Positions 1 to 64,000 of a DNA stretch of 64,000 nt are shown here, in pieces. The stretch spans positions 1-64,000 of the forward strand of contig SXOB01000011.1 in assembly GCA_005776945.1 (NCBI GenBank). The letters are read 5' to 3'. This stretch comes from Pseudomonadota bacterium. GTDB lineage: Bacteria; Myxococcota_A; UBA796; GCA-2862545. The position numbers were made by a program, and so were the translations under genes. Numbering within the stretch: the first letter of the stretch is position 1; each line of letters opens with the position of its first letter. The notes beneath the pieces are model-generated. The model did not search any database and was not told the origin of the DNA. It was given only the letters and a program-made list of their open reading frames with translations.

Positions 1-110
1 ACTACAATGAGATTCGCCCGCATTCAAGCCTCGGCTATCTCACGCCGAAGGAACACAAGCAGCGGCTTTTGAGGAAGAACAACCAGACGGTGGCGGCGAA
101 TCTAACGTAA
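1..110 (+). CDS. IS3-family transposase (OrfB, integrase core), C-terminal fragment
   Basis: This is the last 35 codons of a transposase whose beginning lies outside the window; the reading frame starts at base 3 and ends at a TAA at 108-110. The fragment contains YNEIRPHSSLGYLTPKE, the hallmark C-terminal motif of IS3-family DDE integrases (family knowledge). This places it downstream of the catalytic glutamate, so the catalytic residues themselves are not visible. It would encode the enzyme that excises and integrates the element. Whether the full copy is intact cannot be judged from this window. Confidence 0.9.
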   Translation, partial: YNEIRPHSSLGYLTPKEHKQRLLRKNNQTVAANLT

Positions 111-139
111 TGGTTGGTCCGAAGAATCCAGGCAGGTCA
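1..139 (+). mobile_element. right end of an IS3-family insertion sequence
   Basis: The element includes the transposase fragment plus about 29 bases after its stop codon. Read inward from the right, bases 139 to 120 begin TGACCTGCCTGG. That resembles the terminal inverted repeats I recall for IS3-family elements, which often start TGACCTGCC (recalled, not searched). The boundary at 139 is therefore an inference. The left end and any target-site duplication are outside the window. If the boundary is right, the terminal TGA of the element serves as the stop codon of the neighbouring minus-strand gene. Confidence 0.55.
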
Positions 140-943
140 CAACCATGGCGGGTGGTCAGGGTCCAAGTAGATTCCGAGGGCGCCATCTGGCGGTGTCGCG
201 TAGACGGCGAGCAGGCCGCCGGAAACGAGCAAGCCCCCCCGAATCGCCCCGAGGCGTCCGGGTGGGAAGGCCGCGTAGACGTCGCTCCCATCGCGTAGAA
301 GATAGGTTCCACGCCCTGAGGTGGTCGCCGGGCATCCCATGAGACCGTCATTGGCAAGGCCTGGGAAGGCACCCAGGTCGCCATGTTCGTGTTCGTCGAA
401 CACGATCTGTGAGGAGCCCTCACACACGAGGCGGACGACCGAACGACCGCCTTCCCGCCCCCTCACGATCACGTCGCCCGGGCGGTTCACGACGGGGAGC
501 CCTTGGGGCTCCGTGAGGGTGTGAGCCGCACGACTCACGTGACCGTTTCGCCAGACGAAGAACCCGTCGGTGCCGTCGGTTCCTGTCGCTCGGAAAGCGA
601 TGTCGCGCTCCCAGGTGGGGCCCGCCGGCCCGATGGCGGCCCAGCCGTCGCCGGATTCGGTCAACGTCGTCGGGCTTTGGCCATCGTGATGGAGCAGCGC
701 TGTGCGGCCGTCCGGGTAGCGGGCATAGGCCACGATGTGGCCCCGAGCGTCGATTTCGGGGTGGCTGATCCAGCTGGCCGCCCCCGCCGACACGGGATCG
801 AAGCCATCGCCAGTGAGGCGGTGGACGACGGTAGAGCCATCGGCCTGGGTGCTTGTGAATGCGACCTGGCCGGCTTCGTTGACGGACGGTACCCACGGTC
901 CCAGGTCCTCGATGCGAGTGACATACACAGGGATGTGCGGCAT
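137..943 (-). CDS. NxxGxxAF-repeat protein (DUF7453/choice-of-anchor-like), possibly 3'-truncated by the IS
   Basis: This 268-aa protein has repeated beta-strand units of the type NxxG-x-(V/I)-AF: VNEAGQVAFTS near residue 22, IDARGHIVAYAR near residue 64, and further degenerate copies. These are seen in tandem-repeat, probably propeller-like, proteins called choice-of-anchor NxxGxxAF proteins (family knowledge). No signal peptide is visible from the ATG at 943, so its cellular location is unclear. The start lies 38 bases from the divergent gene at 982. Its stop codon coincides with the proposed end of the IS element, and the sequence finishes abruptly in DPDHPPWL without the usual C-terminal anchor. 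It may therefore be a truncated allele. The biochemical role is unknown. Confidence 0.7.
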   Translation of the reverse strand: MPHIPVYVTRIEDLGPWVPSVNEAGQVAFTSTQADGSTVVHRLTGDGFDPVSAGAASWISHPEIDARGHIVAYARYPDGRTALLHHDGQSPTTLTESGDGWAAIGPAGPTWERDIAFRATGTDGTDGFFVWRNGHVSRAAHTLTEPQGLPVVNRPGDVIVRGREGGRSVVRLVCEGSSQIVFDEHEHGDLGAFPGLANDGLMGCPATTSGRGTYLLRDGSDVYAAFPPGRLGAIRGGLLVSGGLLAVYATPPDGALGIYLDPDHPPWL

Positions 944-981
944 GGCGTCCGTTACCCTGTCTGTGCGAGGAGGACGTCGCC

Positions 982-1380
982 ATGAGCTGGATTCGGTTGG
1001 CGTTGGTCATCGACTGCGCGCTAGCGGCCATTGCAGGCATACAAGGAACGTTCTGGCCGGCCACATGGCACGGAAGCACCTCGGCAGTTGTGCTCCCGGA
1101 CGCAGGCCTTGACCAAGTTCGCCTCCTTGGTACGGTGTACTTCAACTATGCGGTGCTTGTTGGCGTGGGTTTGTGGCGAGGTGATGCCGGGTTTTGGCGT
1201 GCCTTCCTGGTCGCCGCAGCGGTCGGAGACCTCACCCACCTCGTGTTCTTTCTTCGGTTGCTGTCTCAAGATGGCGCCTATTGGGGCCCGACGGCGGTCG
1301 CGAATATCGTGTACGTCGCGCTGTACGTTCCTTTCAAGCTATGGTTGGCGGCCCATCCCTCGCGGGCTTGTGCCCTTTGA
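982..1380 (+). CDS. small integral membrane protein, about 4 TM segments
   Basis: This 132-aa hydrophobic protein has predicted membrane helices near residues 5-25, 48-66, 72-92 and 103-123, separated by short loops. I do not recognise a named family. Size and topology resemble small DoxX-like or uncharacterised four-helix membrane proteins, but the usual motifs are not evident. The ATG at 982 follows an AGGAGGACGTCGCC stretch that serves as the ribosome binding site. Its stop codon overlaps the proposed TTG start of the acetyltransferase downstream, so the two are probably co-translated. Confidence 0.75.
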   Translation: MSWIRLALVIDCALAAIAGIQGTFWPATWHGSTSAVVLPDAGLDQVRLLGTVYFNYAVLVGVGLWRGDAGFWRAFLVAAAVGDLTHLVFFLRLLSQDGAYWGPTAVANIVYVALYVPFKLWLAAHPSRACAL

Positions 1381-1925
1381 CGACGTTGAGGACGCCTCGG
1401 CTTGAATTGCGTCGCTGGCAGGCGTCCGACGCCGATGGTTTCGCGGCGATGAATTCCGATCCGGAGGTGATGCGCTGGCTTCCGTCGGCGCTCACGAGAA
1501 AGGAAAGCGACCAGTTGATGACGCAAATCGACGACGGATTCGCGTCGAGGGGATTTGGCGTCTGGGCGGCCGAGCGGCGGGATGATGGTGCTTTCCTCGG
1601 ATTTGTTGGGCTCAACGTGCCGAGATGGGAACTGCCTTTCTGGGCGTGCGTGGAAGTCGCGTGGCGGCTTTCTCGGGCCGCGTGGGGCTTCGGCTACGCC
1701 ACAGAAGGGGCACGCGAGGCCCTGCGCTTCGGATTCGAGGACGTGGGGCTCGAGCGAATTCGGTCGTGGACGGTTCCGGAAAACCGACGTTCGCTGGCGG
1801 TGATGGACCGTTTGGGGATGACGCGGCTTGGAGAATTCGACCACCCCGCTCTGCCCGATGGGCACGCGCTACGTCGCCATGTCCACATGGTCCTCGAGCG
1901 TACGGACTGGCAGGCCGCCCGGTAG
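1377..1925 (+). CDS. GNAT-family N-acetyltransferase (RimJ/RimL type)
   Basis: This 182-aa protein begins (M)TTLRTPRLELRRW, the typical N-terminus of RimJ/RimL-like GNAT enzymes. The acetyl-CoA-binding region is around AWGFGYATEGAREAL, followed by ENRRSLAVMDRLGM, the conserved motif-B helix. Such enzymes transfer acetyl from acetyl-CoA to an amino group; the substrate here is unknown and the location should be cytosolic. I chose the TTG at 1377, which overlaps the stop of the upstream gene. The ATG at 1341 is an alternative that adds 12 residues not typical of the family. Confidence 0.85.
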   Translation: MTTLRTPRLELRRWQASDADGFAAMNSDPEVMRWLPSALTRKESDQLMTQIDDGFASRGFGVWAAERRDDGAFLGFVGLNVPRWELPFWACVEVAWRLSRAAWGFGYATEGAREALRFGFEDVGLERIRSWTVPENRRSLAVMDRLGMTRLGEFDHPALPDGHALRRHVHMVLERTDWQAAR

Positions 1926-1936
1926 CCTGCGCCGCA

Positions 1937-3283
1937 TCAGCGATCCGTGGCCCGGCCGCGCCCCGAGTACACGTGTTCGAGCGTCGCCTGGATGCTGGCG
2001 ACGCCGTAGCCTCGTTCGACGACGGCAAAGGGGACGTTGGCCGACTTGCAGGCCGGGACGATGGCGTCCCATGTTTTGTGGCTGAGGAAACGGGCCAGGA
2101 GGATGACGACGTCGATTCCCCCGCGGGTGACTCGCTCGGCGAGGGCTTCCACGCGACGGGGCTCCCAGCCGCTGTCCCAGTAGACCGAGTTGAATCCGAA
2201 GGCTGCTTTCACCCGATCCTGGGCTTGTTCTCTCCGGTCGCCGCCGACCAGGATGGCGTCGCGGCCACGTGTACGGTCCAGGAACGGCCAGTCCGCGGGG
2301 ACGACGTCGGGCGGTGAGCCAGGGGGCGCTTCCGTTTCCGCGAGGTGCTTCCGGACCGCCTTGCGGACGGCCTTGAGGTCGGGTGCAATCAGATCCAGGT
2401 AGGGCGCCAACCGTCGCGTGAGTCTCGGGTCAGCTGATGCGATGCCAGATTCGAGGACGTGCCGCACGAGGGTGGAGAGGGCGCTCGGTTCCTGGGACGC
2501 CTCCAACGCCGCGGTCAGCGCGGCCAGCGCGCGTTCCGGATTGGGCTCGACGGAGGCCTCGGGGGTCCGCTCCTTGAGGTAGGCCCAAGCGTCCTCGGCG
2601 TCTTCCAGCCACGTTGCCATGCGTGGCGTTTGGTTGCGCGAAAGGCCGACGACAAAGCCGGGTTGCCGCTCCTTGCTGTACTTGGTCAGGCTCGAAAACA
2701 GGCCGTTGAGGTCGCCTGTGGCGTGCGCGATGAAGTACCTTACGCGCGCCGCGATGAGGCTGACGAGGGCGCGTCGCCCTTCGATATCGACCGCCATGTC
2801 GAGGTCCCAGAGCAGGCGTGTGGCCTCGGTAAGGGCGGCCCGCTGTTGCTCCCAGCCGGCCGCATCCGCGACAACTTCGGGACGCCCAAGGTGCTTGAGG
2901 ATCGCGCGCAGGCGGACGGGCGGAGCCGCGGGCGTGGGCGCGCCTCGGCCGAAGAGCCTTGCAACGGCGTCGGGGTCCAGGGAGGGCCGCGGAGTAAGCG
3001 ACGGGGCCGCTGCGGTTTCGACTGCGACCCGAGCGACGCTTGGGGTCGCTGGCCCAGGGGAGGCGGGCGTGGCTGGTGGGTCGGGCGCTGGATTCGAAGG
3101 GGGCTCGGGTGAGGTGGTGTCGGCCCGCAGTTCCGCGTCTACGTGTTGGGCTGTGGCCGCCAGGCCGGCCGCAACGGCGGGCTCAACGGCGACAGGGGCT
3201 GCGGCCTCGGAAGCACGTGGACCTCCGGCCAGATGTCCACCGGCATCGATCCACCCAAGCGTCGCGAAGCCGAGTCGCGCCAT
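1937..3283 (-). CDS. DUF2325 domain-containing protein
   Basis: This 448-aa protein has an Ala/Pro-rich N-terminal linker (about residues 20-110), a helical middle region (about 120-340), and a C-terminal DUF2325-like domain. The last starts at AILVGGDRREQ, passes through VVILLARFLSHKTWD and ends with VPFAVVERGYGVASIQATL. DUF2325 is a small Rossmann-like domain of unknown function. No signal peptide is visible. The gene ends 11 bases from the convergent acetyltransferase gene. A better-looking N-terminus (MATLAELIREARNARRD) lies just upstream in another frame, so the true gene may start at 3414 with a frameshift or sequence error near 3283-3300. Confidence 0.75.
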   Translation of the reverse strand: MARLGFATLGWIDAGGHLAGGPRASEAAAPVAVEPAVAAGLAATAQHVDAELRADTTSPEPPSNPAPDPPATPASPGPATPSVARVAVETAAAPSLTPRPSLDPDAVARLFGRGAPTPAAPPVRLRAILKHLGRPEVVADAAGWEQQRAALTEATRLLWDLDMAVDIEGRRALVSLIAARVRYFIAHATGDLNGLFSSLTKYSKERQPGFVVGLSRNQTPRMATWLEDAEDAWAYLKERTPEASVEPNPERALAALTAALEASQEPSALSTLVRHVLESGIASADPRLTRRLAPYLDLIAPDLKAVRKAVRKHLAETEAPPGSPPDVVPADWPFLDRTRGRDAILVGGDRREQAQDRVKAAFGFNSVYWDSGWEPRRVEALAERVTRGGIDVVILLARFLSHKTWDAIVPACKSANVPFAVVERGYGVASIQATLEHVYSGRGRATDR

Positions 3284-3414
3284 GGCGCTGTCCCGAGTGC
3301 GGCGAGTCGGTCTCCGTCGCCGGGACGGGGCGCCCGCGCCACTTCCGCCATGGCCTCTTCCATGTCTCTGCGGGCGTTGCGCGCTTCCCGAATCAGCTCA
3401 GCGAGTGTCGCCAT
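3284..3414 (-). other. probable out-of-frame 5' part of the DUF2325 gene
   Basis: An ATG at 3414, 21 bases after the stop of the hydrolase gene, opens a frame encoding MATLAELIREARNARRD followed by EEAMAEVARAPRPGDGD. That is a plausible amphipathic helix for a protein start. The frame continues past 3283 only as an unconvincing Pro-rich tail ending at 3139, where the adjacent frame becomes the DUF2325 protein. The simplest reading is one gene split by a one-base frameshift or sequence error. A short overlapping independent gene is the alternative. Confidence 0.35.
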
Positions 3415-3435
3415 GGTCGTTGCCGGTGGGCAGGT

Positions 3436-5358
3436 TCACGGACACGTATCGGCACGGACGCCCAAGCATGGGCCGTCACACGTCATCTCGATGCGGCCTT
3501 CGCGCAGGAAGGTGGCGAGTTGGGCTTGTGCAGCCGGCTCGCGGCGCGGGCACTCATGGGTGTCGAAGGCGGGGTCGGGCGGCACGTTGCCGAGCGGTTC
3601 GGACGGGACGTCCGAGTAGGCCCACTCGACGATGCCAGACGCCTCGAAGGGTGCGGTCAACTCGTCGACGTCCCAGATGGGCCGGGTCTGTGGGGCAATG
3701 GTCGACGCCCCCCAAGCCCGCGCCATCACCTGGGCGCCCAGCGTCGTGACTTGGGCGTCGCCGATGGCCGCTTGGATCAGGATGCGTTTGTCGGGGATGC
3801 CGGGAAGGGGATCATCGGAGTCGAGGGCCCAGGCGTAGCCACTTGGCTCGCCCGGGTCCCAAAGGGTTTGCAGGGCGGCCAGCACGAGGCTGATCTCGGC
3901 GTCGTCCGTGTATTTGGCCTTGAAGATGAGGAAGAAGGCCTCGAAGTCCGCGCTACGGCTCAACAGCAGGCTGTAGGGCATGCCTGGGACCCCGAGAACC
4001 GCCCGCTCGATGTCGGGGCTCGCCATCGTGTAGGCGCCCCCAAGAATGCCGCCCTGGCTGTTGCCGTAGAATGCGAACTGGTCCGGGTCGATGACGGAGA
4101 CGCCGTCCACTTGAAGGTCGGGATGTGCGACGAGTGAGGTCCGCGCCATGTGCAGGCCGGCCATGAGCTCGACGAAGCCCTGTTGGCTGCGCTCGGGGAT
4201 CATCCGGAAGCGGGACACGTCGGTCGCCAACATGAGGGTGAGGGCGCCGGCGTCGTCCGTTGCCATGCCGGTCCAGTCCTGGGCCAGGATGACGAAGCGA
4301 TGTTCCGAGGCGAGGGACGCGAGGTAGTCCCCGCGCGCCTCGTCGTAGGTGCCGAGCAGGCCGTGCCCGTACTGCAGGATGGCGCCGCCCGGTTCGTTTT
4401 TGACGCTGCAGGGGACGCGGAGGAGAAAGCCGACGTCCGTGGTGCCGTTGGCGTAGGGCAGACCGTTGGCGTCCCGCGTGAGGACCGCCGTTGGCGCGTC
4501 GATGTCCGTGTACAAGGTGGTCGGGAAGGTCCCCTCGATCGTCTTCCAGATCAGGGTGTCTGCGAGCTCGCAGTCCGATTCCTCGACGGTCGTGAAGGTC
4601 GGGGTCGGCCCAGCCGGCGTGCGCGTGGCGACGTGGTCGTCGCGGATGGCGAGCATCTTGCCGAGGCTGCGCTCTCGACTGACGGTCGTGAAGTCCCAGG
4701 CCAACAGAAGTTCGCTGCGGGGGAGGCCAGCCGCCTCGAGCGCGGGGAAGATGACGTTGTCGTAGTGGTCGCGCCGCCCCTCGATGTCGCCATCGGTCGT
4801 AGATTCGCCGTCGCGGAGCGCTCGGAACGCGTCACTTGGCTCGGCGTCGGTGCCGTCGTCGAGGACCACACGCCGGATGGCCGCGATGTGGCGGTGGCCA
4901 TGGCGCATCGGGTTCATGGGTCGTAGCGTCAGCACGCGGCGAGACACGTCTTCGGCGAGAAGGTCGACCTCGACGAAGTGGGGGACGCGCTCGCCGGTGT
5001 CTACGTCGAGCAGCACGGTCGCGGAATCGGGCAGCAGGCTCGCGCCGAGATCCGTATGCGCGGGCAGCCCTTCGGCGGTCGCGTTGGGAATCAGCGTGAG
5101 GAGCGGGCCCCAGATGCTGAACCCGTCCAACTCGTTCCAGGCCGTGGGGTCGAGCTCGACGTTGTCGCGATTCGTCGGCAAGGCGCCGGGCGGGAAGAAG
5201 ACCTCCATCCCGGTGGCGCCTTCGCGCTGAAACGTGGACGAGGGCCAGGGCAGCGCGCACAGGCCGGGGTCGACCGGGTCGCAGCCCGTGGGCTTGGAAA
5301 GGACGACGGGAACGACGTCCGTCGCGGGCTTGCAGGCGAGCCAGAGCGTCCAGAACAT
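3436..5358 (-). CDS. alpha/beta-hydrolase lipoprotein, surface or periplasmic
   Basis: This 640-aa predicted lipoprotein starts MFWTLWLACKPATD with the lipobox Cys at residue 9. The ATG at 5358 was chosen because it gives this export signal and sits 22 bases after the upstream stop. Residues 331-336 (GHGLLG) form a likely oxyanion-hole segment and residues 432-437 (GNSQGG) the nucleophile elbow with Ser434, so it is probably an esterase, lipase or peptidase of the alpha/beta-hydrolase fold. The N-terminal 300 residues look like an extra beta-rich domain. The substrate is unknown. It is probably co-transcribed with the vWA gene upstream. Confidence 0.8.
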   Translation of the reverse strand: MFWTLWLACKPATDVVPVVLSKPTGCDPVDPGLCALPWPSSTFQREGATGMEVFFPPGALPTNRDNVELDPTAWNELDGFSIWGPLLTLIPNATAEGLPAHTDLGASLLPDSATVLLDVDTGERVPHFVEVDLLAEDVSRRVLTLRPMNPMRHGHRHIAAIRRVVLDDGTDAEPSDAFRALRDGESTTDGDIEGRRDHYDNVIFPALEAAGLPRSELLLAWDFTTVSRERSLGKMLAIRDDHVATRTPAGPTPTFTTVEESDCELADTLIWKTIEGTFPTTLYTDIDAPTAVLTRDANGLPYANGTTDVGFLLRVPCSVKNEPGGAILQYGHGLLGTYDEARGDYLASLASEHRFVILAQDWTGMATDDAGALTLMLATDVSRFRMIPERSQQGFVELMAGLHMARTSLVAHPDLQVDGVSVIDPDQFAFYGNSQGGILGGAYTMASPDIERAVLGVPGMPYSLLLSRSADFEAFFLIFKAKYTDDAEISLVLAALQTLWDPGEPSGYAWALDSDDPLPGIPDKRILIQAAIGDAQVTTLGAQVMARAWGASTIAPQTRPIWDVDELTAPFEASGIVEWAYSDVPSEPLGNVPPDPAFDTHECPRREPAAQAQLATFLREGRIEMTCDGPCLGVRADTCP

Positions 5359-5380
5359 GGCTGCGTCTAACCCGGGCGGT

Positions 5381-6343
5381 TCAGAGCACCGTGTAGTGGA
5401 CGTGGACCACGCTGCCGCGCGGCGGCAACGCCGCTCCATGGAAGGTGATCGAGGTGTTGGACTCGTCGTAGGTCCAGCCGTTGACCGGGTCGGAGGCGAC
5501 TTCCATGCCATCGACGTCGACAACGATCGTGTCCGGCCTCGCCGGATCGGGGAGTTGGAATGTCGCCATCAAGCCCGACGCGCGGACACCCAGGTCGTTG
5601 AGGAGCGTCGACCAGTCATCGTTGCAGATGTCGTAGACGAGGCCGTCGGTCATCAGAGCAGCGGTGACGTAGCGGTCGCCGATCGCGTTGTCGTCGCACG
5701 CGCTGTCTGGCGTGCCGACGATGGCGCCAATGACGAGGTCGCCGTCACCCACCTGATTCCCGCGGAGCAAGTCGACCCAATGAGACGGCGGCAGGAGCTC
5801 CTCGTCGCGCTTGTAGCAGGCCTCCGCGGGCTCACCGTCGAGTTGGCCCCCGTCGGAACAGTCATCTTCGTCGCTGACGAACAGCACGGCCAGGGACGCC
5901 CCATCCCGCAAGAAGCCCACGTTGGCGGCCGTGGTGGCGGTGTCGGAGAGGGCCATCGCAGCCGCTTCCAGGCCGGACTCCATCGCCGACCCCACGAGGT
6001 CGACCTGAACGCGGTCGGCGAAGAGAGGCAGCACATCGTGTTCGGGCGTGAGGACGGCCGGGGAGCCGCGAAACGCGACGGACATGGGGTTCGCCTCGTC
6101 CCACGTCGTCGTGATCACCGCGATGTGGAAGTCGGTCTCGGCGGCATCCAGGCCTGAGACGAAGGCCTTGAAGCCCGCTGCGAGTTGGTCTTGTTCGTCG
6201 CGCATGCTGCCAGAGTCGTCGACGACGAAGAGGATGTCGGCCCGGTTGTCGGGCGATTGCGCAAACGACACGTCTCGGGTGAAGTGGGACAGGTCGTTTT
6301 CGATGCACGCCACGAACAAGGGGGCCAGGGCGATTCGGATCAC
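5381..6343 (-). CDS. von Willebrand factor A domain lipoprotein
   Basis: This 320-aa protein starts at a GTG (6343) with a GGAGG ribosome binding site and a short lipoprotein signal MIRIALAPLFVAC. A vWA domain follows at once: ADILFVVDDSGSM contains the MIDAS motif DxSxS at Asp42, Ser44 and Ser46, and VLFVSDEDDC lies further on. The family binds divalent metal and mediates protein-protein contacts at the cell surface. About 80 C-terminal residues form a separate beta-rich region. It sits 22 bases upstream of the hydrolase lipoprotein gene. Partner and role are not deducible. Confidence 0.85.
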   Translation of the reverse strand: MIRIALAPLFVACIENDLSHFTRDVSFAQSPDNRADILFVVDDSGSMRDEQDQLAAGFKAFVSGLDAAETDFHIAVITTTWDEANPMSVAFRGSPAVLTPEHDVLPLFADRVQVDLVGSAMESGLEAAAMALSDTATTAANVGFLRDGASLAVLFVSDEDDCSDGGQLDGEPAEACYKRDEELLPPSHWVDLLRGNQVGDGDLVIGAIVGTPDSACDDNAIGDRYVTAALMTDGLVYDICNDDWSTLLNDLGVRASGLMATFQLPDPARPDTIVVDVDGMEVASDPVNGWTYDESNTSITFHGAALPPRGSVVHVHYTVL

Positions 6344-6452
6344 GATGCCTCCGGGCGGCCCGACTGCAAACAGCGTGCTCGGTCGAAGAGTCCGAACAAC
6401 GCCGTGAATCTGCGGGCATGCGGCGCTCGTGCCGCAGCGTGCCAGCGGCCTG

Positions 6453-7145
6453 CTAGGGCAGGAATTGACCCTCAAACGTGGCGTTCGAGGCGTTGGGTGT
6501 TCCGCCGGTCCCGGTGACGAGGCAACCTTCGCCCTCGCAGCAGTCCGTCAGCCGGAAGATGGAGACGTCGCCGACGACCGGGCCGTAGGTGAGGATCTGG
6601 ACGCGGCCGTCGGGGTCCTCGAGCACGACCTCCTCTCCGACGTCGGACAGGGCGAAGTCGAGGTGATCGAAGCCAGCATAAGGGTCGTCGTCGGCGTAGA
6701 GGAGGAGGGTGCCGCCCGCCGGAACCACGAGGGAGGCGTCGAGGTCGTAGCGCCCGGCGTAACGGTCGTCAGCGATCTCCCAGCCGTCAAGGGAGACGTC
6801 GGCGCCGGTCATGTTGAAGAGCTCGATCCAGTCGGGAGCGACGTCGCCGAGCCACCAACTCGAAACGTTGACGGGCATCACTTCGTTGATGCACAACGCG
6901 GCCGGGCCCGCCGGTGGCAAATCGGGCCTCGTTGTGGTCGTCGTCGACGGCGGCGGCGTGCCAGTCGAGGTTGGAGCGTCCGTGGTGTCTGTGGTTGGCG
7001 GGGTGTCCGTCGTGACGGATGTGTCCGTCGTGACGGATGTGTCCGTCGTGACGGGCGCATCCGACGTCGTCGCGCCCGTCGGCGGATCCAATTCGGTCAT
7101 CGTCAGGGGCCCGTCGCCGCAAGCAGCGAGGGCAAGTGCGGTCAC
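6453..7145 (-). CDS. lamin-tail-domain (LTD) lipoprotein
   Basis: This 230-aa protein starts with a GTG that overlaps the TGA of the upstream CotH gene (GTGA). Its signal MTALALAACGDG is unusually short and lacks a basic n-region. A Thr/Asp/Pro-rich linker (about residues 20-60) contains three TDTSVT-type repeats. The rest is an Ig-like lamin-tail domain: CINEVMPVN, PDWIELFNMTG, LDGWEIADD, LPVPAGG-like loops and DVSIFRLTD. LTD modules are common in secreted bacterial proteins and often occur beside CotH proteins (family knowledge). Likely function is cell-surface binding or display; this is inference. Confidence 0.8.
   Translation of the reverse strand: MTALALAACGDGPLTMTELDPPTGATTSDAPVTTDTSVTTDTSVTTDTPPTTDTTDAPTSTGTPPPSTTTTTRPDLPPAGPAALCINEVMPVNVSSWWLGDVAPDWIELFNMTGADVSLDGWEIADDRYAGRYDLDASLVVPAGGTLLLYADDDPYAGFDHLDFALSDVGEEVVLEDPDGRVQILTYGPVVGDVSIFRLTDCCEGEGCLVTGTGGTPNASNATFEGQFLP
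7003..7056 (-). repeat. three 18-bp tandem repeats in the LTD linker
   Basis: The unit GTGTCCGTCGTGACGGAT (plus-strand reading) is present at 7003-7020 and 7021-7038, and at 7039-7056 with its last two bases changed. Each encodes TDTSVT on the minus strand. The array can vary the linker length without shifting the frame. Confidence 0.85.
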
Positions 7146-8389
7146 AGGCCCCAATGCGACACCAGTGTGGGGGGGTGCTCGTCGAACCAGTCGATGAGGT
7201 CCTGCCGCCCCGTGAGGACAGCTGCGTTGCACCACCAGAGCTTCGGATCGGTGACCGCGTCGTCGTAGGTCAGATCGTGGAGTTCCTGGAGGTAGGACTC
7301 CATGTCCTCGGCGGCCATGTCCTCGATCAGGTTGGCGACGGCGTCGGCCTGGTCGGCCGCGCACGTAGGATCGGCCCAGCAGCCGGCAGATAGGTAGCCC
7401 CGAGGGTTGCTCCAGCTCATTCCCCACATCCAGTCCCACAGGAACGTGTTGTCCAGGTCCCAAGCGTAGATTTCGACCTTTCCGTCGGCGGGATCGAACC
7501 AAATGCGATTGTTGTTTTGATTCAGCGCGTAGCCGTCGTTGTGCCCGATGAACTCCTCGACTGCCAGGAATCGATGCCAGTGGTCCCAGTCGACCACGGG
7601 GTCGGTCAGCGTCATGAAGTCCGGCGTGTACGCGCCCGCCGCATACGCGTCGCTGACGGCGTGCACGTCGGCATGACCGACGTCGATTCCCTCTTCCAGG
7701 ATGTATTGGTCGTGGACCGACGGGCTGAAATCGAGCAACGTGTAGGACCAACCGCCGTACCAGATGTACTTGCCGTCGTACAGGTTGCCGCTGGGATCCG
7801 CGAAGTTGCGCTTGAGCCAGTTCTCGTCTTCGGTCTCGACGACCTGGTACAGGCCGTAGTCCAACCCGTTGAGCGTCACGCGCGTGAAGGCGAGCCGTGG
7901 AACCGCGATTCCGGCCACTTCAAAGACCCGGTACGCGGCTGCTTCTTTGAGGTATGTGCAGTCCGCCACACTGCTGTTGAGCGCCAGCTCTTCGAGGCCG
8001 TAGAACTCGCGTCCTGGCGTGATCCAGTCGAACTCAATCTTGAACTTGGGCTTGTCCCAGATTTCGCGGAATGAGCCAATCGCGCCGCGCAGGCGGAGCC
8101 CGACGTCGCCTACCTCCAGCCCGTCGTAGGTGATGGAGGCCTTGGCGTACTGGAACGGGTTGTCGTCGAGGGCTTGGTAGTTCTCGTCGTCGAGCGTGAT
8201 TTCGACGTGGTGGACGATGTCGCGGCTGAAGATCCAGCCGGCAGGGTCATCCCCAAGGCCGTCGAAGGACTCGGTGACGATGTTGGGTTCGGCACCCGAC
8301 AGCAGGGCCACGGGCTCCCGAGCGGGCGGCTCCGCAGCGGAATGCGTCCCGTCGGGCGCGCAGGCGATCCATACGAGTAAGGTCCACAT
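7142..8389 (-). CDS. CotH-family protein kinase-like lipoprotein
   Basis: This 415-aa protein starts with MWTLLVWIACAPDG (lipobox Cys10). The ATG at 8389 was chosen for this signal. The CotH domain shows KPKFKIEFD, a segment ending LKEAAAYRVFEVAG, DYGLYQVVE, and EIYAWDLDNTFLWD with the conserved DxDN motif. CotH proteins have an atypical protein-kinase fold and phosphorylate surface or spore-coat proteins in Bacillus (family knowledge). The target here is unknown; the adjacent LTD lipoprotein and the divergent VTC operon are candidates by context. Its stop overlaps the LTD start. Confidence 0.85.
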   Translation of the reverse strand: MWTLLVWIACAPDGTHSAAEPPAREPVALLSGAEPNIVTESFDGLGDDPAGWIFSRDIVHHVEITLDDENYQALDDNPFQYAKASITYDGLEVGDVGLRLRGAIGSFREIWDKPKFKIEFDWITPGREFYGLEELALNSSVADCTYLKEAAAYRVFEVAGIAVPRLAFTRVTLNGLDYGLYQVVETEDENWLKRNFADPSGNLYDGKYIWYGGWSYTLLDFSPSVHDQYILEEGIDVGHADVHAVSDAYAAGAYTPDFMTLTDPVVDWDHWHRFLAVEEFIGHNDGYALNQNNNRIWFDPADGKVEIYAWDLDNTFLWDWMWGMSWSNPRGYLSAGCWADPTCAADQADAVANLIEDMAAEDMESYLQELHDLTYDDAVTDPKLWWCNAAVLTGRQDLIDWFDEHPPTLVSHWGL

Positions 8390-8563
8390 GGGGGCAATGT
8401 AGCGTACGCGGCGACCGGCGTAAGAAGATGACCGAGATCTCGCGGTTTTGACATGGCCCTGACGCACGCCGCCCGCGAACAGGCGATCTTGGCACACGTC
8501 AGACCGTTCTCATGCTACGACGTGTCGCGACTGCAACGAACCTGTGACGCCAAGGTGACGAAG
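8390..8563. promoter_or_regulatory. 174-bp divergent intergenic region
   Basis: This region separates two divergent surface-protein operons (CotH/LTD to the left, LTD/VTC/DUF4956/HlyD/CotH to the right) and must contain promoters for both. A TTGACA hexamer lies at about 8448-8453 on the plus strand, but no convincing -10 box follows at 16-18 bases. No exact promoter call is made. Confidence 0.3.
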
Positions 8564-9151
8564 ATGCGAGTGTTGGTGAGTTTGGCCTTTGTGGCCTGTT
8601 CGAACGACGGGCCCACCATCCGGTCCGATGCCACCGACACGACCAACGAGCCGCCTGGACCGACCGATGGGCCGCCGGATGGAACGGACACGGACACGTT
8701 GCCGCCTCCCGGTGGTGGCACCGGCGACGCGTGGATCAACGAGTTCATGGCAAGCAACACCCTCACGCTCCAGGACGAGGGCGGGGCCTTCCCCGACTGG
8801 GTTGAAATCCACAACCCCGGCGCAGAGGCGCTCGATCTGACGGGCTGGACCTTTACCGACGACGCGGCGCTGATCGCGAAATGGGCCTTCGCTGCCGGCA
8901 CGGAGATTCCCGCTGGTGGCTACTTGGTGCTGTTCTGCGACGCCGACGTGGACCAAGGGCCCCTGCACACGAGCTTCCAACTGAATGCTGGCGGGGAGGA
9001 CCTGTTGCTCCTCGACCCCGCGGGCAACGTTGTCGATCAGATCTTGGCGTACGCCGAGCAGGCCTCCGACGTCTCCCTCTCCCGCATGCCGGATGGTGGA
9101 AGCGACTGGCTTCCCGATCCCACCCCGACGCCTGGCGCGTCCAACCTGTAG
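8564..9151 (+). CDS. lamin-tail-domain (LTD) lipoprotein
   Basis: This 195-aa protein starts at the ATG at 8564 after an AAGGTGACGAAG ribosome-binding region, with signal MRVLVSLAFVACSNDG (Cys12). A Thr/Pro/Gly/Asp linker spans about residues 17-55. An LTD follows: WINEFMASN, FPDWVEIHNPG, LTGWTFTDD, IPAGGYLVLFCD, ASDVSLSRMPDG. It parallels the LTD protein encoded at 6453-7145. It is the first gene of an operon with the VTC, DUF4956, HlyD and CotH genes. It is probably anchored in the outer membrane with the LTD displayed. Confidence 0.85.
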   Translation: MRVLVSLAFVACSNDGPTIRSDATDTTNEPPGPTDGPPDGTDTDTLPPPGGGTGDAWINEFMASNTLTLQDEGGAFPDWVEIHNPGAEALDLTGWTFTDDAALIAKWAFAAGTEIPAGGYLVLFCDADVDQGPLHTSFQLNAGGEDLLLLDPAGNVVDQILAYAEQASDVSLSRMPDGGSDWLPDPTPTPGASNL

Positions 9152-9164
9152 GAGGGGCGGCGCC

Positions 9165-9929
9165 ATGCCGCAGATGCTCGCCCGCTATGAGTTCAAGTAC
9201 CTCATCACAGAGGCACAGCGGAAGCGCATCCGCGAGGTGGCGAGGTCCTTCTGCATCCCTGACGCCTTCGGCGTGATGGGGACCTACTGGGTGAACAGCC
9301 TTTACACGGACACGACGGACTACCGCACAGCTCGTGAGACGCTGGCCGGCATCAAGAACCGATTCAAGTCGAGGATGCGGACGTACGGTTGGGGCGAGCA
9401 GGATCCCGTGTTCATGGAGCTAAAGCGCCGCGTGGGGACGAGCATCGTCAAAGGTCGGGCCCTCGTGTCTCGGCCGGTCGCACGCGCCATCGCGCTCTCG
9501 GGTACCCACGACCGTTTCGAGGCCCTCAAGGCCAGCCACCAGGAAGACCTGGAGGACTACCGCAACATGACCGACCGCCTGGACCTTCGTCCGACGGTCT
9601 GGGTCCGGTACCAGCGGGAGGCGTGGGTAAGCGCGTTCCCCGATGGCGCGCGCCTTACCTTCGACATGCACCTGCAGGCGCAGGAACCCCCCGTGCCGGA
9701 ACGGATCATGGAGCCGGCGCTTGATCGTTTCCAGATGGTCCATTGGGACGGTCCGCCCATGGTGCTGGAGCTTAAGTTCAACGGGGCCTTTCCGATGTGG
9801 ATGCACCGAATCGTGCACAGTCTCGGACTTCGGCGCATTTCCTTTCCCAAGTACGTACAGTGTGCCCAGTTGGTGCACGAGCAGCCCTGGGCTCGCCTCG
9901 AGCGTCCGTTGGCCGGAGTGCTTCTGTGA
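9165..9929 (+). CDS. VTC-domain protein (polyphosphate polymerase-like)
   Basis: This 254-aa protein is the SPX-less bacterial form of the vacuolar transporter chaperone catalytic domain, a triphosphate-tunnel-type fold. Charged strand motifs line the tunnel: ARYEFKYL at the start, KSRMRTYG, VFMELKRR, VRYQREAW, RLTFDMHL and MVLELKFNG. In yeast the domain makes polyphosphate from ATP (family knowledge); activity of this bacterial version is inferred. The ATG at 9165 follows GGAGGGG. It overlaps the DUF4956 gene by 4 bases (GTGA), an arrangement I know from other bacteria. Confidence 0.85.
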   Translation: MPQMLARYEFKYLITEAQRKRIREVARSFCIPDAFGVMGTYWVNSLYTDTTDYRTARETLAGIKNRFKSRMRTYGWGEQDPVFMELKRRVGTSIVKGRALVSRPVARAIALSGTHDRFEALKASHQEDLEDYRNMTDRLDLRPTVWVRYQREAWVSAFPDGARLTFDMHLQAQEPPVPERIMEPALDRFQMVHWDGPPMVLELKFNGAFPMWMHRIVHSLGLRRISFPKYVQCAQLVHEQPWARLERPLAGVLL

Positions 9930-10591
9930 TCGCTGCCTTGCCGCCGTCGACCGTGTCGGAGTTGCTGTTGCGGCTCCTCGTGTCGTGGTTGTGCGCTCAG
10001 GCCCTTGCAGTCATTTACGCGCGCAGCAGCGGAATCCTGTCGTACAGCCAGAACTTCGTCCAGTCGATCGTCATGTTGGCCCTGGTGGTGACGATCGTCA
10101 TGGGCGTCGTCGGCGACAGTCTTTCTCGGGCCTTTGGCCTCGCGGCCGCGCTTGCGATCGTGCGCTTCCGCACGCCGATCAAAGACACGCGGGACGCCAT
10201 CTTTTTGTTCGCCGCTGTGGCCATCGGCATGTCGACGGGGGTCGGCTCTCTCTCCACGGCCGTGATTGCAACGGTCGTCGTGGGTGGTAGTGCGGTGTGG
10301 GCGGATTGGACTGGCTTTGGTAGCCGGGTCTCCGCGGAGGGCATCCTGCGCTTTCGTATGGACGGTGGAGAGGCGGCGCGCGATCAGGTGCTCACTGTGA
10401 TCCGACGCCATTGTCGTAGCTTCCAGCTGACTGCGGCCCGCCAGACGGGCCCGGACGGTCCCGAGGAACTGGTGTACGACATTGATTTGAGCCACCCCGA
10501 GTCCGCGGACGCGTTGGTCCGTGAATTGTCGGGCACGAGCCTCGTCTCGGGCATCTCATTGCTGCCGCTCGCGCGGGTCGGGGAGTCCTGA
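9926..10591 (+). CDS. DUF4956 membrane protein
   Basis: This 221-aa protein starts with GTG inside the VTC stop (GTGA overlap). The first about 120 residues have four hydrophobic segments (LLLRLLVSWLCAQALAVIYA, the VMLALVV region, the AFGLAAALAIV region, and AIFLFAAVAIGM to VVVGG). They enclose the family motif VRFRTPIKDTRDAIFLF. The C-terminal about 80 residues form a soluble alpha/beta domain (DQVLTVIRRHC to LVSGISLLPL). DUF4956 proteins almost always accompany VTC-domain genes and may channel or regulate the product across the inner membrane (inference). Confidence 0.88.
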   Translation: MIAALPPSTVSELLLRLLVSWLCAQALAVIYARSSGILSYSQNFVQSIVMLALVVTIVMGVVGDSLSRAFGLAAALAIVRFRTPIKDTRDAIFLFAAVAIGMSTGVGSLSTAVIATVVVGGSAVWADWTGFGSRVSAEGILRFRMDGGEAARDQVLTVIRRHCRSFQLTAARQTGPDGPEELVYDIDLSHPESADALVRELSGTSLVSGISLLPLARVGES

Positions 10592-10592
10592 G

Positions 10593-11600
10593 ATGGATGT
10601 CAAAGGTCGCAAGCGGCTGGCCGGTGTCGCGTGGGTGGGTGGAGCCCTCCTCGCTCTGGGCTGGTCCGCTCTCGACGTCGGGCCCGTCCAGGCGCGCGGG
10701 GTGGGGTTCGCTCCGCGATTGGTGATCTCCGCGGACGAGGTCGGCCGGCTCGCCCGGGTCGAGGTCGCGCTTCACGACGAGGTGCGCGCCGGCATGGTCG
10801 TCGCTCGGCTCGATTCCAGCTCGCTGGTCGCCGAACGCGAAGTTCTCAACGCGGAACTTCTGATGGAGCAGGAAGCTCAGGCCCTTGCAGTGGCCGGTGA
10901 GGCGCGCCGGATGGCGGAGGGCGTCGAGGGTGCGCTCCTTGACCGGGCGCGGGTCTCTGCGGCACTACAAGAAGACCGCGCGTCGCGGGTCGCGTTGATG
11001 CGCGATTTGGAGACGGAACGCGGCTTGGCGGCCCGCGGGGCGACGAGCGCCCAGGCCGTGCGGGACCTTGAGCGCGACCTCGCTGTGCTCGATGCTGGAA
11101 TCGCCGCGCGGGAGCAGCTGCTCACGATGGCGAGCCAGGCGGCCGACGCAGCCCTGGGTGGTCGCGAGGTGAATCCGCGCGAAAACGCTTGGGCGATCGT
11201 CGCGGCTTCGCGTCGGCTCGAGGCCGTGGAGCAACGCATCGCGAAGATGGACCTCAAGGCGGGGATCGACGGCCAGGTGACGTGGATCTACGCCGCACCG
11301 GGCGAAGTTGTCAGCCCAGGTACGCCCATCATGGAGGTCACCTACACAGGGACCTCCGAGGTGGTCGCGTGGGTCTCGGCCGGCGACGCGGCGGGCCTGG
11401 AAGCTGGCGAGGGCGCCACGGTCACGCGCGACAGCGGGCAGACGTTGTCTGGCCGACTCCAAAGCGTGGGCAGTGGACCTCGCGAGTTGCCCGTGGCGCT
11501 GTGGGCCGACCCAGGTTGGCCCGAGTACGGCGTTCCGGTACGCATCCAATTGGACGACGGCGAGGTGGCCCCGGACGAGGCCCTGACGGTGCGGCTATGA
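10593..11600 (+). CDS. HlyD/RND-type periplasmic adaptor-like protein
   Basis: This 335-aa protein has an uncleaved N-terminal signal-anchor (AGVAWVGGALLALGWSAL, residues 10-27). A split barrel-sandwich (lipoyl-like) domain flanks a long alpha-hairpin (about residues 75-225, rich in Ala, Glu, Arg and Leu). A beta-barrel segment follows, including IDGQVTWIYAAPGEVVSPGT. This is the membrane-fusion-protein design, normally linking an inner-membrane pump to an outer-membrane channel. No pump gene is adjacent, so it may work with the DUF4956 protein. It starts 2 bases after the DUF4956 stop and overlaps the CotH start by ATGA. Confidence 0.82.
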   Translation: MDVKGRKRLAGVAWVGGALLALGWSALDVGPVQARGVGFAPRLVISADEVGRLARVEVALHDEVRAGMVVARLDSSSLVAEREVLNAELLMEQEAQALAVAGEARRMAEGVEGALLDRARVSAALQEDRASRVALMRDLETERGLAARGATSAQAVRDLERDLAVLDAGIAAREQLLTMASQAADAALGGREVNPRENAWAIVAASRRLEAVEQRIAKMDLKAGIDGQVTWIYAAPGEVVSPGTPIMEVTYTGTSEVVAWVSAGDAAGLEAGEGATVTRDSGQTLSGRLQSVGSGPRELPVALWADPGWPEYGVPVRIQLDDGEVAPDEALTVRL

Positions 11601-12877
11601 TCGGCGTCGTCGTACTCGCGTGCGCGGCGGGGGGTAGGCTGTCCGTCACGGGAATGTCGTCCAGCACGACCTCGACGCCGACGGACCTACCTTCGGCGCC
11701 GCCTACGACGCCGACCATCCCGCACGTGCTCCCCGTGGGGCCAGGCGACGTGGTGTGGGAGACGCTCGACGGGGCGGAGACTGAGGAGATCGGCGTCGAT
11801 GGACATCCCGACGATGTCTGGAACGACTTTCTCTTCGACGACGACCTTGAGATCTACGACGTCGGCTTGTCCGCAGACGCGATTGCGTCGCTGATGGCGG
11901 CCCCCTACGAATGGGTGAGCGCGAGCCTGGACTTCGAGGGCATTCACTACGAGCCTGTCGGCGTCCGCTGCAAGGGCGAGAACTCCTTCTTGCCGATCAC
12001 GCAGAAGTGTTCGTTGAAGTTCGACTTCGATCGCTTTGCCGAGCTCGATTTCTTCGGGCTCGAAGAGCTGACGCTGAACAACATGTCGAACGACTCGTCG
12101 ATGATGCACGAGCGCGTCGCGTACAGGATGTTCCGGGAGGCGGGCGTTCCAGCGGCCCGCGCGAGCCACGCACAGGTTTGGTTCAATCACGTCCCGTGGG
12201 GCCTGTACGCGGTGGTTGAGACCGTCCACATCAACATGGCCGAGCGGTGGTTCGACGACACCACGGGCTCCATGTACGAGGTCCACGATGTGGATTTCTT
12301 CGATGTCTACGTCCCGCTGTTCAGCCACGAGTTTGGGCCCGACGACAGAACGGCCATCCAGGGGACCGCGGATGTCCTGGAGTTGCTCAACGGCGACGAG
12401 GCCATCGCCGCGCTCGAGCCGTATATGAACCACAGTTCGTTCCTAGATTACTGGGCGGTCACCGCGATCGTCGGCCAGTACGACAGCTACCCCTACGGGT
12501 ACCCGGGCGACGACACGCACGTCTACGACGACCCCATCGGCGGCAACCTCGTCTGGTTGCCCCACGGCGTGGATGAGACCTTCTACGACGAGTACCGATC
12601 GCCGCTCGTCGTCAACGGCGAAGTGGCCAAAGTGTGTCTCGAGTCGGCGGCCTGTACGGAGGACTTGATCTCTCGGATGTGGGTGGCCCAGGAGCTCAGC
12701 GAGGAGATCGACCTCCTGGCCTACGCCGAGTTCGTGAAGGCGCAGATCGAGGAGCTTGTCGATCTGGACACCCACAAGCCGTACGACAGCGCGTCCGTCT
12801 ACGCCGAGCAGGACGAGATGTTGAAGTTCATCTCGAAGCGAGCCGTCGATCTCGAAGGGACGATCGGCCCGCCCTGA
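11597..12877 (+). CDS. CotH-family protein kinase-like lipoprotein
   Basis: This 426-aa protein starts at an ATG overlapping the upstream TGA, with the short signal MIGVVVLACAAGG (Cys9) and a Ser/Thr/Pro linker to about residue 45. CotH domain marks include KCSLKFDFDRF, ELTLNNMSND, MHERVAYRMFREAG, PWGLYAVVE and LVWLPHGVDETF. At the active-site position the usual DxDN-F reads HGVDETF, so its catalytic competence is less certain than for the protein at 7142-8389. The last 50 bases overlap the convergent gene at 12828. It may modify a partner of the VTC/DUF4956 module (inference). Confidence 0.85.
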   Translation: MIGVVVLACAAGGRLSVTGMSSSTTSTPTDLPSAPPTTPTIPHVLPVGPGDVVWETLDGAETEEIGVDGHPDDVWNDFLFDDDLEIYDVGLSADAIASLMAAPYEWVSASLDFEGIHYEPVGVRCKGENSFLPITQKCSLKFDFDRFAELDFFGLEELTLNNMSNDSSMMHERVAYRMFREAGVPAARASHAQVWFNHVPWGLYAVVETVHINMAERWFDDTTGSMYEVHDVDFFDVYVPLFSHEFGPDDRTAIQGTADVLELLNGDEAIAALEPYMNHSSFLDYWAVTAIVGQYDSYPYGYPGDDTHVYDDPIGGNLVWLPHGVDETFYDEYRSPLVVNGEVAKVCLESAACTEDLISRMWVAQELSEEIDLLAYAEFVKAQIEELVDLDTHKPYDSASVYAEQDEMLKFISKRAVDLEGTIGPP

Positions 12878-13817
12878 CGCCAATCGCGGACAGGAGCAAG
12901 GCCAGGAGGCCGCCACCATCGGCTCTGCCGTCGCCACAACAACCGGCAGGACCCGTCTGGGGAAAGGTGCACTGGCCAACGGCAGGGGTGGGGTTCACGC
13001 AGCGGATGCGGGCGACAGGCATGGGGTCGCCTTCCGAGGTGAGCACGATGTCGCCGGAATCGGGATCGAAGGCGACGGCCTCGCCGTCCAGCAGCTCGGT
13101 GCTTGAAAGGGCGGTGGGGGCGTCAATCCAGTGCGCCTCGGGGTCGTCGGGGTCGGTGACCCAGCCGTAGACCTGCGTCGCCGTCCGCAGAACGACGCGC
13201 TCGCCGTCGGCGTCCCAGTCTGCGCCGGTCACACCGTCGCCCTCGAGGTCGAGGGTCGCCACGAGAACGAGCGTCGTGGGAGCCTCGTCGGACGGGGCCG
13301 GCCAACGGTACACGCGTGCTTGCGCGTACTCCTTCGTCACGACGTAGACGTCGCCGGAGCAGGGGTGCACAAGGAGGGCCTCGGCGTCGACGGGACCATC
13401 GGGCCAAACTCCCGTCCACGCGGCCATCGGGGAGACGGGGTCGGCGTCTTCGACAGGTTCGCGCAGGATGGACAGGCCGATGCCGTCCCGTTCCAGGTCG
13501 TTGTCGCCGATGTCGGCCACCCAGAGGCAGCGGCCCTCGTCGGGGCACGGCGCATCGGCCACATCTTCGGCGTCGAAGGGGTCGAAGTTCTTGTAGGCGT
13601 GGCGTTCGAGGAGGTCGCCGTCGAGCGTGAAAGCGAGGAGTTCGGTGGCGGTTCCGTGGTCGCCATGGGTGTACCACACGCCGGGGCGCTCGTGTGCAGG
13701 GGCGAGACCGCTGCTTTCCGCGGTGGCGTCGGCCACTTCAGCCTCGATTTCCGTGGGGGCCCATCCGCCACAAACGGTCGCGTGGGCGAAAGACGGCAAC
13801 CACCACAACATCGTCAT
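12828..13817 (-). CDS. secreted propeller-like protein with MYXO-CTERM-like tail
   Basis: This 329-aa protein starts MTMLWWLPSFAHATVCG, giving a short Sec signal cleaved near AHA. The body resembles a beta-propeller: SSGLAPAHERPGVWYTHGDHG, WVADIGDNDLERDG, LLVHPCSGDVYVVTKE, LLDGEAVAFDPDSGDIVLTSEG. The C-terminus has a Cys pair (AGCCGDG), then a hydrophobic run GGGLLALLLSAIGV, then Arg residues. That is the layout of MYXO-CTERM sorting tails, which are processed for surface attachment in myxobacteria (family knowledge). Its 3' end overlaps the convergent CotH gene by 50 bases. Ligand and activity are unknown. Confidence 0.75.
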   Translation of the reverse strand: MTMLWWLPSFAHATVCGGWAPTEIEAEVADATAESSGLAPAHERPGVWYTHGDHGTATELLAFTLDGDLLERHAYKNFDPFDAEDVADAPCPDEGRCLWVADIGDNDLERDGIGLSILREPVEDADPVSPMAAWTGVWPDGPVDAEALLVHPCSGDVYVVTKEYAQARVYRWPAPSDEAPTTLVLVATLDLEGDGVTGADWDADGERVVLRTATQVYGWVTDPDDPEAHWIDAPTALSSTELLDGEAVAFDPDSGDIVLTSEGDPMPVARIRCVNPTPAVGQCTFPQTGPAGCCGDGRADGGGLLALLLSAIGVRAGRSSLRDRRLASR

Positions 13818-13824
13818 GCCTTTA

Positions 13825-13863
13825 ACGAAAAAGCCCCGCCCGGCAGGTGCCGGACGGGGCTCG
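13825..13863 (-). terminator. Rho-independent terminator
   Basis: On the minus strand, downstream of the lipoprotein gene that ends at 13885, lies a strong GC stem: AGCCCCG(T)CCGGC, loop ACCT, GCCGG(G)CGGGGCT. A TTTTTCGTT tract follows at about 13824-13831. This is the clearest intrinsic terminator in the window. It isolates the lipoprotein gene from the MYXO-CTERM-like gene downstream. Confidence 0.85.
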
Positions 13864-13884
13864 TTTGGGCCAGGGGCCCTCGGA

Positions 13885-14469
13885 TCAAAACAAGTTGGCG
13901 TCCGTGCAGCCCGCGAGCTCGTATGGCGACGTCGGGTCGCCATTGAGGTTCGGACGGTTCGAGCCGTCGATGACGCCGGCGACGTCTTCGCCCCAGACCC
14001 AGCAATCGGCCAGAGCACCGGCCTCGTCGTAGACGCGGACGGAGAAGGTCATCGTGGGGTCCACGTCGTGGACGCCGCAAGCGAACAGCGTGCTGACGTC
14101 CATCTCGGGACTGGCCGCGCCCGAAGCGAGCGAGCGCTGCTGGACTTCCCAGTACTTCAGCGGGTCGAAGTCGATCGCCGGAAGCGTGTGCTCATCGTTC
14201 CAGCCAGGGCTGGAGCCGGTTTCCCAGGCGTTGCCAAGGTTCGAGATGCCGTCGGTCCAACCCTCGGTTGTGCTGTCCCAGTTCCAGGTGGTGCCGTCGC
14301 ACGAGACGTTGACGCTCGTGATCGTCGTCGGACCCGTGAAGGTCGTCGCGCCCGGATCGGTGGTGGTGGTGGTGGGGGCGGTGGTGGTGGTGGTGGAATC
14401 GCCGGTGGACGTGGTGCCGGAATCGCCACAGGCGATCAGGGCCAACATAGGGAACGTGTACTTGAGCAT
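13885..14469 (-). CDS. lipoprotein of unknown function, Thr-rich linker
   Basis: This 194-aa protein starts at an ATG with an excellent AGGAGGAGATCTC ribosome binding site. Its signal is MLKYTFPMLALIACGDSG (Cys14). A Ser/Thr-rich linker spans about residues 18-50, followed by a compact domain of about 140 residues rich in Trp, Asp and Gly with several Cys (VNVSCDG, TLFACGVHD, DCWVWGED, ELAGCTD). I recognise no family. Strong ribosome binding and its own terminator suggest a separately and well expressed surface lipoprotein. The 118 bases upstream separate it from the divergent peptidase gene. Confidence 0.75.
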   Translation of the reverse strand: MLKYTFPMLALIACGDSGTTSTGDSTTTTTAPTTTTTDPGATTFTGPTTITSVNVSCDGTTWNWDSTTEGWTDGISNLGNAWETGSSPGWNDEHTLPAIDFDPLKYWEVQQRSLASGAASPEMDVSTLFACGVHDVDPTMTFSVRVYDEAGALADCWVWGEDVAGVIDGSNRPNLNGDPTSPYELAGCTDANLF

Positions 14470-14587
14470 GAGATCTCCTCCTCAGCGGTCGGGTCATAAC
14501 GGGGATGGGCGGCGCATGCACAAGTCGGGGGCGGCGACAGGCCGACTTGCGGCGGGACGTTAGCGACTCGACGCTGGAGAGAAGCCC

Positions 14588-16372
14588 ATGTGGGCGTTGC
14601 TCGTGGCGTGCGCCAAGGTCGCGCCGTTGCCTGGGATGACAGCGGACGACGTCGCCGCTGGCGTGCACGACCCCGCGCTGGCCAGCCTGATTCGGGAGTC
14701 GTGGGAGCTGGGCTTGGACGAGGACCCCGTCCGAGGGACCGCGCTTGGCGACCATCGTCGAGATGCGCGATGGCCAGATCCGTCGTCGGAGGCGCAAGCG
14801 GACGGTGCTCAGCGGCGGGAGAACCTCCTCGTCCGCTTGAGCGCGCTGTCCTTGGCCGAAGGTCGGGACCGCGAGACGGCCGCGCTGCTCTCCAGTTCGC
14901 TTCTCGCGGCGGTCGAGCGGGGGATCTGCCGGTCCGAAACTTGGGTCGTTGGCGTGCGCTTCCATCCGGGCAACGCGCTTTCGGACCTCGCCACCGCCCA
15001 TCCGATGGTGGAAGGCCAAGGCGCCAAGGACCTCGCAGTGCGCATCCGGGCCTTTCCGTCCTACGTCGACGCGATCGTCGCTGGCTGGCGGCGGGGCCTC
15101 GCCGAAGGGCGCGTCGCGAGTCGAACGGGCATTGAGCGCGCCGCGAGCCAGTTGGACGGTGTCGTGTCATCGGAGGTTGGAACCTGGGAATTGGGCGCCG
15201 CGATCCAGAGCGCTCCCGAGCTGTCGGACGCGACGCGGACAGCCTTGCTCACCGAACTCGACGGTCCCGTTCGCGCGGCGCTTGGGCGGGCGGCGGCGAC
15301 CCTGCGCAACGAGCTGATGCCGGCCGGGCGAGTCGGTCGAGAGGAGGGGGTCGGTTCTTTGCCGGACGGCGCCGACTGCTATGCGGCCAACGTTCGTACC
15401 CACACGACGCTCAATGGGACACCCGCCGAGATCCATGCCTTGGGGCTGACGGAGTTGGCCGCCATTCACGCAGAAATGCGGCAGATCGGTGCACGCGCGT
15501 TCGGAACCGACGACCTCGCGGAGATCTTGCACCGGTTGCGGACGGATCTGACACTTCGGTTCACCGACGAGGCCGACGTTGAGCGGGAGGCCGTCCGAGC
15601 GGTGGCCGCGGCGGAGACGGCGCTACGCCCGTACTTTCACACCTGGCCGGCGACGCCGGTTCGCGTGGAGCGCGTTCCCGCCCACGATGCACCCTGGTCG
15701 ACGATCGCCTGGTACCGTCAGCCCGTCCCTGGGCCGGACGCCGTGGGCGCCTACGTCGTCAACACCTCGGCGCCCGAGACCCGCGCCCGGTACGAGGCCG
15801 CTGCGCTTGCCTTCCATGAGGCCGTCCCCGGCCATCACACCCAGATCGCCTGGGCCCAAGAACTGGGCGCGATGCCGGCTTTCCGCCGCCACGACTACGT
15901 GTCTGCGTTCGCCGAAGGGTGGGCCTTGTACGCGGAGCGCCTGGCGGCGGAGGCGGGGCTCATGCGCGACGACCTCGATCGCCTTGGGGTCGCGTCCTTC
16001 GACGCGTGGCGTGCGAGCAGGCTCGTCGTCGACACCGGCCTCCACTCGATGGGCTGGACCCGTGAGGAGGCCGTCGCGTTCATGTTGGACAACACTGCGC
16101 TGGCCGAGGCCAACGTCGTCAACGAGGTCGACCGCTACGTGAGCTGGCCGGGACAGGCGCTCGGGTACAAGGTCGGCCAGGTCGAGTTGCGCACCCTCCG
16201 CGCGGAGGCAGAGGCGACCCTTGGCGCGCGATTCGACATCCGCGATTTCCACGACGTCGTGCTCGGGGGCGGGGCTGTGACGTTGCCGGTGTTGCGGGAA
16301 CGGGTGTCGACCTGGGTCGCGGCGGGCGGCGGCCGATGGTCGGACGTGGCGAGGGCCGCGCCGACGTTGTAG
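14588..16372 (+). CDS. DUF885-family zinc peptidase-like lipoprotein
   Basis: This 594-aa protein starts MWALLVACAKVAP (lipobox Cys8) after a GGAGAGAAG ribosome binding site. It is full length for DUF885. The metal-binding motif HEAVPGHH (HExxxHH type) lies near residue 416. GWALYAERLAAEAG near residue 443 supplies the family's next conserved Glu, and a conserved AYVVNTS region precedes them. Members are helical metallopeptidases related to M32-type enzymes (family knowledge). The substrate is unknown; a role at the cell surface follows from the lipobox. sucA begins 23 bases after its stop, so the two may be co-transcribed by chance of order. Confidence 0.87.
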   Translation: MWALLVACAKVAPLPGMTADDVAAGVHDPALASLIRESWELGLDEDPVRGTALGDHRRDARWPDPSSEAQADGAQRRENLLVRLSALSLAEGRDRETAALLSSSLLAAVERGICRSETWVVGVRFHPGNALSDLATAHPMVEGQGAKDLAVRIRAFPSYVDAIVAGWRRGLAEGRVASRTGIERAASQLDGVVSSEVGTWELGAAIQSAPELSDATRTALLTELDGPVRAALGRAAATLRNELMPAGRVGREEGVGSLPDGADCYAANVRTHTTLNGTPAEIHALGLTELAAIHAEMRQIGARAFGTDDLAEILHRLRTDLTLRFTDEADVEREAVRAVAAAETALRPYFHTWPATPVRVERVPAHDAPWSTIAWYRQPVPGPDAVGAYVVNTSAPETRARYEAAALAFHEAVPGHHTQIAWAQELGAMPAFRRHDYVSAFAEGWALYAERLAAEAGLMRDDLDRLGVASFDAWRASRLVVDTGLHSMGWTREEAVAFMLDNTALAEANVVNEVDRYVSWPGQALGYKVGQVELRTLRAEAEATLGARFDIRDFHDVVLGGGAVTLPVLRERVSTWVAAGGGRWSDVARAAPTL

Positions 16373-16395
16373 TTTGCCCGCCCGAGGAAGGTCCG

Positions 16396-19173
16396 GTGGC
16401 CAGCAGCAGTTTTTCTGGCGACGACGCAGGTTGGCTCGACGAGACCTGGCTCCAATGGCTCGAGGATCCAGCGTCGGTCGATCCGGCCTGGCGCGCCTTG
16501 TTTGACGGCCTCCCGCCGGAGCCCGTCAACGGCACTCGCCCAGGTGAACTTCCCCGCTTTGCACCACGGCCCCTGTTTGACCCGCAGCGCGGTCGGACCG
16601 GCGTCGACGAGGCGTCCGCGAGGCGTGCTGCGCGCGTCGTGATGCTCACGAATGCCTGGCGGGTGCGCGGGCACGGCTGGGCCGACATCGATCCGCTTGG
16701 GCAGCGCGAGCGCGCGAACTTTCCCGAGCTCGATCCCAGCTGGCACGGTCTGACCGACGCCGACCTCGACGCCGAGGTGCCGACGGCTCCACTGTTCGGG
16801 CTCCCGGCCGTGGCGACCGTGCGCGCCGTCGCGGACCATCTGCGGAAGGTCTACGGGGGCCACACGGGCGCCGAGTTCATGAACATTCTCGACCTCTCCG
16901 AGCGCCGCTGGGTCCAGGAGTGGTTCGAGACGTCCGCATCCCGCGACCCGCTGCCGCCGGCTGCCGCGAGGCGCTGGCTCCGCAAGCTGAGCGACGCCGA
17001 GAACTTCGAGCGGCTGATCCACAACCGCTTTCCGGGCACGAAGCGATTTTCGCTCGAAGGGGGCGAAAGCGTCATCCCGTTCCTCGATCGCGTCGTTGGG
17101 CTGCTCGCTGCGGCGGGCGCGCACACCGCGGTTCTCGGTTTGGCGCACCGCGGCCGTTTGAACACCCTCGTCAGCCTGATGGGCAAACCCGTGCGGGCCA
17201 TCATCGACGAGTTCCAGGACGCGGCCGGCGGGACCCAGGGCTCTGGCGACGTGAAGTACCACCTCGGCTACGCCGCCGATGTCGCGCTGCCAGGCGACCT
17301 GACCCTGCATCTGTCGCTGACGCCCAATCCTAGCCACCTCGAAGCCGTCGACCCCGTCGTCGAAGGTCGGGTGCGGGCCAGGCAGGACCGGCACGGAGAT
17401 CACGATCGGCGCGCGGTCGTTCCGATCCTCATCCATGGAGACGCGGCCATGGCGGGCCAGGGGCTCGTGATGGAGACGCTCAACCTGTCCGAGCTGGACG
17501 GCTACGCGACCGGCGGAACGATCCACGTCGTCATCAACAACCAGATCGGCTTTACGACGCCGCCCCAGGACAGCCGGTCGACGATGTACTGCACGGACAT
17601 CGCCCGGATGTTGGCCGTGCCGATTGTGCACGTCCACGGTGAGGACCCCGTGGCGCTTGCCGATGCCGCCGCGTTCGCGGTCGCCTGGCGGCAGCGATTC
17701 GGCCGGGACGTCGTCATCGACGTCGTCTGCTACCGCAAGCACGGACACAACGAGGGCGACGAGCCGTCGTTCACGCAGCCGCTCATGTACGAGCAGATCC
17801 GGCAGCGGCCGACGCCGCGGCAGGAGAGCGCTCGGCGGATCACGTCTCGCGTCCCCGAGGCCGAGGCCGACGCCATTCATCGTGACAGCCAAGCGGCCCT
17901 GGTTGCGGCCGCCGATGGCCCTCGTCCGGACCCCGCCGTGTTGGGACCCATGGGCCTCGCAAGTGTGTGGGCGCCTTGGCGCGGCGACGCTGACGTCGTG
18001 CCCGACACGGGCCTCGCGGCCGACGCGATGCGAGCGCTGCTCGATCGCGTGAACACGTTGCCCTCCGACTTCGCTCCGCACGACAAGATCAAGCGGCTGA
18101 CCGAGCAGCGACGTGAGGTGATCCGCGAAGGGGTCGCTCTGGACTGGGCGCTTGGAGAGATCGGCGCGTTCGCGTCGCTCTTGAGCGAGGGTCATCCCGT
18201 GCGGCTGTCGGGGCAGGACAGCGGTCGCGGCACCTTCAGCCACCGCCACGCGGTCGTCACCGACGTGCGGACGGGTCGCGAGTACCGTCCCCTGTCGTCG
18301 GTGGGCGGCGCGGACCTGCACGTGGTGGACAGCAGCCTCTCCGAAGCGGCCGTCATGGGCTTCGAGTTCGGCTACGCGCTCGACCGTCCCGAAGCGTTGG
18401 TGATTTGGGAGGCGCAGTTCGGCGACTTCGTCAATGGCGCACAGGTCATTCTCGACCAGTTCCTCGCGGCGTCAGAGCAGAAGTGGGGCCGTACCTGTGG
18501 TCTCGTGCTCATGTTGCCCCACGGGTACGAAGGACAGGGTCCGGAACACAGCTCTGGCCGGCTCGAGCGGTTCCTCGACATGGCAGCCGAGGGCAATTGG
18601 ACGGTGGCCAATCTGACGACGCCGGCTCAGTTGTTCCACGCGCTGCGTCGCCAGGTCAAGCGCTCCGTACGCAAGCCCCTGATCCTCATGACCCCCAAGT
18701 CGGGCCTTCGGCACCCGCGGATGGCGTCTCCGCTCTCGGATTTCGCGCTGGAAGGCCTCCGCGCCGTCCTCACCGACCCTCAGGTGCCCTCGGGCGCGCG
18801 CCGGGTGGTGCTGTGCAGCGGAAAGGTGGCCATCGACTTGTTCGATGCGCGGGCCAAGCGCTCGGATGCCAACGACGTCGCCATCGTGCGCGTCGAGGTG
18901 CTCGCGCCGTTCCCGGCCGCCGAGGTCGATGCCGCCCTTGCAGCGCACCCCGGCGCTGAGGTCGTCTGGTGCCAAGAGGAGCCCAAGAACATGGGCGCGT
19001 GGCCAAGCTTCGCGGCGCGTTGGTTCGACGGCGACCTGCCCGGCGGCCGACGCCCCCGCTATGTGGGTCGTCCGGCCGCTGCGGCGCCCGCCACCGGCTC
19101 CCACAAGCGCCACGTCGATGAGCAGGCCCAACTGCTCGGCGAAGCGCTCTCTCCTTCCACGGACAGGCCATGA
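16396..19173 (+). CDS. sucA: 2-oxoglutarate dehydrogenase E1 component
   Basis: This 925-aa protein catalyses the thiamine-diphosphate-dependent decarboxylation of 2-oxoglutarate in the TCA cycle. It has the short N-terminal E1 segment ([17 protein letters not shown]), which docks E2, then the ThDP region with [15 protein letters not shown], the [13 protein letters not shown] loop, [18 protein letters not shown] and [20 protein letters not shown], and the C-terminal transketolase-like domain. Length matches the family. The GTG at 16396 was chosen because AGGAAGG precedes it and the usual E1 start follows. An upstream ATG at 16336 would overlap the peptidase gene. sucB overlaps its stop by ATGA. 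Confidence 0.97.
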
Positions 19174-20327
19174 TCGACGTCGTCATCCCCCGGATCGGAG
19201 AATCGATCCAGACCGTGCTCGTGTCGCGCTGGATCAAGCGTCCCGGCGATTCGGTCGCCGAAGGGGACCCCGTTCTCGAGTTGGACTCGGACAAGGCGAG
19301 CATGGAAGTTCCCGCACCGGCCAGCGGCGTGATCAAGGAAGTCCTGGTCGCGGAAGGGGAGGAGATCGCCATTGGCGCGGTCGTCGCTCGCATCGAAGCG
19401 GGCGCGGTCGCCCGAGCCCCGGCCGGTGATGCGCCGACGCCGGCACCGGCGGACGTTCGCGCCGGCCCGGCAGCGCGCCAGAAGGCCGACACGGCCGGCG
19501 TCGCCCTGGGATCCGTCTCTGGAACGGGCCCTCGCGGACGCGTGACGTCCAAAGACGTCGATCGCGCTGCCACGTCGCCGGCCCCGGCCGCCATCGCGCC
19601 GAGTGCGCCTCTCGTCCCCGTTTCGACCGGCCTGAGTCGGCGGGTTCCGATGTCGCCGCTGCGGCGCACGATCGCGCGGCGGCTGCTCGAGGCCTCCACG
19701 CAGACGGCCATGCTCACGACGTTCAACGAAGTCGACATGAGCCGGATCATGGCGCTTCGCAAGACGTGGCAGGACAAGTTCGTCGAGCGGCATGGCGTCA
19801 AGCTCGGCTTCATGTCGTTCTTCTGCCGGGCGGTCGTCGAGGCCCTCAAGGAGTTCCCCGCGGTCAACGCGGAGATCGATGGCGACGCCATCGTTTACAA
19901 GGACTTCTACCACCTCGGCGTGGCCGTCTCTGGGCCCAAAGGGCTGGTCGTGCCCGTGTTGCGCGACGCGGATCGCCTTGGCTTCGCGGAGACCGAAAAG
20001 GGGATCGCGGCGCTGGCCGAACGGGCCCGCGCCAACAAGTTGCTCCCCGCTGATTTCGAGGGCGGCACGGTCACGATCAGCACTGGCGGCATCTTCGGGT
20101 CGATGATGTCCACGCCGATACTCAACCCGCCCCAGTCCGGCATCTGGGGGATGCACAACATCGTGGAGCGGCCCAGTGGGGTCATCGGGCAGGGGGTGCT
20201 GCGCCCGATGTTGTCCCTGGCGCTGTCCTACGACCACCGACTGATCGACGGCCGCGAAGCCGTGGGCTTCCTCGTCCGCGTGAAGGCGGCCATCGAAGAC
20301 CCCGACCGGCTCTTGCTCGAGATCTGA
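19170..20327 (+). CDS. sucB: dihydrolipoamide succinyltransferase (2-oxoglutarate dehydrogenase E2)
   Basis: This 385-aa protein transfers the succinyl group to CoA. Residues 1-77 form a lipoyl domain with the modified Lys in [14 protein letters not shown]. Residues about 100-130 hold a peripheral-subunit-binding domain ending [17 protein letters not shown]. The catalytic domain ends with [16 protein letters not shown], containing the acetyltransferase His and Asp (HxxxDG). Its ATG lies in the sucA stop (ATGA). No lipoamide dehydrogenase (E3) gene follows, so E3 must come from elsewhere, as in many bacteria. Confidence 0.97.
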
Positions 20328-20674
20328 GTCCTGGGAGCCTGCTCGCAGGCTGCAGCAAAGCGCCGTCCAGCTGAGCCCGCGGGGGCATCCCGCCCCGCGG
20401 CGTCACGGGGCACGCCGGCGAGCGTTTCGCCCTTTTGCAGCAGCCTGCTGGGATCGGCCGTTTGAGCGTCTACGTGTGGAACCAGTGACGGTGTCTTGAT
20501 GTCCCGGGAATGGGGGGGTGTGACCCTGCACCCTCACAATCGGGTTCCTGCTACCCATCCTTGCAACGGAGCGCTGGACGAACGGGCCTCCGTTCGGGTA
20601 CAACGCGATGCCGGACGGCTGTCCGGAAGTTGCGACCGGTGGGTTCCCCCCCGGACCCGACCCAATGAGAGGTA
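20328..20674. other. 347-bp intergenic region with several hairpins
   Basis: No credible gene is seen here. Directly after sucB lies a 6-bp hairpin GCCTGC-TC-GCAGGC (20337-20350) without a U-tract, possibly a terminator. A perfect 8-bp stem CCGCGGGG/CCCCGCGG occupies 20377-20400. Closer to the OmpA gene two small hairpins follow each other: CGAACG-6-CGTTCG at 20579-20596 and CCGGAC-4-GTCCGG at 20611-20626. They may lie in its 5' leader. A weak ribosome binding site (GAGAGGTA) precedes the GTG at 20675. Confidence 0.6.
20337..20447. repeat. imperfect inverted repeat, REP/MITE-like
   Basis: CAGGCTGCAGCAAAG (20346-20360) and CTTTTGCAGCAGCCTG (20432-20447) are imperfect inverted copies flanking about 70 bases that include the 8-bp GC hairpin. 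The same half-site, GCAGGCTGCAGAAGCCTGC, forms a hairpin at 26579-26597. The arrangement resembles dispersed intergenic palindromic elements. It contains no coding sequence. Confidence 0.5.
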
Positions 20675-22282
20675 GTGGTGCTCCTGACCCAATTGCGGAC
20701 GACGGCCCGACCCGGGGCCTTGATCGGGTGGCTTTCGGCGCTCCTTTTGCTGCCTTCGGCAGCATCGGCACAGGGCGTTTCGGCGGACGTGGAATTCATC
20801 CGGCCGACGTTCGGCTACGGGAGCTTCCAAGGCGTCGCCGTTCCGTTGACGAAGGAGCCGCTGGCCTTCCGCTACGGCGCGCTTGTCCAATACGAGCTCA
20901 ACCCCGTCACCCTGTACAATGCGTTGACGGAGTCCGAGACCGGCTCGGTCGTCACGAATCGGGGGAACTTCAACCTCGGCGCCAGCATCGATCTGTCGCG
21001 CCGGGTGACGCTCAACCTCGTCCTTCCCGGCGCGCTGAACTGGGGCGCCGAGATCCCCGAGTTCGAGGCCGACGGGTTTGGGCTCTCGGACATCGGCGTG
21101 GGCGGTCAGGCCATTCTGATCAAGATGCCAAGCGACCGGTTCAACCTCGGGTTGCGCGCCGGACTGCTGCTCCCCACGGGCCGCGGCGATGCCTACATGT
21201 CCGAGTCGGGTCTTCGTACGTCGTCGGGGCTGCTCGCCATGGTCCAATTCGGACCGTTGCGCGTCGCGACGGACGCGGGCGTCATGACCCGCAAGCTGAT
21301 CGAGACGGACGAGGACTTCAACCTCTCGCACGAGTTCCAGTGGAACAACGGCGTCCGCGTTGGCTTGCCCGCCGCGACCCGGACGGCGATCACGGCCCAG
21401 CTCATGAGCCGCAACGTGTTGTCCGAGTTCCTCAAGGGCGGTGCCGAGAACGCGCTCGAAGTTGTCGGCGGGGTCCAGGTGATGCCAAGTGAGGCCGTCA
21501 CCATCGACGTCGGTGCCGGCCGAGGCCTCACTGAGGGCTACGGTACCACCGACCTCCGCATCCTGAGCGCGGTCACCATTCAGCACGTGACGAAGCCGCC
21601 GCCGCCCAAGCCGATCATCGTGGAGACGACGCCGCCGCCTCCGCCCCCGCCGCCTCCGCCGCCGGTCGAGGACATCCCGGACGAGCCGCCGGTCTTCGAA
21701 GAAGGCCAGCTGGCGATGATCGTGTTCGATCAAATCGTCATCAAGGACATGCTCGAGTTCGTCGTCGATACGAACATCCTCAAGGACTACTCGCGGCCTA
21801 CTCTGCAGGCCGTTGCGGACATCCTGAACCAGGACGCGCGCATCGGCCACCTCGTCGTCGAGGGCCACGCATCACAGGAAGGCAGCTTCGAGCACAACTA
21901 CGAACTTGCCGAAAGCCGGGCTCGCCGCGTTTGGGAAGAGATGACGCTCATGGGCGTCCATCCCAGCCGCATGAGCTACCGCGGCCTTGGCGAGGTGGTG
22001 CCCATCAAGGAAGGCGAGGACGAGGAGACGCTGCAGCTCAACCGCCGCGTCGAGTTCCACATCGTTCGCCAGTTCGAGGCGATCGAGGACATGCCCGACT
22101 ACCCGAGGTCGGTGCGCCTGCCTTGGAATGGCGACGTCGTCGCTGTCATCCAGCCGAAAAAGCCCGAACCTCCGAAGGAAGAGAAGCCGGAAGAGGAGAA
22201 GGACGAGTTCGACGAGTTCGAAGTGGCGCCTACCGGCGAGGAAAAGCCTCCCGCCGGCGAGCCCACGGAAGCGCCCAAGTAG
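20675..22282 (+). CDS. OmpA-family outer-membrane protein with N-terminal barrel domain
   Basis: This 535-aa protein starts with GTG and has a Sec signal (IGWLSALLLLPSAASAQG, cleavage near residue 32). Residues about 35-305 look like a beta-barrel with alternating strands (SIDLSRRVTLNLVLP, FNLGLRAGLLLPTGRG). A Pro-rich linker with eleven consecutive prolines follows. An OmpA peptidoglycan-binding domain then reads VVDTNILKDYSRPTLQ, HLVVEGHASQEGSFEHNYEL, ESRARRVWEEM and MSYRGLGEVVPI. The last 70 residues are acidic and Lys/Pro-rich. It should tie the outer membrane to peptidoglycan. It starts an operon with two TSP3 proteins, whose surface attachment it may support (inference). Confidence 0.88.
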   Translation: MVLLTQLRTTARPGALIGWLSALLLLPSAASAQGVSADVEFIRPTFGYGSFQGVAVPLTKEPLAFRYGALVQYELNPVTLYNALTESETGSVVTNRGNFNLGASIDLSRRVTLNLVLPGALNWGAEIPEFEADGFGLSDIGVGGQAILIKMPSDRFNLGLRAGLLLPTGRGDAYMSESGLRTSSGLLAMVQFGPLRVATDAGVMTRKLIETDEDFNLSHEFQWNNGVRVGLPAATRTAITAQLMSRNVLSEFLKGGAENALEVVGGVQVMPSEAVTIDVGAGRGLTEGYGTTDLRILSAVTIQHVTKPPPPKPIIVETTPPPPPPPPPPPVEDIPDEPPVFEEGQLAMIVFDQIVIKDMLEFVVDTNILKDYSRPTLQAVADILNQDARIGHLVVEGHASQEGSFEHNYELAESRARRVWEEMTLMGVHPSRMSYRGLGEVVPIKEGEDEETLQLNRRVEFHIVRQFEAIEDMPDYPRSVRLPWNGDVVAVIQPKKPEPPKEEKPEEEKDEFDEFEVAPTGEEKPPAGEPTEAPK

Positions 22283-22291
22283 GAGGACGAG

Positions 22292-24364
22292 ATGTCGTCG
22301 TTGCGCATTGGCATGGGTCTGGCGTTCCTTGCTGCGGCTCCCGCAGCACAGGCCCAGTCCGTGGGCATCTACGGCGCCGTTTCAAATCCGGCGTTCAACC
22401 TGGATGTGCGCGACGCCATGTTGTGCACCCAGGAGTTCACCGAGGTCCAATACTACGACGTCTCCACGTTCACGCCAGACATCAACCACATCCAGAACTT
22501 CCACTCGGTGTTGGTCTACGCTGACAAGCCGTTCGCGGACCCCGTCGCGTTTGGGGACGTGCTCGCCCAGTACATCGAAGAGGGGGGCGGCGTTGTGTTC
22601 GCCGCGGGTACCTTCGGACACCTGCACCCGATTCAAGGGCGCGTGGTCACCGACGGCATGATGCCCGTCAATCCGGGCACGCTCGTGGCTCCGGGCGGCA
22701 ACCTCGGCATCGTCATCCCGATCGAGAATCAGTGGCTTCCTGGCCAGGTCGCTGGCCACCAGTTGGTGTACGGAGCCGATTTCGTGGACCTCGGCGTGGG
22801 CAGCGTTCACGTCGATGGTGCGTCGCCGGTCGCCGGGGCCGAGTCCGTCGCGACGTGGACGAACGGCCAGGAAGGCATCGTGGCCTACGAGCCTGGCGAC
22901 AGCTCGTGGGGCGGCGTCGTGGCAGCGAACCTGTTCCCGCCGTCGTCAGTCGTGTACCCCAATGGCTGGGTTGCAGGGGCCGACCGCATCCTTTCGCAGA
23001 GCCTTCTGTGGACCCACGGCGCTTTCAAGCCGTCTGGCACCTGCGAGAACACGTACGTCACGCAGGACATCAACTGCAACGGCATCGACCTGAGCGAAGA
23101 GTACACGGTCGACGTCAACGACCCGCTGTGCGCCGCGAACCTCGATCCGGCCACGGGCCTGCCGTACGACAGCGTCGACTACTACTACAACTACTATGAG
23201 TTCGGTTGTACCTACTTTGTCGGCGATCAAGACGTCGACGGCGACTTGTTGGTTGGTTTCGACCCGCTGGCGATGCTCGGGATGGTCTCCATCCTGACGC
23301 CCGACGGCAATCCGGCGTCTACCGCCGTGCTGAAGTGCGACAACTGTCTCTACAGCTACAACCCGGACCAGTTCGACATCGATTGCGACGACGTCGGCGA
23401 CCTCTGTGACAACTGCGTGTACGTCCCGAACGACCAGCAGAACAACGACGGTGACTGCTGGGGCGACGCTTGCGACAACTGCTGGTTGGTGGACAACATA
23501 GACCAGTCCGACCTCGACTTCGATGGCGTCGGCGATGCGTGCGACACTTGCATCTTCACGTTCGACCCGAATCAGTCTGACGCCGACCAGGACTTCTTCG
23601 GCGACGCGTGCGACAACTGTCCAGGCGTAGCGAACTCTGGGCAAGGCGACTCGGACTTCGACGGGGTCGGCGACTTCTGCGACAATTGCACGCTTGCGGT
23701 CAATCCGGCCCAAGACGACGCCGACCTCGATGGCATCGGCGACACCTGCGACGTGTGCCCCTACGATGCGGGTATCGACCAGTCGGACAGCGATGGTGAC
23801 GGGGTCGGCGACCTGTGCGACAATTGCCCGACCATCGAAAACGCCGACCAGGAAGATGGGGACCTCGACGAGGTAGGCAACCCCTGCGACAACTGCGTCA
23901 ACAACTACAACGCCGATCAGCGCGATTCGGACCAGGACTTCTGGGGCGACACCTGCGACGTCTGTCCGATCGACCCGGATCCCGACCAGGAAGACGCCGA
24001 CAGCGACCGCGCCGGTGACGTCTGCGACAACTGCCCGGATGAGACGAACGTCGACCAGGCCGACCTCGACGTCGACGGCTGGGGGGACGCCTGCGACACC
24101 TGCGTGCAAGAGGCGGATCCGGACAACCTGGATCAGGACTTCGACACGGTCGGCGATGTTTGCGACAACTGCCCCGGGATGGCGAATGTCGACCAGGCCG
24201 ACGAAGACGTCGACGGCAAGGGCGACGCCTGCGACATCTTCGCGATTCGCGGCGGTGGCGGAAAGTACTCTGAGCGAACGGGCTGCGACACCGGTGGCGC
24301 TTCCGGCCTGCTCGGGTTGGCGCTCGGGATGCTTGCGCTCCGGCGTCGCCGGGTGGAGGCGTGA
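22292..24364 (+). CDS. thrombospondin-type-3 repeat protein with MYXO-CTERM-like tail (copy A)
   Basis: This 690-aa secreted protein has signal MSSLRIGMGLAFLAAAPAAQ cleaved near AQA-QS. An alpha/beta domain (about residues 23-245) contains HSVLVYADKPFADP and EEGGGVVFAAGTFG, resembling a ThuA/glutamine-amidotransferase-type fold without an obvious catalytic Cys. From about residue 345 to 650 run some thirteen calcium-binding TSP3-type repeats of the form DNC-x(n)-DQ-x-D-x-D-x-D-GDxCD. The end SERTGCDTGG, a hydrophobic run and RRRR match a MYXO-CTERM tail. The ATG follows AGGAGGACGAG. It is likely a calcium-stiffened surface protein. It overlaps copy B by one base (TGATG). Confidence 0.88.
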   Translation: MSSLRIGMGLAFLAAAPAAQAQSVGIYGAVSNPAFNLDVRDAMLCTQEFTEVQYYDVSTFTPDINHIQNFHSVLVYADKPFADPVAFGDVLAQYIEEGGGVVFAAGTFGHLHPIQGRVVTDGMMPVNPGTLVAPGGNLGIVIPIENQWLPGQVAGHQLVYGADFVDLGVGSVHVDGASPVAGAESVATWTNGQEGIVAYEPGDSSWGGVVAANLFPPSSVVYPNGWVAGADRILSQSLLWTHGAFKPSGTCENTYVTQDINCNGIDLSEEYTVDVNDPLCAANLDPATGLPYDSVDYYYNYYEFGCTYFVGDQDVDGDLLVGFDPLAMLGMVSILTPDGNPASTAVLKCDNCLYSYNPDQFDIDCDDVGDLCDNCVYVPNDQQNNDGDCWGDACDNCWLVDNIDQSDLDFDGVGDACDTCIFTFDPNQSDADQDFFGDACDNCPGVANSGQGDSDFDGVGDFCDNCTLAVNPAQDDADLDGIGDTCDVCPYDAGIDQSDSDGDGVGDLCDNCPTIENADQEDGDLDEVGNPCDNCVNNYNADQRDSDQDFWGDTCDVCPIDPDPDQEDADSDRAGDVCDNCPDETNVDQADLDVDGWGDACDTCVQEADPDNLDQDFDTVGDVCDNCPGMANVDQADEDVDGKGDACDIFAIRGGGGKYSERTGCDTGGASGLLGLALGMLALRRRRVEA
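23326..24240 (+). repeat. TSP3 coding repeats of copy A
   Basis: These are degenerate repeats of roughly 66-80 bases built around TGCGACAACTGC and GGCGACGCCTGCGAC. Each encodes an Asp-rich calcium-binding TSP3 unit. They are protein-level repeats, not a CRISPR, because the intervening sequence is itself coding and periodic. Confidence 0.85.
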
Positions 24365-26496
24365 TGCGCACCATGTTCATTGCGGCCCTCGGACTCGCCA
24401 CGTCGGCGCCGGCCTACGCCCAAACCCTTCGGGCGGCGGTCCTTGGGTCCCCCACGGTTCCAGAGTGGAATGAGGACGTCCGCGACGCGATCAGCTGCTC
24501 GCAGCTGTTCGCGCGCATCGACACGTTCGACATCACCACGGAAATCCCGACGCTCCTGGATCTCGACACATACGACGTGTTGTTGGTCTACACGGAGAAC
24601 GCGCCGGCCGAAGGCGTCGCCCTTGGCGACATCCTCGCCGAGTTCATCGAAAGCGGTCGCGGCGTGGTGTTTGCTGGCGCCTCGTTCTCGTCGGCGAAGG
24701 GCATCGGCGGGCGCATCGTCAGCCAGAACTACATGCCGGTCACCTACGGCGTCTGGGGGTCCCCGGGTGGGAGCCTTGGCATGACCGTCCTCGAGCCCTA
24801 CGCGTACACCCCCGGGCCCAAGGAAGACGGCTCGCCGGGTCCAATCAAGGGGCACGAAGCCATCTACGGCGTGAACTTCGTGGACGCGGGAAACGCGAGC
24901 CTCCAAGTCGCGGATTCCGATGTGATTCCGCCGGCCCTCCGCATCGCGGACTGGGACAACGGCGAGTTCGCCGTCGTCGTCATTGAGCCGCCGTCGGCCG
25001 CTTATGGCCGCGTGGCCGTCGTCAACCTCTACCCGCCGTCGAGTGTGTCGGATGCCGACTTCTGGGTGGCCGGGACGGACGGCGACTACATGTTGGCCTC
25101 GGCGATGGGGTGGGCGGCGCGCCTGACGAAGACGGGCGCCTGTGAGAACCTCAGCCTGACGCAGGACTACAACTGCAATGGCATCGACGTCTCGTTGGAG
25201 AAGTCGATCGACAACAGCTCCGACGAGTGCCAGGGCAACGTCAACCCGGAGACGGGCTTCCCGTATTCGAACAACGATTACTACTGGGACTACTACCGTT
25301 TCGAGTGCCAGTACCTGACGGACACTGCCCAATACGACGTTGACGGCGATCAGCTCGGCGCCGGAACCATCGTGCGCAGCTTCGACGGAAGCCCATTTTA
25401 TTCTGAGACGGTGTCGCTGGAGTGCGACAACTGCGGCGACGACTACAACCCGACCCAAGAAGACATCGACTGCGACGGCATCGGCGACCTGTGTGACACG
25501 TGCGTGTGGATCGAAGATCCGATGCAGCAGAACAGCGACGGCGACTGCTTCGGCGACTTCTGCGACAACTGCATCATCGTCGCCAACCCCGATCAGTACG
25601 ATGACGACTTGGACGGCGAAGGCAATGAGTGCGACAATTGCCCGACCGTGGTCAACCCTGGGTACCCAGTTGGCTACGGATTCCAACTCGACTCCGACGG
25701 CGATGGGGCGGGCGATGAGTGCGACAACTGTGCCGGCGTCTACAACCCGTCCCAGTTGGACGAGGACGAAGACGGGCTTGGCGACGACTGCGACAACTGC
25801 CCCGACATCGCCAACCAGCAGCTGAACGCCGACGGCGAGCAGTTCGACATCGACCAGGACGGCTGGGGCGATGCGTGCGACAACTGCCCCATCGAGCCCT
25901 CCCCGGACATCGCCGACCAAGACGGCGACGGGTACGGCGACCCCTGCGACGTCTGCCCGACGATCCCAGACTACGACCAGGACGACAAGGACCTCGACGG
26001 GCTTGGCGACGCCTGCGACAACTGTCGTGAGTACGGCAACCCGGTCCAAGAAGACCTCGACGGCGATTTTGTCGGCGACGTCTGCGACAACTGCCCCGAG
26101 GGCGCGAATACGGGCCAATCCGACAACGACGCCGACGGGTTCGGCGACGTCTGCGACAACTGCCCGTCCTCCTACAACGACCAGTTCGACCTCGACGACG
26201 ACGGCTTTGGCGACCAATGCGATCGCTGCCCGCGCCTCGGCTTCTTGGAAGAAGACGACGTGATCGTCGCCGACTCGAACTTCGACAGCGACTTGGACTC
26301 GGTCGGCGACCTCTGCGACAACTGCCCGTACCTGCCCAACGTCGACCAGGTCGACGCCGACGACGACGGCCTCGGCGATGTCTGCGACCTGCTTGCCCTG
26401 CGCGGCGGTGGCCGCGTCTCAAGCGGGTGCGACACCGCCCCGTCGACCGGCTGGCTCGCCCTGGTCGGCCTGCTCGCCCTTCGCAGGCGGCGCTGA
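24364..26496 (+). CDS. thrombospondin-type-3 repeat protein with MYXO-CTERM-like tail (copy B)
   Basis: This 710-aa paralogue of the preceding protein shares its order of parts. It has signal MRTMFIAALGLATSAPAYAQ and an N-terminal alpha/beta domain (DTYDVLLVYTENAPAE, ESGRGVVFAGASF). Then come a shared central segment (CENLSLTQDYNCNGID against CENTYVTQDINCNGID in copy A), TSP3 repeats from about residue 355 to 675, and the tail SGCDTAPSTGWLALVGLLAL-RRRR. The ATG at 24364 overlaps the previous TGA; a GTG one codon earlier is possible. Tandem duplication followed by divergence explains the pair. Function is probably structural or adhesive and calcium dependent (inference). Confidence 0.88.
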   Translation: MRTMFIAALGLATSAPAYAQTLRAAVLGSPTVPEWNEDVRDAISCSQLFARIDTFDITTEIPTLLDLDTYDVLLVYTENAPAEGVALGDILAEFIESGRGVVFAGASFSSAKGIGGRIVSQNYMPVTYGVWGSPGGSLGMTVLEPYAYTPGPKEDGSPGPIKGHEAIYGVNFVDAGNASLQVADSDVIPPALRIADWDNGEFAVVVIEPPSAAYGRVAVVNLYPPSSVSDADFWVAGTDGDYMLASAMGWAARLTKTGACENLSLTQDYNCNGIDVSLEKSIDNSSDECQGNVNPETGFPYSNNDYYWDYYRFECQYLTDTAQYDVDGDQLGAGTIVRSFDGSPFYSETVSLECDNCGDDYNPTQEDIDCDGIGDLCDTCVWIEDPMQQNSDGDCFGDFCDNCIIVANPDQYDDDLDGEGNECDNCPTVVNPGYPVGYGFQLDSDGDGAGDECDNCAGVYNPSQLDEDEDGLGDDCDNCPDIANQQLNADGEQFDIDQDGWGDACDNCPIEPSPDIADQDGDGYGDPCDVCPTIPDYDQDDKDLDGLGDACDNCREYGNPVQEDLDGDFVGDVCDNCPEGANTGQSDNDADGFGDVCDNCPSSYNDQFDLDDDGFGDQCDRCPRLGFLEEDDVIVADSNFDSDLDSVGDLCDNCPYLPNVDQVDADDDGLGDVCDLLALRGGGRVSSGCDTAPSTGWLALVGLLALRRRR
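25420..26388 (+). repeat. TSP3 coding repeats of copy B
   Basis: This is a second block of about a dozen degenerate Asp/Cys-rich repeats with the same core (GACAACTGCCC and GGCGAC-x-TGCGAC) as in copy A. Several units are longer, with inserts such as the one near 25660-25700. Confidence 0.85.
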
Positions 26497-26578
26497 GGTC
26501 GCGCGCTCGGCCCCGGGGGGCTGAGCGCGGCTGAATCGTACGGCGGACGAACCGGCCAGGTCCTGGCAGCGGGCCCTG

Positions 26579-26597
26579 GCAGGCTGCAGAAGCCTGC
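26579..26597. repeat. hairpin sharing the 20346 repeat half-site
   Basis: GCAGGCT-gcaga-AGCCTGC forms a 7-bp stem with a 5-base loop. It abuts the stop codon of the minus-strand lipoprotein gene and faces the end of TSP3 copy B. It may end transcription from both sides, although no U-tract follows. The sequence recurs in part at 20346-20447. Confidence 0.5.
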
Positions 26598-27184
26598 TAG
26601 AGCTCGCGTTGGCTGACGAGGCGCCCGTTGCGGTAGATGCGCTCGCGTTGGGGCACGCCTTCGGGATCGTAATCGAGCCAGACGCCGTCCTCTTCGCCGA
26701 GGATGTACGAGCCTTCCGTGCGCGTCAGGTTGTCGGACCAGAACGTCCACCGGCCGTTTTCACGCCCCTCGACGAACTCGCCTTCGGAGCGTCGCTCTCC
26801 CGCGATGTTGTAGGACGTCCAGACGCCGTTCTTGACGCCGTGGATGAAGGAGCCCTGCGTCTCTGGTTTGCCGTTGGAGTACCAGTAGAGCCACGCGCCC
26901 ATTCGCGCGCCCTCATTCCAGTTGCCCGACGAGGCGCGAACCTCGTTCGTGTGCCAGCCGATGCTGGGACCGTGGCGAACGAAGCGGCCAGACGGGAGGC
27001 CCTTGTGGCACCAGACCTCCAGGCCCGCGGGAGGAGCTGTTCCTGCTGGGATGGTGCCATCCGGACAGACGAGGTCCGGGTGGGGGGAAACGGGCGCCGC
27101 CGGAGGGGCAGGGGCGGGCGGCTTCTTGCAAGCGCCGGCGGCGATGGCAAAGGCCAGAAGGGCGGGGTAGCTCAGTCGGGCCAA
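26597..27184 (-). CDS. MORN/YwqK-like repeat lipoprotein
   Basis: This 195-aa protein has signal MARLSYPALLAFAIAAGAC, with the lipobox at Cys19 and a Pro/Ala linker after it. From about residue 75 onward come four to five MORN-2-type repeats of about 22 residues (GARMGAWLYWYSNGKPETQG, KNGVWTSYNIAGERRSEG, ENGRWTFWSDN, EEDGVWLDYDPEG). Databases name such proteins YwqK-family antitoxins, but nothing here suggests a toxin partner. The start is a TTG at 27184 with GGAG eight bases upstream. The divergent amidohydrolase starts only 12 bases away, so the two ribosome binding sites nearly overlap. Confidence 0.8.
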   Translation of the reverse strand: MARLSYPALLAFAIAAGACKKPPAPAPPAAPVSPHPDLVCPDGTIPAGTAPPAGLEVWCHKGLPSGRFVRHGPSIGWHTNEVRASSGNWNEGARMGAWLYWYSNGKPETQGSFIHGVKNGVWTSYNIAGERRSEGEFVEGRENGRWTFWSDNLTRTEGSYILGEEDGVWLDYDPEGVPQRERIYRNGRLVSQREL

Positions 27185-27196
27185 GGGGAGCGCTCC

Positions 27197-28612
27197 ATGC
27201 GACGCGTCGTTCGGCTCGGCGCCGCGCTGGGTGGACTTCTAACCTACGAGGCGCAGGCCGGTTCAGTCAAGAGCCTCGCGGATGCCGAGGTGGCCGGGCA
27301 TCGGCCCATCGAAGAGGCCGATCCCGGTGCCGGACCCCCCTTCGTCCTCACGAATGGGCAGATTTGGACGGCCGAAGGCGACGTCTACGAGAATGGGTAC
27401 GTCGTCGTGGTCAACGGCAAGATCATGGCCGTAGGCGAGGGGACGCCGCCAAAGACAGATGCCGCCAAAGTGATCGACCTCAAGGGCCGGATCGTGACGC
27501 CGGGCCTGATCGACACTCACAGCCATCTCGGGGTCTACCCATCGCCGGGCGGCCGGGCGCACTCCGACGGCAACGAGATGACCGCGCCGACGACGCCGGG
27601 CGTCTGGGCGGAACACAGCGTGTGGCCGCAGGACCCGGGTTTTGGGTACGCGCTGGCCGGCGGCGTCACCGCGATGCAGCTGCTGCCAGGCTCCGCCAAC
27701 CTGATCGGCGGGCGCGGTTTCGTCGTCCAAAACGTCCCGGCCCGCGGGGCGCGGGCGATGGCCTTTCCAGGCGCGCCTTCGACCGTGAAGATGGCCTGCG
27801 GCGAGAACCCCACGCGCGTCTACGGCGAGGAACGCAAGTCGGCGCCGATGACGCGGATGGGGAACCTGCGCGGTCAACGCGAGGCCTTCCTCGAAGCACA
27901 GGCCTATGCGGAGAAATGGCGCGCCTACGAGGCCAAGCAGACGCCCCAGCCCCGCAAGGGCCGGGAAGGCGCCCAGCCCGACGCCGGTTCGCCACCCGAG
28001 CGCGACCTCGACAAGGAGACCCTCGTCGGCATTCTCAACGGGAGCTTTCTGCCCCAAGTTCACTGCTACCGGGCCGACGACATGTTGGCCTTCTTGCAGG
28101 TGGCCGACGAATTCGGGTTCAAGGTGCGCTCCTTCCACCATGCCCTGGAGGCCTACAAGATTCGCGACATCCTCGCCGCGCGCGACGTAAGCGTCTCGAC
28201 GTGGGCCGATTGGTGGGGCTTCAAGCTCGAGGCCTGGGACGGCATTCCCGAGAATCTCGCGCTCGTGCACGAGGCCGGGGGCCGCGCCATCGTCCACAGC
28301 GACTCCGCGGTAGGTATCCAGCGGCTCAATCAGGAGGCGGCCAAAGCCTTCGCGACGGGTCTCCGCGCCGGCGTCAAATTGACGCCCGACGACGTTCTGC
28401 GCTGGATCACGATTCATCCGGCCTGGGCGCTTGGTATTGACGACGTGACGGGGTCCATTTCCGCGGGCAAACGCGCGGACCTCGTCGTCTGGCAGGGCGA
28501 CCCGCTGACCTACACTTCGTCGGCCGACCTCGTCTTCGTCAACGGCCGTTTGCGGTATGACCGGAGCCAGCCGGCCCCGCAGTCGGACTACGAGTTGGGG
28601 GTGCGCCCGTGA
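27197..28612 (+). CDS. exported amidohydrolase-family protein
   Basis: This 471-aa protein begins MRRVVRLGAALGGLLTYEAQ, a Sec signal probably cleaved after AQA. The metal-dependent amidohydrolase fold is clear. GRIVTPGLIDTHSHLG carries the HxH pair (His108, His110). KVRSFHHALEAYKIRD, GRAIVHSDSAVGIQRLNQEA and ITIHPAWALGIDDVTGSI-SAGKRADLVVWQGDP complete the barrel and the closing beta-sandwich. Related enzymes include imidazolonepropionase-like periplasmic hydrolases. The substrate is unknown. It is translationally coupled (GTGA) to a second amidohydrolase-like gene. Confidence 0.88.
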   Translation: MRRVVRLGAALGGLLTYEAQAGSVKSLADAEVAGHRPIEEADPGAGPPFVLTNGQIWTAEGDVYENGYVVVVNGKIMAVGEGTPPKTDAAKVIDLKGRIVTPGLIDTHSHLGVYPSPGGRAHSDGNEMTAPTTPGVWAEHSVWPQDPGFGYALAGGVTAMQLLPGSANLIGGRGFVVQNVPARGARAMAFPGAPSTVKMACGENPTRVYGEERKSAPMTRMGNLRGQREAFLEAQAYAEKWRAYEAKQTPQPRKGREGAQPDAGSPPERDLDKETLVGILNGSFLPQVHCYRADDMLAFLQVADEFGFKVRSFHHALEAYKIRDILAARDVSVSTWADWWGFKLEAWDGIPENLALVHEAGGRAIVHSDSAVGIQRLNQEAAKAFATGLRAGVKLTPDDVLRWITIHPAWALGIDDVTGSISAGKRADLVVWQGDPLTYTSSADLVFVNGRLRYDRSQPAPQSDYELGVRP

Positions 28613-29841
28613 TCGCCTGGCTCACCCAACTTGCCATCGCGGCTTGTACGGTCTTTGGACCGGCCACCGTCCACCTCCCGACCGGGGCGGTCTACGGACA
28701 AATGGTGTTGGTCGACAACGGACGCATCGTCCGAGTGGCGGCCAACGAAACGACCGACCCGAAGGGGTGCACCCGTTTCGACACGAGAAACGGCCACCTG
28801 ACAGCCGGAATCATCGAGGTCGGCACCCAGCTTGGCTTGGTGGAGATCGGGCTCGAAACTGCGACCCACGACGACGACGCGGGCGGGGACGCCGTTCGCG
28901 CGGCCATCCGGACGGTGGACGGCTTCAACCCGGACTCGGTTCCGCTGACCGTTGCACGCAAGAACGGCATCACGACAGCGCTCGTCCACCCCACGGGTGG
29001 ACGCATCTCTGGACCAGCGCCGGTCATGAACCTTGGCGTGGGCCCGGTGTCGGCGCTCGTCGTCCGCGAGACCGGCGCGATGGTCGCCAACCTTGGCGGT
29101 AGTTCCAGTGCCCAGGCCCTGCTCGAACTGAGGGAGATCTTCGCGGCGTCACGCGACTTCCGAACGGCGAAGCGTACGGGGCACGAACAGGACCAACTTG
29201 CGGTTTGGGGGGCCGGGGCGAGCGACCTGCGAGCGCTGTTTCCCGTTCTCGACGGGACCGTGCCCCTATGGCTCTCCGCCGATCGACGAAGCGACATCGA
29301 GGCTGTTGTGGCGTTCGCGGCCTCGGAGCGCGTCAAAGTCATCCTCGTTGGCGCGGCGGAAGGCTGGCGGGTCGCTCCTCTGCTCGCCAAGGCCGGCATC
29401 CCTGTCGTCATCGACCCGCTACTTGTCGGCCCGGGTGGTTTTGACCAGACGTCCGCTCGGGCCGACAACGCGGCGCTGTTGATGGCGGCTGGCGTTCCGG
29501 TCGTCTTCTCGACGTTCTCGACCCATCAGGCGCGTACGCTGCCGCAGGTCGCGGCCAACGCCGTGCGCGCGGGCGTGTCCGAGGCGCAGGCCTTGGCGGC
29601 CATCACTTCGACGCCGGCGGTCGTGCTCGGCCTTGGGGACCGGGGCAAGATCGCGACAGGGGCGGTCGCGGACCTCGTGTGGTGGAACCGAAACCCCCTT
29701 GGGGTAGAGGCCGTTCCGCTTGGCGTGTGGATCAACGGTGTGGCACAACCCCTGGAGACGCGCCAGGACGCGCTGCTCAAGCGGTATCGTACGCTGCCTG
29801 GGAATCCGGCGGCGCCGCTGCCCTTGCCCGGCGTCCCTTAG
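28609..29841 (+). CDS. amidohydrolase-like protein lacking the HxH metal motif
   Basis: This 410-aa protein starts at a GTG inside the upstream stop, with a short export or lipoprotein signal MIAWLTQLAIAACTV (Cys13). The overall fold matches the preceding gene: VYGQMVLVDNGRIVRVA, the segment at 67-76, PVVFSTFSTHQ, and ATGAVADLVWWNRNPLGVE with INGVAQPLETR. The metal-ligand segment reads IIEVGTQLG where the neighbour has LIDTHSHLG, so both histidines are replaced (by Gly and Gln). It is probably catalytically inactive, or has changed chemistry, and may form a heteromer with the intact protein. Confidence 0.82.
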   Translation: MIAWLTQLAIAACTVFGPATVHLPTGAVYGQMVLVDNGRIVRVAANETTDPKGCTRFDTRNGHLTAGIIEVGTQLGLVEIGLETATHDDDAGGDAVRAAIRTVDGFNPDSVPLTVARKNGITTALVHPTGGRISGPAPVMNLGVGPVSALVVRETGAMVANLGGSSSAQALLELREIFAASRDFRTAKRTGHEQDQLAVWGAGASDLRALFPVLDGTVPLWLSADRRSDIEAVVAFAASERVKVILVGAAEGWRVAPLLAKAGIPVVIDPLLVGPGGFDQTSARADNAALLMAAGVPVVFSTFSTHQARTLPQVAANAVRAGVSEAQALAAITSTPAVVLGLGDRGKIATGAVADLVWWNRNPLGVEAVPLGVWINGVAQPLETRQDALLKRYRTLPGNPAAPLPLPGVP

Positions 29842-29863
29842 CGAGGGGCGTCGAGGGGCGAGG

Positions 29864-30397
29864 TCATTGCGCGCTGCGGGCCGCTCGCTGGGCCCGGCGT
29901 TGCCGGTCGGCCGTCTCCCGTTCGGTTCCTTTGTAGGGTCGGCGGGTTCGTAGGACCCAATCGGCTCCCGGCCAAGTGACGCACCAATTCTGGTCCTGAT
30001 CGGGACCCATGTGATGGTCGTAGTGCCAGGGCAACCAGCGTCGGCCCCAATCCGGGTCGAGGTGCGCGCGGCGGTGAACGACGTAGTAGCCGATGATGTT
30101 GAGAAGCACGCCGGCGTAGAAGCTCGGGAAGACGAACGCGAGCGGCACGTGCGAAAGGGCGGCGAAGACGAGCGCGGCTGCCTCTTTGCCTTGCGCGTGC
30201 CATGCGAAGACGGGGCGAAGGTAGTCCTCGTCCAACATGTCGTGGCGGCGCGCCGCTTGGTGGTGCTCGTGGAAATGGAAGGACCAGAAGCTGGTCCGGG
30301 ACTTTCCGAGCCCGTGCAATGCGAATCGATGAATCGTCCATTCGCCGACATTGGCGTAAAGAAGGCCGGCCACGAACCCGAGCGCGATCATGGCCAT
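29864..30397 (-). CDS. fatty-acid hydroxylase/sterol desaturase-superfamily di-iron membrane protein
   Basis: This 177-aa membrane protein has His clusters typical of di-iron hydroxylases: HRFALH, then HFHEHH, then HRRAHLD and HYDHH. They are spread between about three hydrophobic stretches (IALGFVAGLLYANVG, ALVFAALSHVPLAFVF, AGVLLNIIGYYVV). Members hydroxylate or desaturate fatty acids, sterols or carotenoids. At 177 residues it is shorter than most sterol desaturases but close to small CrtZ-like forms. The C-terminal tail is Arg/Gln-rich. It lies convergent to the amidohydrolase pair, with 22 bases between the stops. Confidence 0.8.
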   Translation of the reverse strand: MAMIALGFVAGLLYANVGEWTIHRFALHGLGKSRTSFWSFHFHEHHQAARRHDMLDEDYLRPVFAWHAQGKEAAALVFAALSHVPLAFVFPSFYAGVLLNIIGYYVVHRRAHLDPDWGRRWLPWHYDHHMGPDQDQNWCVTWPGADWVLRTRRPYKGTERETADRQRRAQRAARSAQ

Positions 30398-30515
30398 CCC
30401 CTACACGTTGGTCCACCCGGGGGCCACTCAGCGCCGAATGGCCCGATGGGGCCGCGATACGCGCCGCCATGGCCCGTCCGGCGCGACGAAGAGATGTACC
30501 GGATAGCCCGCACGC

Positions 30516-32588
30516 GTGCGCGTCCTCCTGATCCTGCTGGCCGGGTGTACGCCAGCGCGCCGCTGGGAACCGGGTCGCGACGTCGTCCGGCACATTCGCT
30601 TCGAGGGCAACACAGGGCCCATCGGGGGCGACACCGACTACGCGTTGCGCAACGCGCTGGAGCAAGAGGGGACACCCTTTGGGCTGACGGTCTGGCCGTT
30701 GAGCACCCTGGTGCGCCCTCACCCGCTGGAGTTGCCGGCAGCCGAGCGTGACGCAGAGCGCGTTCTGACTTGGTACCGGCACCACGGTTGGTTCGACGCC
30801 CGCTTTGAGGGCTGGGATCGGCGCCAGGTGCGTCGAGCCACTGCGCGCAAGGCCGGGGTCGTCGACGTCGTCGGTCGCGTCGTCCCTGGTCCCCAGTGCG
30901 AGGTGCGGAGCCTCGTGGTGGAAGGGCTGCCCATCGAGTTGCAAGCGATTGGGGGAGCCGTCATTCGCGGAGGTCCGGTCGCTGAGGGGGACGCGTTCTC
31001 GATGGAACTGGCGGAGTTGGCGCGCGCCGAGCTTGAAGGGCGACTCGACGACGCCGGCCGCGCCTTCGCCTCGGTGGAACTCCAGGTCGATGCCTGGCCA
31101 GAGGACGGCGCCGTGGACCTGATCCTGCGCGTCGAGCCGGGTCCGTCGGCTCGGGTGGGCCCCGTCGAGGTGCTTGGCGCCGAACGCGTTCCGGAGGCGG
31201 CGATTCGCGGTGCGCTCGGGATGGAGGAGGGCGACCGTTGGCGGGGGTCCGAGGTGGAGGAGGCTCGCGGCCGCATGTTGGGGATGGGCACGTTTTCGAT
31301 TGCTGAAGTTGTCGAGGACCGAGGGCAGCCGGAGTCAGCGGTCGTTCCCGTCACCGTCAACGTGACGGAAGGACGGTTCAAGCGGCTCCGCCTTGGCGTA
31401 GGTGGGGAGTTCGATGGCGTCCAGGTGACGCCAAGGCTCTCGGCGGGCTTCCGACACAACAACGTCGGCCGTCAGGTCGTCGCCTTCGAGGTCGACACGT
31501 CGGTGGGTCTCGCTGCGGCGTTCTCCGAAGACGGCGTCCAGGGCCTCGCGCCGACCTACAGCGTCGAGGGGCGGGTCGGGTACGACCGCCTCTTCCATCG
31601 CGACCTGCGCCTCGAACTGGTGGGGGGCGTGACGCAAGACGTGGCCACGGGCCTGTTTGCCTACCGTCAACCCGCGGTGGACCTCCGGGCGGCGTACCAG
31701 GCCCACAAGCGGGTCCAACTGCGTCTGGGGCCCCACTACGAGCAGTACCGCTACCTCGTGGACACCCCGGAGCAGCGGTCGGCCGCGCGTCGGTCCTTCG
31801 GGCGCGACTTTCAGAATCCATACCAGCTGTTCGCCCTGGACCAAGGGTTGGACTGGGACCGCCGCGACCACCCGATTCACCCGACGCGCGGCACGTTGTT
31901 CACGCTGGATCTGCGGGAAGCGCTGCCGTTGGCGCCGGTAGACCCGGCCTTCGTCGGCGTTCGTGTCGAGGGGCGCGGCTTCGTGCCCCTTCGAGGGCGG
32001 CGCACCTTTCCGTTCGTGTTGGCATTGGGTGGCACCGCCCACGTCATCGAGGCGTTCGGCGAGCGCGGCGTCCCCTGGCCCGAGCAGGTCTTTCTTGGGG
32101 GCGCGACGTCCATCCGGGGCTTCCGTGGGGACCAAGTGGGTCCGTACGACCTGCTTTGCGCGGAGGATCCGTTTGCGCTGCCTGGCGAGTCCGGTATCCA
32201 GACCTACGCGCTCCCCCACGGTGGCACCTTTGGTGTCGAGGCGACAGCAGAGTTTCGCGCGACGTTCTGGGAGGGTTTTCGGGGCGCCATCTTCACAGAC
32301 GCGGGATTGCTGGCGCCGCGGTGGCAGGGCGTGCAGGCTGACCTGTTTCGGGCGTCGGCCGGGGTGGGCCTGCGCTACGACACGCTCGTCGGCCCCGTCC
32401 GTTTTGACGTCTCTGGACGGCCGCTCTACCCAGAGGACTTCGGTCCTGTCGATGTGATCGACTGCGCCGTAGGCGAAGACCGCCCCCGCGTCTCCGATCT
32501 GTTGTCGACGTTCGACGCGTGGCGTGGGACCGAGGCGCACCCGCCTGTAGCGCTCGTCTTCTTTCTCGCTATTGGCGAGGCGTTGTGA
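30516..32588 (+). CDS. TamA-like Omp85/BamA-family outer-membrane protein
   Basis: This 690-aa protein has N-terminal POTRA domains (about residues 20-290; VRHIRFEGNTGPIGG, CEVRSLVVEGLP, RVGPVEVLGAERVPEAAIR). An Omp85 16-strand barrel follows, with the conserved loop motif FLGGATSIRGFRGDQVGP near residue 530. It should insert or help assemble outer-membrane proteins together with the coupled TamB-like gene. The N-terminus MRVLLILLAGCTPARRW has a lipobox-like LAGC, unusual for this family. The start codon is a GTG without a clear ribosome binding site. The TamB start overlaps its stop (GTGA). Confidence 0.88.
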   Translation: MRVLLILLAGCTPARRWEPGRDVVRHIRFEGNTGPIGGDTDYALRNALEQEGTPFGLTVWPLSTLVRPHPLELPAAERDAERVLTWYRHHGWFDARFEGWDRRQVRRATARKAGVVDVVGRVVPGPQCEVRSLVVEGLPIELQAIGGAVIRGGPVAEGDAFSMELAELARAELEGRLDDAGRAFASVELQVDAWPEDGAVDLILRVEPGPSARVGPVEVLGAERVPEAAIRGALGMEEGDRWRGSEVEEARGRMLGMGTFSIAEVVEDRGQPESAVVPVTVNVTEGRFKRLRLGVGGEFDGVQVTPRLSAGFRHNNVGRQVVAFEVDTSVGLAAAFSEDGVQGLAPTYSVEGRVGYDRLFHRDLRLELVGGVTQDVATGLFAYRQPAVDLRAAYQAHKRVQLRLGPHYEQYRYLVDTPEQRSAARRSFGRDFQNPYQLFALDQGLDWDRRDHPIHPTRGTLFTLDLREALPLAPVDPAFVGVRVEGRGFVPLRGRRTFPFVLALGGTAHVIEAFGERGVPWPEQVFLGGATSIRGFRGDQVGPYDLLCAEDPFALPGESGIQTYALPHGGTFGVEATAEFRATFWEGFRGAIFTDAGLLAPRWQGVQADLFRASAGVGLRYDTLVGPVRFDVSGRPLYPEDFGPVDVIDCAVGEDRPRVSDLLSTFDAWRGTEAHPPVALVFFLAIGEAL

Positions 32589-35500
32589 GGCGGCGGGTCG
32601 CCATCGTCGTCGCAGCGCTTGGCCTGATTGCCGCGGGGGTCGCTGGCTTTGTTGGGAGCCGGTGGGACCTCGTTGGCATCGTGGAAATGGCCCTTGGCCG
32701 TGTTCTCGTGTCGGGGACGGCCGACGTGGCGGCCGCTCGCTGGGTGGAGGGCGGGCTGAGGGTCGAAGGGGTCGTCTTGCGCGACGTGGGCGGGGTTGAA
32801 CGCGTCCGGGTCGGGTGGATTTCCGTCGCGCCAGACTGGAGCGCGTGGGGCCGGGGAGCCCCGGTGCTCGCTCATGTGCGAGCGAACGACGTCCGGGTCG
32901 ACATTTCCAGGGATGACGAGGGCAGGGCGAAGGTCGCTGGGCTCTTCGTGGATCCGGCCGCCTCGGGCGGGAGTGGCGGTGTCGACCTTGGCATTGCCGA
33001 CATCGTCGTCGAAGGCCTCCTCCTAGTCGACGGGACCGAGGCCCCGTGGGGTGAACTGGCGGTGCGCGGCGCGTTGTGGGGGGAGCACGGCAGATGGACG
33101 GCGCCCGTGGAAATCCGGCGGTCGGACGGGCGCGTAGCCGGCGCGGTCACCTACGGCTCCGAGACACTGAGCGTTCGCGCGCTTCGCGGGGAGCTTCCTG
33201 GTGTCGTAGCGTCAGGGGCGCTGGCCTGGGGCGACGTGGTCGGAGGCGCTGTCGCCGTCGACCTCGATTTGGGCGTGCTCAGCGGGGACGCTGGCTGGGT
33301 CGGGGACGTGTCGTTGGCCGTCGAGGCGTCGGGGACACCTCAGGACGTCGGCCTTGTGTGGCGCTTGGCCGGCGACGCCGGCTCCTTGTCGGGCGTGGGT
33401 CGGTGGTCGGGCGCGTCGGCCACAGTGGAGGGCCGTCACCCGCGCATCACGTTGCGAGAGGTGTGGCCAAAGGGTCCGGACGTCGTCGCCGAAGGCACGT
33501 TCACGATGGCGGTGCGCGAAGGTGGCGTCGGATTTACCTGGAACGGCGACACGACAGTCGAGGGCCGCGACCTTCGCGCGGCTTCTGTACGTGGGCGTTG
33601 GGCCGATGGCGCGCTCGACATCGACGGACTCCGCTTTGACGGGGTCGTTGGGCAGGTCGAGGGGACTGGCCGCTGGGCGGACGGCCAGTCGACCTGGCAG
33701 GTACGAGCCGCGCTCGATCCGGCGGCGCTGGAGGCGCTCGGCGCACCCGACCTGGTGGGCGACGGCGTTTTCGGTGGCCAAATCGACGTCGCCTCGGACG
33801 GGGGCGTCGCCGTGGCGGGCCGCCTCGACTGGCGGGGTGGGCAGTGGGGGGGTGTGGACGTCGACCAGTTGGGCATTGGCGTGGACCTCCGGGTGGTCGA
33901 GGGGCGGGTGGATGGCTGGCTCGATCTCGACGCCAGTGGTCTCGCCCTTGGCGACCTGGCCGCGAGCGCCGCCAGCGACGGCCGCATCGAACTGCACGTC
34001 GCGCCCGATCGGATCCGCGCCAAGGGGCGGACGGTGGTGACGGAGATGGAGGCTGGCGGGGTGAGCTTCGAGCGTGCCGATGTCGGTTGGTCGTTCGACC
34101 GCAACGGCGAGACCAAGGTGGCGTTCGGGGGGGTCGACCTGGGCGCCGGAACGGCGCTCGGCCAGGCCTTGGACGGCGGACGCATCGCGTGGTTCGTAGG
34201 GCCCGAACAGACGACGGTCACCGGTGAAATCACCAGCTACGGCGACCCTTGGCTGTTCATAGACGGTCGCCGAGACGCCGCGAGCCGCTGGCTCGTTCGG
34301 GACCTGCGATTCCTTCCCAGCCGCCGAGTGTCGTGGGCGCTGAAGCGTCCTGCGTCCTGGACCGAGGTGCCCGGCGGGGTCGCCGACGTCGACCTCGCGT
34401 TGACCGGGCCCGTCGGGGACATCGCCGTGACCGGAACGATGGGGTCACAGGGCCCTCTTTCGGGGCGCGTCCGGGTGACGGGTCTGCTTTTGGACGTCGC
34501 GTCCGAGCTGGATCCCGACCGCTTCGACGGCCTTTCGGGCACCCTCGATCTCGATCTGGACGCGTCGGGCATGGCCGAGGCGCCTGACGTCGCGGTCGTC
34601 GTCACGCTCCGCAAGGCGTGGTGGCCGGACCGGGTGCGTTGGTTGGATGTGGACGGGACCGTGGCCTGGCGGGACGGGCAATTGCGGCCCGACCTGCACC
34701 TTGGCATTGCCGACGTCCCGTTGGCCCACATCGGCGGCGAATTGGCGCTCGCCGGATCCTGGCTGGCACCGGTCGTTCCGCCGAACGGTTCCTTGGGCCT
34801 TTGGTGCGACCTGCTTGCGGGGTCCATCGACCGCTTGGTCCACGCCTTCCCGGCCCTCGATGGGCTGCCAAAGGGCGACGCGAGCGCCCGCATCCGCCTT
34901 GACGGACGGCGGGATGCGCCTCGATTGTCCGTCGATGGCGTGGCCGTGGGGCCGGTGGCCGGCTGGCGTGACCCTGGCCGCATCGAGGTCGCGCTGGCGT
35001 GGCAGGAGGGCCATTGGTCCGGGGCCGTGGACCTGCGGGAGGGCCTTGCGACGCGCGCGTGGTGGAATGGAACGGCTCGGCAGGCGATGCCAGAATCGAG
35101 CGAGCCTCCGTCCATCACGGACCTCGATATCGAGGGCGATTTGCGCGGTGTGCCCGTGTCCCGGCTCGCCGCGCTCGCGGGGTGGCCGATGGCCGTGGAC
35201 GGAGACCTGCGTGGAGAGGTGGCCGTTCGGGGGAGCCTCGACGCGCCCCTGCTGTCGGGTGACCTCGTGTGGGCGGACGGGCGGCTCGGCGAGGCCGACG
35301 TTCTGGCGTTGCGAACCACGTGGCGGCCGCTTGCGGACGGGGGTGTTTCTGTCTTCGTCGACGGCGACGTCGGGGTGGGCCATTTTGCGGCGACGGGCAC
35401 GATTCCCCATCCGGTGACCGGCGCAGGGCCCTGGGGCCTGGAGGTGACGGGGACCGAGCTGCCCTTGGGCGTCGTCGTTGCCGCTTGGCCCGACGTCCGG

Positions 35501-36772
35501 GACGTGGGGGGGACGGCGACACTCCGCGCGCGCATGGTTGGCGACAAGGACGCGCCGGAAGTCAGCTTCGACGCCGACGTCAAGGACGGCGCCTTGATTT
35601 GGAGTGCGAGGGGCTTGTCGATCTCCGACGTTCAGTTGCGATTCACCGGCGACGAGCGAGCGCTGAGGCTCGAGCGCTTTCAGGCCCACACGTCGCCGAT
35701 GCGCTTGGAGGCGATCGACGGCCGAGGCAGCTGGATTCGGGCATCGGGTGCACTTCGGCGTGGGGCGGACGATCGGTTTGGCTTCTCTGGCCAGATTCGC
35801 CTCGACGACGGCGCATGGGTGTCGTCGACCCCCGACCTCGGCCTTCGGCTCGAAGGGGCGTTGGTCGTGTCGGGCACATGGCCCGAAGTGGACGTCACCG
35901 GAGACGTCGCGGTGGACATGGGCCGAGTGGCGATCGACACGGCGAGCGACGCGGCGGCAGCCCCCCGCACCCTTGACGCACGCATCGTCGTGCACCGGGG
36001 TCGGGATGTCGAGGAGGCCATCGCTGAGGTGGTGGCTTCGGCCGTCGATCTCGACATGAACATGCGCGTCGACCTCGGGCGCAACGTGGAGATCGACCTC
36101 GCGATTCCCTTTGTGGACCGCGTGGGTGCGCTTGGCGCGGCGGTTGGCCGACTTGACCTCGACGCCCGGTTGGGGGGCGAGTTGGACGTGGACGTCGATG
36201 GCGGAGAGTGGACCGTTCTCGGAGACGTCGAGGTCTACGACGGTGTCGCCGGAATGCTGCAGAGCCGATTTGAGTTGGACCGCGGCACCCTCGCCTTCGC
36301 AGGCGGAGACCCGTTGGAGCCGGAGCTGAACCTCGAGGCTCATATGGGCATCTCTGGCGGCGGCCGTGTCGACCTGCGGGTGAGGGGCCGCCCCACCGCG
36401 CCCAAGGTCGCCCTGACGAGCGACATCACCTCGGACCCCAGCCAAGTCATGGCGATGGTGCTGACGGGGCGTGCCCCCGACGACTTGGGGTCCGACGCGC
36501 CCGCCGGGGCGCTCGCTGGGTTGGTCCTTGGAGGCGTGGTGGGCGCGACCCCACTGCAAGCGCTGCGCGTCGCTCCCGATGGGAGTGTCATCGTTGGCGT
36601 GCCCGTCGGCCGCCGCGTTTACCTGGAGTCGATCATCGACGCGCGTGCGGCCGTCGGCGAAAACGACCTCACCCTGGCGGCGGAGGTGGGCTTGGGGAAC
36701 CGCCTCGTGCTGGCTCCGGCCCTCGGGTACCCGAAGAGTTGGGTGGACTTGGCGTGGGAGGTCCGTTTTTGA
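32585..36772 (+). CDS. TamB-like translocation/assembly module protein (DUF490)
   Basis: This 1395-aa protein has an N-terminal membrane anchor (RRRVAIVVAALGLIAAGVAG). A very long, regular, beta-rich body of short alternating strands follows, as in the AsmA/TamB hydrophobic-groove superfamily. The DUF490 C-terminal domain holds DVEVYDGVAGMLQSRFELD, RGTLAFAGGDPLEPELNLEA and DPSQVMAMVLTGRAP. It ends in WEVRF with a terminal Phe. TamB spans the periplasm between the inner membrane and TamA, and recent work links the superfamily to lipid transport. It starts with GTG in the TamA stop. Its last 104 bases overlap the convergent lipoprotein gene. Confidence 0.9.
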   Translation: MRRRVAIVVAALGLIAAGVAGFVGSRWDLVGIVEMALGRVLVSGTADVAAARWVEGGLRVEGVVLRDVGGVERVRVGWISVAPDWSAWGRGAPVLAHVRANDVRVDISRDDEGRAKVAGLFVDPAASGGSGGVDLGIADIVVEGLLLVDGTEAPWGELAVRGALWGEHGRWTAPVEIRRSDGRVAGAVTYGSETLSVRALRGELPGVVASGALAWGDVVGGAVAVDLDLGVLSGDAGWVGDVSLAVEASGTPQDVGLVWRLAGDAGSLSGVGRWSGASATVEGRHPRITLREVWPKGPDVVAEGTFTMAVREGGVGFTWNGDTTVEGRDLRAASVRGRWADGALDIDGLRFDGVVGQVEGTGRWADGQSTWQVRAALDPAALEALGAPDLVGDGVFGGQIDVASDGGVAVAGRLDWRGGQWGGVDVDQLGIGVDLRVVEGRVDGWLDLDASGLALGDLAASAASDGRIELHVAPDRIRAKGRTVVTEMEAGGVSFERADVGWSFDRNGETKVAFGGVDLGAGTALGQALDGGRIAWFVGPEQTTVTGEITSYGDPWLFIDGRRDAASRWLVRDLRFLPSRRVSWALKRPASWTEVPGGVADVDLALTGPVGDIAVTGTMGSQGPLSGRVRVTGLLLDVASELDPDRFDGLSGTLDLDLDASGMAEAPDVAVVVTLRKAWWPDRVRWLDVDGTVAWRDGQLRPDLHLGIADVPLAHIGGELALAGSWLAPVVPPNGSLGLWCDLLAGSIDRLVHAFPALDGLPKGDASARIRLDGRRDAPRLSVDGVAVGPVAGWRDPGRIEVALAWQEGHWSGAVDLREGLATRAWWNGTARQAMPESSEPPSITDLDIEGDLRGVPVSRLAALAGWPMAVDGDLRGEVAVRGSLDAPLLSGDLVWADGRLGEADVLALRTTWRPLADGGVSVFVDGDVGVGHFAATGTIPHPVTGAGPWGLEVTGTELPLGVVVAAWPDVRDVGGTATLRARMVGDKDAPEVSFDADVKDGALIWSARGLSISDVQLRFTGDERALRLERFQAHTSPMRLEAIDGRGSWIRASGALRRGADDRFGFSGQIRLDDGAWVSSTPDLGLRLEGALVVSGTWPEVDVTGDVAVDMGRVAIDTASDAAAAPRTLDARIVVHRGRDVEEAIAEVVASAVDLDMNMRVDLGRNVEIDLAIPFVDRVGALGAAVGRLDLDARLGGELDVDVDGGEWTVLGDVEVYDGVAGMLQSRFELDRGTLAFAGGDPLEPELNLEAHMGISGGGRVDLRVRGRPTAPKVALTSDITSDPSQVMAMVLTGRAPDDLGSDAPAGALAGLVLGGVVGATPLQALRVAPDGSVIVGVPVGRRVYLESIIDARAAVGENDLTLAAEVGLGNRLVLAPALGYPKSWVDLAWEVRF

Positions 36773-37550
36773 GGACGGCCTCCGCCCACAGGGCGACGGC
36801 CGTCGCGTGGATGCGGTGTTCAAGCGGATCTGCAGCGCTCACCGCGATGCCTCCGTCGTCGCCTTGCCACTTGGCGACGCTTTGGCGCCAGGCGTCGGGG
36901 ACGCTTCGCCCCGCAAGCGCGGCGAACAGGATGCGTTCGGCCTGGAGGTCGACGTCCAACGTGGTTGCGGGTGGCGAGGCACCTTGAGCGGCTGCCATCA
37001 GCTCATCGGTGATGGCGCCGAGGCAGGCCGCGGGCGTACAACCGCGTGAGCGCGCGAGCAGGAGCGCCCACGCAGCGTGGGTCGACCCGTAGCCGCCGCC
37101 GTCTCGCATGGGTCCACACACCCAGGTCTCGGTTTGGGGACGCCAGCCACTGCGGTCGCAATCGACGGCCTCGACAAGGACGCGGTGGACGTGGACCTTG
37201 CGGCCGTCGGATGGGACCGTCCACGACGTCGACCGGCCCTCGGGGATGGGGTGGTTCGGGTCGATGAGGCGCCTGAGCGGGTGGCCGGCGTCGGGGTCGT
37301 GGACGCTCAGGATGTGGGACGCCAGCGACAGTGCCTCGGGTGTGCCCCATGCGTTCAACGCGAAAGCGGTGTCGAGCGGGGCGCTATCGCGGTGCCGTTG
37401 GAGGAAGGCCAGCGCCATGGCGCCGTGGAATGTGGCCCGGGTGTGGGGCGTCTCGGATTCGACCGACGCCTCGTGTGGCTCGAATGGGCCGCCACAAGAC
37501 GCCAAAACGAAAACGGCCATCCCGAGGGGTGGCCGATTCGAGGACGTCAC
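36669..37550 (-). CDS. lipoprotein of unknown function
   Basis: This protein is 293 aa from the GTG at 37550; an ATG at 37520 gives the shorter signal MAVFVLASCGGPF. Either way a lipobox LASC is present. The body is helical and Ala/His-rich (ATFHGAMALAFLQRH, AFALNAWGTPEALSLASHIL, GYGSTHAAWALLLARSRGC) with a DGGGYG-type loop. That layout could suggest an alpha-toroid, but I recognise no family. The Pro/Ser tail overlaps the TamB 3' end by 104 bases on the opposite strand. It starts 9 bases after the stop of the small Thr/Asp lipoprotein gene, probably in one transcript. Confidence 0.65.
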   Translation of the reverse strand: MTSSNRPPLGMAVFVLASCGGPFEPHEASVESETPHTRATFHGAMALAFLQRHRDSAPLDTAFALNAWGTPEALSLASHILSVHDPDAGHPLRRLIDPNHPIPEGRSTSWTVPSDGRKVHVHRVLVEAVDCDRSGWRPQTETWVCGPMRDGGGYGSTHAAWALLLARSRGCTPAACLGAITDELMAAAQGASPPATTLDVDLQAERILFAALAGRSVPDAWRQSVAKWQGDDGGIAVSAADPLEHRIHATAVALWAEAVLKNGPPTPSPPNSSGTRGPEPARGGSPSPPPPPG

Positions 37551-37558
37551 CGAGAAGC

Positions 37559-37813
37559 TCAGCTCGCGGTGTCCGTGTGGTCGGTCGGCGTCGGAGTTGT
37601 TTCCGTTTCCGTTTCCGTTTCCGTCGTTGGCGGCGGCGTGGTGTCCGTCGTGATCGGCGGCACAGCGGTGTCGGGGTCGGTGTCGGTGTCGGTGTCGCCG
37701 TCGGCCGGTGGGTCCGTGGGCGGCACGGTCGTAGCCGTGTCCGAGGTCTTAGACGTGTCCGTCGAGGTACAAGCTACGACGGCTGCAATCATCAGAGCGG
37801 TGTAGAGGCGCAT
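37559..37813 (-). CDS. small Thr/Asp/Pro-rich lipoprotein
   Basis: This 84-aa protein has signal MRLYTALMIAAVVACTSTD (Cys15). The mature part consists almost only of Thr, Asp, Pro, Glu and Ser (DTDTDTDPDTAV, TETETETETTPTPT). It is encoded by short simple repeats such as GTGTCG and TTTCCG. It has no folded domain. It resembles the linkers of larger lipoproteins here, but nothing follows the linker, so it could be a free brush-like surface peptide or a decayed gene. It has the best sigma70-type promoter I found in the window. Confidence 0.7.
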   Translation of the reverse strand: MRLYTALMIAAVVACTSTDTSKTSDTATTVPPTDPPADGDTDTDTDPDTAVPPITTDTTPPPTTETETETETTPTPTDHTDTAS

Positions 37814-37833
37814 GAAACTCTCGCGACAGGTGA

Positions 37834-37862
37834 TTTGTACTCGACGGGACACTCGCTGTCAA
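37834..37862 (-). promoter_or_regulatory. sigma70-type promoter of the small lipoprotein gene
   Basis: On the minus strand TTGACA (37862-37857) is followed after exactly 17 bases by TACAAA (37839-37834). The -35 box is perfect and the -10 box matches four of six positions. It lies about 20 bases upstream of the ATG at 37813, giving a short leader. Confidence 0.65.
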
Positions 37863-37916
37863 CACGCACCTGACTCGGTGGACCGGGCGGGCGCGTGGTT
37901 GTGCTCCATCTTCGGC

Positions 37917-38846
37917 TCAGACGTGGACGTTTGTTGGGAATTCATCGGGCCAAGGAACTTCGAGGCCGTCCTCCGCGAGCCAGACGTCGGCGTGGACCTC
38001 CTTCGCTTCGGCCGCATGTACGGAACTATCGGCGTAGCGCCTCGAAAAATGAGTGAGCAACAGCCGCCGGGCGCCGGCTACCTCGGCGAGGCTGGCCGCC
38101 TGTCGGGCCGTCAGGTGGAGGTACGCCTCGGCCAGTGTGGCGTCGGCATCTACGTAGGTCGCCTCGATGGTGAGAAGGTCGACGTCGCGAGCCAACGCAA
38201 CGATCGCCTCGCAGGGTGCGGTGTCCATCACGAAGGCAAAGCTGCGCCCGGGCCGTTCGACTGCGATGTCCGGCCGCGTCACCAGCCGTCCATCGACGTC
38301 GACTGAGCCTGTGCGCATGACCGCGCCGATCGCGGGGCCGTCAAGGCCAACCGCGCGCGCCCGTTCCGGATCCACCCGCCAGCGCGAAGGGCCTTCGAGC
38401 CGCCAACCGACGGTGTCGATGCGATGCCTCAGAGGCAGTGCGGTGAGGCGATGGCCAGTCGGCAGGGTCAGCGTGGTCCCGACCACGGGCACGGGAGTGG
38501 GAACGATGGGGGTGCGCGGTTCGTAGGCGCATGCGTCGACGAGGTTGTTGTACCAGCGCTGGCCCGTCGCCGGGAATCGGACGTGGACCTCGTGTTTGAC
38601 GCCGTCGCCGTGGATGCGTTGGAGCACGCCCGGCAGGCCAAGGCAATGGTCGCCGTGAAAGTGGGTGACGCAGATGTCCGTGATGGAACTCGCGCGGACG
38701 CCGAAGCGCTCCATCTGGCGCTGAGTGCCTTCGCCGGGGTCAAAAAGGAAGCCAAGGCTGCCCCACCGCAGGAAGTAGCCGTTGTGGTTGCGGTGGCGCG
38801 TGGGAACCTGGCTCGCGCTGCCGAGGACGACGAGAGGATGCTCCAT
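37917..38846 (-). CDS. rnz: ribonuclease Z (tRNA 3'-endonuclease)
   Basis: This 309-aa metallo-beta-lactamase-fold enzyme removes 3' trailers from tRNA precursors. The zinc motif THFHGDH is at residues 61-67 (His62, His64, Asp66, His67). VLGSASQVPTRHRNHNGYFL at the start and GEGTQRQMERFGV are typical of the RNase Z family. Late ligands include the Asp in FAFVMDT and the His in LLLTHFSRRY. Length is normal. It is divergent from nadE with 83 bases between the starts. Confidence 0.93.
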   Translation of the reverse strand: MEHPLVVLGSASQVPTRHRNHNGYFLRWGSLGFLFDPGEGTQRQMERFGVRASSITDICVTHFHGDHCLGLPGVLQRIHGDGVKHEVHVRFPATGQRWYNNLVDACAYEPRTPIVPTPVPVVGTTLTLPTGHRLTALPLRHRIDTVGWRLEGPSRWRVDPERARAVGLDGPAIGAVMRTGSVDVDGRLVTRPDIAVERPGRSFAFVMDTAPCEAIVALARDVDLLTIEATYVDADATLAEAYLHLTARQAASLAEVAGARRLLLTHFSRRYADSSVHAAEAKEVHADVWLAEDGLEVPWPDEFPTNVHV

Positions 38847-38929
38847 CCGCGCCGCCTACCCTTGTCCGGTCCTGTCGGCCCGGCGGCGCGGGCAGGCGAC
38901 GGAGAGGGTAGAGGGCCGGCGAGGAAGCC

Positions 38930-40933
38930 ATGTCCGACGAGCTGACTTTGGCGCGCGTCGCAGCGGCATCGCTGAATCAGACGGTGGGGGATTGGCGGGG
39001 CAACGTGGCCCGCGTGCTCCTTGCCATCGACGGCGCCCGCGCGGAAGGCGCGACGTTGCTCGTGCTGCCGGAGCTGGCGCTGAGCGGCTACTCGATGGGC
39101 GACCGGGTCCTGCGGCGGGGAACGGGTCAGCGCGCGTGGAAGGCCCTCGTGGAGGTGCTGCCGCACACCGCCGGGATGGTCGTGCTTGCGGGTTTGCCGA
39201 TTCGGCACCGCGGGGTGTTGCACAACGCCGTGGCCGTCCTGGCCGACGGGCGCGTCGCCGGCCTCGTCCCCAAAGAGAACCTCGCCAGTGGCGACGTGCT
39301 CTACGAGAATCGCTGGTATGCGGGATGGCGGCGCGGCGACGTGGAGAGTTGGCGCGCGCCGTCGGGGGAGATCTACCCGCTTGGAACGTTGCTGTTTGAG
39401 GCCGAGGGCCTCGGTCGCTTTGCGGTGGAGGTGTGTGAGGACGGCTGGTTGGGCGACCGGCCTGGATCGGCCGCCGCCGTCGCAGGCGCTGGCATCGTCT
39501 GCAATCCGTCGGCGAGCTGGTTTATGGTCGGCAAACACGCCGTCCGGCGGGGCCTTGTGGAACAGGCAAGCCGCGAGGACCACGTCGTCTACCTGTACGC
39601 GAGCCTCATGGGCTGCGACGACACCCGGATCGTATTCGACGGGTCGGTGCTCATCGCGCGGGATGGCGCCACGTTGGCCGAGGGGCAGCGGCTGCGCTTT
39701 GGTTCGGATGTGGGCGTTGTGGCCGCGACGGTCGACCTTGGCCGGCTGCACGAACTGCGGGTGGAGGAGGGGTCCTGGCGAGCCAGGGTCGAGGCCCAAC
39801 GTCGCGGCGACCGAGGCTCGGCGCCGACCGTCGTACGCGTCGAGGGGCGCTTCGGTTCCCATGCGTCGCAACCGACGGCTCCGGTCACCGGCCTCGACCC
39901 CAGTCTTGCGTGGGTCCATGAGGCGCTCGGGCGTGCGCCAGGTGCGGCGGACCTCGGCCCCCTTGAGCTCGAGTTGGGCCTGTGCCTGGGCCTGCGGGAA
40001 TATCTGCGTAAGACCGGCATCTCCGGCGTCGTGATCGGCCTGTCCGGCGGACGGGACTCCGCGATGGTCGCGCTGCTGGCGGCTCGGATGCGGGCTTGGG
40101 AGGGCAAGTCCGACGTCGCGCAGTGCGTCACGACGTTGGGTATGCCGACGGCCCAGTCGGGAGAGGCCACGGCTGACGCGGCCCGGCGGCTCGCGCGCGC
40201 ATTGGGGACGCGCCACTTCGAGGTCCCTGCCGAAGCCGTCGCGAGTGCGCTTAGGCAGGCCGCCGAACACACTTTGGGGCGGTCGCTGTCGTGGGGTGAC
40301 GCCGCCGACGACCGTACGCTGCAGAACCTCCAGGCGCGGGCGCGCGGGGCGCTCAGCTGGACGATGGCCAACGCGCTTGGTCAAACCTTGCTCACGACGT
40401 CCAATCTCTCAGAGGTCGCCGTCGGCTATGCGACGATGGATGGCGACACCTGTGGCGGACTTGCTCCGTTGGCAGGGGTGCCGAAGACGATGGTGTCGAC
40501 ATGGCTACAGTGGGCCGCGACCTTCCATCGGCTACCCGAATTGGACGCCATCCTCGCCATGCCCCCCACGGCCGAGCTTCGGCCGGCAGCGGCTCATCAG
40601 ACCGATGAGGCGGACCTCATGCCCTACGTCGTCCTCGACCGGCTGATGGGGGAGTTCGTCGACGCCGGCCATGACCCCATCGCGTTGTTCGAAGCGGCTT
40701 GGCCGGACGTCCACGGGATCTACGGCGATGACATGCGCGCGTTCGCTCGCGACATCCGCCGCTTCGTGACCCTGTTTTGCGCGGCCCAATGGAAGCGCGA
40801 ACGCACCGCCGTGGGCTTCCGCGTCGGCGCCTTCGACTTGGATCCGGCGTCGGGCCTCCGTTGGCCGGTCGTCGGCACGCCCTTCCTAGAGGAATTGGAC
40901 GACCTCGACGCCTTCGTCGCGAAGCTGCGGTGA
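38930..40933 (+). CDS. nadE: NAD(+) synthase, glutamine-hydrolysing
   Basis: This 667-aa two-domain enzyme makes NAD from deamido-NAD, ATP and glutamine. The nitrilase-type glutaminase domain has its catalytic triad at Glu48 (VLPELALSGY), Lys115 (LVPKENLASG) and Cys169 (AVEVCEDGW). The synthetase domain begins near residue 350 with the PP-loop IGLSGGRDSAM and includes LGQTLLTTSNLSEVAVGYAT. The ATG at 38930 follows GAGGAAG. The ABC transporter gene downstream overlaps its stop (GTGA), so the three genes 38930-42395 form one operon. Confidence 0.95.
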   Translation: MSDELTLARVAAASLNQTVGDWRGNVARVLLAIDGARAEGATLLVLPELALSGYSMGDRVLRRGTGQRAWKALVEVLPHTAGMVVLAGLPIRHRGVLHNAVAVLADGRVAGLVPKENLASGDVLYENRWYAGWRRGDVESWRAPSGEIYPLGTLLFEAEGLGRFAVEVCEDGWLGDRPGSAAAVAGAGIVCNPSASWFMVGKHAVRRGLVEQASREDHVVYLYASLMGCDDTRIVFDGSVLIARDGATLAEGQRLRFGSDVGVVAATVDLGRLHELRVEEGSWRARVEAQRRGDRGSAPTVVRVEGRFGSHASQPTAPVTGLDPSLAWVHEALGRAPGAADLGPLELELGLCLGLREYLRKTGISGVVIGLSGGRDSAMVALLAARMRAWEGKSDVAQCVTTLGMPTAQSGEATADAARRLARALGTRHFEVPAEAVASALRQAAEHTLGRSLSWGDAADDRTLQNLQARARGALSWTMANALGQTLLTTSNLSEVAVGYATMDGDTCGGLAPLAGVPKTMVSTWLQWAATFHRLPELDAILAMPPTAELRPAAAHQTDEADLMPYVVLDRLMGEFVDAGHDPIALFEAAWPDVHGIYGDDMRAFARDIRRFVTLFCAAQWKRERTAVGFRVGAFDLDPASGLRWPVVGTPFLEELDDLDAFVAKLR

Positions 40934-41637
40934 GCCGCGTCTCCGTCGCCGACGTGGCATGTACACGCGGCGGCCGCGTCGTCCTGCGAGATGTCAGTTT
41001 CGAATTGGGCGCTGGCGAGGTGCTTGGCATCCTAGGGCCCAACGGCGGTGGGAAGTCCACGCTGATCCGTCTGTTGGCCGGGGTCTTGTCTCCGTCGCAA
41101 GGCACGATTCGGGTGGACGGCGAAGACGTGGCCAGCGTGGCGCGCCGCGCCACGGGCGACCTCGCGCTGGTCGGGTCCAAGGCTGGGCTCTACCCGCTGC
41201 TGACCGGCCTTGAGAACCTGACGTTCTTTGGGGCGCTCGTCGGATTGGATGCGGCCGAGGCCGCGCGACGAGGTCGTGCGGTCGCTCAGCGGTTGAGCCT
41301 CCCGATGTCGGCCTTCGACCGGCCCGTGGCAGAGGCCTCGTCGGGCACCTTGCAGAAGCTCGCTCTGGTTCGGGCTCTCATGGTCGAGCCGCGCGTCTTG
41401 CTTCTCGACGAACCGACGAGCCACCTGGACCCGATGGCGTCGGAGGCCCTTTGGGGCGCCGTCCGCGAGTTGGCCGGCCGCGACCTGGCCATCGTGTTGG
41501 TGACGCACGACCTCCGAGCGGCGCTTGCGCTCAGTGATCGGGTCGCGTGGCTGGATGGCAGTTGGCGGGGCGCCGCCGCGCCGTCGGAGGAGCCGAGCCC
41601 GGACCGCTGGCTCGCGCGTTGGCGGGGGGCTCGATGA
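40930..41637 (+). CDS. ABC transporter ATP-binding protein (CcmA-like)
   Basis: This 235-aa ATPase has Walker A GPNGGGKST (about residues 36-44) and Walker B VLLLDEPTSHLD. Its signature motif is divergent, ASSGTLQK in place of LSGGQ. An H-loop His lies in LVTHDLRAAL. Size and the ASSG-type signature resemble heme-exporter CcmA and short ABC-2 exporter ATPases. No other cytochrome c maturation gene is adjacent, so the substrate is unassigned. It starts with GTG in the nadE stop and overlaps the permease gene by ATGA. Confidence 0.9.
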   Translation: MSRVSVADVACTRGGRVVLRDVSFELGAGEVLGILGPNGGGKSTLIRLLAGVLSPSQGTIRVDGEDVASVARRATGDLALVGSKAGLYPLLTGLENLTFFGALVGLDAAEAARRGRAVAQRLSLPMSAFDRPVAEASSGTLQKLALVRALMVEPRVLLLDEPTSHLDPMASEALWGAVRELAGRDLAIVLVTHDLRAALALSDRVAWLDGSWRGAAAPSEEPSPDRWLARWRGAR

Positions 41638-42395
41638 AGGGGGTGGTCCTCCTCGTGGAGCGCCAGTTGCTTGAGCTGACGCGGGACCGGGGCGGCGTGT
41701 TCGCGGTGGTGGTCACGTATGGGCTCGTCGCCGCGGTGGTGGCCGCCGCCGGGGCGGCCGCAGCGTGGCTGACTCCCGGGACGGCGCGGGGGGACCTGTT
41801 CGCCGAATTGGCGGGGCCCCAAGACCCGGCCGGGATGCTTGGCGCCGTTTTTGACGTCGCCAACTTCCTGGCGTTCTCTCAGGTGGTGGGAACGTCGGCC
41901 GTCTACGGCGCACACGCGATCCAGCACGAACGGGCAGCGGGGACGTGGACCCACCTGCTCGCGAGGATGTCGCCCTCCACCCTGTTGGGGGGCTTGTCGT
42001 TGGGAGCTATGTGGCTGCCGACGGCACTTGGGACGTTGTTGTTTGGTGGGACCCTCGCGGTTGCGGCCCTCGTCTTGGGGTCCGAGGGCGTCCTCGAGCG
42101 CAGCCCATGGTCCGGCGCTTGGTGGGTGGGCCATTTGCTCGGCATCCCGACTTGGTCGGGCGCCGTGGCGGCGACGGCGGCCGCGGCGAGCGCATTCGTG
42201 CGCGACCCCAGGTCGGCCCAACAGGTCGCTTGGTTGGTTGTCTTCGTCGTCGTCAGCGTCGTTGGTCCCATGTGGTGGAGCGCATTGGCGTCGGGCGCGT
42301 GGGCGTCGTTTGGAGTGGCCGTGGCCGGGGCCGTCGTTTGGGGGCTGGCGGTGACGGCAGGCGGCAGATCAGGTTTCCTCGCGACCGACGAATGA
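41634..42395 (+). CDS. ABC transporter permease (CcmB/ABC-2 type)
   Basis: This 253-aa integral membrane protein has about six hydrophobic segments, among them VFAVVVTYGLVAAVVAAAGA, TLLFGGTLAVAALVLG and VAWLVVFVVVSVVGPMWWSA. The N-terminal VLLVERQLLELTRDRG resembles the cytosolic start of CcmB/ABC-2 permeases, and GTSAVYGAHAIQHERAAGTW is the amphipathic coupling region. It pairs with the ATPase encoded just upstream (ATGA overlap). Direction is probably export; the cargo is unknown. Confidence 0.85.
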   Translation: MKGVVLLVERQLLELTRDRGGVFAVVVTYGLVAAVVAAAGAAAAWLTPGTARGDLFAELAGPQDPAGMLGAVFDVANFLAFSQVVGTSAVYGAHAIQHERAAGTWTHLLARMSPSTLLGGLSLGAMWLPTALGTLLFGGTLAVAALVLGSEGVLERSPWSGAWWVGHLLGIPTWSGAVAATAAAASAFVRDPRSAQQVAWLVVFVVVSVVGPMWWSALASGAWASFGVAVAGAVVWGLAVTAGGRSGFLATDE

Positions 42396-42431
42396 CGATC
42401 GACGTCGCGCCGGAACACGGTATGGGGTTGT

Positions 42432-43466
42432 ATGGGCGGCGGCGCTGGCCGCGTAGTCCCGATGGAGGACGGATCGTTGGGACGGGATCGGCCGTCGGAC
42501 CCCTTCGACCCCGCGGATGCGACGCCCGTACCTTTGCCGGCGCCCGACCTCGATCCGCTCGGTGTGCCGACGGCTGAGCCGGCGCCTGAAAAATCGGCCA
42601 AGCCGGCGCGACGAGCCCGAGAGGCAATCCCGCGAGAAGTCGCCACGAGCCCGGACTACGTGGAGTGGGACGAACCCCTGAGGCGTCGTCCGGCCGGCGA
42701 CGACCGGCCCGTTGTGCCCAAACCAAAGGCGAAACCTGTCGACCCGCCGACGGATGAGGTGGTCCGGCCGATGCCGGAGGCCTCGGAGTCGGACCTGGTC
42801 GTCCCCGGGGTCCTTCCGCCCGAACCCGCGCCTGACCCGATCCCAGTTCCGTTGGGCGTTCAACCGGGCGGCGCCGTCTCCGACCTCGAACTGCCCACAC
42901 CTTCGCCGGCGCCGGAGGCGCACTTCGTGGCGCCGTTGCCGTCGCCGGTGCGTCCTGCGGGGTTGGCCATGCCGCCCCCAGCCATCGACCGGCCCGTGTT
43001 GGGAGCGGGTGGGCACGCCCTCCACGGGCACGAGACCGAGGCGCGTTCGGGGGCAGGCGCCATCCACTTGGGCGGACACCAGCGGCCCATCACGGTGCCA
43101 AGCGTCGTCCCCGCTGCACCGCGCGCCCGCCAGCGACAGCCCGACCGTATGCGCCCGGTGGAGATGGCGATGTTGCTTGCCCTCATCGGGCTCGTCGGGT
43201 CGCTGGCCGCCGGAATCTGGATCTACCGCGACCGTGCCCCCGACAGGTCGGACCTGGGGCCGGCCCAGGCGTCGGCGTTTGAGCCCCCCGTGGGTTCTGC
43301 GGCAGAAGTCACCTCCACGGCGGACGCGGTCCTGCCTCCGCCTGAGGCCGCCAAGTCGGAGGTGCCCGGGGCGGATGGCAAAGTGAGGATTCCGGTGCGG
43401 TCGGGGCTCAATGCGTCGCCGTTGGACATCGCGAAAGAGCGTGAGGCCGCCGGTTCGGGTCCCTGA
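42432..43466 (+). CDS. Pro-rich single-pass membrane protein
   Basis: This 344-aa protein (a start at the ATG at 42462 is also possible) has a long Pro/Ala/Glu/Asp-rich cytoplasmic region (about residues 15-235). One transmembrane helix follows (MAMLLALIGLVGSLAAGIWI, about 244-263), then a 75-residue outer tail with KVRIPVRSGLNASP. It resembles scaffold or TonB-like spacer proteins in composition only; no family is recognised. It lies 36 bases after the permease and may belong to that operon. The convergent gene at 43519 encodes another single-TM low-complexity protein. Confidence 0.65.
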   Translation: MGGGAGRVVPMEDGSLGRDRPSDPFDPADATPVPLPAPDLDPLGVPTAEPAPEKSAKPARRAREAIPREVATSPDYVEWDEPLRRRPAGDDRPVVPKPKAKPVDPPTDEVVRPMPEASESDLVVPGVLPPEPAPDPIPVPLGVQPGGAVSDLELPTPSPAPEAHFVAPLPSPVRPAGLAMPPPAIDRPVLGAGGHALHGHETEARSGAGAIHLGGHQRPITVPSVVPAAPRARQRQPDRMRPVEMAMLLALIGLVGSLAAGIWIYRDRAPDRSDLGPAQASAFEPPVGSAAEVTSTADAVLPPPEAAKSEVPGADGKVRIPVRSGLNASPLDIAKEREAAGSGP

Positions 43467-43518
43467 GCGGCCATGCGCGTCTGCTGTTCAGGCGCCTAGG
43501 ACAGGGGCCTGAGCGTAC

Positions 43519-44046
43519 TCAGTCGCGGTCGGAAATGGCAAAGTCGCCTGGCGATGCCTCCATCTCGCTGCGGCTGATCGTGACCGTCGGGCTGTCTTCG
43601 AGGTCGTCGTCATCGCCGAATTCGCCGCGGGAGGCCGTGACGGTGGCCAAGTCGTTGTCTTCCTGGAAGTCAAGGTTGTAGTGGGAGACGGGTGGGGCCG
43701 CAGCGGCTCTTGGCGCTGGCGCGCTGGCCGCGGGGCCGGGCTTTGCCGTGAACGGCTTGGGTGCCACGAGTTGATTGGTGCGCCGGAGCCCGCCGTCGGG
43801 GGCGGCCGCGGGCGGCGACATACGAGCACGGGTCACGGGGGCTTGTGCGGCGGCGCGCGGTCCAGCGGGCGTGGCCGGGCGTACGTTGGCCGGGTTGGAG
43901 GTCACGCGCGGAGGCTGCACGCGGGCAACCGTCTCCTCTCCACGTGCACGGGGCAGCAGCTCGATGAGGGCCAGGACGCCAAGCAACATGACACAGAGAA
44001 TCGTTCCCAGTGCAACGGCGAACCAGATCAACGTCGTGCCGGTCAT
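43519..44046 (-). CDS. single-pass membrane protein with acidic C-terminus
   Basis: This 175-aa protein starts at the ATG at 44046 with GGAGG eight bases upstream. It has a transmembrane helix (LIWFAVALGTILCVMLLGVL, residues 6-25) and an Ala/Pro/Arg-rich linker (about 40-125). Its acidic tail (NLDFQEDNDLA, GEFGDDDDLEDSPTVTISRS) could be a phosphorylation or docking site (inference). No family is recognised. It is coupled to the 54-aa ORF upstream by ATGA overlap. Confidence 0.7.
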   Translation of the reverse strand: MTGTTLIWFAVALGTILCVMLLGVLALIELLPRARGEETVARVQPPRVTSNPANVRPATPAGPRAAAQAPVTRARMSPPAAAPDGGLRRTNQLVAPKPFTAKPGPAASAPAPRAAAAPPVSHYNLDFQEDNDLATVTASRGEFGDDDDLEDSPTVTISRSEMEASPGDFAISDRD

Positions 44047-44207
44047 CGGCTGCCTCCGCGTTTCGGACCCGGATCGTAGGACCAGTCCTGAACGATCGGC
44101 GTCGGCCCCTTGCGGTCCCGGTTGGGCAACGGCTGGCCGTTGGGAACGTGGAACTCGCCAGTTCGAGACGGGTCGAGGGTCGGTTCTCGCGTGGTGTTGC
44201 GTGCCAT
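44043..44207 (-). CDS. small hypothetical protein, 54 aa
   Basis: The ATG at 44207 is preceded by GAGGGACC. The product is hydrophilic and Pro/Arg-rich (NGQPLPNRDRKGPTPIVQDW then SYDPGPKRGGSR). There is no signal or membrane segment. Its stop overlaps the start of the membrane-protein gene downstream (ATGA), as in other operon junctions of this genome, which is the main support for its being real. Function unknown. Confidence 0.5.
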   Translation of the reverse strand: MARNTTREPTLDPSRTGEFHVPNGQPLPNRDRKGPTPIVQDWSYDPGPKRGGSR

Positions 44208-44382
44208 GGTCCCTCGCGTAGAGCCAACATACTGGGCGCAGAAGGAAATTCCACGTGTTTGGCACGTATTGCCCAACGGCGGCGTTTCGTGCTGACGGCC
44301 GACTGACGTCGCCGCCCAGACGTCGCTGTGCGGAGCAACGCCGACTCAGGCGTTAGCCACGGGATCGTCGCGCGGGGCCTCG

Positions 44383-44781
44383 ATGAAGGTGGAGCAACCC
44401 GACGGGGACGTCGCGGATCGGATCGCGATCCTCCGTTTGAAGGTCGACCGGATCGCTGACCCCGAACGCCGGGGACTTGCCGGGGCGGAACTTGCGAATC
44501 TGGAGGACGCCTGGAAGGGGTCGGGCCATCCCCCCTTGGAGAGCCTGGCCGAGTTCGCTGCGCTTTCCGACGTCAACGGGCGCTTGTGGGACGTCGAGGA
44601 CGAGCTTCGTTCGCTGATCGACGCGCGCGACACGGGTCCGGCCTTCGTGGCTGCTGCACTTCGGGTCCCCGAGCTGAATCAAGAGCGGGCGCGTCACAAA
44701 CGGTCCTTGAGCGTCCGGCTTGGGTCTCGATTCGTCGAGGTCAAGAGCTACGGCAAGGCCCCCGCGCGCTCGTCGGGGTAG
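44383..44781 (+). CDS. DUF6165-like protein
   Basis: This 132-aa soluble helical protein carries DRIAILRLKVDRIADPE near the start, then RLWDVEDELRSLID and VPELNQERARHKRSLSVRLG, and ends near FVEVKSYG. This pattern matches my recollection of DUF6165, a short family often found near glycan or capsule genes; the assignment was not searched. There is no signal peptide. The DsbD-like gene starts 19 bases after its stop. Function unknown. Confidence 0.65.
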   Translation: MKVEQPDGDVADRIAILRLKVDRIADPERRGLAGAELANLEDAWKGSGHPPLESLAEFAALSDVNGRLWDVEDELRSLIDARDTGPAFVAAALRVPELNQERARHKRSLSVRLGSRFVEVKSYGKAPARSSG

Positions 44782-44800
44782 CTGGCTGGCCGGAGTATCG

Positions 44801-47062
44801 ATGTTCGCATCGCTCGTGGCCATGGGCGCGGTCGCGTCCGACTTTTCGGACCTTCCCGGGAGTGCCGACGTCCATCCCGTCGAGCCCGACGGCAAGCTGC
44901 ATCCCGTCCACGCGCGCCTGATCCCAGACCGGCTCACGGTTGCGCCTGGCGAGACGCTGCGCCTGGGGGTGCACCTCGAACAGGCCGACGGCTGGCACAC
45001 CTACTGGAAGAGCCCCGGCGGCATCGGGCAGCCGACCGAAGCGCGGTGGACGATGCCAGCGGGCTGGTCTGCGGGCTCGTTGGCCTTTCCCGTCCCTCTG
45101 CGATTCGAGACCGACGGACTCGTTTCCTATGGCTACGATCACGAAGTGATGCTGGTCTCGAGCGTCACGGTTCCCGCGGACGCGGCGCCGGGACCCGTGA
45201 CCGTCGAGGCCGCAGTCAATTGGCTCGTTTGCCAGGCCACTTGCCGCCCGGGTGAGGCCACGCTTCGCCTTCCGCTGCAGGTCGGCCCCACGTCCTCGCC
45301 ATCACCGTGGGTCGATCGATTCGACGAGGTCGGGCGCCAAGTCCCGGTGACGTCGCTCGAGGGTTGGCGCTTCGAGGTGGTCCCCGGCGCGTCTGCGGTC
45401 GTCGCGGGCGGCTCTTTCCGCGTTGGGGTCGTGGCCACGCCGCCGGCTGGCGTCGATGTCCCGTTGACGCCGACTTGGCCCACGGTGGCGCCATTGGTCG
45501 CGTCCTACGATCTCGAAGTCTCGGCCCACAACCTCGTCAAACTCGACGACGGGTCGTTGTTTGTCGCGGTCGAGGGCGTGGCCTACGAACCCGACCCGTT
45601 GCCAGAAGGGCAAGTGTTCGGAGCGCTTTGGCAGGTGCCTGGGCCAAACGGGCCGGTTGCCGTCGAAACCGTTGCGCCCATTCGTTGGGCGGCGCCTGGC
45701 ACTGTGACCGAGGCATCGACGCATTTGGCGTGGAAGGCGGTAGGCGGGGGCGATGGGCCGCCTGTGACCGGTGGCGGCGACGTCGCCGCCGTCGTGGCTC
45801 CCGCAGCGGCGGGCGGCCTGTTGCTCAACTTGTTGTGGGCCTTCGTCGGCGGCCTGCTGCTCAACGTGATGCCTTGCGTTCTGCCCGTGTTGACGCTCAA
45901 GCTCTACGGGTTGGTCGAACAGGGCGAGACGCCCGCGACCGAGCAGCGCCGGGCTGGCATCGCTTACAGCTCTGGCATCCTCGTCTCCTTCTGGGCGCTC
46001 GCGGCCGCCGTCATCGGGCTGCGGCTCGCCTCGGGTGTCGACGTCAGTTGGGGCTTCCAGTTCCAATACCCGCCGTACGTGGCAGGACTCGCCTCGGTGG
46101 TCTTCCTGTTCGGCTTGTCGCTGTTCGGCGTTTTCGAGATCCCGGCGTTGGGCGGCAACACCGCCGCGGATGCAACGAACAGGGATGGTCCGGTCGGCTA
46201 CTTCTTTACGGGTGTCTTCGCGACGCTGTTGGCGACACCCTGTTCGGCACCGTTCCTTGGCACCGCCATCGCCTTTGCGTTCACGTCCCCGACCTTCGAC
46301 CTGTTCGCCATTTTCAGTTCGATCGCGTTCGGCCTTGCCGCCCCCTTCTTGCTCGTCGCCTTCGTGCCCGCGGCGTACCGGCTGTTGCCGCGGCCAGGCG
46401 CCTGGATGGAGGCCTTCAAGCAGCTGTTGGGCTTCTCGTTGATCGCGACGACGGTCTGGCTCGTCGACGTCCTCATGGCCCAAGTGGGGACGGAGCGGAC
46501 GACCGGTTTCCTCGCCTTCCTCACGGTTCTGGCCATCGGTGCCTGGATTTTTGGCCGTTGGGGGGGCGTCGCGTCCACAGGGTTGGAGCAATTGCGCGCG
46601 CTGGCCATCGCTGCGCTCGTGTCGACGGCCGGGGGCTACGCATTCCTCGATTTGGCCTACGCGGACGAGCCGGAGTGCGACGGCGCGGTCGCAGCCGACG
46701 TGGCCTGGGACGCCGAGATGATTCCCTGGCAGCCCTTCTCGGACGAAGCCGTCACCAGCCTGGCCGGGAAGCCGGTCTTCATCGACTTCACCGCGGACTG
46801 GTGCCTGACCTGTAAGGTCAACGAGCGGGTGATTCTCGAGACGGCGCCGATTCGAGACGCGTTGAAAGCGGGCGGCTTCGTCCCGCTCAAGGGAGACTGG
46901 ACACGCAAGGACGAGGACATCACCACCTGGCTGCACCGGTACGGGCGCGCAGGTGTGCCGTTCTACCTGATCTTGCCGGCGGATCGGACGCGCGAGGCCA
47001 TTGCTCTGCCCGAGGTGATCACGACCGACATCGTGCTCGACGGACTCGCGCGCGCGAAGTGA
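44801..47062 (+). CDS. DsbD/ScsB-like thiol:disulfide interchange protein
   Basis: This 753-aa inner-membrane reductant transporter has a signal-like start MFASLVAMGAVAS and a periplasmic N-terminal domain with NWLVCQATCRPGEA (CxxxC). The DsbD transmembrane core (about residues 345-620) holds its two conserved cysteines in LLNVMPCVLPVLTLKLYGLV and LLATPCSAPFLGTAI. The C-terminal thioredoxin domain has ADWCLTCKVNE (Cys668, Cys671). It moves electrons from cytoplasmic thioredoxin to periplasmic thiol proteins. The ATG at 44801 follows GGAG. It lies convergent to bcp with 7 bases between the stops. Confidence 0.92.
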   Translation: MFASLVAMGAVASDFSDLPGSADVHPVEPDGKLHPVHARLIPDRLTVAPGETLRLGVHLEQADGWHTYWKSPGGIGQPTEARWTMPAGWSAGSLAFPVPLRFETDGLVSYGYDHEVMLVSSVTVPADAAPGPVTVEAAVNWLVCQATCRPGEATLRLPLQVGPTSSPSPWVDRFDEVGRQVPVTSLEGWRFEVVPGASAVVAGGSFRVGVVATPPAGVDVPLTPTWPTVAPLVASYDLEVSAHNLVKLDDGSLFVAVEGVAYEPDPLPEGQVFGALWQVPGPNGPVAVETVAPIRWAAPGTVTEASTHLAWKAVGGGDGPPVTGGGDVAAVVAPAAAGGLLLNLLWAFVGGLLLNVMPCVLPVLTLKLYGLVEQGETPATEQRRAGIAYSSGILVSFWALAAAVIGLRLASGVDVSWGFQFQYPPYVAGLASVVFLFGLSLFGVFEIPALGGNTAADATNRDGPVGYFFTGVFATLLATPCSAPFLGTAIAFAFTSPTFDLFAIFSSIAFGLAAPFLLVAFVPAAYRLLPRPGAWMEAFKQLLGFSLIATTVWLVDVLMAQVGTERTTGFLAFLTVLAIGAWIFGRWGGVASTGLEQLRALAIAALVSTAGGYAFLDLAYADEPECDGAVAADVAWDAEMIPWQPFSDEAVTSLAGKPVFIDFTADWCLTCKVNERVILETAPIRDALKAGGFVPLKGDWTRKDEDITTWLHRYGRAGVPFYLILPADRTREAIALPEVITTDIVLDGLARAK

Positions 47063-47069
47063 AGCCCGC

Positions 47070-47531
47070 TCAGCCCGCCGTGACCTTGGCCAGGACGGCC
47101 TCGGCGTGCCCGTCGACCTTTACGCTGTTCCAGACGTGGCGGACGATGCCGTTCGCGTCGCACCAGACGGTCGAACGGACGATGCCGAGCGACTCCTTGC
47201 CATACAGCTTCTTCATCCGGTACACGCCCCAGGCCGTGAGCATGGCCTTGTCGGGGTCGCAGAGTAGCGGCATCGCAAGGCCGTACTTGTCGGCAAAGCG
47301 CTTCTGCGCGGACGGTTTGTCGGCGCTCACGCCGACGACGGCGACCCCAGCCTCCGCGAACTTCGCGGCGAGGTCGCGGAACGCGCAGGCCTCGCGCGTG
47401 CACCCGGGGGTGTCGGCCCTTGGAAAGAAGAACAGGACCACGGGACGTCCCCGAAAGGACGCCAAGCGGACCGGGGAGCCATCCGCGTCGTGGACTTGGA
47501 AATCGGGTGCAGGGGAGCCTGGGGTAAGCAT
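47070..47531 (-). CDS. bcp: thioredoxin-dependent peroxiredoxin (Bcp/PrxQ)
   Basis: This 153-aa enzyme reduces hydroperoxides. The start MLTPGSPAPDFQVHDADG and the active site FFFPRADTPGCTREACAFRD, with peroxidatic Cys44 and likely resolving Cys49, are diagnostic of the Bcp subfamily. STVWCDANGIVRHVW closes the fold. The ATG at 47531 follows GGAGGCGCG. Its 3' end meets the DsbD-like gene, a loose thematic link to thiol redox. Confidence 0.94.
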   Translation of the reverse strand: MLTPGSPAPDFQVHDADGSPVRLASFRGRPVVLFFFPRADTPGCTREACAFRDLAAKFAEAGVAVVGVSADKPSAQKRFADKYGLAMPLLCDPDKAMLTAWGVYRMKKLYGKESLGIVRSTVWCDANGIVRHVWNSVKVDGHAEAVLAKVTAG

Positions 47532-47591
47532 CGCGCCTCCGGCGTGCTCGTACCCCGGTGCTTGGGGCGTGGCGCGGGGTGAGCACACGCC

Positions 47592-49397
47592 ATGACGGAC
47601 GCATCCCTCGGCGAGCCCTTTGGCCGGGTGCCGCGCCCGTTGCAGGTGGCTGCGGCGAGGAGGTTGTTGGCGGGCGGAGACGGCCTGCTCGTCTTGCCGA
47701 CGGGGGGTGGGAAGTCGCTTGCCTGGCAAATGGCGGCCGTCGTTGCATGGCGTGAGGGGCGGGGCCCAACGTTGGTCATCAGCCCCCTGCTCGCCCTGAT
47801 GCGCGACCAGGTTGCGGCCCTCGAAGCGCTTGGGCTCCCGGCGGTCCACTTCGGGTCCGATCTTGACGCGGCCGGGCGGCAGCGGGCCCGCGAGCGGGCG
47901 GGCGGGTGCGTTGCGGTCTTCGTCTCGCCGGAGTCGGCGACGGGGGTCCTCCGCCGTCTTGCGCGGGTTGCATTCCTCGTCGTCGACGAGGCTCACTGTG
48001 TGACCGAATGGGGCCATCAGTTTCGGCCCGAATACGCGCGCCTTGGGTCCCTACGCGACCACCTTGGCGTACCGACGCTGGCCATGACGGCGACGGCGAC
48101 GCCAGCAGCGCGCGCCGATCTCGCGACCGCGCTGCACTTGCGGGCGCCGGACGTCTGGGTGGGCTCTCTGCGGCGGCCGCGGCTTGCTTACGCCGTGACA
48201 CCCCTTTTGGGCGACCGAGCAAGGCTTCAGGCGGCGATGGACGCCCTTCGGGACGCTGGCTTTGCGGGGTCCACGCCGCCGGGTCGCGCGATCGTCTACG
48301 CGGTGGGGCGCGCTCGGGTGACGAGCGTCGCGAGGGCGATTCGGGCCGCGGGCTTCGATGCCGCCCATACGCATGCCGGTCGAACGACGGGGGCGCGCGC
48401 CAAGGCGGAGGCCGCATTCGTCGACGGCGATCGGCCGGTGCTCGTGACGACCAGCGCGTGGGGAATGGGCGTCGACCTGCCCGATGTCCGCCTCGTGCTC
48501 CATGTGCAGGCGCCGCCAACGCTCGAGGCGTGGGTCCAACAGGCGGGTCGGGCAGGCCGTGCCGGGGAACCGGCGTCGGCGAGACTCTGGGCGTCCCCAG
48601 CCGATCGTCGGGTTGCCGAAGCCCTGTGGGGCCCGACGCCGGGACCGGGCCTTCGCGCCGGCCACGAAGCACTCTGGGACCTCGTCGACGGGCTGAGCTG
48701 CCGGGCGGTCGCGATCGAGGCGTGGTTGGGCGGTGAACCCAACGAACCGTGCGGGGTGTGCGACGCCTGTGTGGACCCCGAGGGCGTGCGGACGCGCCGC
48801 GATGCGGCCCGGAAAGGGGCTAAGGAGCGACGGTCGAGCGCCTTGGCCAAGCGCTCGGACGATGCGGGGGTGACGTTGACGGAGGCAGAGCGCGACGTCG
48901 TCGTCGCGTTTGTGGGTCAGTTGCGGCGGCCAGTGGGGCGGCTGGCCCTCGCCGGCGGCCTGCGGGGGAGCCGCGCGCGAGCGCTCAAGCGATGGGGTTT
49001 CGAGGCGATCCCGGAATTCGGGGCGCTCCAGTCGCGGCCCGTAGATGCCGTCGTCCGCGCGATCGACCGCCTCCTTGGGGAGGGGCGTCTGGAGCGCAAG
49101 GGGCGCAAGTACCCCACGGTCTGGGCGGCGGGGCGGCCGGTGCGGCCAAAGTCGGGGACGCCGAAGGTCCGCAAGGTGGTCGAGCCGGGGTTTGCGACCC
49201 TGCGCCAATGGCGGACGAGTGCCGCGCGGCGCCTTCGCTGGAAGCCTTACCAGGTGGCGACGGACGCGACGCTCAAAGCCCTTCTGGCGGCTCGGCCGAC
49301 GGATTTGGCGGGCTTGCTCGAGGTGCCGGGAATGGGGCCCAAACGCACGGAGCGATTTGGAGCGGCCTTGCTCGACCTGCTGTCAAGGATGCCCTGA
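47592..49397 (+). CDS. recQ: ATP-dependent DNA helicase RecQ
   Basis: This 601-aa superfamily-2 3'-5' helicase has Walker A LVLPTGGGKS (residues 33-42) and DEAH box LVVDEAHCVTEWGHQFRPEY (132-135). Motif III is LAMTATATP, and TSAWGMGVDLPDVRLVLH with QQAGRAGRAG gives motifs V and VI. A zinc-binding subdomain ends CGVCDAC. The winged-helix part is reduced. An HRDC domain lies at the end (KALLAARPTDLAGLLEVPGM). It is divergent from bcp with 60 bases between the starts. Confidence 0.93.
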   Translation: MTDASLGEPFGRVPRPLQVAAARRLLAGGDGLLVLPTGGGKSLAWQMAAVVAWREGRGPTLVISPLLALMRDQVAALEALGLPAVHFGSDLDAAGRQRARERAGGCVAVFVSPESATGVLRRLARVAFLVVDEAHCVTEWGHQFRPEYARLGSLRDHLGVPTLAMTATATPAARADLATALHLRAPDVWVGSLRRPRLAYAVTPLLGDRARLQAAMDALRDAGFAGSTPPGRAIVYAVGRARVTSVARAIRAAGFDAAHTHAGRTTGARAKAEAAFVDGDRPVLVTTSAWGMGVDLPDVRLVLHVQAPPTLEAWVQQAGRAGRAGEPASARLWASPADRRVAEALWGPTPGPGLRAGHEALWDLVDGLSCRAVAIEAWLGGEPNEPCGVCDACVDPEGVRTRRDAARKGAKERRSSALAKRSDDAGVTLTEAERDVVVAFVGQLRRPVGRLALAGGLRGSRARALKRWGFEAIPEFGALQSRPVDAVVRAIDRLLGEGRLERKGRKYPTVWAAGRPVRPKSGTPKVRKVVEPGFATLRQWRTSAARRLRWKPYQVATDATLKALLAARPTDLAGLLEVPGMGPKRTERFGAALLDLLSRMP

Positions 49398-49403
49398 CCG
49401 CCC

Positions 49404-50522
49404 CTACGGGGTGGCCCACCGCGCGGCGCCGAGATCCACTTCGTAGGTCTCGCAGGGTTCGTGGCTCGGTAGCCGTCGGGTGGCGGTGACGCGCCCCGAC
49501 GGAGGTGTGGAGCCGAGGGGAATCGACCACTCCGCAGCAGCGCAGCGAATTCGTGCGACTGCGCCCTCCACGGTGCGAGACCGCGGGTTGTCGAGATGGA
49601 CTTCCACCTCCACGCGACCGCCCGGGTAGCGAAGGAATCTCGCGTCGAGGTCGACGAAGGGCTTGACGTCGAGGACGCGGTCGGGGTCGGTGCGCCGGCT
49701 GAACACCATTTCCCGTCGGTCGGCGTCGATGGTGACGTTGAAGCCGCCCGCGACGTTCAGGCCAAGTAGACCGCCACTCTCGTCGGACGGGCACCGGTCG
49801 CAGGTCGCAATGGCCACGGCGTCGACGCCGATGTCACCAAGCCAGATTCGGTCGAGTTGGACGAGACGGGCCTGGCGCTCTCCGTTGGCCGTGTGGAGTT
49901 GGATGACGGGGTCGAGTTCGCCCGGGTCGGCGCCGAGACGGGCGAGAAGCTCGGGCTTGAGCGCCGTGTAAGTGGCGCCCGTGTCGACCATGAGCCAGGA
50001 CTCGATTTCGGTGGTCCCGTGGCGCAAGACGACGGGTACGCTGAGGGTGCGGCCCTCGCCTTCGTAGGGCAGCGCGATCTGGTGGGTGTCGAGAATGAGA
50101 GGCGGGGGCGGCGCGACGGCGGAGAGGGCCACGGCCTCCTGCGCGCTCGGCCTGGCGACGTCGGGCTCGTTGGGCAGAATGCCCGCGAGGTCGCGAGCAA
50201 GGCCGTCGAATTGGCCCAGGCCGAGGACGGCGATGCCGGCGGCGAGCGCGTCGCGCCGTTCGCCAGGGAAGTAGACCGGTAGGACCTGACCACAGATCCA
50301 GAGGGCCCAGGCCCCCTGGCCGAGGAGGAAGATGCGCGTGCGGCGTCGGTAAGACGCCGCCGCGACCGCCATCGCTGGACCAAAGACGAACAGGGTGCTC
50401 GCGGCCGCCACCGCAATGGGGCTCGCGTGCCGGTGCAAGCCGAGCCCGAGCAGGGAGAGGTAGGCCACCGAGGTGGGCACGGCCGCCAACATGGCGAGCA
50501 CGAGGTTTGCGATCAGGCTCAT
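49404..50522 (-). CDS. membrane protein with retropepsin-like aspartyl protease domain
   Basis: This 372-aa protein starts at the ATG at 50522 behind GGAGGG. It has about four transmembrane segments in the first 105 residues (LIANLVLAMLAAVPTSVAYL, AVAAASTLFVFGPAMAVAAA, IFLLGQGAWALWICGQVLPV). A periplasmic aspartyl-protease domain follows with WLMVDTGATYTALK (catalytic DTG), the flap region and GGLLGLNVAGGFNVTID. It resembles single-DTG proteases that dimerise. A C-terminal beta domain of about 80 residues follows. The protease target is unknown. It stops 6 bases from the recQ stop. Confidence 0.82.
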   Translation of the reverse strand: MSLIANLVLAMLAAVPTSVAYLSLLGLGLHRHASPIAVAAASTLFVFGPAMAVAAASYRRRTRIFLLGQGAWALWICGQVLPVYFPGERRDALAAGIAVLGLGQFDGLARDLAGILPNEPDVARPSAQEAVALSAVAPPPPLILDTHQIALPYEGEGRTLSVPVVLRHGTTEIESWLMVDTGATYTALKPELLARLGADPGELDPVIQLHTANGERQARLVQLDRIWLGDIGVDAVAIATCDRCPSDESGGLLGLNVAGGFNVTIDADRREMVFSRRTDPDRVLDVKPFVDLDARFLRYPGGRVEVEVHLDNPRSRTVEGAVARIRCAAAEWSIPLGSTPPSGRVTATRRLPSHEPCETYEVDLGAARWATP

Positions 50523-50577
50523 GGCCTGCCCTCCGCGCGTTGCGGCTGATACCCCTTCAAAGTAACGCGGCGGGACC

Positions 50578-51153
50578 ATGGCACGTGCAACCTGGTTCTG
50601 CGTGGACATCGAGTGCTCGGGCCCAGTTCCCGCGCTTTACGACATGATCAGTCTCGGCTGCGTCCCGGTGTGGAAAGACAGCGACGAGTGGCAGATCGGC
50701 GAAGGACTCTACCTGGAGTTTCGGCCGGAAGCGCCAGGGGTCGACCCGGGCGCGATGGCCGTGAACGGGCTCGATCTGGAGCGGCTGCGGCGGGAAGGCC
50801 TGCCGATGGCCGACGGCCTGCGCACGTTGTCAGAGTTCGTGGCGGGGGCCCTGCGCCCTAAATCCAAACCCGTCTTCGTTGGCCACAACGCGCCGTTTGA
50901 CTGGTCCTTCGTCTCGTACGCCTACCAGGCCGCCGACCAGGTCAACCCCTTCGGCTACAAGGCCTTGGACACCAAGGCCCTCAGCATGGGCATCTTGGGC
51001 CTGCACTGGTTCGACTCGAACAAGGAGGAACTCGACAAGCGGCTCCAGCTGCCGCCGGTCGCGCGCGATCGGGTTCATCGCGCCGACTACGACGCTTGGT
51101 ACCAAGCGCACATCTTGGTCCAATTGCTTCAGCGGATGCCGGGGATCTCCTAA
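50578..51153 (+). CDS. DEDDh-family 3'-5' exonuclease
   Basis: This 191-aa protein has ExoI motif WFCVDIECSGP (Asp9, Glu11 as metal ligands), ExoII VFVGHNAPFDWSFVSYAY and ExoIII VHRADYDAWYQA (His and Asp). These are the four acidic ligands and the general-base His of DnaQ-like exonucleases. It stands alone, so the substrate could be RNA oligonucleotides or DNA ends. It is divergent from the aspartyl-protease gene with 55 bases between the starts. Confidence 0.87.
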   Translation: MARATWFCVDIECSGPVPALYDMISLGCVPVWKDSDEWQIGEGLYLEFRPEAPGVDPGAMAVNGLDLERLRREGLPMADGLRTLSEFVAGALRPKSKPVFVGHNAPFDWSFVSYAYQAADQVNPFGYKALDTKALSMGILGLHWFDSNKEELDKRLQLPPVARDRVHRADYDAWYQAHILVQLLQRMPGIS

Positions 51154-51282
51154 AGTCGGGGCGCAAGCGCGGCACCGCGTCGATCGGGGCGTGGCGGCCG
51201 GGCACGATTGGAGTTCGACCGGGCCGCTGAAGGCATTGCCCCACCCGGGCCGGACGGCTACCCCGAGGGGCCGGGGTGCCCT

Positions 51283-52740
51283 TTGTGCGGTTTCGTCGGC
51301 ATGGTTGCCACCGAGCCGGTGGCGCCGGCATTGGCCATCGCTCTCTGTGCCATTCAGCATCGCGGTCAGGACGCGGCCGGCATGGCCACGTTCGATGACG
51401 GGGCCGTTTCCCTTCACAAGGATCTCGGGCTCGTCGCGCAGGTTCTCCGCCGCGAGATCACCGCCACCTTGCCGGGGCGAGCTGGAATCGCGCACGTTCG
51501 CTACCCGACGGTTGGCGGCGGGGCGCGCCAAGATGCGCAACCCTTCACGACGCGTCGCCCGAGCATGGCGCTGGCCCACAACGGAAATCTGACGAACCTC
51601 GCCGAGCTGGATCAGGGGCTGCGTGATCGGGGAATTCGGCTGACATCCCAGTGCGACGCCGAGCCCATCCTCTGCGTTTTGGCGGACGAAGTGATGATGC
51701 GCGCCGTCGTGCGTCCGACGACCGAAGACGTGGTGGAGTCCGTCCGGGCCGTCCTTGGCCGAGTGCGCGGTGCGTACTCCGTCGTCGCCGTCATGGAAGT
51801 GGACGGCCAGGAGACCCTTGTCGCGTTCCGCGACTCCCATGGCATCCGACCTTGTTGCTACGGGCAGCGCGCGGACGGCGCCTGGATGGCGGCTAGCGAG
51901 TCGGTGGCTCTCGACGTGATGGACGTCCCATTGACGGGCCATGTGCCGCCGGGGCACGTCGTCCTCATGCGCGCTGGCGAGGAGGCCGTCGTCCGCTCGG
52001 TAGCGCCCGCGGAACCTCGGCACTGCATCTTTGAGGACATCTACTTTGCGCGGCCGGACAGCCGGATGGAGCCGGGTCGCGTCCTGGACGTTCGTGCCCG
52101 CTTGGGCGTGCGCTTGGCCGCTGTATGGAAGCGCAGCGGCCGCGCTGTCGACGTCGTCGTGGCGGTGCCGGACACGTCGCGACCGGCGGCGGATGCGATG
52201 GCGCGTGAACTTGGCGTTCGGTCGGAGGAGGGGTTCATCAAGAACCGCTACACTGGGCGCACGTTCATCATGCCGGACCAAGCCACCCGCGAAGCGGCCT
52301 TGCGCCTCAAGCTGAATCCGATCGACGAGGTTTTCCGCGGCCGCGACGTTGTCCTGGTCGACGACAGCATCGTCCGCGGAACGACGATGCGCCGAATCGC
52401 CGGCATGGTGCGGCGTCACGAGCCCAAGAGCCTGCACGTGGCCATCTACAGCCCGCCGGTTCGGCACCCCTGCTTCTACGGCATCGACATGCCGAGCGCC
52501 GACGAACTCGTGGCGGGGCGCCTTCCCGTCGCCGACCTGGAGACACGGCTGGCCTCCCAACTGGGGGCTGACTCGGTCACCTTTCTTACGGGCGAAGACC
52601 TGACCGAGGTCGCCGGCAAGGGCTTGTGCTCGGCGTGTTTCGACGGTCGCTACGCCGTGTCGCTGACGGTCGAAGAGCGAAATTGGATCCTCTCGGACCG
52701 CCGTCCGGAGACCACCCGCGCACCCGCCCCGCCGGGATAG
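51283..52740 (+). CDS. purF: amidophosphoribosyltransferase
   Basis: This 485-aa enzyme catalyses the first step of purine synthesis (PRPP + Gln to phosphoribosylamine). The TTG at 51283 is chosen because the next codon encodes the catalytic Cys (MCGFVGMVATEP); any upstream start would demand a propeptide, for which no typical sequence is seen. AIQHRGQDAAGMATF and HNGNLTNLAEL mark the glutaminase domain. VVLVDDSIVRGTT is the PRPP loop. Cysteines in HCIFEDIYFARPDS, HPCFYGID and LCSACFDGRYA match the 4Fe-4S ligands of the Bacillus-type enzyme. Confidence 0.95.
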   Translation: MCGFVGMVATEPVAPALAIALCAIQHRGQDAAGMATFDDGAVSLHKDLGLVAQVLRREITATLPGRAGIAHVRYPTVGGGARQDAQPFTTRRPSMALAHNGNLTNLAELDQGLRDRGIRLTSQCDAEPILCVLADEVMMRAVVRPTTEDVVESVRAVLGRVRGAYSVVAVMEVDGQETLVAFRDSHGIRPCCYGQRADGAWMAASESVALDVMDVPLTGHVPPGHVVLMRAGEEAVVRSVAPAEPRHCIFEDIYFARPDSRMEPGRVLDVRARLGVRLAAVWKRSGRAVDVVVAVPDTSRPAADAMARELGVRSEEGFIKNRYTGRTFIMPDQATREAALRLKLNPIDEVFRGRDVVLVDDSIVRGTTMRRIAGMVRRHEPKSLHVAIYSPPVRHPCFYGIDMPSADELVAGRLPVADLETRLASQLGADSVTFLTGEDLTEVAGKGLCSACFDGRYAVSLTVEERNWILSDRRPETTRAPAPPG

Positions 52741-52750
52741 CCCAGCTGGC

Positions 52751-53635
52751 ATGGCTCGCGAGGTCACCGAGGCGCACTACTTGCACGAGCGGAGCGGGCT
52801 GGAGCCCGTGCTGCAGCCACCGGTGAAGGCGCCGTGTGGGCTCGCGTGGATTCCGCAACGCGAGGTGCTGCTGGCGGCCACGCGCGAAGGCCAGCTGATT
52901 CAGGTCGACCCGGTGCTCGGGACCCGCACGCTGGGCGCAGATCTCGGAGAGGCCGCGGTGCTGGCGGCGGCGCCGGATCGCGAGCGCTGGTTGGTGGTCG
53001 CCCGCGAGGGCCATTGGACCTTGGGCAATATGGCCGGGACGGTTCTGAGCGCCGGCAAACACCCTTTCCTTGGAGGAATGGACGGCTTTTTCGCCGGCGA
53101 CCTCGTCGTCATCGTCGGCGACACGGCTGAGGGTCGCGCCATGTGGGTTCTCCGGGACGGCGAGGTCGTCACGCGCGCCCGGCTGCCCGCCGGTTCTGCG
53201 GTCGCGGCGAGCAAGGACGGCACGCCCCTGTTGTGTCGGTCTCTGCCGGAAGGCCTCGCCGTCATCCCATTGGGGCCCGACAGCCGCGCCCCGAAGGGGG
53301 AGGCCACGGGACATCGGCTGCGCGTGGCAGGGTCTTGGGTCTTGGGCTTCACGGCGAGCGGCGTGTGCGTATGGGACCACTTCGGAGGCGCGCCTCGAAC
53401 GATGCGCCTGCCCGAGTTGTCGGCGGGTGATGTGTCGGTGGACGGCCAGACCATCGGCCTCGGCACGCGACAAGGGGCGGTGGTATTGGCGCACCTAGGT
53501 CGAACCGACAAGCGGGTTCGACCGGACCTCGTGCGCGCTTTCTCCGTGCCGGTGACCACCGTCGCCTTCTCCAGCCGCGGCCGCTGGCTCGCGACGGGCG
53601 CGGATGGCTTGAGACTTTGGACCTGGGAGGCGTGA
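52751..53635 (+). CDS. WD40-like beta-propeller protein
   Basis: This 294-aa protein has six to seven propeller-like blades without strong WD signatures. The clearest are PCGLAWIPQREVLLAATREG, WVLGFTASGVCVWDHFGGAP and TTVAFSSRGRWLATGADGLR followed by LWTW at the end. No signal peptide is visible, so it is probably cytosolic. It sits 10 bases after purF and overlaps the next lipoprotein gene by TGATG. The role is probably scaffolding; no partner is identified. Confidence 0.7.
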   Translation: MAREVTEAHYLHERSGLEPVLQPPVKAPCGLAWIPQREVLLAATREGQLIQVDPVLGTRTLGADLGEAAVLAAAPDRERWLVVAREGHWTLGNMAGTVLSAGKHPFLGGMDGFFAGDLVVIVGDTAEGRAMWVLRDGEVVTRARLPAGSAVAASKDGTPLLCRSLPEGLAVIPLGPDSRAPKGEATGHRLRVAGSWVLGFTASGVCVWDHFGGAPRTMRLPELSAGDVSVDGQTIGLGTRQGAVVLAHLGRTDKRVRPDLVRAFSVPVTTVAFSSRGRWLATGADGLRLWTWEA

Positions 53636-54705
53636 TGCGCGTCGGACTGACCGTACTGGCGTTGGGGTGCGGCTCCGCGAACGGGTCGGCGCCCACGGAC
53701 GAGGAGACCGACGGCCCCGGCTCGACGACCGACGACGGTGGCGGGACCACCCTCGACATCCCGGCGGTTCCTGAAGGGTGCCTGCTCGTCCTCCTCGAAG
53801 AGATCGCCTTCGATACGGTTCAGAAGACGCTGCGGTACACCTACGATGCCGACGATCAGGTCGTTCAGGTCGACCACGACTACGACGTCGACGGCATCGC
53901 CGACTACGTCGATTCGTACACGTGGTCGGGCGGCGAGGTCGTGGAACGCTGGATGCGTGGGTACGACGTCGGCGGCGCGGTGGTTTCCACCCAACATTGG
54001 CTGTACGTGGACAACTACCCGGTCATCCAGGAGGACGACTACGAGGCTGACGGCGACGTAGACTGGATCATGGAGTTCACCTGGACCGCGTCGGGTCAGT
54101 TGGAATCAAAGGCGATGGACTGGGACGCGAGCGGCTCAGCCAACCAGATCGAAAGATGGCTGTTCGACGCCTCGGGCTTCCTCGTCGGGTACACGATGGA
54201 CCTCGAGGCCAACGGCATTCCCAACGATCGTTGGGAGTACACGAATGACGCTTTTGGCGGTTTGCTTCGGTTGGAGATGGACTTCGGCGCCGACGGCCAC
54301 GTCGACTACCTCGAGGTGACGGACCGCGATGCGGATGGCAAGGCCATCCTGTTTCAGACCGATGGGAGCGCCGACGGGTCGTTCGAGTACCGCGAGGAGT
54401 ACGCCTACAACGGGCTCGATCAGTGGATCCGCACGGACTACGACCTCGAATCCGACGGCACATTCGATGCGGCGACGTCGTTCATCTACGATGCCGAAGG
54501 CCGCCTCATCGAGGAAAGCTACGACGACGACCTGGACCTCAATGGCGACCTCATCTGGCGATGGGTCTACGACGAGGGCGGTTTCCTTGTCCGAGACGAA
54601 CAGGACATCGGGGGGGACGGTTCGGTCGAATCCGTGACGGCCTACACCTACGAGTGCCTGTCAACGGACTTCAAAGGGAAACGCTACCCGAAGTTCTTTC
54701 GGTAG
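53635..54705 (+). CDS. lipoprotein with YD-like repeats
   Basis: This 356-aa protein starts at the ATG at 53635 (TGATG overlap), with signal MRVGLTVLALGCGSANG (Cys12) and an acidic Gly/Thr linker. The rest is a regular series of about ten repeats of about 25 residues, Y-[TE]-Y-[DN]-A/D-x-x-V/L, including RYTYDADDQVVQVDHDYDVD, EFTWTASGQLESKAMDWDA and RWVYDEGGFLVRDEQDIGG. These are similar to YD repeats of RHS shells, but no toxin or RHS core follows. It is likely an extended surface fibre. Its 3' end overlaps the convergent gene by 45 bases. Confidence 0.75.
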   Translation: MRVGLTVLALGCGSANGSAPTDEETDGPGSTTDDGGGTTLDIPAVPEGCLLVLLEEIAFDTVQKTLRYTYDADDQVVQVDHDYDVDGIADYVDSYTWSGGEVVERWMRGYDVGGAVVSTQHWLYVDNYPVIQEDDYEADGDVDWIMEFTWTASGQLESKAMDWDASGSANQIERWLFDASGFLVGYTMDLEANGIPNDRWEYTNDAFGGLLRLEMDFGADGHVDYLEVTDRDADGKAILFQTDGSADGSFEYREEYAYNGLDQWIRTDYDLESDGTFDAATSFIYDAEGRLIEESYDDDLDLNGDLIWRWVYDEGGFLVRDEQDIGGDGSVESVTAYTYECLSTDFKGKRYPKFFR

Positions 54706-55398
54706 GGTCAACGCGCCTCCCGAGGTGAGGAGGCCCTGTGTCTGCAACGCGTAGTGGCCGGGCTCGAGCGGACCATTCGTCGTGATGAGGTAGTCGGTCC
54801 GGCTGCGAAGCGGTCGGAGCGTGGTCGGCACCTCTTGCCAGGCCGTCCAACGTTGGACCGTGGCGGACACGTGACCCAAGGGACCGAGCATCTCCGTCCG
54901 GTCGATGAACTCGATGCGATGCAATTCGAGGTCGAGCCTGGCAACTTCGTCGACCGAAAGGGGCGTGTGCATGAGCACGCGCATCGTGCGGCTGTCGGCC
55001 ACGACGTTCCCCACGCTTGTGAGTCCGGCAATCGTGTGCAAAGGGCCCGCAATCGCGTCGACAGGCGTCGGCGGCAAGCGGCCGTAGGCCCCGGAGTTCA
55101 CGAGGTAGAAGCCGAAGTCTTTAGGCTGCGGATAGAGCTCGAACACGGGTCCGCGCCCGGGCCGTCCATCGCCCACCCATTCGGTCCGGTCTTGGACGAA
55201 TCCCATGCGCCCAACCTTGATCTCCCGGCTCCCCTGGAACGGTGGGAGGCGGAAGCGGCCTTCGCGATCGGTCAGCGGCTGTTCGTCGTGACCCGCCAGA
55301 CGGACCGTGGCCCCCTCGATGGGCTCCCCCCAGATGTCGACGACCTTGCCGTCGAGGCCTGGCGGCTGACCACACGCCACAAGGAGGACCGCGATCAC
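54661..55398 (-). CDS. lipoprotein with carboxypeptidase-regulatory-like domain
   Basis: This 245-aa protein starts with GTG at 55398 inside the stop of the regulator gene (GTGA) behind GGAGGACGA. The signal is MIAVLLVACGQPPG (Cys9). An Ig-like regulatory fold follows: LDGKVVDIWGEPIEGATVRL, TDREGRFRLPPFQG, REIKVGRMGF. About 130 further residues are of unknown type. Co-translation with the GbsR/MarR-type regulator suggests both respond to the same envelope condition (inference). Confidence 0.75.
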   Translation of the reverse strand: MIAVLLVACGQPPGLDGKVVDIWGEPIEGATVRLAGHDEQPLTDREGRFRLPPFQGSREIKVGRMGFVQDRTEWVGDGRPGRGPVFELYPQPKDFGFYLVNSGAYGRLPPTPVDAIAGPLHTIAGLTSVGNVVADSRTMRVLMHTPLSVDEVARLDLELHRIEFIDRTEMLGPLGHVSATVQRWTAWQEVPTTLRPLRSRTDYLITTNGPLEPGHYALQTQGLLTSGGALTLPKELRVAFPFEVR

Positions 55399-55970
55399 TC
55401 GTCCTCCGAGCCCAGCGAACGGCGACCCATCCATCCGAGAAGGGGCTCGACCGTCCATGGCAACGACATGCGTTCGAGCATCGTCAGGCCTACTTTGCCC
55501 AGACCCTGCAACCCGCGCACGCGTTCGAGGACGAAGGCCGTCTCCGGGTCTTCAGGGTCGAGGGCCAGGGCCTTCTCCAATTCGATGGAGGCCGTGGCGA
55601 GCTTGGCCACGACGCCCTCGAGCAGCGGTTGCTCACGGGCGCGAACGACGCCGCGGACAATGGTCAGCATATCGGATTCGGCGGCGTAGAGGCGCTTGGT
55701 CCCGCCGCCGGGGACCCGCTTGACGATGCCCCAGGCGCCCAAGTCGCCGAGCGCCATGGACACAGCGCCTGTCGAGAGGCCCGTGGCTTCCGCAATGCGA
55801 TCGGCCGCGAGCGGGTCGGGCGAAAGGTAAAGTAGGGCCCAAATCCGGCCCATGCTTCCTTTGAAGCCGACATGGTCGGCAACCTCCCCGAGCGCATCGC
55901 TCGCCAGCTTCAGGGCGCGAGCGCGGTGGGCCTCCGCCTTCGGCGGCATGGACGTCTCCAAGGCCATCAT
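55395..55970 (-). CDS. GbsR/MarR-family transcriptional regulator
   Basis: This 191-aa protein has a winged helix-turn-helix at about residues 45-105: GRIWALLYLSPDPLAADRIA, TGLSTGAVSMALGDLGAWGI and KRVPGGGTKRLYAAE. That is typical of GbsR-type regulators. A helical C-terminal dimerisation region follows. The start could be 55970, 55967 or 55949. It probably controls its own operon and perhaps the divergent menaquinone operon that begins 80 bases away at 56050. The ligand is unknown. Confidence 0.85.
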   Translation of the reverse strand: MMALETSMPPKAEAHRARALKLASDALGEVADHVGFKGSMGRIWALLYLSPDPLAADRIAEATGLSTGAVSMALGDLGAWGIVKRVPGGGTKRLYAAESDMLTIVRGVVRAREQPLLEGVVAKLATASIELEKALALDPEDPETAFVLERVRGLQGLGKVGLTMLERMSLPWTVEPLLGWMGRRSLGSEDE

Positions 55971-56049
55971 GCCACGTTTCTGGCCCGTTCGCACGGTGCG
56001 GGGGCCCCCGTTAGGCGTGGCCCCCGGCAACGCCGGGAACGGAGGCGCG

Positions 56050-57075
56050 ATGGCGCTCGGCCCGGCGGACGCGGGCTTTGGTCGCCGGGAGCGGCCTGCA
56101 GGCCTCGCGGCGGGGGCGCCGCTGTCGCGCGTCCCCGACCCCGCAAGGGCGCTGGGGCTCGTCGCCGAGGACCTGTTGGCCTGTGAAACGGCCCTGCGTC
56201 AGCTCACCCATACCGATGTGGCGGCGATCCCTGCGGTGGCCAGGCACTTGATGGATGGCGGCGGCAAGCGGCTCCGCCCCGCGTTGACGGCGCTCGGCGC
56301 CCGTGCGGTGGGCTGGAAGGGCGACCTGCCCAAATTGATGGCGGTTGGCGAGTTGATTCACCTCGGGTCCCTGCTGCATGACGACGTCGTCGACGACGCC
56401 GACCTTCGCCGGGGACGGGCAGCAGCCCACCGTGCTTTTGCGCCTGCCGTGACCGTCCTGTCTGGCGATTTCTGCCTGGCGCGGGCGGTTTGGCTGGCGG
56501 CGGAACACGGCGGCCACGCCGTCGTCACGGAATTGGCGCGGGCCGTCACCGAGATGGCGGAAGGCGAGGTTCTCCAATTGGCGGCTACAGGCGACCTCAA
56601 CCTGGCGCGCGCGGCCTACTACGACGTGATCGACCGCAAGTCGGGCGCGCTCATCGCTTGGTGCTGCGCCGCAGGGGCGCTTGGCCTCGGGTCGCGCGAC
56701 GCCATCGGCGCGTTGTTGCGCTACGGGCGCGGCGTAGGTCGGGCCTTCCAGATCGCTGACGATGTACTCGACTATGTCGGTGGCGCGGGCAAGGACCAAT
56801 GGGCCGACCTCAAGGAGCGCAAGGTCACATTGCCCTTGTTGTTGGCTTTCGAGCAGGATCCCAGCCTTCGTGAGCGCGTGCGCAACGCCTCCGATGGGGA
56901 CGCCTTGACGCGTATCGGTCCCGACATCGTCGCCAGCGGCGCCGTGGCGCGCGCGTCGGCGGCCGCAGCCGATTTCGCCAACGAGGCGATCTCGGCGCTC
57001 GACACGTTGCCCGCCTCTCCCTACCGTCAGGCGCTGGTCGACCTCGGGGCCGCGCTGGCCGACCGCGCAGCATGA
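56050..57075 (+). CDS. polyprenyl diphosphate synthase
   Basis: This 341-aa all-helical trans-prenyltransferase makes the isoprenoid tail for menaquinone. The first Asp-rich motif is LLHDDVVDDADLRRG, the second QIADDVLDYVG, and GGGKRLRPAL is the IPP/substrate-binding region. The ATG at 56050 has GGAGG four to eight bases upstream. It is the first gene of the quinone operon and overlaps the UbiX-type gene by ATGA. Tail length cannot be read from sequence by eye. Confidence 0.92.
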   Translation: MALGPADAGFGRRERPAGLAAGAPLSRVPDPARALGLVAEDLLACETALRQLTHTDVAAIPAVARHLMDGGGKRLRPALTALGARAVGWKGDLPKLMAVGELIHLGSLLHDDVVDDADLRRGRAAAHRAFAPAVTVLSGDFCLARAVWLAAEHGGHAVVTELARAVTEMAEGEVLQLAATGDLNLARAAYYDVIDRKSGALIAWCCAAGALGLGSRDAIGALLRYGRGVGRAFQIADDVLDYVGGAGKDQWADLKERKVTLPLLLAFEQDPSLRERVRNASDGDALTRIGPDIVASGAVARASAAAADFANEAISALDTLPASPYRQALVDLGAALADRAA

Positions 57076-57656
57076 GCCGGCTCGTCATCGGCGTCACGGG
57101 TGCGTCGGGCGCTCCGTATGCTGCGCGCCTGTTGCAACGCTTGGCGGGCCGCGCCGACGTTCACGTCGTGCTTTCTCGCAATGCCCGGCTCGTCTGGGTG
57201 GACGAGGTTGGCGTCGACGTCGAGAGTTTCGGCTTCCCCGTCTGGCCCCATGGCGACTTCACGGCGCCCTTCGCGTCGGGCTCGTCGGGGCGCGGGGCGA
57301 TGGTCATCATCCCCTGTTCGTCGGGGGCACTTGGCCGAATTGCAGCCGGCCTGTCCAACGACTTGCTGAGCCGGGCTGCGGAGGTGCATCTCAAAGAGCG
57401 TTGGCCACTCGCGCTTGTGCTTCGCGAATCGCCGCTCTCGCTGGTTGCGTCGCGCAACGTCGTTGCCGTGATTGAGGCTGGTGCCCTGGTTCTGCCGGCA
57501 TCGCCCACATTTTACGGCGCTCCCCAGAGTATGGACGCTTTGCTCGACACGGTCGTCGTCCGAGCCCTCGATGCGGTCGGGATTTCGTTGCCCGACGATG
57601 GCCGATGGACCGGGGAATTGCGGCGCTTCCGCTACGTTCCCGGGGAGGTTGCGTGA
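57072..57656 (+). CDS. UbiX-type flavin prenyltransferase
   Basis: This 194-aa protein makes prenylated FMN, the cofactor of UbiD-type decarboxylases. RLVIGVTGASGAPYAARLLQ at the start, VIIPCSSGALGRIAAGLSND, RWPLALVLRESPLSLVASRN and the C-terminal SPTFYGAPQSMDALLDTVVV are family signatures. In the futalosine route a UbiX-type protein supports decarboxylation after prenylation (the MqnLM step; established knowledge). No UbiD-type partner is in the window. ATGA and GTGA overlaps link it to its neighbours. Confidence 0.92.
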   Translation: MSRLVIGVTGASGAPYAARLLQRLAGRADVHVVLSRNARLVWVDEVGVDVESFGFPVWPHGDFTAPFASGSSGRGAMVIIPCSSGALGRIAAGLSNDLLSRAAEVHLKERWPLALVLRESPLSLVASRNVVAVIEAGALVLPASPTFYGAPQSMDALLDTVVVRALDAVGISLPDDGRWTGELRRFRYVPGEVA

Positions 57657-58765
57657 ACGCGATTTGGTGGATGCCGCGGTGGCAGGACGCCGGTATCGGG
57701 CCGATCGCCGAAAAGGTGCTCGCGTCGGAACGCCTGTCCGAGACCGATGGTGTCGCGCTGTTCAATGTGGCCGACCCCAGCTTGGTCGGCGGATTGGCGA
57801 ATATCGTGCGCGAGCGGCGGCACGGCGACGCGACCTGGTTCAATCGCAACCAACACGTCAACGCGACGAATGTGTGCGAGGCGAGCTGCATCTTTTGCAG
57901 CTTCGCGCGCCTTAAGACGGGCGATCCCGGCGCCTATGCGATGACCATCGACGAAGCCGTCGACCGGGTACGCCGCCACCGCGGGCAGCTCATCACGGAA
58001 GTCCACATCGTCAACGGGCTGAACCCGGATTTGCCATTTTCCTACTACACGGACCTGCTGCGGGCGATCAAGGTCGAACGCCCAGACATCCACATCAAGG
58101 GATTCACCGCGGTCGAAATTGCCTGGTTTGCTCAGACGTTTGGGCGCACGGTGCGAGGGGTGATCGAAGAGCTGGTTGCCGCGGGCCTCGATTCACTGCC
58201 GGGCGGTGGGGCTGAGATTTTTGCGCCCCGGGCGCGCAAGAAATTGTGCCCTGACAAGGTCGACGGGCCAGGTTGGCTCGATGTCCACAGGACCGCGCAC
58301 CAGATGGGTCTGCGTAGCAACTGCACGATGCTCTACGGGAGCATCGAGACGATGGCGGAGCGGGTCGACCATATGATGGCCCTGCGGGCTCTGCAGGACG
58401 AAACGGGCGGATTTCAGACCTTCATTCCGTTGAAGTACCACAACGAGAACAACCGGCTTTCGAGGCTGATGGAGGCCACGGACGCCGACACGTTGCGCAC
58501 CTACGCCGTGTCCCGCCTGATGCTCGACAACATTGGCCACATCAAGGCGTACTGGCCGATGGTCGGCCTCTCGATGGCGCAGCTCCTTCTCGAGTACGGC
58601 GTAGACGATCTCGACGGCACGGTGCGCGAGGAACGGATTTACCACATGGCCGGTGCGTCGACGCCGCAGGAGCTCACCCGGGCCGAATTGGTTGCGCTGA
58701 TTCGGCGCGCTGGGCGCACTCCGGTGGAGCGCGACACGCTTTACGGCGTGGCTGCAGAGGCCTGA
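57653..58765 (+). CDS. mqnE: aminofutalosine synthase (radical SAM)
   Basis: This 370-aa enzyme joins the enolpyruvyl product of MqnA to SAM-derived adenosine. Its radical-SAM cluster motif is Cys75-x3-Cys79-x2-Cys82 (NVCEASCIFCSFARL). HIKGFTAVEIAWFAQTFGRT, DSLPGGGAEIFAPRARKKLC and GGFQTFIPLKYHNENNRLSR are typical for MqnE rather than MqnC, as is DLDGTVREERIYHMAGA near the end. It starts with GTG in the ubiX-type stop and overlaps mqnA by TGATG. Confidence 0.93.
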   Translation: MNAIWWMPRWQDAGIGPIAEKVLASERLSETDGVALFNVADPSLVGGLANIVRERRHGDATWFNRNQHVNATNVCEASCIFCSFARLKTGDPGAYAMTIDEAVDRVRRHRGQLITEVHIVNGLNPDLPFSYYTDLLRAIKVERPDIHIKGFTAVEIAWFAQTFGRTVRGVIEELVAAGLDSLPGGGAEIFAPRARKKLCPDKVDGPGWLDVHRTAHQMGLRSNCTMLYGSIETMAERVDHMMALRALQDETGGFQTFIPLKYHNENNRLSRLMEATDADTLRTYAVSRLMLDNIGHIKAYWPMVGLSMAQLLLEYGVDDLDGTVREERIYHMAGASTPQELTRAELVALIRRAGRTPVERDTLYGVAAEA

Positions 58766-60432
58766 TGCGCCCCAGGGTCGGAACTGTCGGCTACCTGAAT
58801 GCGCGGCCGCTCATTCAGCATTTGGACGCGCGCTTTGTGGACGTCGTGGCCGACACGCCCGCGGGCGTCGCAGACCGGCTGGCGTGCGGCGATGTCGACG
58901 TCGCGCTTGTGCCGGTGGTCGCGGCGCTTGAGCAGGGCGCGTCATTTCTTCCGGGTTGGTGCATCGGGGCGGATGGACCGGTCGACAGCGTCCTTCTGGT
59001 CGCCGAGACGCCGCCGGAGTCGTGGACATGCGTCATTCTCGACGACGCGAGCCGCACCTCCCAGCGGCTCGCGGAGCTCGTGTTGCGCCTGGGTCCTCTG
59101 GCGAAGCGCGTCAGCCCGGATTTGGTCGTCGAGGTGGGCGCGGATCCGGTCGATCGGGCGCGCGGATCGGTCGCTTCGCTCGTCATTGGTGACGCCGCGC
59201 TGGCCTTGCCGCCACGCCTCGCGGAGCGGCACGACCTCGCCGCCCTGTGGAAGGCGTGGACAGGCCTTCCTTTCGTCTTCGCCGCGTGGGCAACCCGTCG
59301 GCCGGTGGACGCCAAGCTCGTTGCGCACCTTCGCGAGGCGGGCGCAGCCGGGGTCTCCGCCGTCGACGACCTTCCGCCAGGGCCCGAGCGCCGGTACCTG
59401 CAGGACCGTATTCGCTATGCCTTCGACGACGCCGCCTTGTGTGGCCTCCGCCGCTTCGCGGCGATGATCGCGGAACACACGAATCACGCCGCGGTTCGCT
59501 TTGTGGAGCCGGCCAAGGTGCCGCGGCCAGGTGTTTCGGCGCGGTGGTTGGAGCGGGCTGAGGCGGGCGAGGACCTTCCCGCCGAAGGGTGGCGCGCGCT
59601 GGCGACCGAGGCCCGAACCTCCGAGCTGACCGCGGCCGCCGACGGCGTGCGGCGGCGCACGGAGGGGGTTGACGCAGCGGTGTCGGCGTCGTTCGCCGTG
59701 GCCTGGGCATCGGGACGCCCGGACCTTGGGGAGCGAGCCGCAGAAGCAGTCTATGGCGGAGCGACGCGGTTTCATCTGCTCGGGGAAGCGGCGCCCGAAG
59801 ATGTGGGCAGGGTCCTGGATGCTGCGCCGAATTTGAGCGTTTGGGTGTCGGCGTCCCACCACTTCGATGCATTGGCCCGCGCTGGCGCCGTCGGACGCCT
59901 CCCGGAGCCCATTGGGTGCGCTTCGCCGTCTGTGCGCCGGCGTTTGGGGGTCGACGCTTGGTCGTCGGAGCTCGCCCGCATTCGGGCGGCGCACGCGGCG
60001 GGTTTGGAGCAAGTGGCACACTGGGTGATCGGCCAGGGCGACGACGTCGAGGACCGCTTGCTGCACCTTGAGGCGATCGCTGCCTGCCCGGACTGGTTTG
60101 CTTCCGCGACGGTGGCATGTGCGGTCGTGGCGGGCCCCGTCGGCGAAGTCGGGAATACGGCCGTAGACCTCGCGCGGTGGACGGCGTTGGCGCGACTTCG
60201 GTGGGCGCGAATCCCTCGATTTGCGGCGGCGCCGACCCCCGAAGGGCTTGGGCTCGCGCAACTCGCGTGCTGGATGGGCTGCAACGACCTCGGGGTGGTG
60301 GTGCTCGAAGGGCCTGTCGAAGGCTGGACGGAGATTCGGGATCGCACGGCCCGGCACCTCGCTGACGTTGGCCGGAGGGCGCTCATTCCCGACGGGGCTG
60401 AGTCGTCGCGGCGGCGGCGGGCGGTCGGGTGA
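58765..60432 (+). CDS. mqnA: MqnA (chorismate dehydratase) fused to a degenerate MqnC-like domain
   Basis: This protein is 555 aa, about twice the usual MqnA length. Residues 1-250 are a complete MqnA: VGTVGYLNARPLIQHL, GDVDVALVPVVAALEQG, GADGPVDSVLLVAE, DDASRTSQRLAELVL, WTGLPFVFAAWA. Residues about 259-520 follow the order of MqnC/MqnE: ARWLERAEAGEDLPAEGWRA, IRAAHAAGLEQVAHWVIGQG, DVEDRLLHLEAIA, and GLGLAQLACWMGCNDLG. Residues 300-384 contain no cysteine, so the radical-SAM CxxxCxxC motif is missing. The first domain should make 3-enolpyruvylbenzoate from chorismate. The second is probably a pseudoenzyme with a structural role (inference). Confidence 0.88.
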   Translation: MRPRVGTVGYLNARPLIQHLDARFVDVVADTPAGVADRLACGDVDVALVPVVAALEQGASFLPGWCIGADGPVDSVLLVAETPPESWTCVILDDASRTSQRLAELVLRLGPLAKRVSPDLVVEVGADPVDRARGSVASLVIGDAALALPPRLAERHDLAALWKAWTGLPFVFAAWATRRPVDAKLVAHLREAGAAGVSAVDDLPPGPERRYLQDRIRYAFDDAALCGLRRFAAMIAEHTNHAAVRFVEPAKVPRPGVSARWLERAEAGEDLPAEGWRALATEARTSELTAAADGVRRRTEGVDAAVSASFAVAWASGRPDLGERAAEAVYGGATRFHLLGEAAPEDVGRVLDAAPNLSVWVSASHHFDALARAGAVGRLPEPIGCASPSVRRRLGVDAWSSELARIRAAHAAGLEQVAHWVIGQGDDVEDRLLHLEAIAACPDWFASATVACAVVAGPVGEVGNTAVDLARWTALARLRWARIPRFAAAPTPEGLGLAQLACWMGCNDLGVVVLEGPVEGWTEIRDRTARHLADVGRRALIPDGAESSRRRRAVG

Positions 60433-61568
60433 TTCGAGCCCGGCTCGGTTGGCTCGGGGATCGCTGGGTCGAAGACGTATTCGTGGCGTGGGACGAGGGC
60501 GGTCGGGTCACCGAGGTTCGCCCAGGGCGTTCGGACGACGGACCTGCTGAGGACGGGCTCGTTCTGCCGGGCCTCGTCAACGCGCACGTTCATCTCGAGC
60601 AGACCGGCCGAAAGGCGCCCGCCGAAACCGGCCTGGCCGGCTGGATTGGCGCGTTGTTGCGAGGTCCCGCGGCCCCCCTGGACGCAGTCGAGTTGGGCAT
60701 CGCGCAGGTCGTCGCATCCGGGACCGCTGTGGTTGGCGACGTTGGCAACGGCGGCGATGCGTGGACGGCCATCGCTGCGGCCGGCCTCGGGGGGGTCGCG
60801 TGGCATGAGGGCCTTGGACGAGGTCGTGGGACGGTCGATGCCGCGGTGGCGGCCGTTGCGCCCGCGGACGACCGGGTGAACGGAGGCCTTTGCCGTCGAC
60901 CAACACCCCACTCGCTCTACAGCACGGCGTTTCCGCTCGCGTCGGCGCTGGCGCGGCCGGGACAGGCGCCGGCCGCGCTCCACTTCCTCGAGGACCCTGC
61001 GGAGCGCCGATTCCTCTCCGGTGGCGATGGGCCGCTGGCCGAGTTGCTGGACGCCCTCGGTGTGGACTGGCGGCCACGCATGGAGGGGCTTGGCGAGCCG
61101 TTGGACGTCCTGCGCGGGCTGGGGCTGTTGGGATCCCACGTCGTGCTGGTCCACGGCGTGGAATTGCTGCCTGAGGAATGGCGCGAGGTGTCGGAATCGG
61201 GCGCGTCGGTCGTGTTGTGTCCGCGCAGCAACCTCGCCATCGGCGGCCGGCTACCGGACGTCCCTTCGGCGCTCGCCGCAGGGGCCCGGCTTGCGTTGGG
61301 CACGGACGGCACGGTTTCGTCGCCCGATCTCGACCTGTGGGGGGACGTTGCGTTGCTTTTGGGACGGTGGCCCCATGTGGACCCGGCCGTGTGGATGACG
61401 GCTGCGACGCTTGGGGGGGCCTACGCACTCCGGCTGGACGCCACCTATGGCGCCCTTCGAGTGGGGGCGCGTCCGGGCGTGTTGTGGGCCGAGGGGGTAC
61501 GCGCGCCGGCCGACATTGGCCGCGTGCCGGCGAGGTCATGGCGGGTCGCTCCTAGGGGGATTGCGTGA
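60429..61568 (+). CDS. amidohydrolase, probable aminofutalosine deaminase
   Basis: This 379-aa cytosolic amidohydrolase has the HxH motif in LPGLVNAHVHLEQTG (His53, His55), a VHGVELLPEEWRE His, VVLCPRSNLAIGG and LALGTDGTVSSPDLDLWGDV with the catalytic Asp. This layout matches cytosine-deaminase/chlorohydrolase-type deaminases such as aminofutalosine deaminase. Its place between mqnA and the prenyltransferase supports conversion of aminofutalosine to futalosine. It starts with GTG in the mqnA stop. Other purine-deaminase activities cannot be excluded. Confidence 0.85.
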   Translation: MIRARLGWLGDRWVEDVFVAWDEGGRVTEVRPGRSDDGPAEDGLVLPGLVNAHVHLEQTGRKAPAETGLAGWIGALLRGPAAPLDAVELGIAQVVASGTAVVGDVGNGGDAWTAIAAAGLGGVAWHEGLGRGRGTVDAAVAAVAPADDRVNGGLCRRPTPHSLYSTAFPLASALARPGQAPAALHFLEDPAERRFLSGGDGPLAELLDALGVDWRPRMEGLGEPLDVLRGLGLLGSHVVLVHGVELLPEEWREVSESGASVVLCPRSNLAIGGRLPDVPSALAAGARLALGTDGTVSSPDLDLWGDVALLLGRWPHVDPAVWMTAATLGGAYALRLDATYGALRVGARPGVLWAEGVRAPADIGRVPARSWRVAPRGIA

Positions 61569-62407
61569 CGTCGCTTGTGGCCTTGGGCCAGATGATCCGT
61601 CTGAGCCATTCCGTCTTTGCCCTTCCGTTCGCGTTGGCGAGCGCGTGGATGGCTTCCGAAGGGCATGCCGTGGGACCCTGGCGGTGGGCAGGCATCGTTG
61701 CCGCGGTCGTGCTCGCGCGTGCGACGGCGATGGCCTTCAATCGCGTCGTCGACCGCGACATCGACGGCCTGAACCCGCGCACAAAGGACCGAGAGATTCC
61801 GTCCGGAAAAATAGGTCTCACGACCGCGGTCGTGTTCACGGCGGCCACGGCCGCGGCCTTCGTCGCCGTCGCCTTTTCGCTTGGGCCTCTCGTCGGCTGG
61901 CTCTCGCCCATCGCCCTCGCTGTGGTGTGGGGCTATTCGTGGACGAAGCGCTTCACGTCATGGTGCCACGCGGTGCTCGGACTCGCCCTGGCCCTCGCAC
62001 CGACCGGCGCGTGGCTGGCCGTGCGGGGCACCTACGACTGGACTCCGTTTTGGATCAGCCTCGCGGTGGCGACGTGGGTAGCTGGCTTCGACATGTTGTA
62101 CAGCACGCAAGACCGGGACTTCGATGCTGGGGCGGGGCTGCACAGTGCACCGGTCAAGCTTGGCCTCGCGCGCACGCTCGCGCTGAGCACGGCCTTGCAT
62201 GTGGGCACGATGGCCTTCCTCGCGGCGGTTGCGTGGGTTTCTCCGCGTGGGCCGGCGTACGCGGTGGGTTGGGTGATCATGGCGGTCGTGCTCGCCTACG
62301 AGCATCACATCGTCCGTCCCGACGACCTGAGTCGGCTGGACAAGGCCTTTTTCGACCTCAATGGCGCCGTCAGTCTTTTGTTCCTTGGCGGTGTGCTGTT
62401 GTCTTGA
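61565..62407 (+). CDS. mqnP: UbiA-family prenyltransferase (MqnP-like)
   Basis: This 280-aa integral membrane enzyme should attach the polyprenyl tail to 1,4-dihydroxy-6-naphthoate. Its two Asp-rich motifs are AFNRVVDRDIDGLNPRTKDR and MLYSTQDRDFDAGAGLHS, separated by the usual transmembrane helices (about eight in total). The start is a GTG overlapping the deaminase stop. Its presence with a polyprenyl-diphosphate synthase and UbiX-type gene supports the MqnP assignment over other UbiA enzymes. Confidence 0.9.
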   Translation: MTSLVALGQMIRLSHSVFALPFALASAWMASEGHAVGPWRWAGIVAAVVLARATAMAFNRVVDRDIDGLNPRTKDREIPSGKIGLTTAVVFTAATAAAFVAVAFSLGPLVGWLSPIALAVVWGYSWTKRFTSWCHAVLGLALALAPTGAWLAVRGTYDWTPFWISLAVATWVAGFDMLYSTQDRDFDAGAGLHSAPVKLGLARTLALSTALHVGTMAFLAAVAWVSPRGPAYAVGWVIMAVVLAYEHHIVRPDDLSRLDKAFFDLNGAVSLLFLGGVLLS

Positions 62408-62453
62408 GCTTGAACCCAGGGGCGCCCGATCCGAAGGGGAGTCTGGGGGTCCC

Positions 62454-62816
62454 ATGTTCGAGAATCGACGCGACAACGCAAGGTTCGGGTTCGAGGTCGT
62501 CGTCGACCTGACGAGCGCGAGCGGATTCTGGATGGGGCTGTCCCAGAACCTGTCCGAAGGCGGTTTGTTCATCGCGTCCGCCAACCTCGTCCCGATTGGT
62601 GAGAACGTCCACGTCCGGCTCGATTTGAGCGATGGTGTTGGGGCGCCGTTCGAAGTGGATTGTGAAGTCGCTTGGCATCGGCTGGTCGATGACGAGGACT
62701 CCGGAATTCGGCCTGGAATGGGGGTTCGCTTCCTCTATTTGGACGCGTCGGCGCAAGCGCGAATCATGACGTTCTGCCGGGCGCGGCGCGAGGCGCAGTT
62801 CTTCGACCTGGATTGA
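62454..62816 (+). CDS. PilZ-domain protein (TIGR02266-like)
   Basis: This 120-aa protein starts at the ATG at 62454. NRRDNARFGFEV carries the RxxxR arm and SQNLSEGGLFIAS the (D/N)xSxxG strand of c-di-GMP-binding PilZ domains. RPGMGVRFLYLDASAQARI closes the barrel. Single-domain forms of this kind are frequent in myxobacteria (family knowledge). It lies 46 bases after the quinone operon and may be expressed from it. It probably acts as a c-di-GMP effector in motility or surface behaviour (inference). Confidence 0.88.
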   Translation: MFENRRDNARFGFEVVVDLTSASGFWMGLSQNLSEGGLFIASANLVPIGENVHVRLDLSDGVGAPFEVDCEVAWHRLVDDEDSGIRPGMGVRFLYLDASAQARIMTFCRARREAQFFDLD

Positions 62817-62844
62817 GCGGGTCGTGATCCGTGCCGCTTCGCAG

Positions 62845-62940
62845 GCGGTAGGAAGGGGGGGGCACCCACCAGTGGACAGAGCGCGTCTGCGTCGGCTAGA
62901 CCCGTGCGGCCGGCAACCCGGTCCCCCCCCCCTCCACCGC
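62845..62940 (+). promoter_or_regulatory. long GC inverted repeat in the bufferin leader
   Basis: GCGGTAGGAAGGGGGGGG (62845-62862) can pair with CCCCCCCCCCTCCACCGC (62923-62940), making a stem of roughly 17 bp around a 60-base loop. It ends 19 bases before the bufferin ATG. It could terminate upstream transcription or control the bufferin operon. The G8 and C10 runs are striking and could also be prone to length errors. Confidence 0.5.
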
Positions 62941-62959
62941 TCTACGCGGGAGAAGTTCC

Positions 62960-63454
62960 ATGTCGAAGTCGCTGCAAGGAATCGTCGTCGGTCAGGCCCT
63001 CGCTGGCCTGTTCGCGGGTGCGCTCACGGCATGTGGTCAGTCCCATGAGGCTGCCCCGGAAGCATCGCCCGCAGAGGCCGTTGTCGAGGCCGCGCCCGTC
63101 GCTGCCGCTCCGCCCGCCGAGGCCGCTCAGCCGGCCGCCGTCGTCGCTCATGACTGCAAGGGCCACAACGCCTGTAAGGGCCAGGGTGGCTGCGCCGTCG
63201 AAGGAAAGAACAGCTGTAAGAGCCACAATGAGTGCAAGGGCATGGGTGGCTGCAAGGTCGATGAGGCCACCGCCGCCGCAATGAACGCCGCGGCTGCCTC
63301 GGCCGCGACCGCCGCTCAGCCGGCCGCATTGCCGTCGCACGCCTGCAAGGGCCACAATGAGTGCAAGGGCATGGGCGGCTGTGCCGTCGCCGGCCAGAAC
63401 GAGTGCAAGGGCAAGAATCCTTGCAAGGGCAAGGGCGGCTGCAAGACCGGCTGA
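62960..63454 (+). CDS. bufferin-type RiPP precursor, 12 Cys, with lipobox
   Basis: This 164-aa protein starts at an ATG behind GGGAGAAG. The signal MSKSLQGIVVGQALAGLFAG-ALTAC has a lipobox at Cys25. Four modules of the form C-K-[GS]-[HK]-N-x-C-K-G-x-G-G-C follow, with cysteines at 66/72/78, 86/92/98, 129/135/141 and 149/155/161. Two Ala/Pro-rich linkers separate them. The next gene is an MNIO, the enzyme family that turns such cysteines into thiooxazoles to bind copper (established for bufferins). It matches the 6/12-Cys bufferin type. A role in copper sequestration is inferred; the lipid anchor would be unusual. Confidence 0.85.
   Translation: MSKSLQGIVVGQALAGLFAGALTACGQSHEAAPEASPAEAVVEAAPVAAAPPAEAAQPAAVVAHDCKGHNACKGQGGCAVEGKNSCKSHNECKGMGGCKVDEATAAAMNAAAASAATAAQPAALPSHACKGHNECKGMGGCAVAGQNECKGKNPCKGKGGCKTG
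63222..63378 (+). repeat. direct repeats inside the bufferin gene
   Basis: GCCACAATGAGTGCAAGGGC is found at 63222-63241 but is at offset 129 at 63351-63370, both inside CKxHNECKGMGG modules. A second pair, GCCGCTCAGCCGGCCGC at 63122 and 63311, is offset by 189 bases, the length of the 63-residue unit (linker plus two Cys triplets) that was duplicated. Confidence 0.7.
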
Positions 63455-64000
63455 TGACCCAAAGCCGGCGCGTCTCGCGGTTTGACGTGCCGGACCTTGG
63501 CGTCGGGGTGGGCTTTCGCCTGCCTCACTACCATCGGGTGGTCGACGACCGGCCGCCGATGGATTGGTTTGAGGTCATCTCTGAGAACTTCATGGTGGAC
63601 GGCGGTTCGCCCCTGTGGTGGCTTGAACGGCTGCAGGCGGCGTACCCGGTCGTCCCCCATGGGGTGTCCATGTCGCTTGGGGGCGCCTTCGACGCGACCC
63701 ACCTCGCGCGCCTCAAGCGGCTCGTGGACGCGCTGGATCCGCCTTGGGTGTCGGACCACATTTGCTGGACGGGGTCGGCCCACGCCAACACCCACGACCT
63801 GCTCCCGGTTCCCTATACGCGCGACATGATCGACCGGATGGCGGACCGGATTCGCCGCGTTCAGGACGTACTCGGGCGTCCCTTTGCGGTCGAAAATGCA
63901 AGCAGCTACCTCACGTACCGCGACTCCGTCATGCCGGAGTGGGCCTTCGTCGCGGAGCTGGTCGACCGGGCGGACTGTGGCCTGCTTCTCGACGTGAACA
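63454..64000 (+). CDS. bufB: MNIO family protein (DUF692, BufB-like), 5' part
   Basis: The first 182 residues are visible; the gene runs off the window. The ATG at 63454 overlaps the precursor stop (TGATG). Motifs of multinuclear non-heme-iron oxidative enzymes are in order: LGVGVGFRLPHY, DWFEVISENFM, VVPHGVSMSLGG, PPWVSDHICW, HDLLPVPYT, FAVENASSYLTY and LLLDVN. The His, Glu and Asp residues in them are iron ligands. It should modify the cysteines of the upstream precursor. A BufC-type partner (DUF2063) is expected just beyond the edge. Confidence 0.92.
   Translation, partial: MTQSRRVSRFDVPDLGVGVGFRLPHYHRVVDDRPPMDWFEVISENFMVDGGSPLWWLERLQAAYPVVPHGVSMSLGGAFDATHLARLKRLVDALDPPWVSDHICWTGSAHANTHDLLPVPYTRDMIDRMADRIRRVQDVLGRPFAVENASSYLTYRDSVMPEWAFVAELVDRADCGLLLDVN

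Follow-up and report, generated by a model that had tools for sequence, protein, structure and literature searches.

Why would the gene for MqnA, which catalyses the first step in making vitamin K2 by the futalosine route, carry at its 3' end a domain that resembles MqnC, a later enzyme of the same route, and yet lacks the cysteines that such an enzyme needs? The question is raised by an mqnA gene in the window, by which we mean the whole stretch of 64,000 nucleotides that was analysed. An earlier note, made by eye from this DNA, had read the extension as an apparent radical-SAM pseudoenzyme, related to MqnC and MqnE, that is joined to MqnA.

The fusion protein and its operon

The protein (P0001, 555 aa, 58765-60432, + strand) consists of an MqnA part, residues 1 to about 255, and a shortened radical-SAM barrel without the cluster cysteines, residues 256 to about 544, here called the relic. 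Its gene is the fourth of six in an operon (55852-62407, + strand) with overlapping junctions of GTGA at 57653, TGATG at 58763 (mqnE stop and mqnA start) and GTGA at 60429 (fusion stop and mqnX-like gene). Enolpyruvyl benzoate, the product of MqnA, is used by MqnE. The features are as follows.

55852..57075, +, polyprenyl diphosphate synthase (PF00348, E 3.4e-52); start uncertain, family match from near residue 101
57072..57656, +, ubiX-like flavin prenyltransferase (TIGR00421, 150.3 bits, above cut-off)
57653..58765, +, mqnE, aminofutalosine synthase, CX3CX2C intact, GTG at 57653 the likely start (TIGR03700, 497 bits, cut-off 434.55)
58765..59529, +, MqnA (chorismate dehydratase) domain of the fusion, residues 1 to ~255 (PF02621; closest solved structures)
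59530..60396, +, MqnC-derived relic barrel without cluster cysteines, residues ~256-544 (TIGR03699 match; relic profile against MqnE; AlphaFold and Foldseek)
59533..59676, +, N-terminal helices of the relic, residues 257-304, a conserved block (alignment and conservation; helices in the model)
59713..59724, +, relic loop, residues ~317-320, between barrel strand 1 and helix 1, where the CX3CX2C loop of intact fusions is deleted (alignment columns 384-391 are gaps; model)
59971..60348, +, best conserved part of the relic, residues 403-528, C-terminal half of the barrel (TIGR03699 match)
60429..61568, +, mqnX-like amidohydrolase of the aminofutalosine deaminase family (PF01979; NF006269 best but below its cut-off)
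61565..62407, +, mqnP-like UbiA prenyltransferase (PF01040 and TIGR01475 above cut-off; MqnP models at 228-239 bits, below their cut-offs)

Residues 4-195 of P0001 match the Pfam family VitK2_biosynth (PF02621) with 111.9 bits, above the cut-off of 26 (E 4.5e-32), and chorismate dehydratases are the best solved relatives of this N-terminal part. N12 and S75 align with the positions altered in the Streptomyces variant chains 7an7 and 7an8, which we take to be the catalytic residues of the Streptomyces chorismate dehydratase, and both are invariant across the 40 sequences in the alignment of relatives. In P0001, MqnA is likely functional and the MqnC domain at its C-terminus dead.

Two other features of the window were recorded. 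An Asp/Gly-rich repeat protein without a Pfam match is encoded near the operon (53617-54705, +), and a similar one near an MqnD-like gene on another contig (L001:438-1568, -). At 62960-63999 there is a Cys-rich BufA2-like bufferin precursor with CKGHNACKGQGGC repeats (58.9 bits against a cut-off of 60). The gene directly after it resembles an MNIO bufferin maturase and continues past the window's end; this is probably a metal-binding RiPP locus.

The C-terminal domain and its predicted fold

The MqnC model TIGR03699 matches residues 403-528 of P0001 (E 1.6e-9; E 3e-10 when the C-terminal part was scanned alone), and at 37.1 bits the domain does not reach the equivalog cut-off of 428.1. The CX3CX2C motif is absent from it, as from all readable relics of other genomes. 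The nearest cysteines are C226 and C385, so that residues 300-384 contain none, in agreement with the earlier note. The note's alignment of residues 259-520 with MqnC/MqnE from start to end is slightly overstated. Helices 257-304 and the C-terminal half-barrel at about 399-544 align clearly; in the Fe-S/SAM half that separates them, part of the sequence has been deleted and the rest diverges strongly. Binding of a [4Fe-4S] cluster and cleavage of SAM are not expected of the relic because the ligating cysteines are absent, and it presumably holds neither cluster nor SAM.

A profile made only of relatives without the cysteines aligned over nearly its full length with the window's MqnE (HHalign probability 98.8%, E 4.9e-17) and also found the solved MqnE structure (E 2.5e-15), so the similarity is well above chance. 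An AlphaFold model of the whole of P0001, based on 40 sequences, had a pLDDT of 92 and a pTM of 0.75, and Foldseek matched it to MqnA structures first and then to BioB, HydE and MqnE. The C-terminal domain was predicted again with cysteine-less relatives alone, so that intact sequences could not lend their fold. The same fold was obtained (pLDDT 90, pTM 0.88), which rules out a barrel copied from the intact sequences in the alignment. This relic-only model has a predicted beta/alpha barrel of the radical-SAM type, and its top four matches in the PDB are MqnE chains (TMq 0.78-0.81), followed by BioB, HydE and PylB. The barrel related to MqnC that the earlier note's reading called for is thus present in the prediction, with MqnE as its closest solved structure. 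In the full-length model, a strand (307-316) and a helix (321-330) flank the short loop at about 317-320.

Intact and decayed fusions among relatives

We searched 58 relatives of the window's genome and extracted the loci, which gave 43 MqnA genes of the fusion type. Ten are intact MqnA-MqnC fusions (G009, G026, G030, G032, G043, G045, G047, G051, G054 and G056), all with CX3CX2C and all above the TIGR03699 cut-off. The other MqnA genes carry a tail of about 125 to 375 residues without the cysteines. Among these 33 non-intact genomes, the gene of G050 is cut by a contig end inside MqnA, so that its tail is not visible, and that of G040 is cut within the relic; the motif is absent from every readable tail (32 of 32). 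The loss seen in the window is therefore repeated in 31 further genomes, same-genus and same-family relatives among them, which rules out a sequencing or assembly error as its cause and, with it, the correction from raw reads that the earlier note had named as a possible way to restore the cysteines.

For 31 of the 32 relics the best match was the fused MqnC and not a standalone MqnC or MqnE. This argues that the relics share descent with the fused MqnC, and rules out an origin from MqnE or from the standalone protein. Of the residues invariant in intact fusions, the average share that relics keep is highest in the N-terminal helices (46%), followed by the C-terminal half-barrel (35%) and the Fe-S/SAM half (16%); R471, Q499, G505 and G536 are retained in nearly all relics, the cluster cysteines in none. 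An origin of the domain as an MqnC that has lost its motif appears almost certain. Its size varies: it has shrunk to about 150-200 aa in G008, G010, G017, G019 and G027, and the tail of G048 is no longer recognisable, so constraint is weak in places.

In family f4, single reading frames of about 940-1300 codons encode MqnE, MqnA and the MqnC domain in one chain. The MqnC domain is intact in L120 (G032) and decayed in L093, L096, L100, L101, L102, L109 and L110. We found no description of such one-chain proteins in the literature searched; they suggest physical proximity between MqnE and MqnA. In G009 the C-terminal half of the fused MqnC occurs a second time, in truncated form, about 2 kb downstream of the intact fusion (L117:6569-7472, +); it is 76-85% identical to other fused MqnCs.

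A standalone MqnC candidate in genomes with decayed fusions

The earlier note had advised looking for a full MqnC elsewhere in the genome, and contig C91 of the window's genome encodes an MqnC-type protein, a radical-SAM protein of 352 aa whose CVARCDYC sequence preserves CX3CX2C.

C91:129638-130630, standalone MqnC candidate (TIGR03699 best family, E 4e-81)

Its score of 272.5 bits does not reach the equivalog cut-off of 428.1, and the standalone proteins as a group score 265-303 bits. Because these scores fall below the cut-off, we infer their MqnC function, and the C91 protein is a candidate MqnC, by its profile match and by exact complementarity, and not a certified family member. A divergent standalone MqnC of this type was found in all 33 genomes with a non-intact mqnA and in none of the ten with an intact fusion. 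The association was the same in all four independent pairs on the tree (sign test p 0.125, a test that cannot reach 0.05 with four pairs). In the intact genomes G060 and G061, at the level of the class, the only two matches are the fusion and MqnE. The standalone protein most likely performs the MqnC chemistry.

In the tree the standalone proteins form one clade, far from the fused MqnCs. Within it most of them cluster with others of their family, a pattern that suggests that the second MqnC is old and that reciprocal losses came later; some transfer from one family to another may also have occurred. Two standalone copies each are present in G027 and G046 (L141/L157 and L149/L150, respectively), and G050 has a distant CofH/MqnC-like radical-SAM protein with CVKSCRFC on a very long branch (L122:1138-2836, +).

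The window's genome also encodes an MqnD-like protein, three members of the PNP family (MqnB could be one of them) and one UbiD-family protein, so that a complete route is plausible. A second PF02621 protein was considered as a spare MqnA and rejected, as the MqnD structures 2czl and 1zbm match it best.

Number and direction of the losses

On a maximum-likelihood tree of the MqnA domain, the intact forms fall in families f1 (G009), f4 (G032) and f2 (eight genomes). This tree requires four changes, each forced by well-supported branches, and a topology in which the intact fusions were constrained to one clade was rejected (p-AU 9e-7). A single decay event is ruled out by these two results. Intact-length fusions also occur elsewhere in the phylum, in family f15 (G076, G097, G104, G143 and G186). 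Since regain of the motif is implausible and f15 has such fusions, the direction of change was most likely from intact to decayed, and within one bacterial order the motif was most likely lost on four or more independent occasions.

Selection on the relic

Omega was estimated by the Nei-Gojobori method for pairs of genomes, with 95% confidence intervals. For the relic it ranged from 0.05 to 0.56 over all pairs, with upper 95% bounds of at most 0.75 and thus all below 1. The four pairs of genus g15 gave 0.11-0.23, the pair G004/G016 0.05 and more divergent pairs 0.42-0.56; for the window's genome against G001 the value was 0.54 (95% CI 0.34-0.75). The MqnA part had values of 0.03-0.35 in the same pairs, and the intact MqnC half about 0.07-0.13. 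The relic is relaxed but not free of constraint, since its omega lies above that of intact MqnC, yet the upper bounds stay below 1. Values below 1 may also reflect nothing more than the harm that a misfolded tail would do to MqnA.

Fifteen positions invariant in intact fusions are retained in all four decayed groups, against 0.2 expected and a maximum of 3 in 5000 draws. In the window's protein these are L262, G268, L279, A291, A292, A466, R471, A474, R477, L478, G494, Q499, G505, G510 and G536. Because the chance model treats positions as exchangeable, this result shows a shared constraint, probably of the fold and not of a particular function. The combined comparisons support a pseudoenzyme, an enzyme homologue that would have lost its catalytic residues and been kept by selection.

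Possible reasons for keeping the domain

The scenario that we favour, and consider likely, builds on what the comparison of genomes shows about the domain's origin, its motif loss and the recurrence of that loss, the complementarity with the standalone gene, the open frame and the selection on it. In the ancestor of the order, MqnA and MqnC would have been fused in one bifunctional protein; a standalone MqnC from a divergent subfamily would have been present too at some stage, making one of the two MqnCs redundant. Lineages that retained the fused MqnC would have been left with no standalone gene. In those that retained the standalone MqnC, the window's genome among them, the fused barrel would have lost its Fe-S loop and SAM half because it was redundant. 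The N-terminal helices and C-terminal half-barrel of the dead domain would have stayed under purifying selection through entrenchment, that is, the stability or solubility of MqnA, or its assembly with neighbours (MqnE above all), may have come to depend on the attached barrel. With the MqnC chemistry done by the standalone enzyme, the relic would be kept because it helps MqnA to fold, stay stable or dock. We put the probability that retention is structural, and not merely tolerated, at roughly 0.6-0.7.

If instead the tail had no function, persisting through its attachment to the essential MqnA, wearing away in one lineage after another and constrained only not to misfold, one would expect the progressive shrinkage and near loss seen in several lineages and the raised omega, which exceeds that of MqnA and is some two to four times the value for intact MqnC; an ordinary MqnA such as SCO4506 (291 aa) needs no such tail. 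However, the same 15 positions persist across four decayed groups, omega goes down to 0.05-0.23 in g4 and g15, with length conserved nearly gap-free, a full barrel is still predicted with high confidence, and truncation by one stop codon, though easy, was rarely fixed. We regard a tolerated tail as unlikely, but a serious competitor. Somewhat less likely again is a scaffold or regulator, the kind of role that the earlier note had suggested. Here MqnE, the standalone MqnC or an intermediate of the route would bind to the dead barrel, which would thereby channel MqnA or place it under feedback control. The tight operon with mqnE and the mqnX-like gene, the one-chain MqnE-MqnA-relic proteins of family f4 and the selection on the relic all favour such a role. 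Against a conserved ligand pocket stands the half of the barrel on the side of the substrate and SAM, which is the least conserved (16% of intact-invariant residues kept). Regulation or docking in general is rated as doubtful, and slightly more so the fullest form of this idea, a new job evolved in parallel in several lineages in which the barrel would bind an intermediate, MqnE or the standalone MqnC and couple or feedback-control the first committed step of menaquinone synthesis.

The open barrel fold and the selection on it would also suit an enzyme of another kind, with a cluster-free step. This is very improbable: the standalone protein presumably covers the pathway step in every such genome, the cofactor-facing half of the barrel is deleted or variable, and the retained positions are mostly Gly, Ala and Leu. 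Least credible of all is an artefact of sequencing or assembly, or a chance similarity, which might be read from the modest single-sequence score (37 bits) but is contradicted by recurrence across the 31 further genomes and by profile E-values of 1e-15 to 1e-17.

Significance and comparison with known systems

The author of the earlier note knew of no described example, and the literature we searched, which includes few subscription papers and whose silence is no proof, likewise describes no MqnA-MqnC fusion, no decay of one and no radical-SAM pseudoenzyme in this pathway; the words 'fusion' and 'fused' are absent from the full texts of PMC3914697 and PMC13386864. The order appears to hold a natural replicated experiment, in which the same fused domain died at least four times where a second copy could take over and its shell was kept, and with such replication the reasons why cells retain dead enzyme domains can be put to a direct test. 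There is also a consequence for annotation, in that relic fusions can be misread as bifunctional MqnA/MqnC proteins and the probable true MqnC scores below the curated cut-off. The one-chain MqnE-MqnA-MqnC proteins hint at a physical coupling of these pathway steps.

Compared with MqnC (TIGR03699), from which it almost certainly descends, the relic aligns in its fold, its N-terminal helices and the C-terminal half of the barrel, but it lacks CX3CX2C, has a shortened barrel and scores 37 bits against 428.1. The intact MqnA-MqnC fusions of the ten genomes and of f15 have the same domain order as the window's protein, are 47-54% identical to it in the MqnA half and adjoin mqnE in several genomes, as the window's fusion does; they differ in having an intact MqnC half under strong constraint and no standalone MqnC in the genome. 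No solved structure matches the relic better than MqnE (6xi9, 6xig; TMq up to 0.81), but MqnE is an active enzyme, and in sequence the relics are nearer to the fused MqnC (31 of 32).

In animal fatty acid synthase, a pseudo-ketoreductase and a pseudo-methyltransferase serve as structural pseudo-domains of a multienzyme. Like the relic, they are dead catalytic domains inside a working enzyme, probably kept for structure; they differ in fold and pathway, and for the MqnC relic the loss has happened repeatedly and goes along with a second copy of the gene. Working enzymes that contain a pseudo-domain are already known as a kind, and the strong points of the present case are the repeated loss and its exact match with the second gene copy.

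Follow-up and report, generated by a model that had tools for sequence, protein, structure and literature searches.

The end of the window, by which we mean the whole 64,000-nucleotide stretch of DNA analysed, holds a gene for a cysteine-rich precursor followed by the gene of an MNIO maturase (BufB). Reading the contig past the window adds bufC, a DUF2063 gene, so that the gene order bufA-bufB-bufC is present at the locus. The features are listed below.

62948..62953, + strand: likely ribosome-binding site GGGAGA, 6 bases 5' of the ATG, read from the sequence
62960..63454, + strand: bufA2-type precursor gene, 164 aa, 13 Cys (open reading frame and NF050166 match)
62960..63031, + strand: signal peptide, residues 1-24 (MSKSLQGIVVGQALAGLFAGALTA), with the lipobox at its end (sequence and homologues)
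63032..63034, + strand: TGT codon of Cys25, where lipidation and signal peptidase II cleavage are predicted, with Gly at +2 (LTAC lipobox and its conservation)
63035..63154, + strand: Cys-free linker rich in Ala, Pro and Glu, residues 26-65, a plausible tether (sequence)
63155..63253, + strand: 6-Cys block 1, C66-C98 (Cys positions; NF050166 matches two stretches of the precursor)
63254..63343, + strand: Ala-rich linker joining the two Cys blocks, residues 99-128 (sequence)
63344..63442, + strand: 6-Cys block 2, C129-C161 (Cys positions; best NF050166 stretch)
63454..64000, continuing to 64302 past the window, + strand: MNIO maturase gene, BufB (NF050167, PF05114, active-site residues)
64295-65047 (L003 4295-5047), wholly past the window, + strand: bufC (DUF2063), GTG start (PF09836)

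Precursor and operon

The precursor frame runs for 164 codons from the ATG at 62960 to a TGA at 63452-63454. Its cysteines lie at residues 25, 66, 72, 78, 86, 92, 98, 129, 135, 141, 149, 155 and 161, that is, twelve core residues and C25, and ten of the twelve core cysteines are followed by Lys. By inspection and hydropathy the N-terminus is a Sec-type signal, with a weakly charged start and then a hydrophobic stretch up to LTA|C25. The sequence is of low complexity. Two of its stretches match NF050166 (Cu_RiPP_BufA2), with a score of 58.9 bits (E 4e-16), short of the cut-off of 60 by 1.1 bits, and a Pfam search returned sub-threshold matches only. The open reading frame, the Cys blocks and LTAC at residues 22-25 bear out an earlier note, made from the window alone, which had described a 12-Cys bufferin-type precursor with a lipobox at Cys25. 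Folding of the leader RNA (62817-62962) was no better than that of shuffles (z -1.03). Within the bufA2 leader, a G run and a C run at 62850-62945 are able to pair; the fold has z -1.03 against shuffles.

The same note had the precursor gene overlapping the MNIO gene, and the overlap is a single base (TGATG, with the MNIO ATG at 63454). The bufC gene for which it suggested looking beyond 64000 is also there, its start overlapping the end of the MNIO gene (64295 versus 64302). The contig ends at 65186, soon after bufC, and because it stops there a doxX gene further downstream is still possible. The MNIO scores 343 bits against NF050167 (MNIO_BufB, cut-off 310) and 341 bits against PF05114; BufC scores 37.1 bits against PF09836 (DUF2063, cut-off 27.2), and its RRE part gives a weak PqqD-like match (E 0.035). 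Among 83 aligned MNIOs, residues H69, D101, H102, E147, D180, N182, N183, D225, H227, E254 and D256 are invariant. These eleven positions are polar. By eye, the acid of EWD among them aligns with the catalytic base described in PMC13097082; DTH and LDVNN, also among them, we align with third-site residues of HvfB (PMC13419390). Such matches between papers are our own interpretation of short motifs. Position 257, adjoining the EWD acid, is Gly in the window's protein and D, A, G, E or S across the set. Cys-Lys-type MNIOs (BufB2) have Asp at the equivalent site, and PMC13097082 proposes that it faces the Lys of the substrate. A DUF2063 gene also lies 3' of the MNIO gene in L024 and L025, and the operon is present too in a same-genus relative. 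Judged by its sequence, the locus is a Buf2 cluster in which all presumed active-site residues that we checked are intact.

Several observations concern the surroundings. In L024, from the window's genus, a protein with six Cu-binding_MopE (PF11617) matches is encoded at 1671-2876 on the minus strand, two genes upstream of the bufferin operon, and a YjbR-family gene lies 3' of bufC. L024 is titled as a 'Klebsiella pneumoniae' MAG, a title that is evidently wrong, and L081, under the same title, looks doubtful. A weaker second PF05114 match (67 bits) lies at G000:C80:17727-18404 (L002), within an open frame of 695 aa; a Pfam search with this translated stretch, its frame provisional, gave no match. 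Upstream in the window, the gene row at 57605-62407 fits the futalosine menaquinone path (radical SAM CofH/MqnC-type, MqnA-like, amidohydrolase and UbiA proteins), and a PilZ gene stands between this row and the bufferin operon. The MqnA-like protein (58765-60432) has 555 aa, of which Pfam VitK2_biosynth spans residues 4-195 only; for the remaining ~350 aa Pfam gave nothing, and a radical-SAM CxxxCxxC motif is not obvious in them.

Conservation of the lipobox

Residues 22-25, LTAC, form a canonical lipobox that fits [LVI][ASTVI][GAS]C after a hydrophobic stretch and is followed by Gly. We surveyed Buf2-like precursors adjoining MNIO genes, drawn from named genomes, from relatives and from a 235-genome sample of the phylum, and read their N-termini; the signal class of the window's precursor is judged by the lipobox rule together with conservation among these homologues. 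In tallies made by hand from the sequences, the lipobox is kept in 14 of 15 full-length precursors of the window's family. The earlier note had counted homologues with an unconserved Cys25 against its proposal, and the cysteine is found in 27 of the 31 precursors of the order, by the same hand count, though a member of the window's own family, L009 (G008), is without it. The others in the order that have no lipobox are L113 (G056), L152 (G036) and L202 (a second copy, G045). In every lipobox-bearing homologue, the same-genus one included, the N-terminal Cys directly follows A or G; its position varies, from residue 19 to 26 in the order. Almost all Sec-type proteobacterial Buf2 precursors in the survey do not have this Cys. 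The genome encodes Lgt (three copies), LspA (one) and Lnt (one), all above cut-off. Conservation thus marks the predicted lipobox of the window's precursor as real.

Predicted anchoring and export across the lineage

In a quick tree of 73 MNIOs, in which gene transfer is possible, the window's MNIO falls in a Myxococcota clade of 17 rows, 16 of them with lipobox precursors (SH-aLRT 94); a nested 13-row set, with 12 lipobox precursors (SH-aLRT 99), also includes it. Its nearest named neighbours are Labilithrix and 'Myxococcales' MAGs, which points to Myxococcota as the phylum of the host. A predicted lipid anchor is the rule in the window's myxobacterial lineage. Over the whole tree the lipid-anchor label requires at least eight changes, and anchoring has therefore come or gone on several occasions. 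For L009 a loss is the simplest account, because its congener L018 (G017) keeps the lipobox, and the existence within the window's family of a member without one argues that anchoring is not indispensable. The two genomes, G017 and G008, form a natural lipobox-plus and lipobox-minus pair within one genus, in which anchoring becomes testable as a variable.

The signal peptides may hold a further shared element. The motif A[ALMVFI]xG[LIMV] occurs in 22 of 23 precursors of the order, in 5 of 33 other signal peptides and in 28 of 77 other precursors; the rows are related, and the enrichment in the order is only suggestive.

Twin-arginine signals also appear in this group. Nine distinct Buf2-like precursors in our first survey table begin with RRxF (for example NRRDFNKLMLAAAGG), a start typical of Tat signals; their sources are family f7 in the window's class, Planctomycetota, Hydrogenedentota and unnamed MAGs. 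The RR[DEN]F precursors are L106, L112, L123, L190 and L203 in family f7, together with L029, L050, L057, L058, L064 and L065; L190 and L203 are two additions beyond the nine. L057 and L058, both from Planctomycetota, combine the twin-arginine motif with a lipobox. Tat export of the RR[DEN]F precursors is probable from their N-termini and would suit precursors modified in the cytoplasm. The main texts of PMC12452194, PMC12636315 and PMC13097082 make no mention of Tat; in their main texts, published accounts of these precursors speak of Sec only.

We suggest, at slightly less than even odds, that anchoring is the default for Buf2 in this myxobacterial order and that Buf2-like precursors as a whole have changed their export route again and again (Sec with signal peptidase I, Sec with lipid anchor, Tat, or Tat with lipid anchor) under an unchanged maturation machinery. 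Bufferins would then be placed where a copper sink is needed, and the conserved A-x-x-G-L core of the signal peptide might perhaps also be read by BufB and BufC.

Interpretation and relation to described systems

We read the locus as a bufA2-bufB-bufC operon for a Buf2 bufferin and its precursor as a probable lipoprotein, and give this reading a probability of about 0.85. The precursor would be made in the cytoplasm, where BufB and BufC may oxidise some of the twelve core cysteines, mostly in Cys-Lys-Gly contexts and probably to 5-thiooxazoles. Sec would then carry the product over the inner membrane, Lgt would add diacylglycerol to Cys25, LspA would cleave before it, and Lnt would N-acylate it. 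The Cys-rich part would thereby be tethered to the membrane via a flexible linker of ~40 residues and could bind excess copper there. The residue at +2 is Gly and not Asp, which by the E. coli rule makes the outer membrane the likelier address, a rule that may not be the host's. The sequences themselves show the gene order, the family matches, the lipobox with its conservation and the genes for the lipoprotein enzymes, from which point on cysteine modification, export, the lipid anchor, the membrane location and the binding of copper are our inference.

One point against a lipoprotein is that AGA|L, residues 19-22, could also serve as a signal peptidase I site. The precursor would in that case be an ordinary Sec-exported Buf2, cut at AGA|LTAC, with Cys25 as the thirteenth, non-lipidated cysteine of a soluble periplasmic peptide. 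Residues 19-21, AGA, have the AxA form, proteobacterial Buf2 precursors are mostly of the signal peptidase I type, and L009, from the window's family, no longer has the Cys and seems to be of that type as well. Against this, the lipobox homologues do not keep the AxA site (LLAGC, LLLGAC and FAGTVAC, for example) but do keep the Cys after A or G, and a canonical LTAC stands in a genome with Lgt, LspA and Lnt; we regard a soluble product as improbable. Gly257, where Asp has been proposed to contact the substrate Lys, speaks in turn against the bufferin part of our reading. It would suit a lipoprotein with unmodified, metal-binding cysteines that is at most a poor substrate of the MNIO, and PMC12452194 notes orphan precursors that possibly work without modification. 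We nevertheless consider this highly improbable, given the overlapping bufA-bufB-bufC order, the intact active-site residues and the presence of the operon in the same-genus relative.

The role of the product could also differ from copper buffering at the membrane in ways compatible with the lipoprotein anatomy: the main metal or stress might not be copper (another soft metal, for example), or bound copper might be exported in outer-membrane vesicles. In PMC12452194 certain Buf2 domains are connected with MerC fusions and with other metals, and PMC12636315 raises the export of lipidated products in vesicles. Within the window, however, no metal gene adjoins the operon, and the functional precedents consulted for bufferins and oxazolins concern copper, so that we think such a role unlikely.

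Returning to the Buf2 lipoprotein that we favour, the locus resembles Buf2 (Buf_6/12Cys, NF050166; PMC12452194) in its two 6-Cys blocks, CxGxNxCKGxxxC spacing and N-terminal export signal, as well as in the bufABC order, the BufB-type MNIO and the DUF2063 partner. It departs from the Buf2 norm in a score just under the model cut-off, in long Ala/Pro linkers, in blocks that each end in Cys with a short tail, and in that no doxX was seen between bufC and the contig end. The soluble Caulobacter bufferins (Buf1, Buf2) have maturation enzymes of the same families; they are treated, however, as periplasmic peptides without a lipid anchor, and Buf1 belongs to the DUF2282 family. With captophorins, the 5-thiooxazole metallophores under which PMC13097082 groups such products, the locus shares an MNIO and a PME1-type partner and, with their 'Cys-Lys' substrate group, the prevalence of Cys-Lys among its core cysteines (10/12). 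It differs from that group at position 257 of the MNIO, Gly in place of the Asp (BufB2) proposed to contact the substrate Lys. The DAG-RiPP lipo-NedA (PMC12636315) is likewise a precursor modified by an MNIO and a partner that enters the Lgt/LspA/Lnt path, and probably a membrane-held copper binder; it carries EGKCG repeats rather than Buf2 blocks, and its lipidation is measured, whereas that of the window's precursor is predicted.

The earlier note had presented a membrane-fixed bufferin as a departure from those described, and here the literature contradicts it. Antoine et al. 2025 (PMC12452194) report six Cys in 90% of Buf2 precursors and twelve in the remainder, and predict lipoprotein signals in ~16% of Buf2 precursors; Chen et al. 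2025 (PMC12636315) cite the ~16%, demonstrate lipidation for DybA and the oxazolin NedA, and coin the term DAG-RiPP. The two papers rule out the lipid-anchored bufferin as a new kind. The window's precursor is instead a well-supported further example of a predicted lipid-tagged bufferin.

With the idea already in print, what our analysis adds is a lineage in which predicted anchoring is the rule. A lipid-anchored bufferin would place the copper sink on the membrane and not free in the periplasm, which may alter the protection of membrane proteins or the exit of copper in vesicles.
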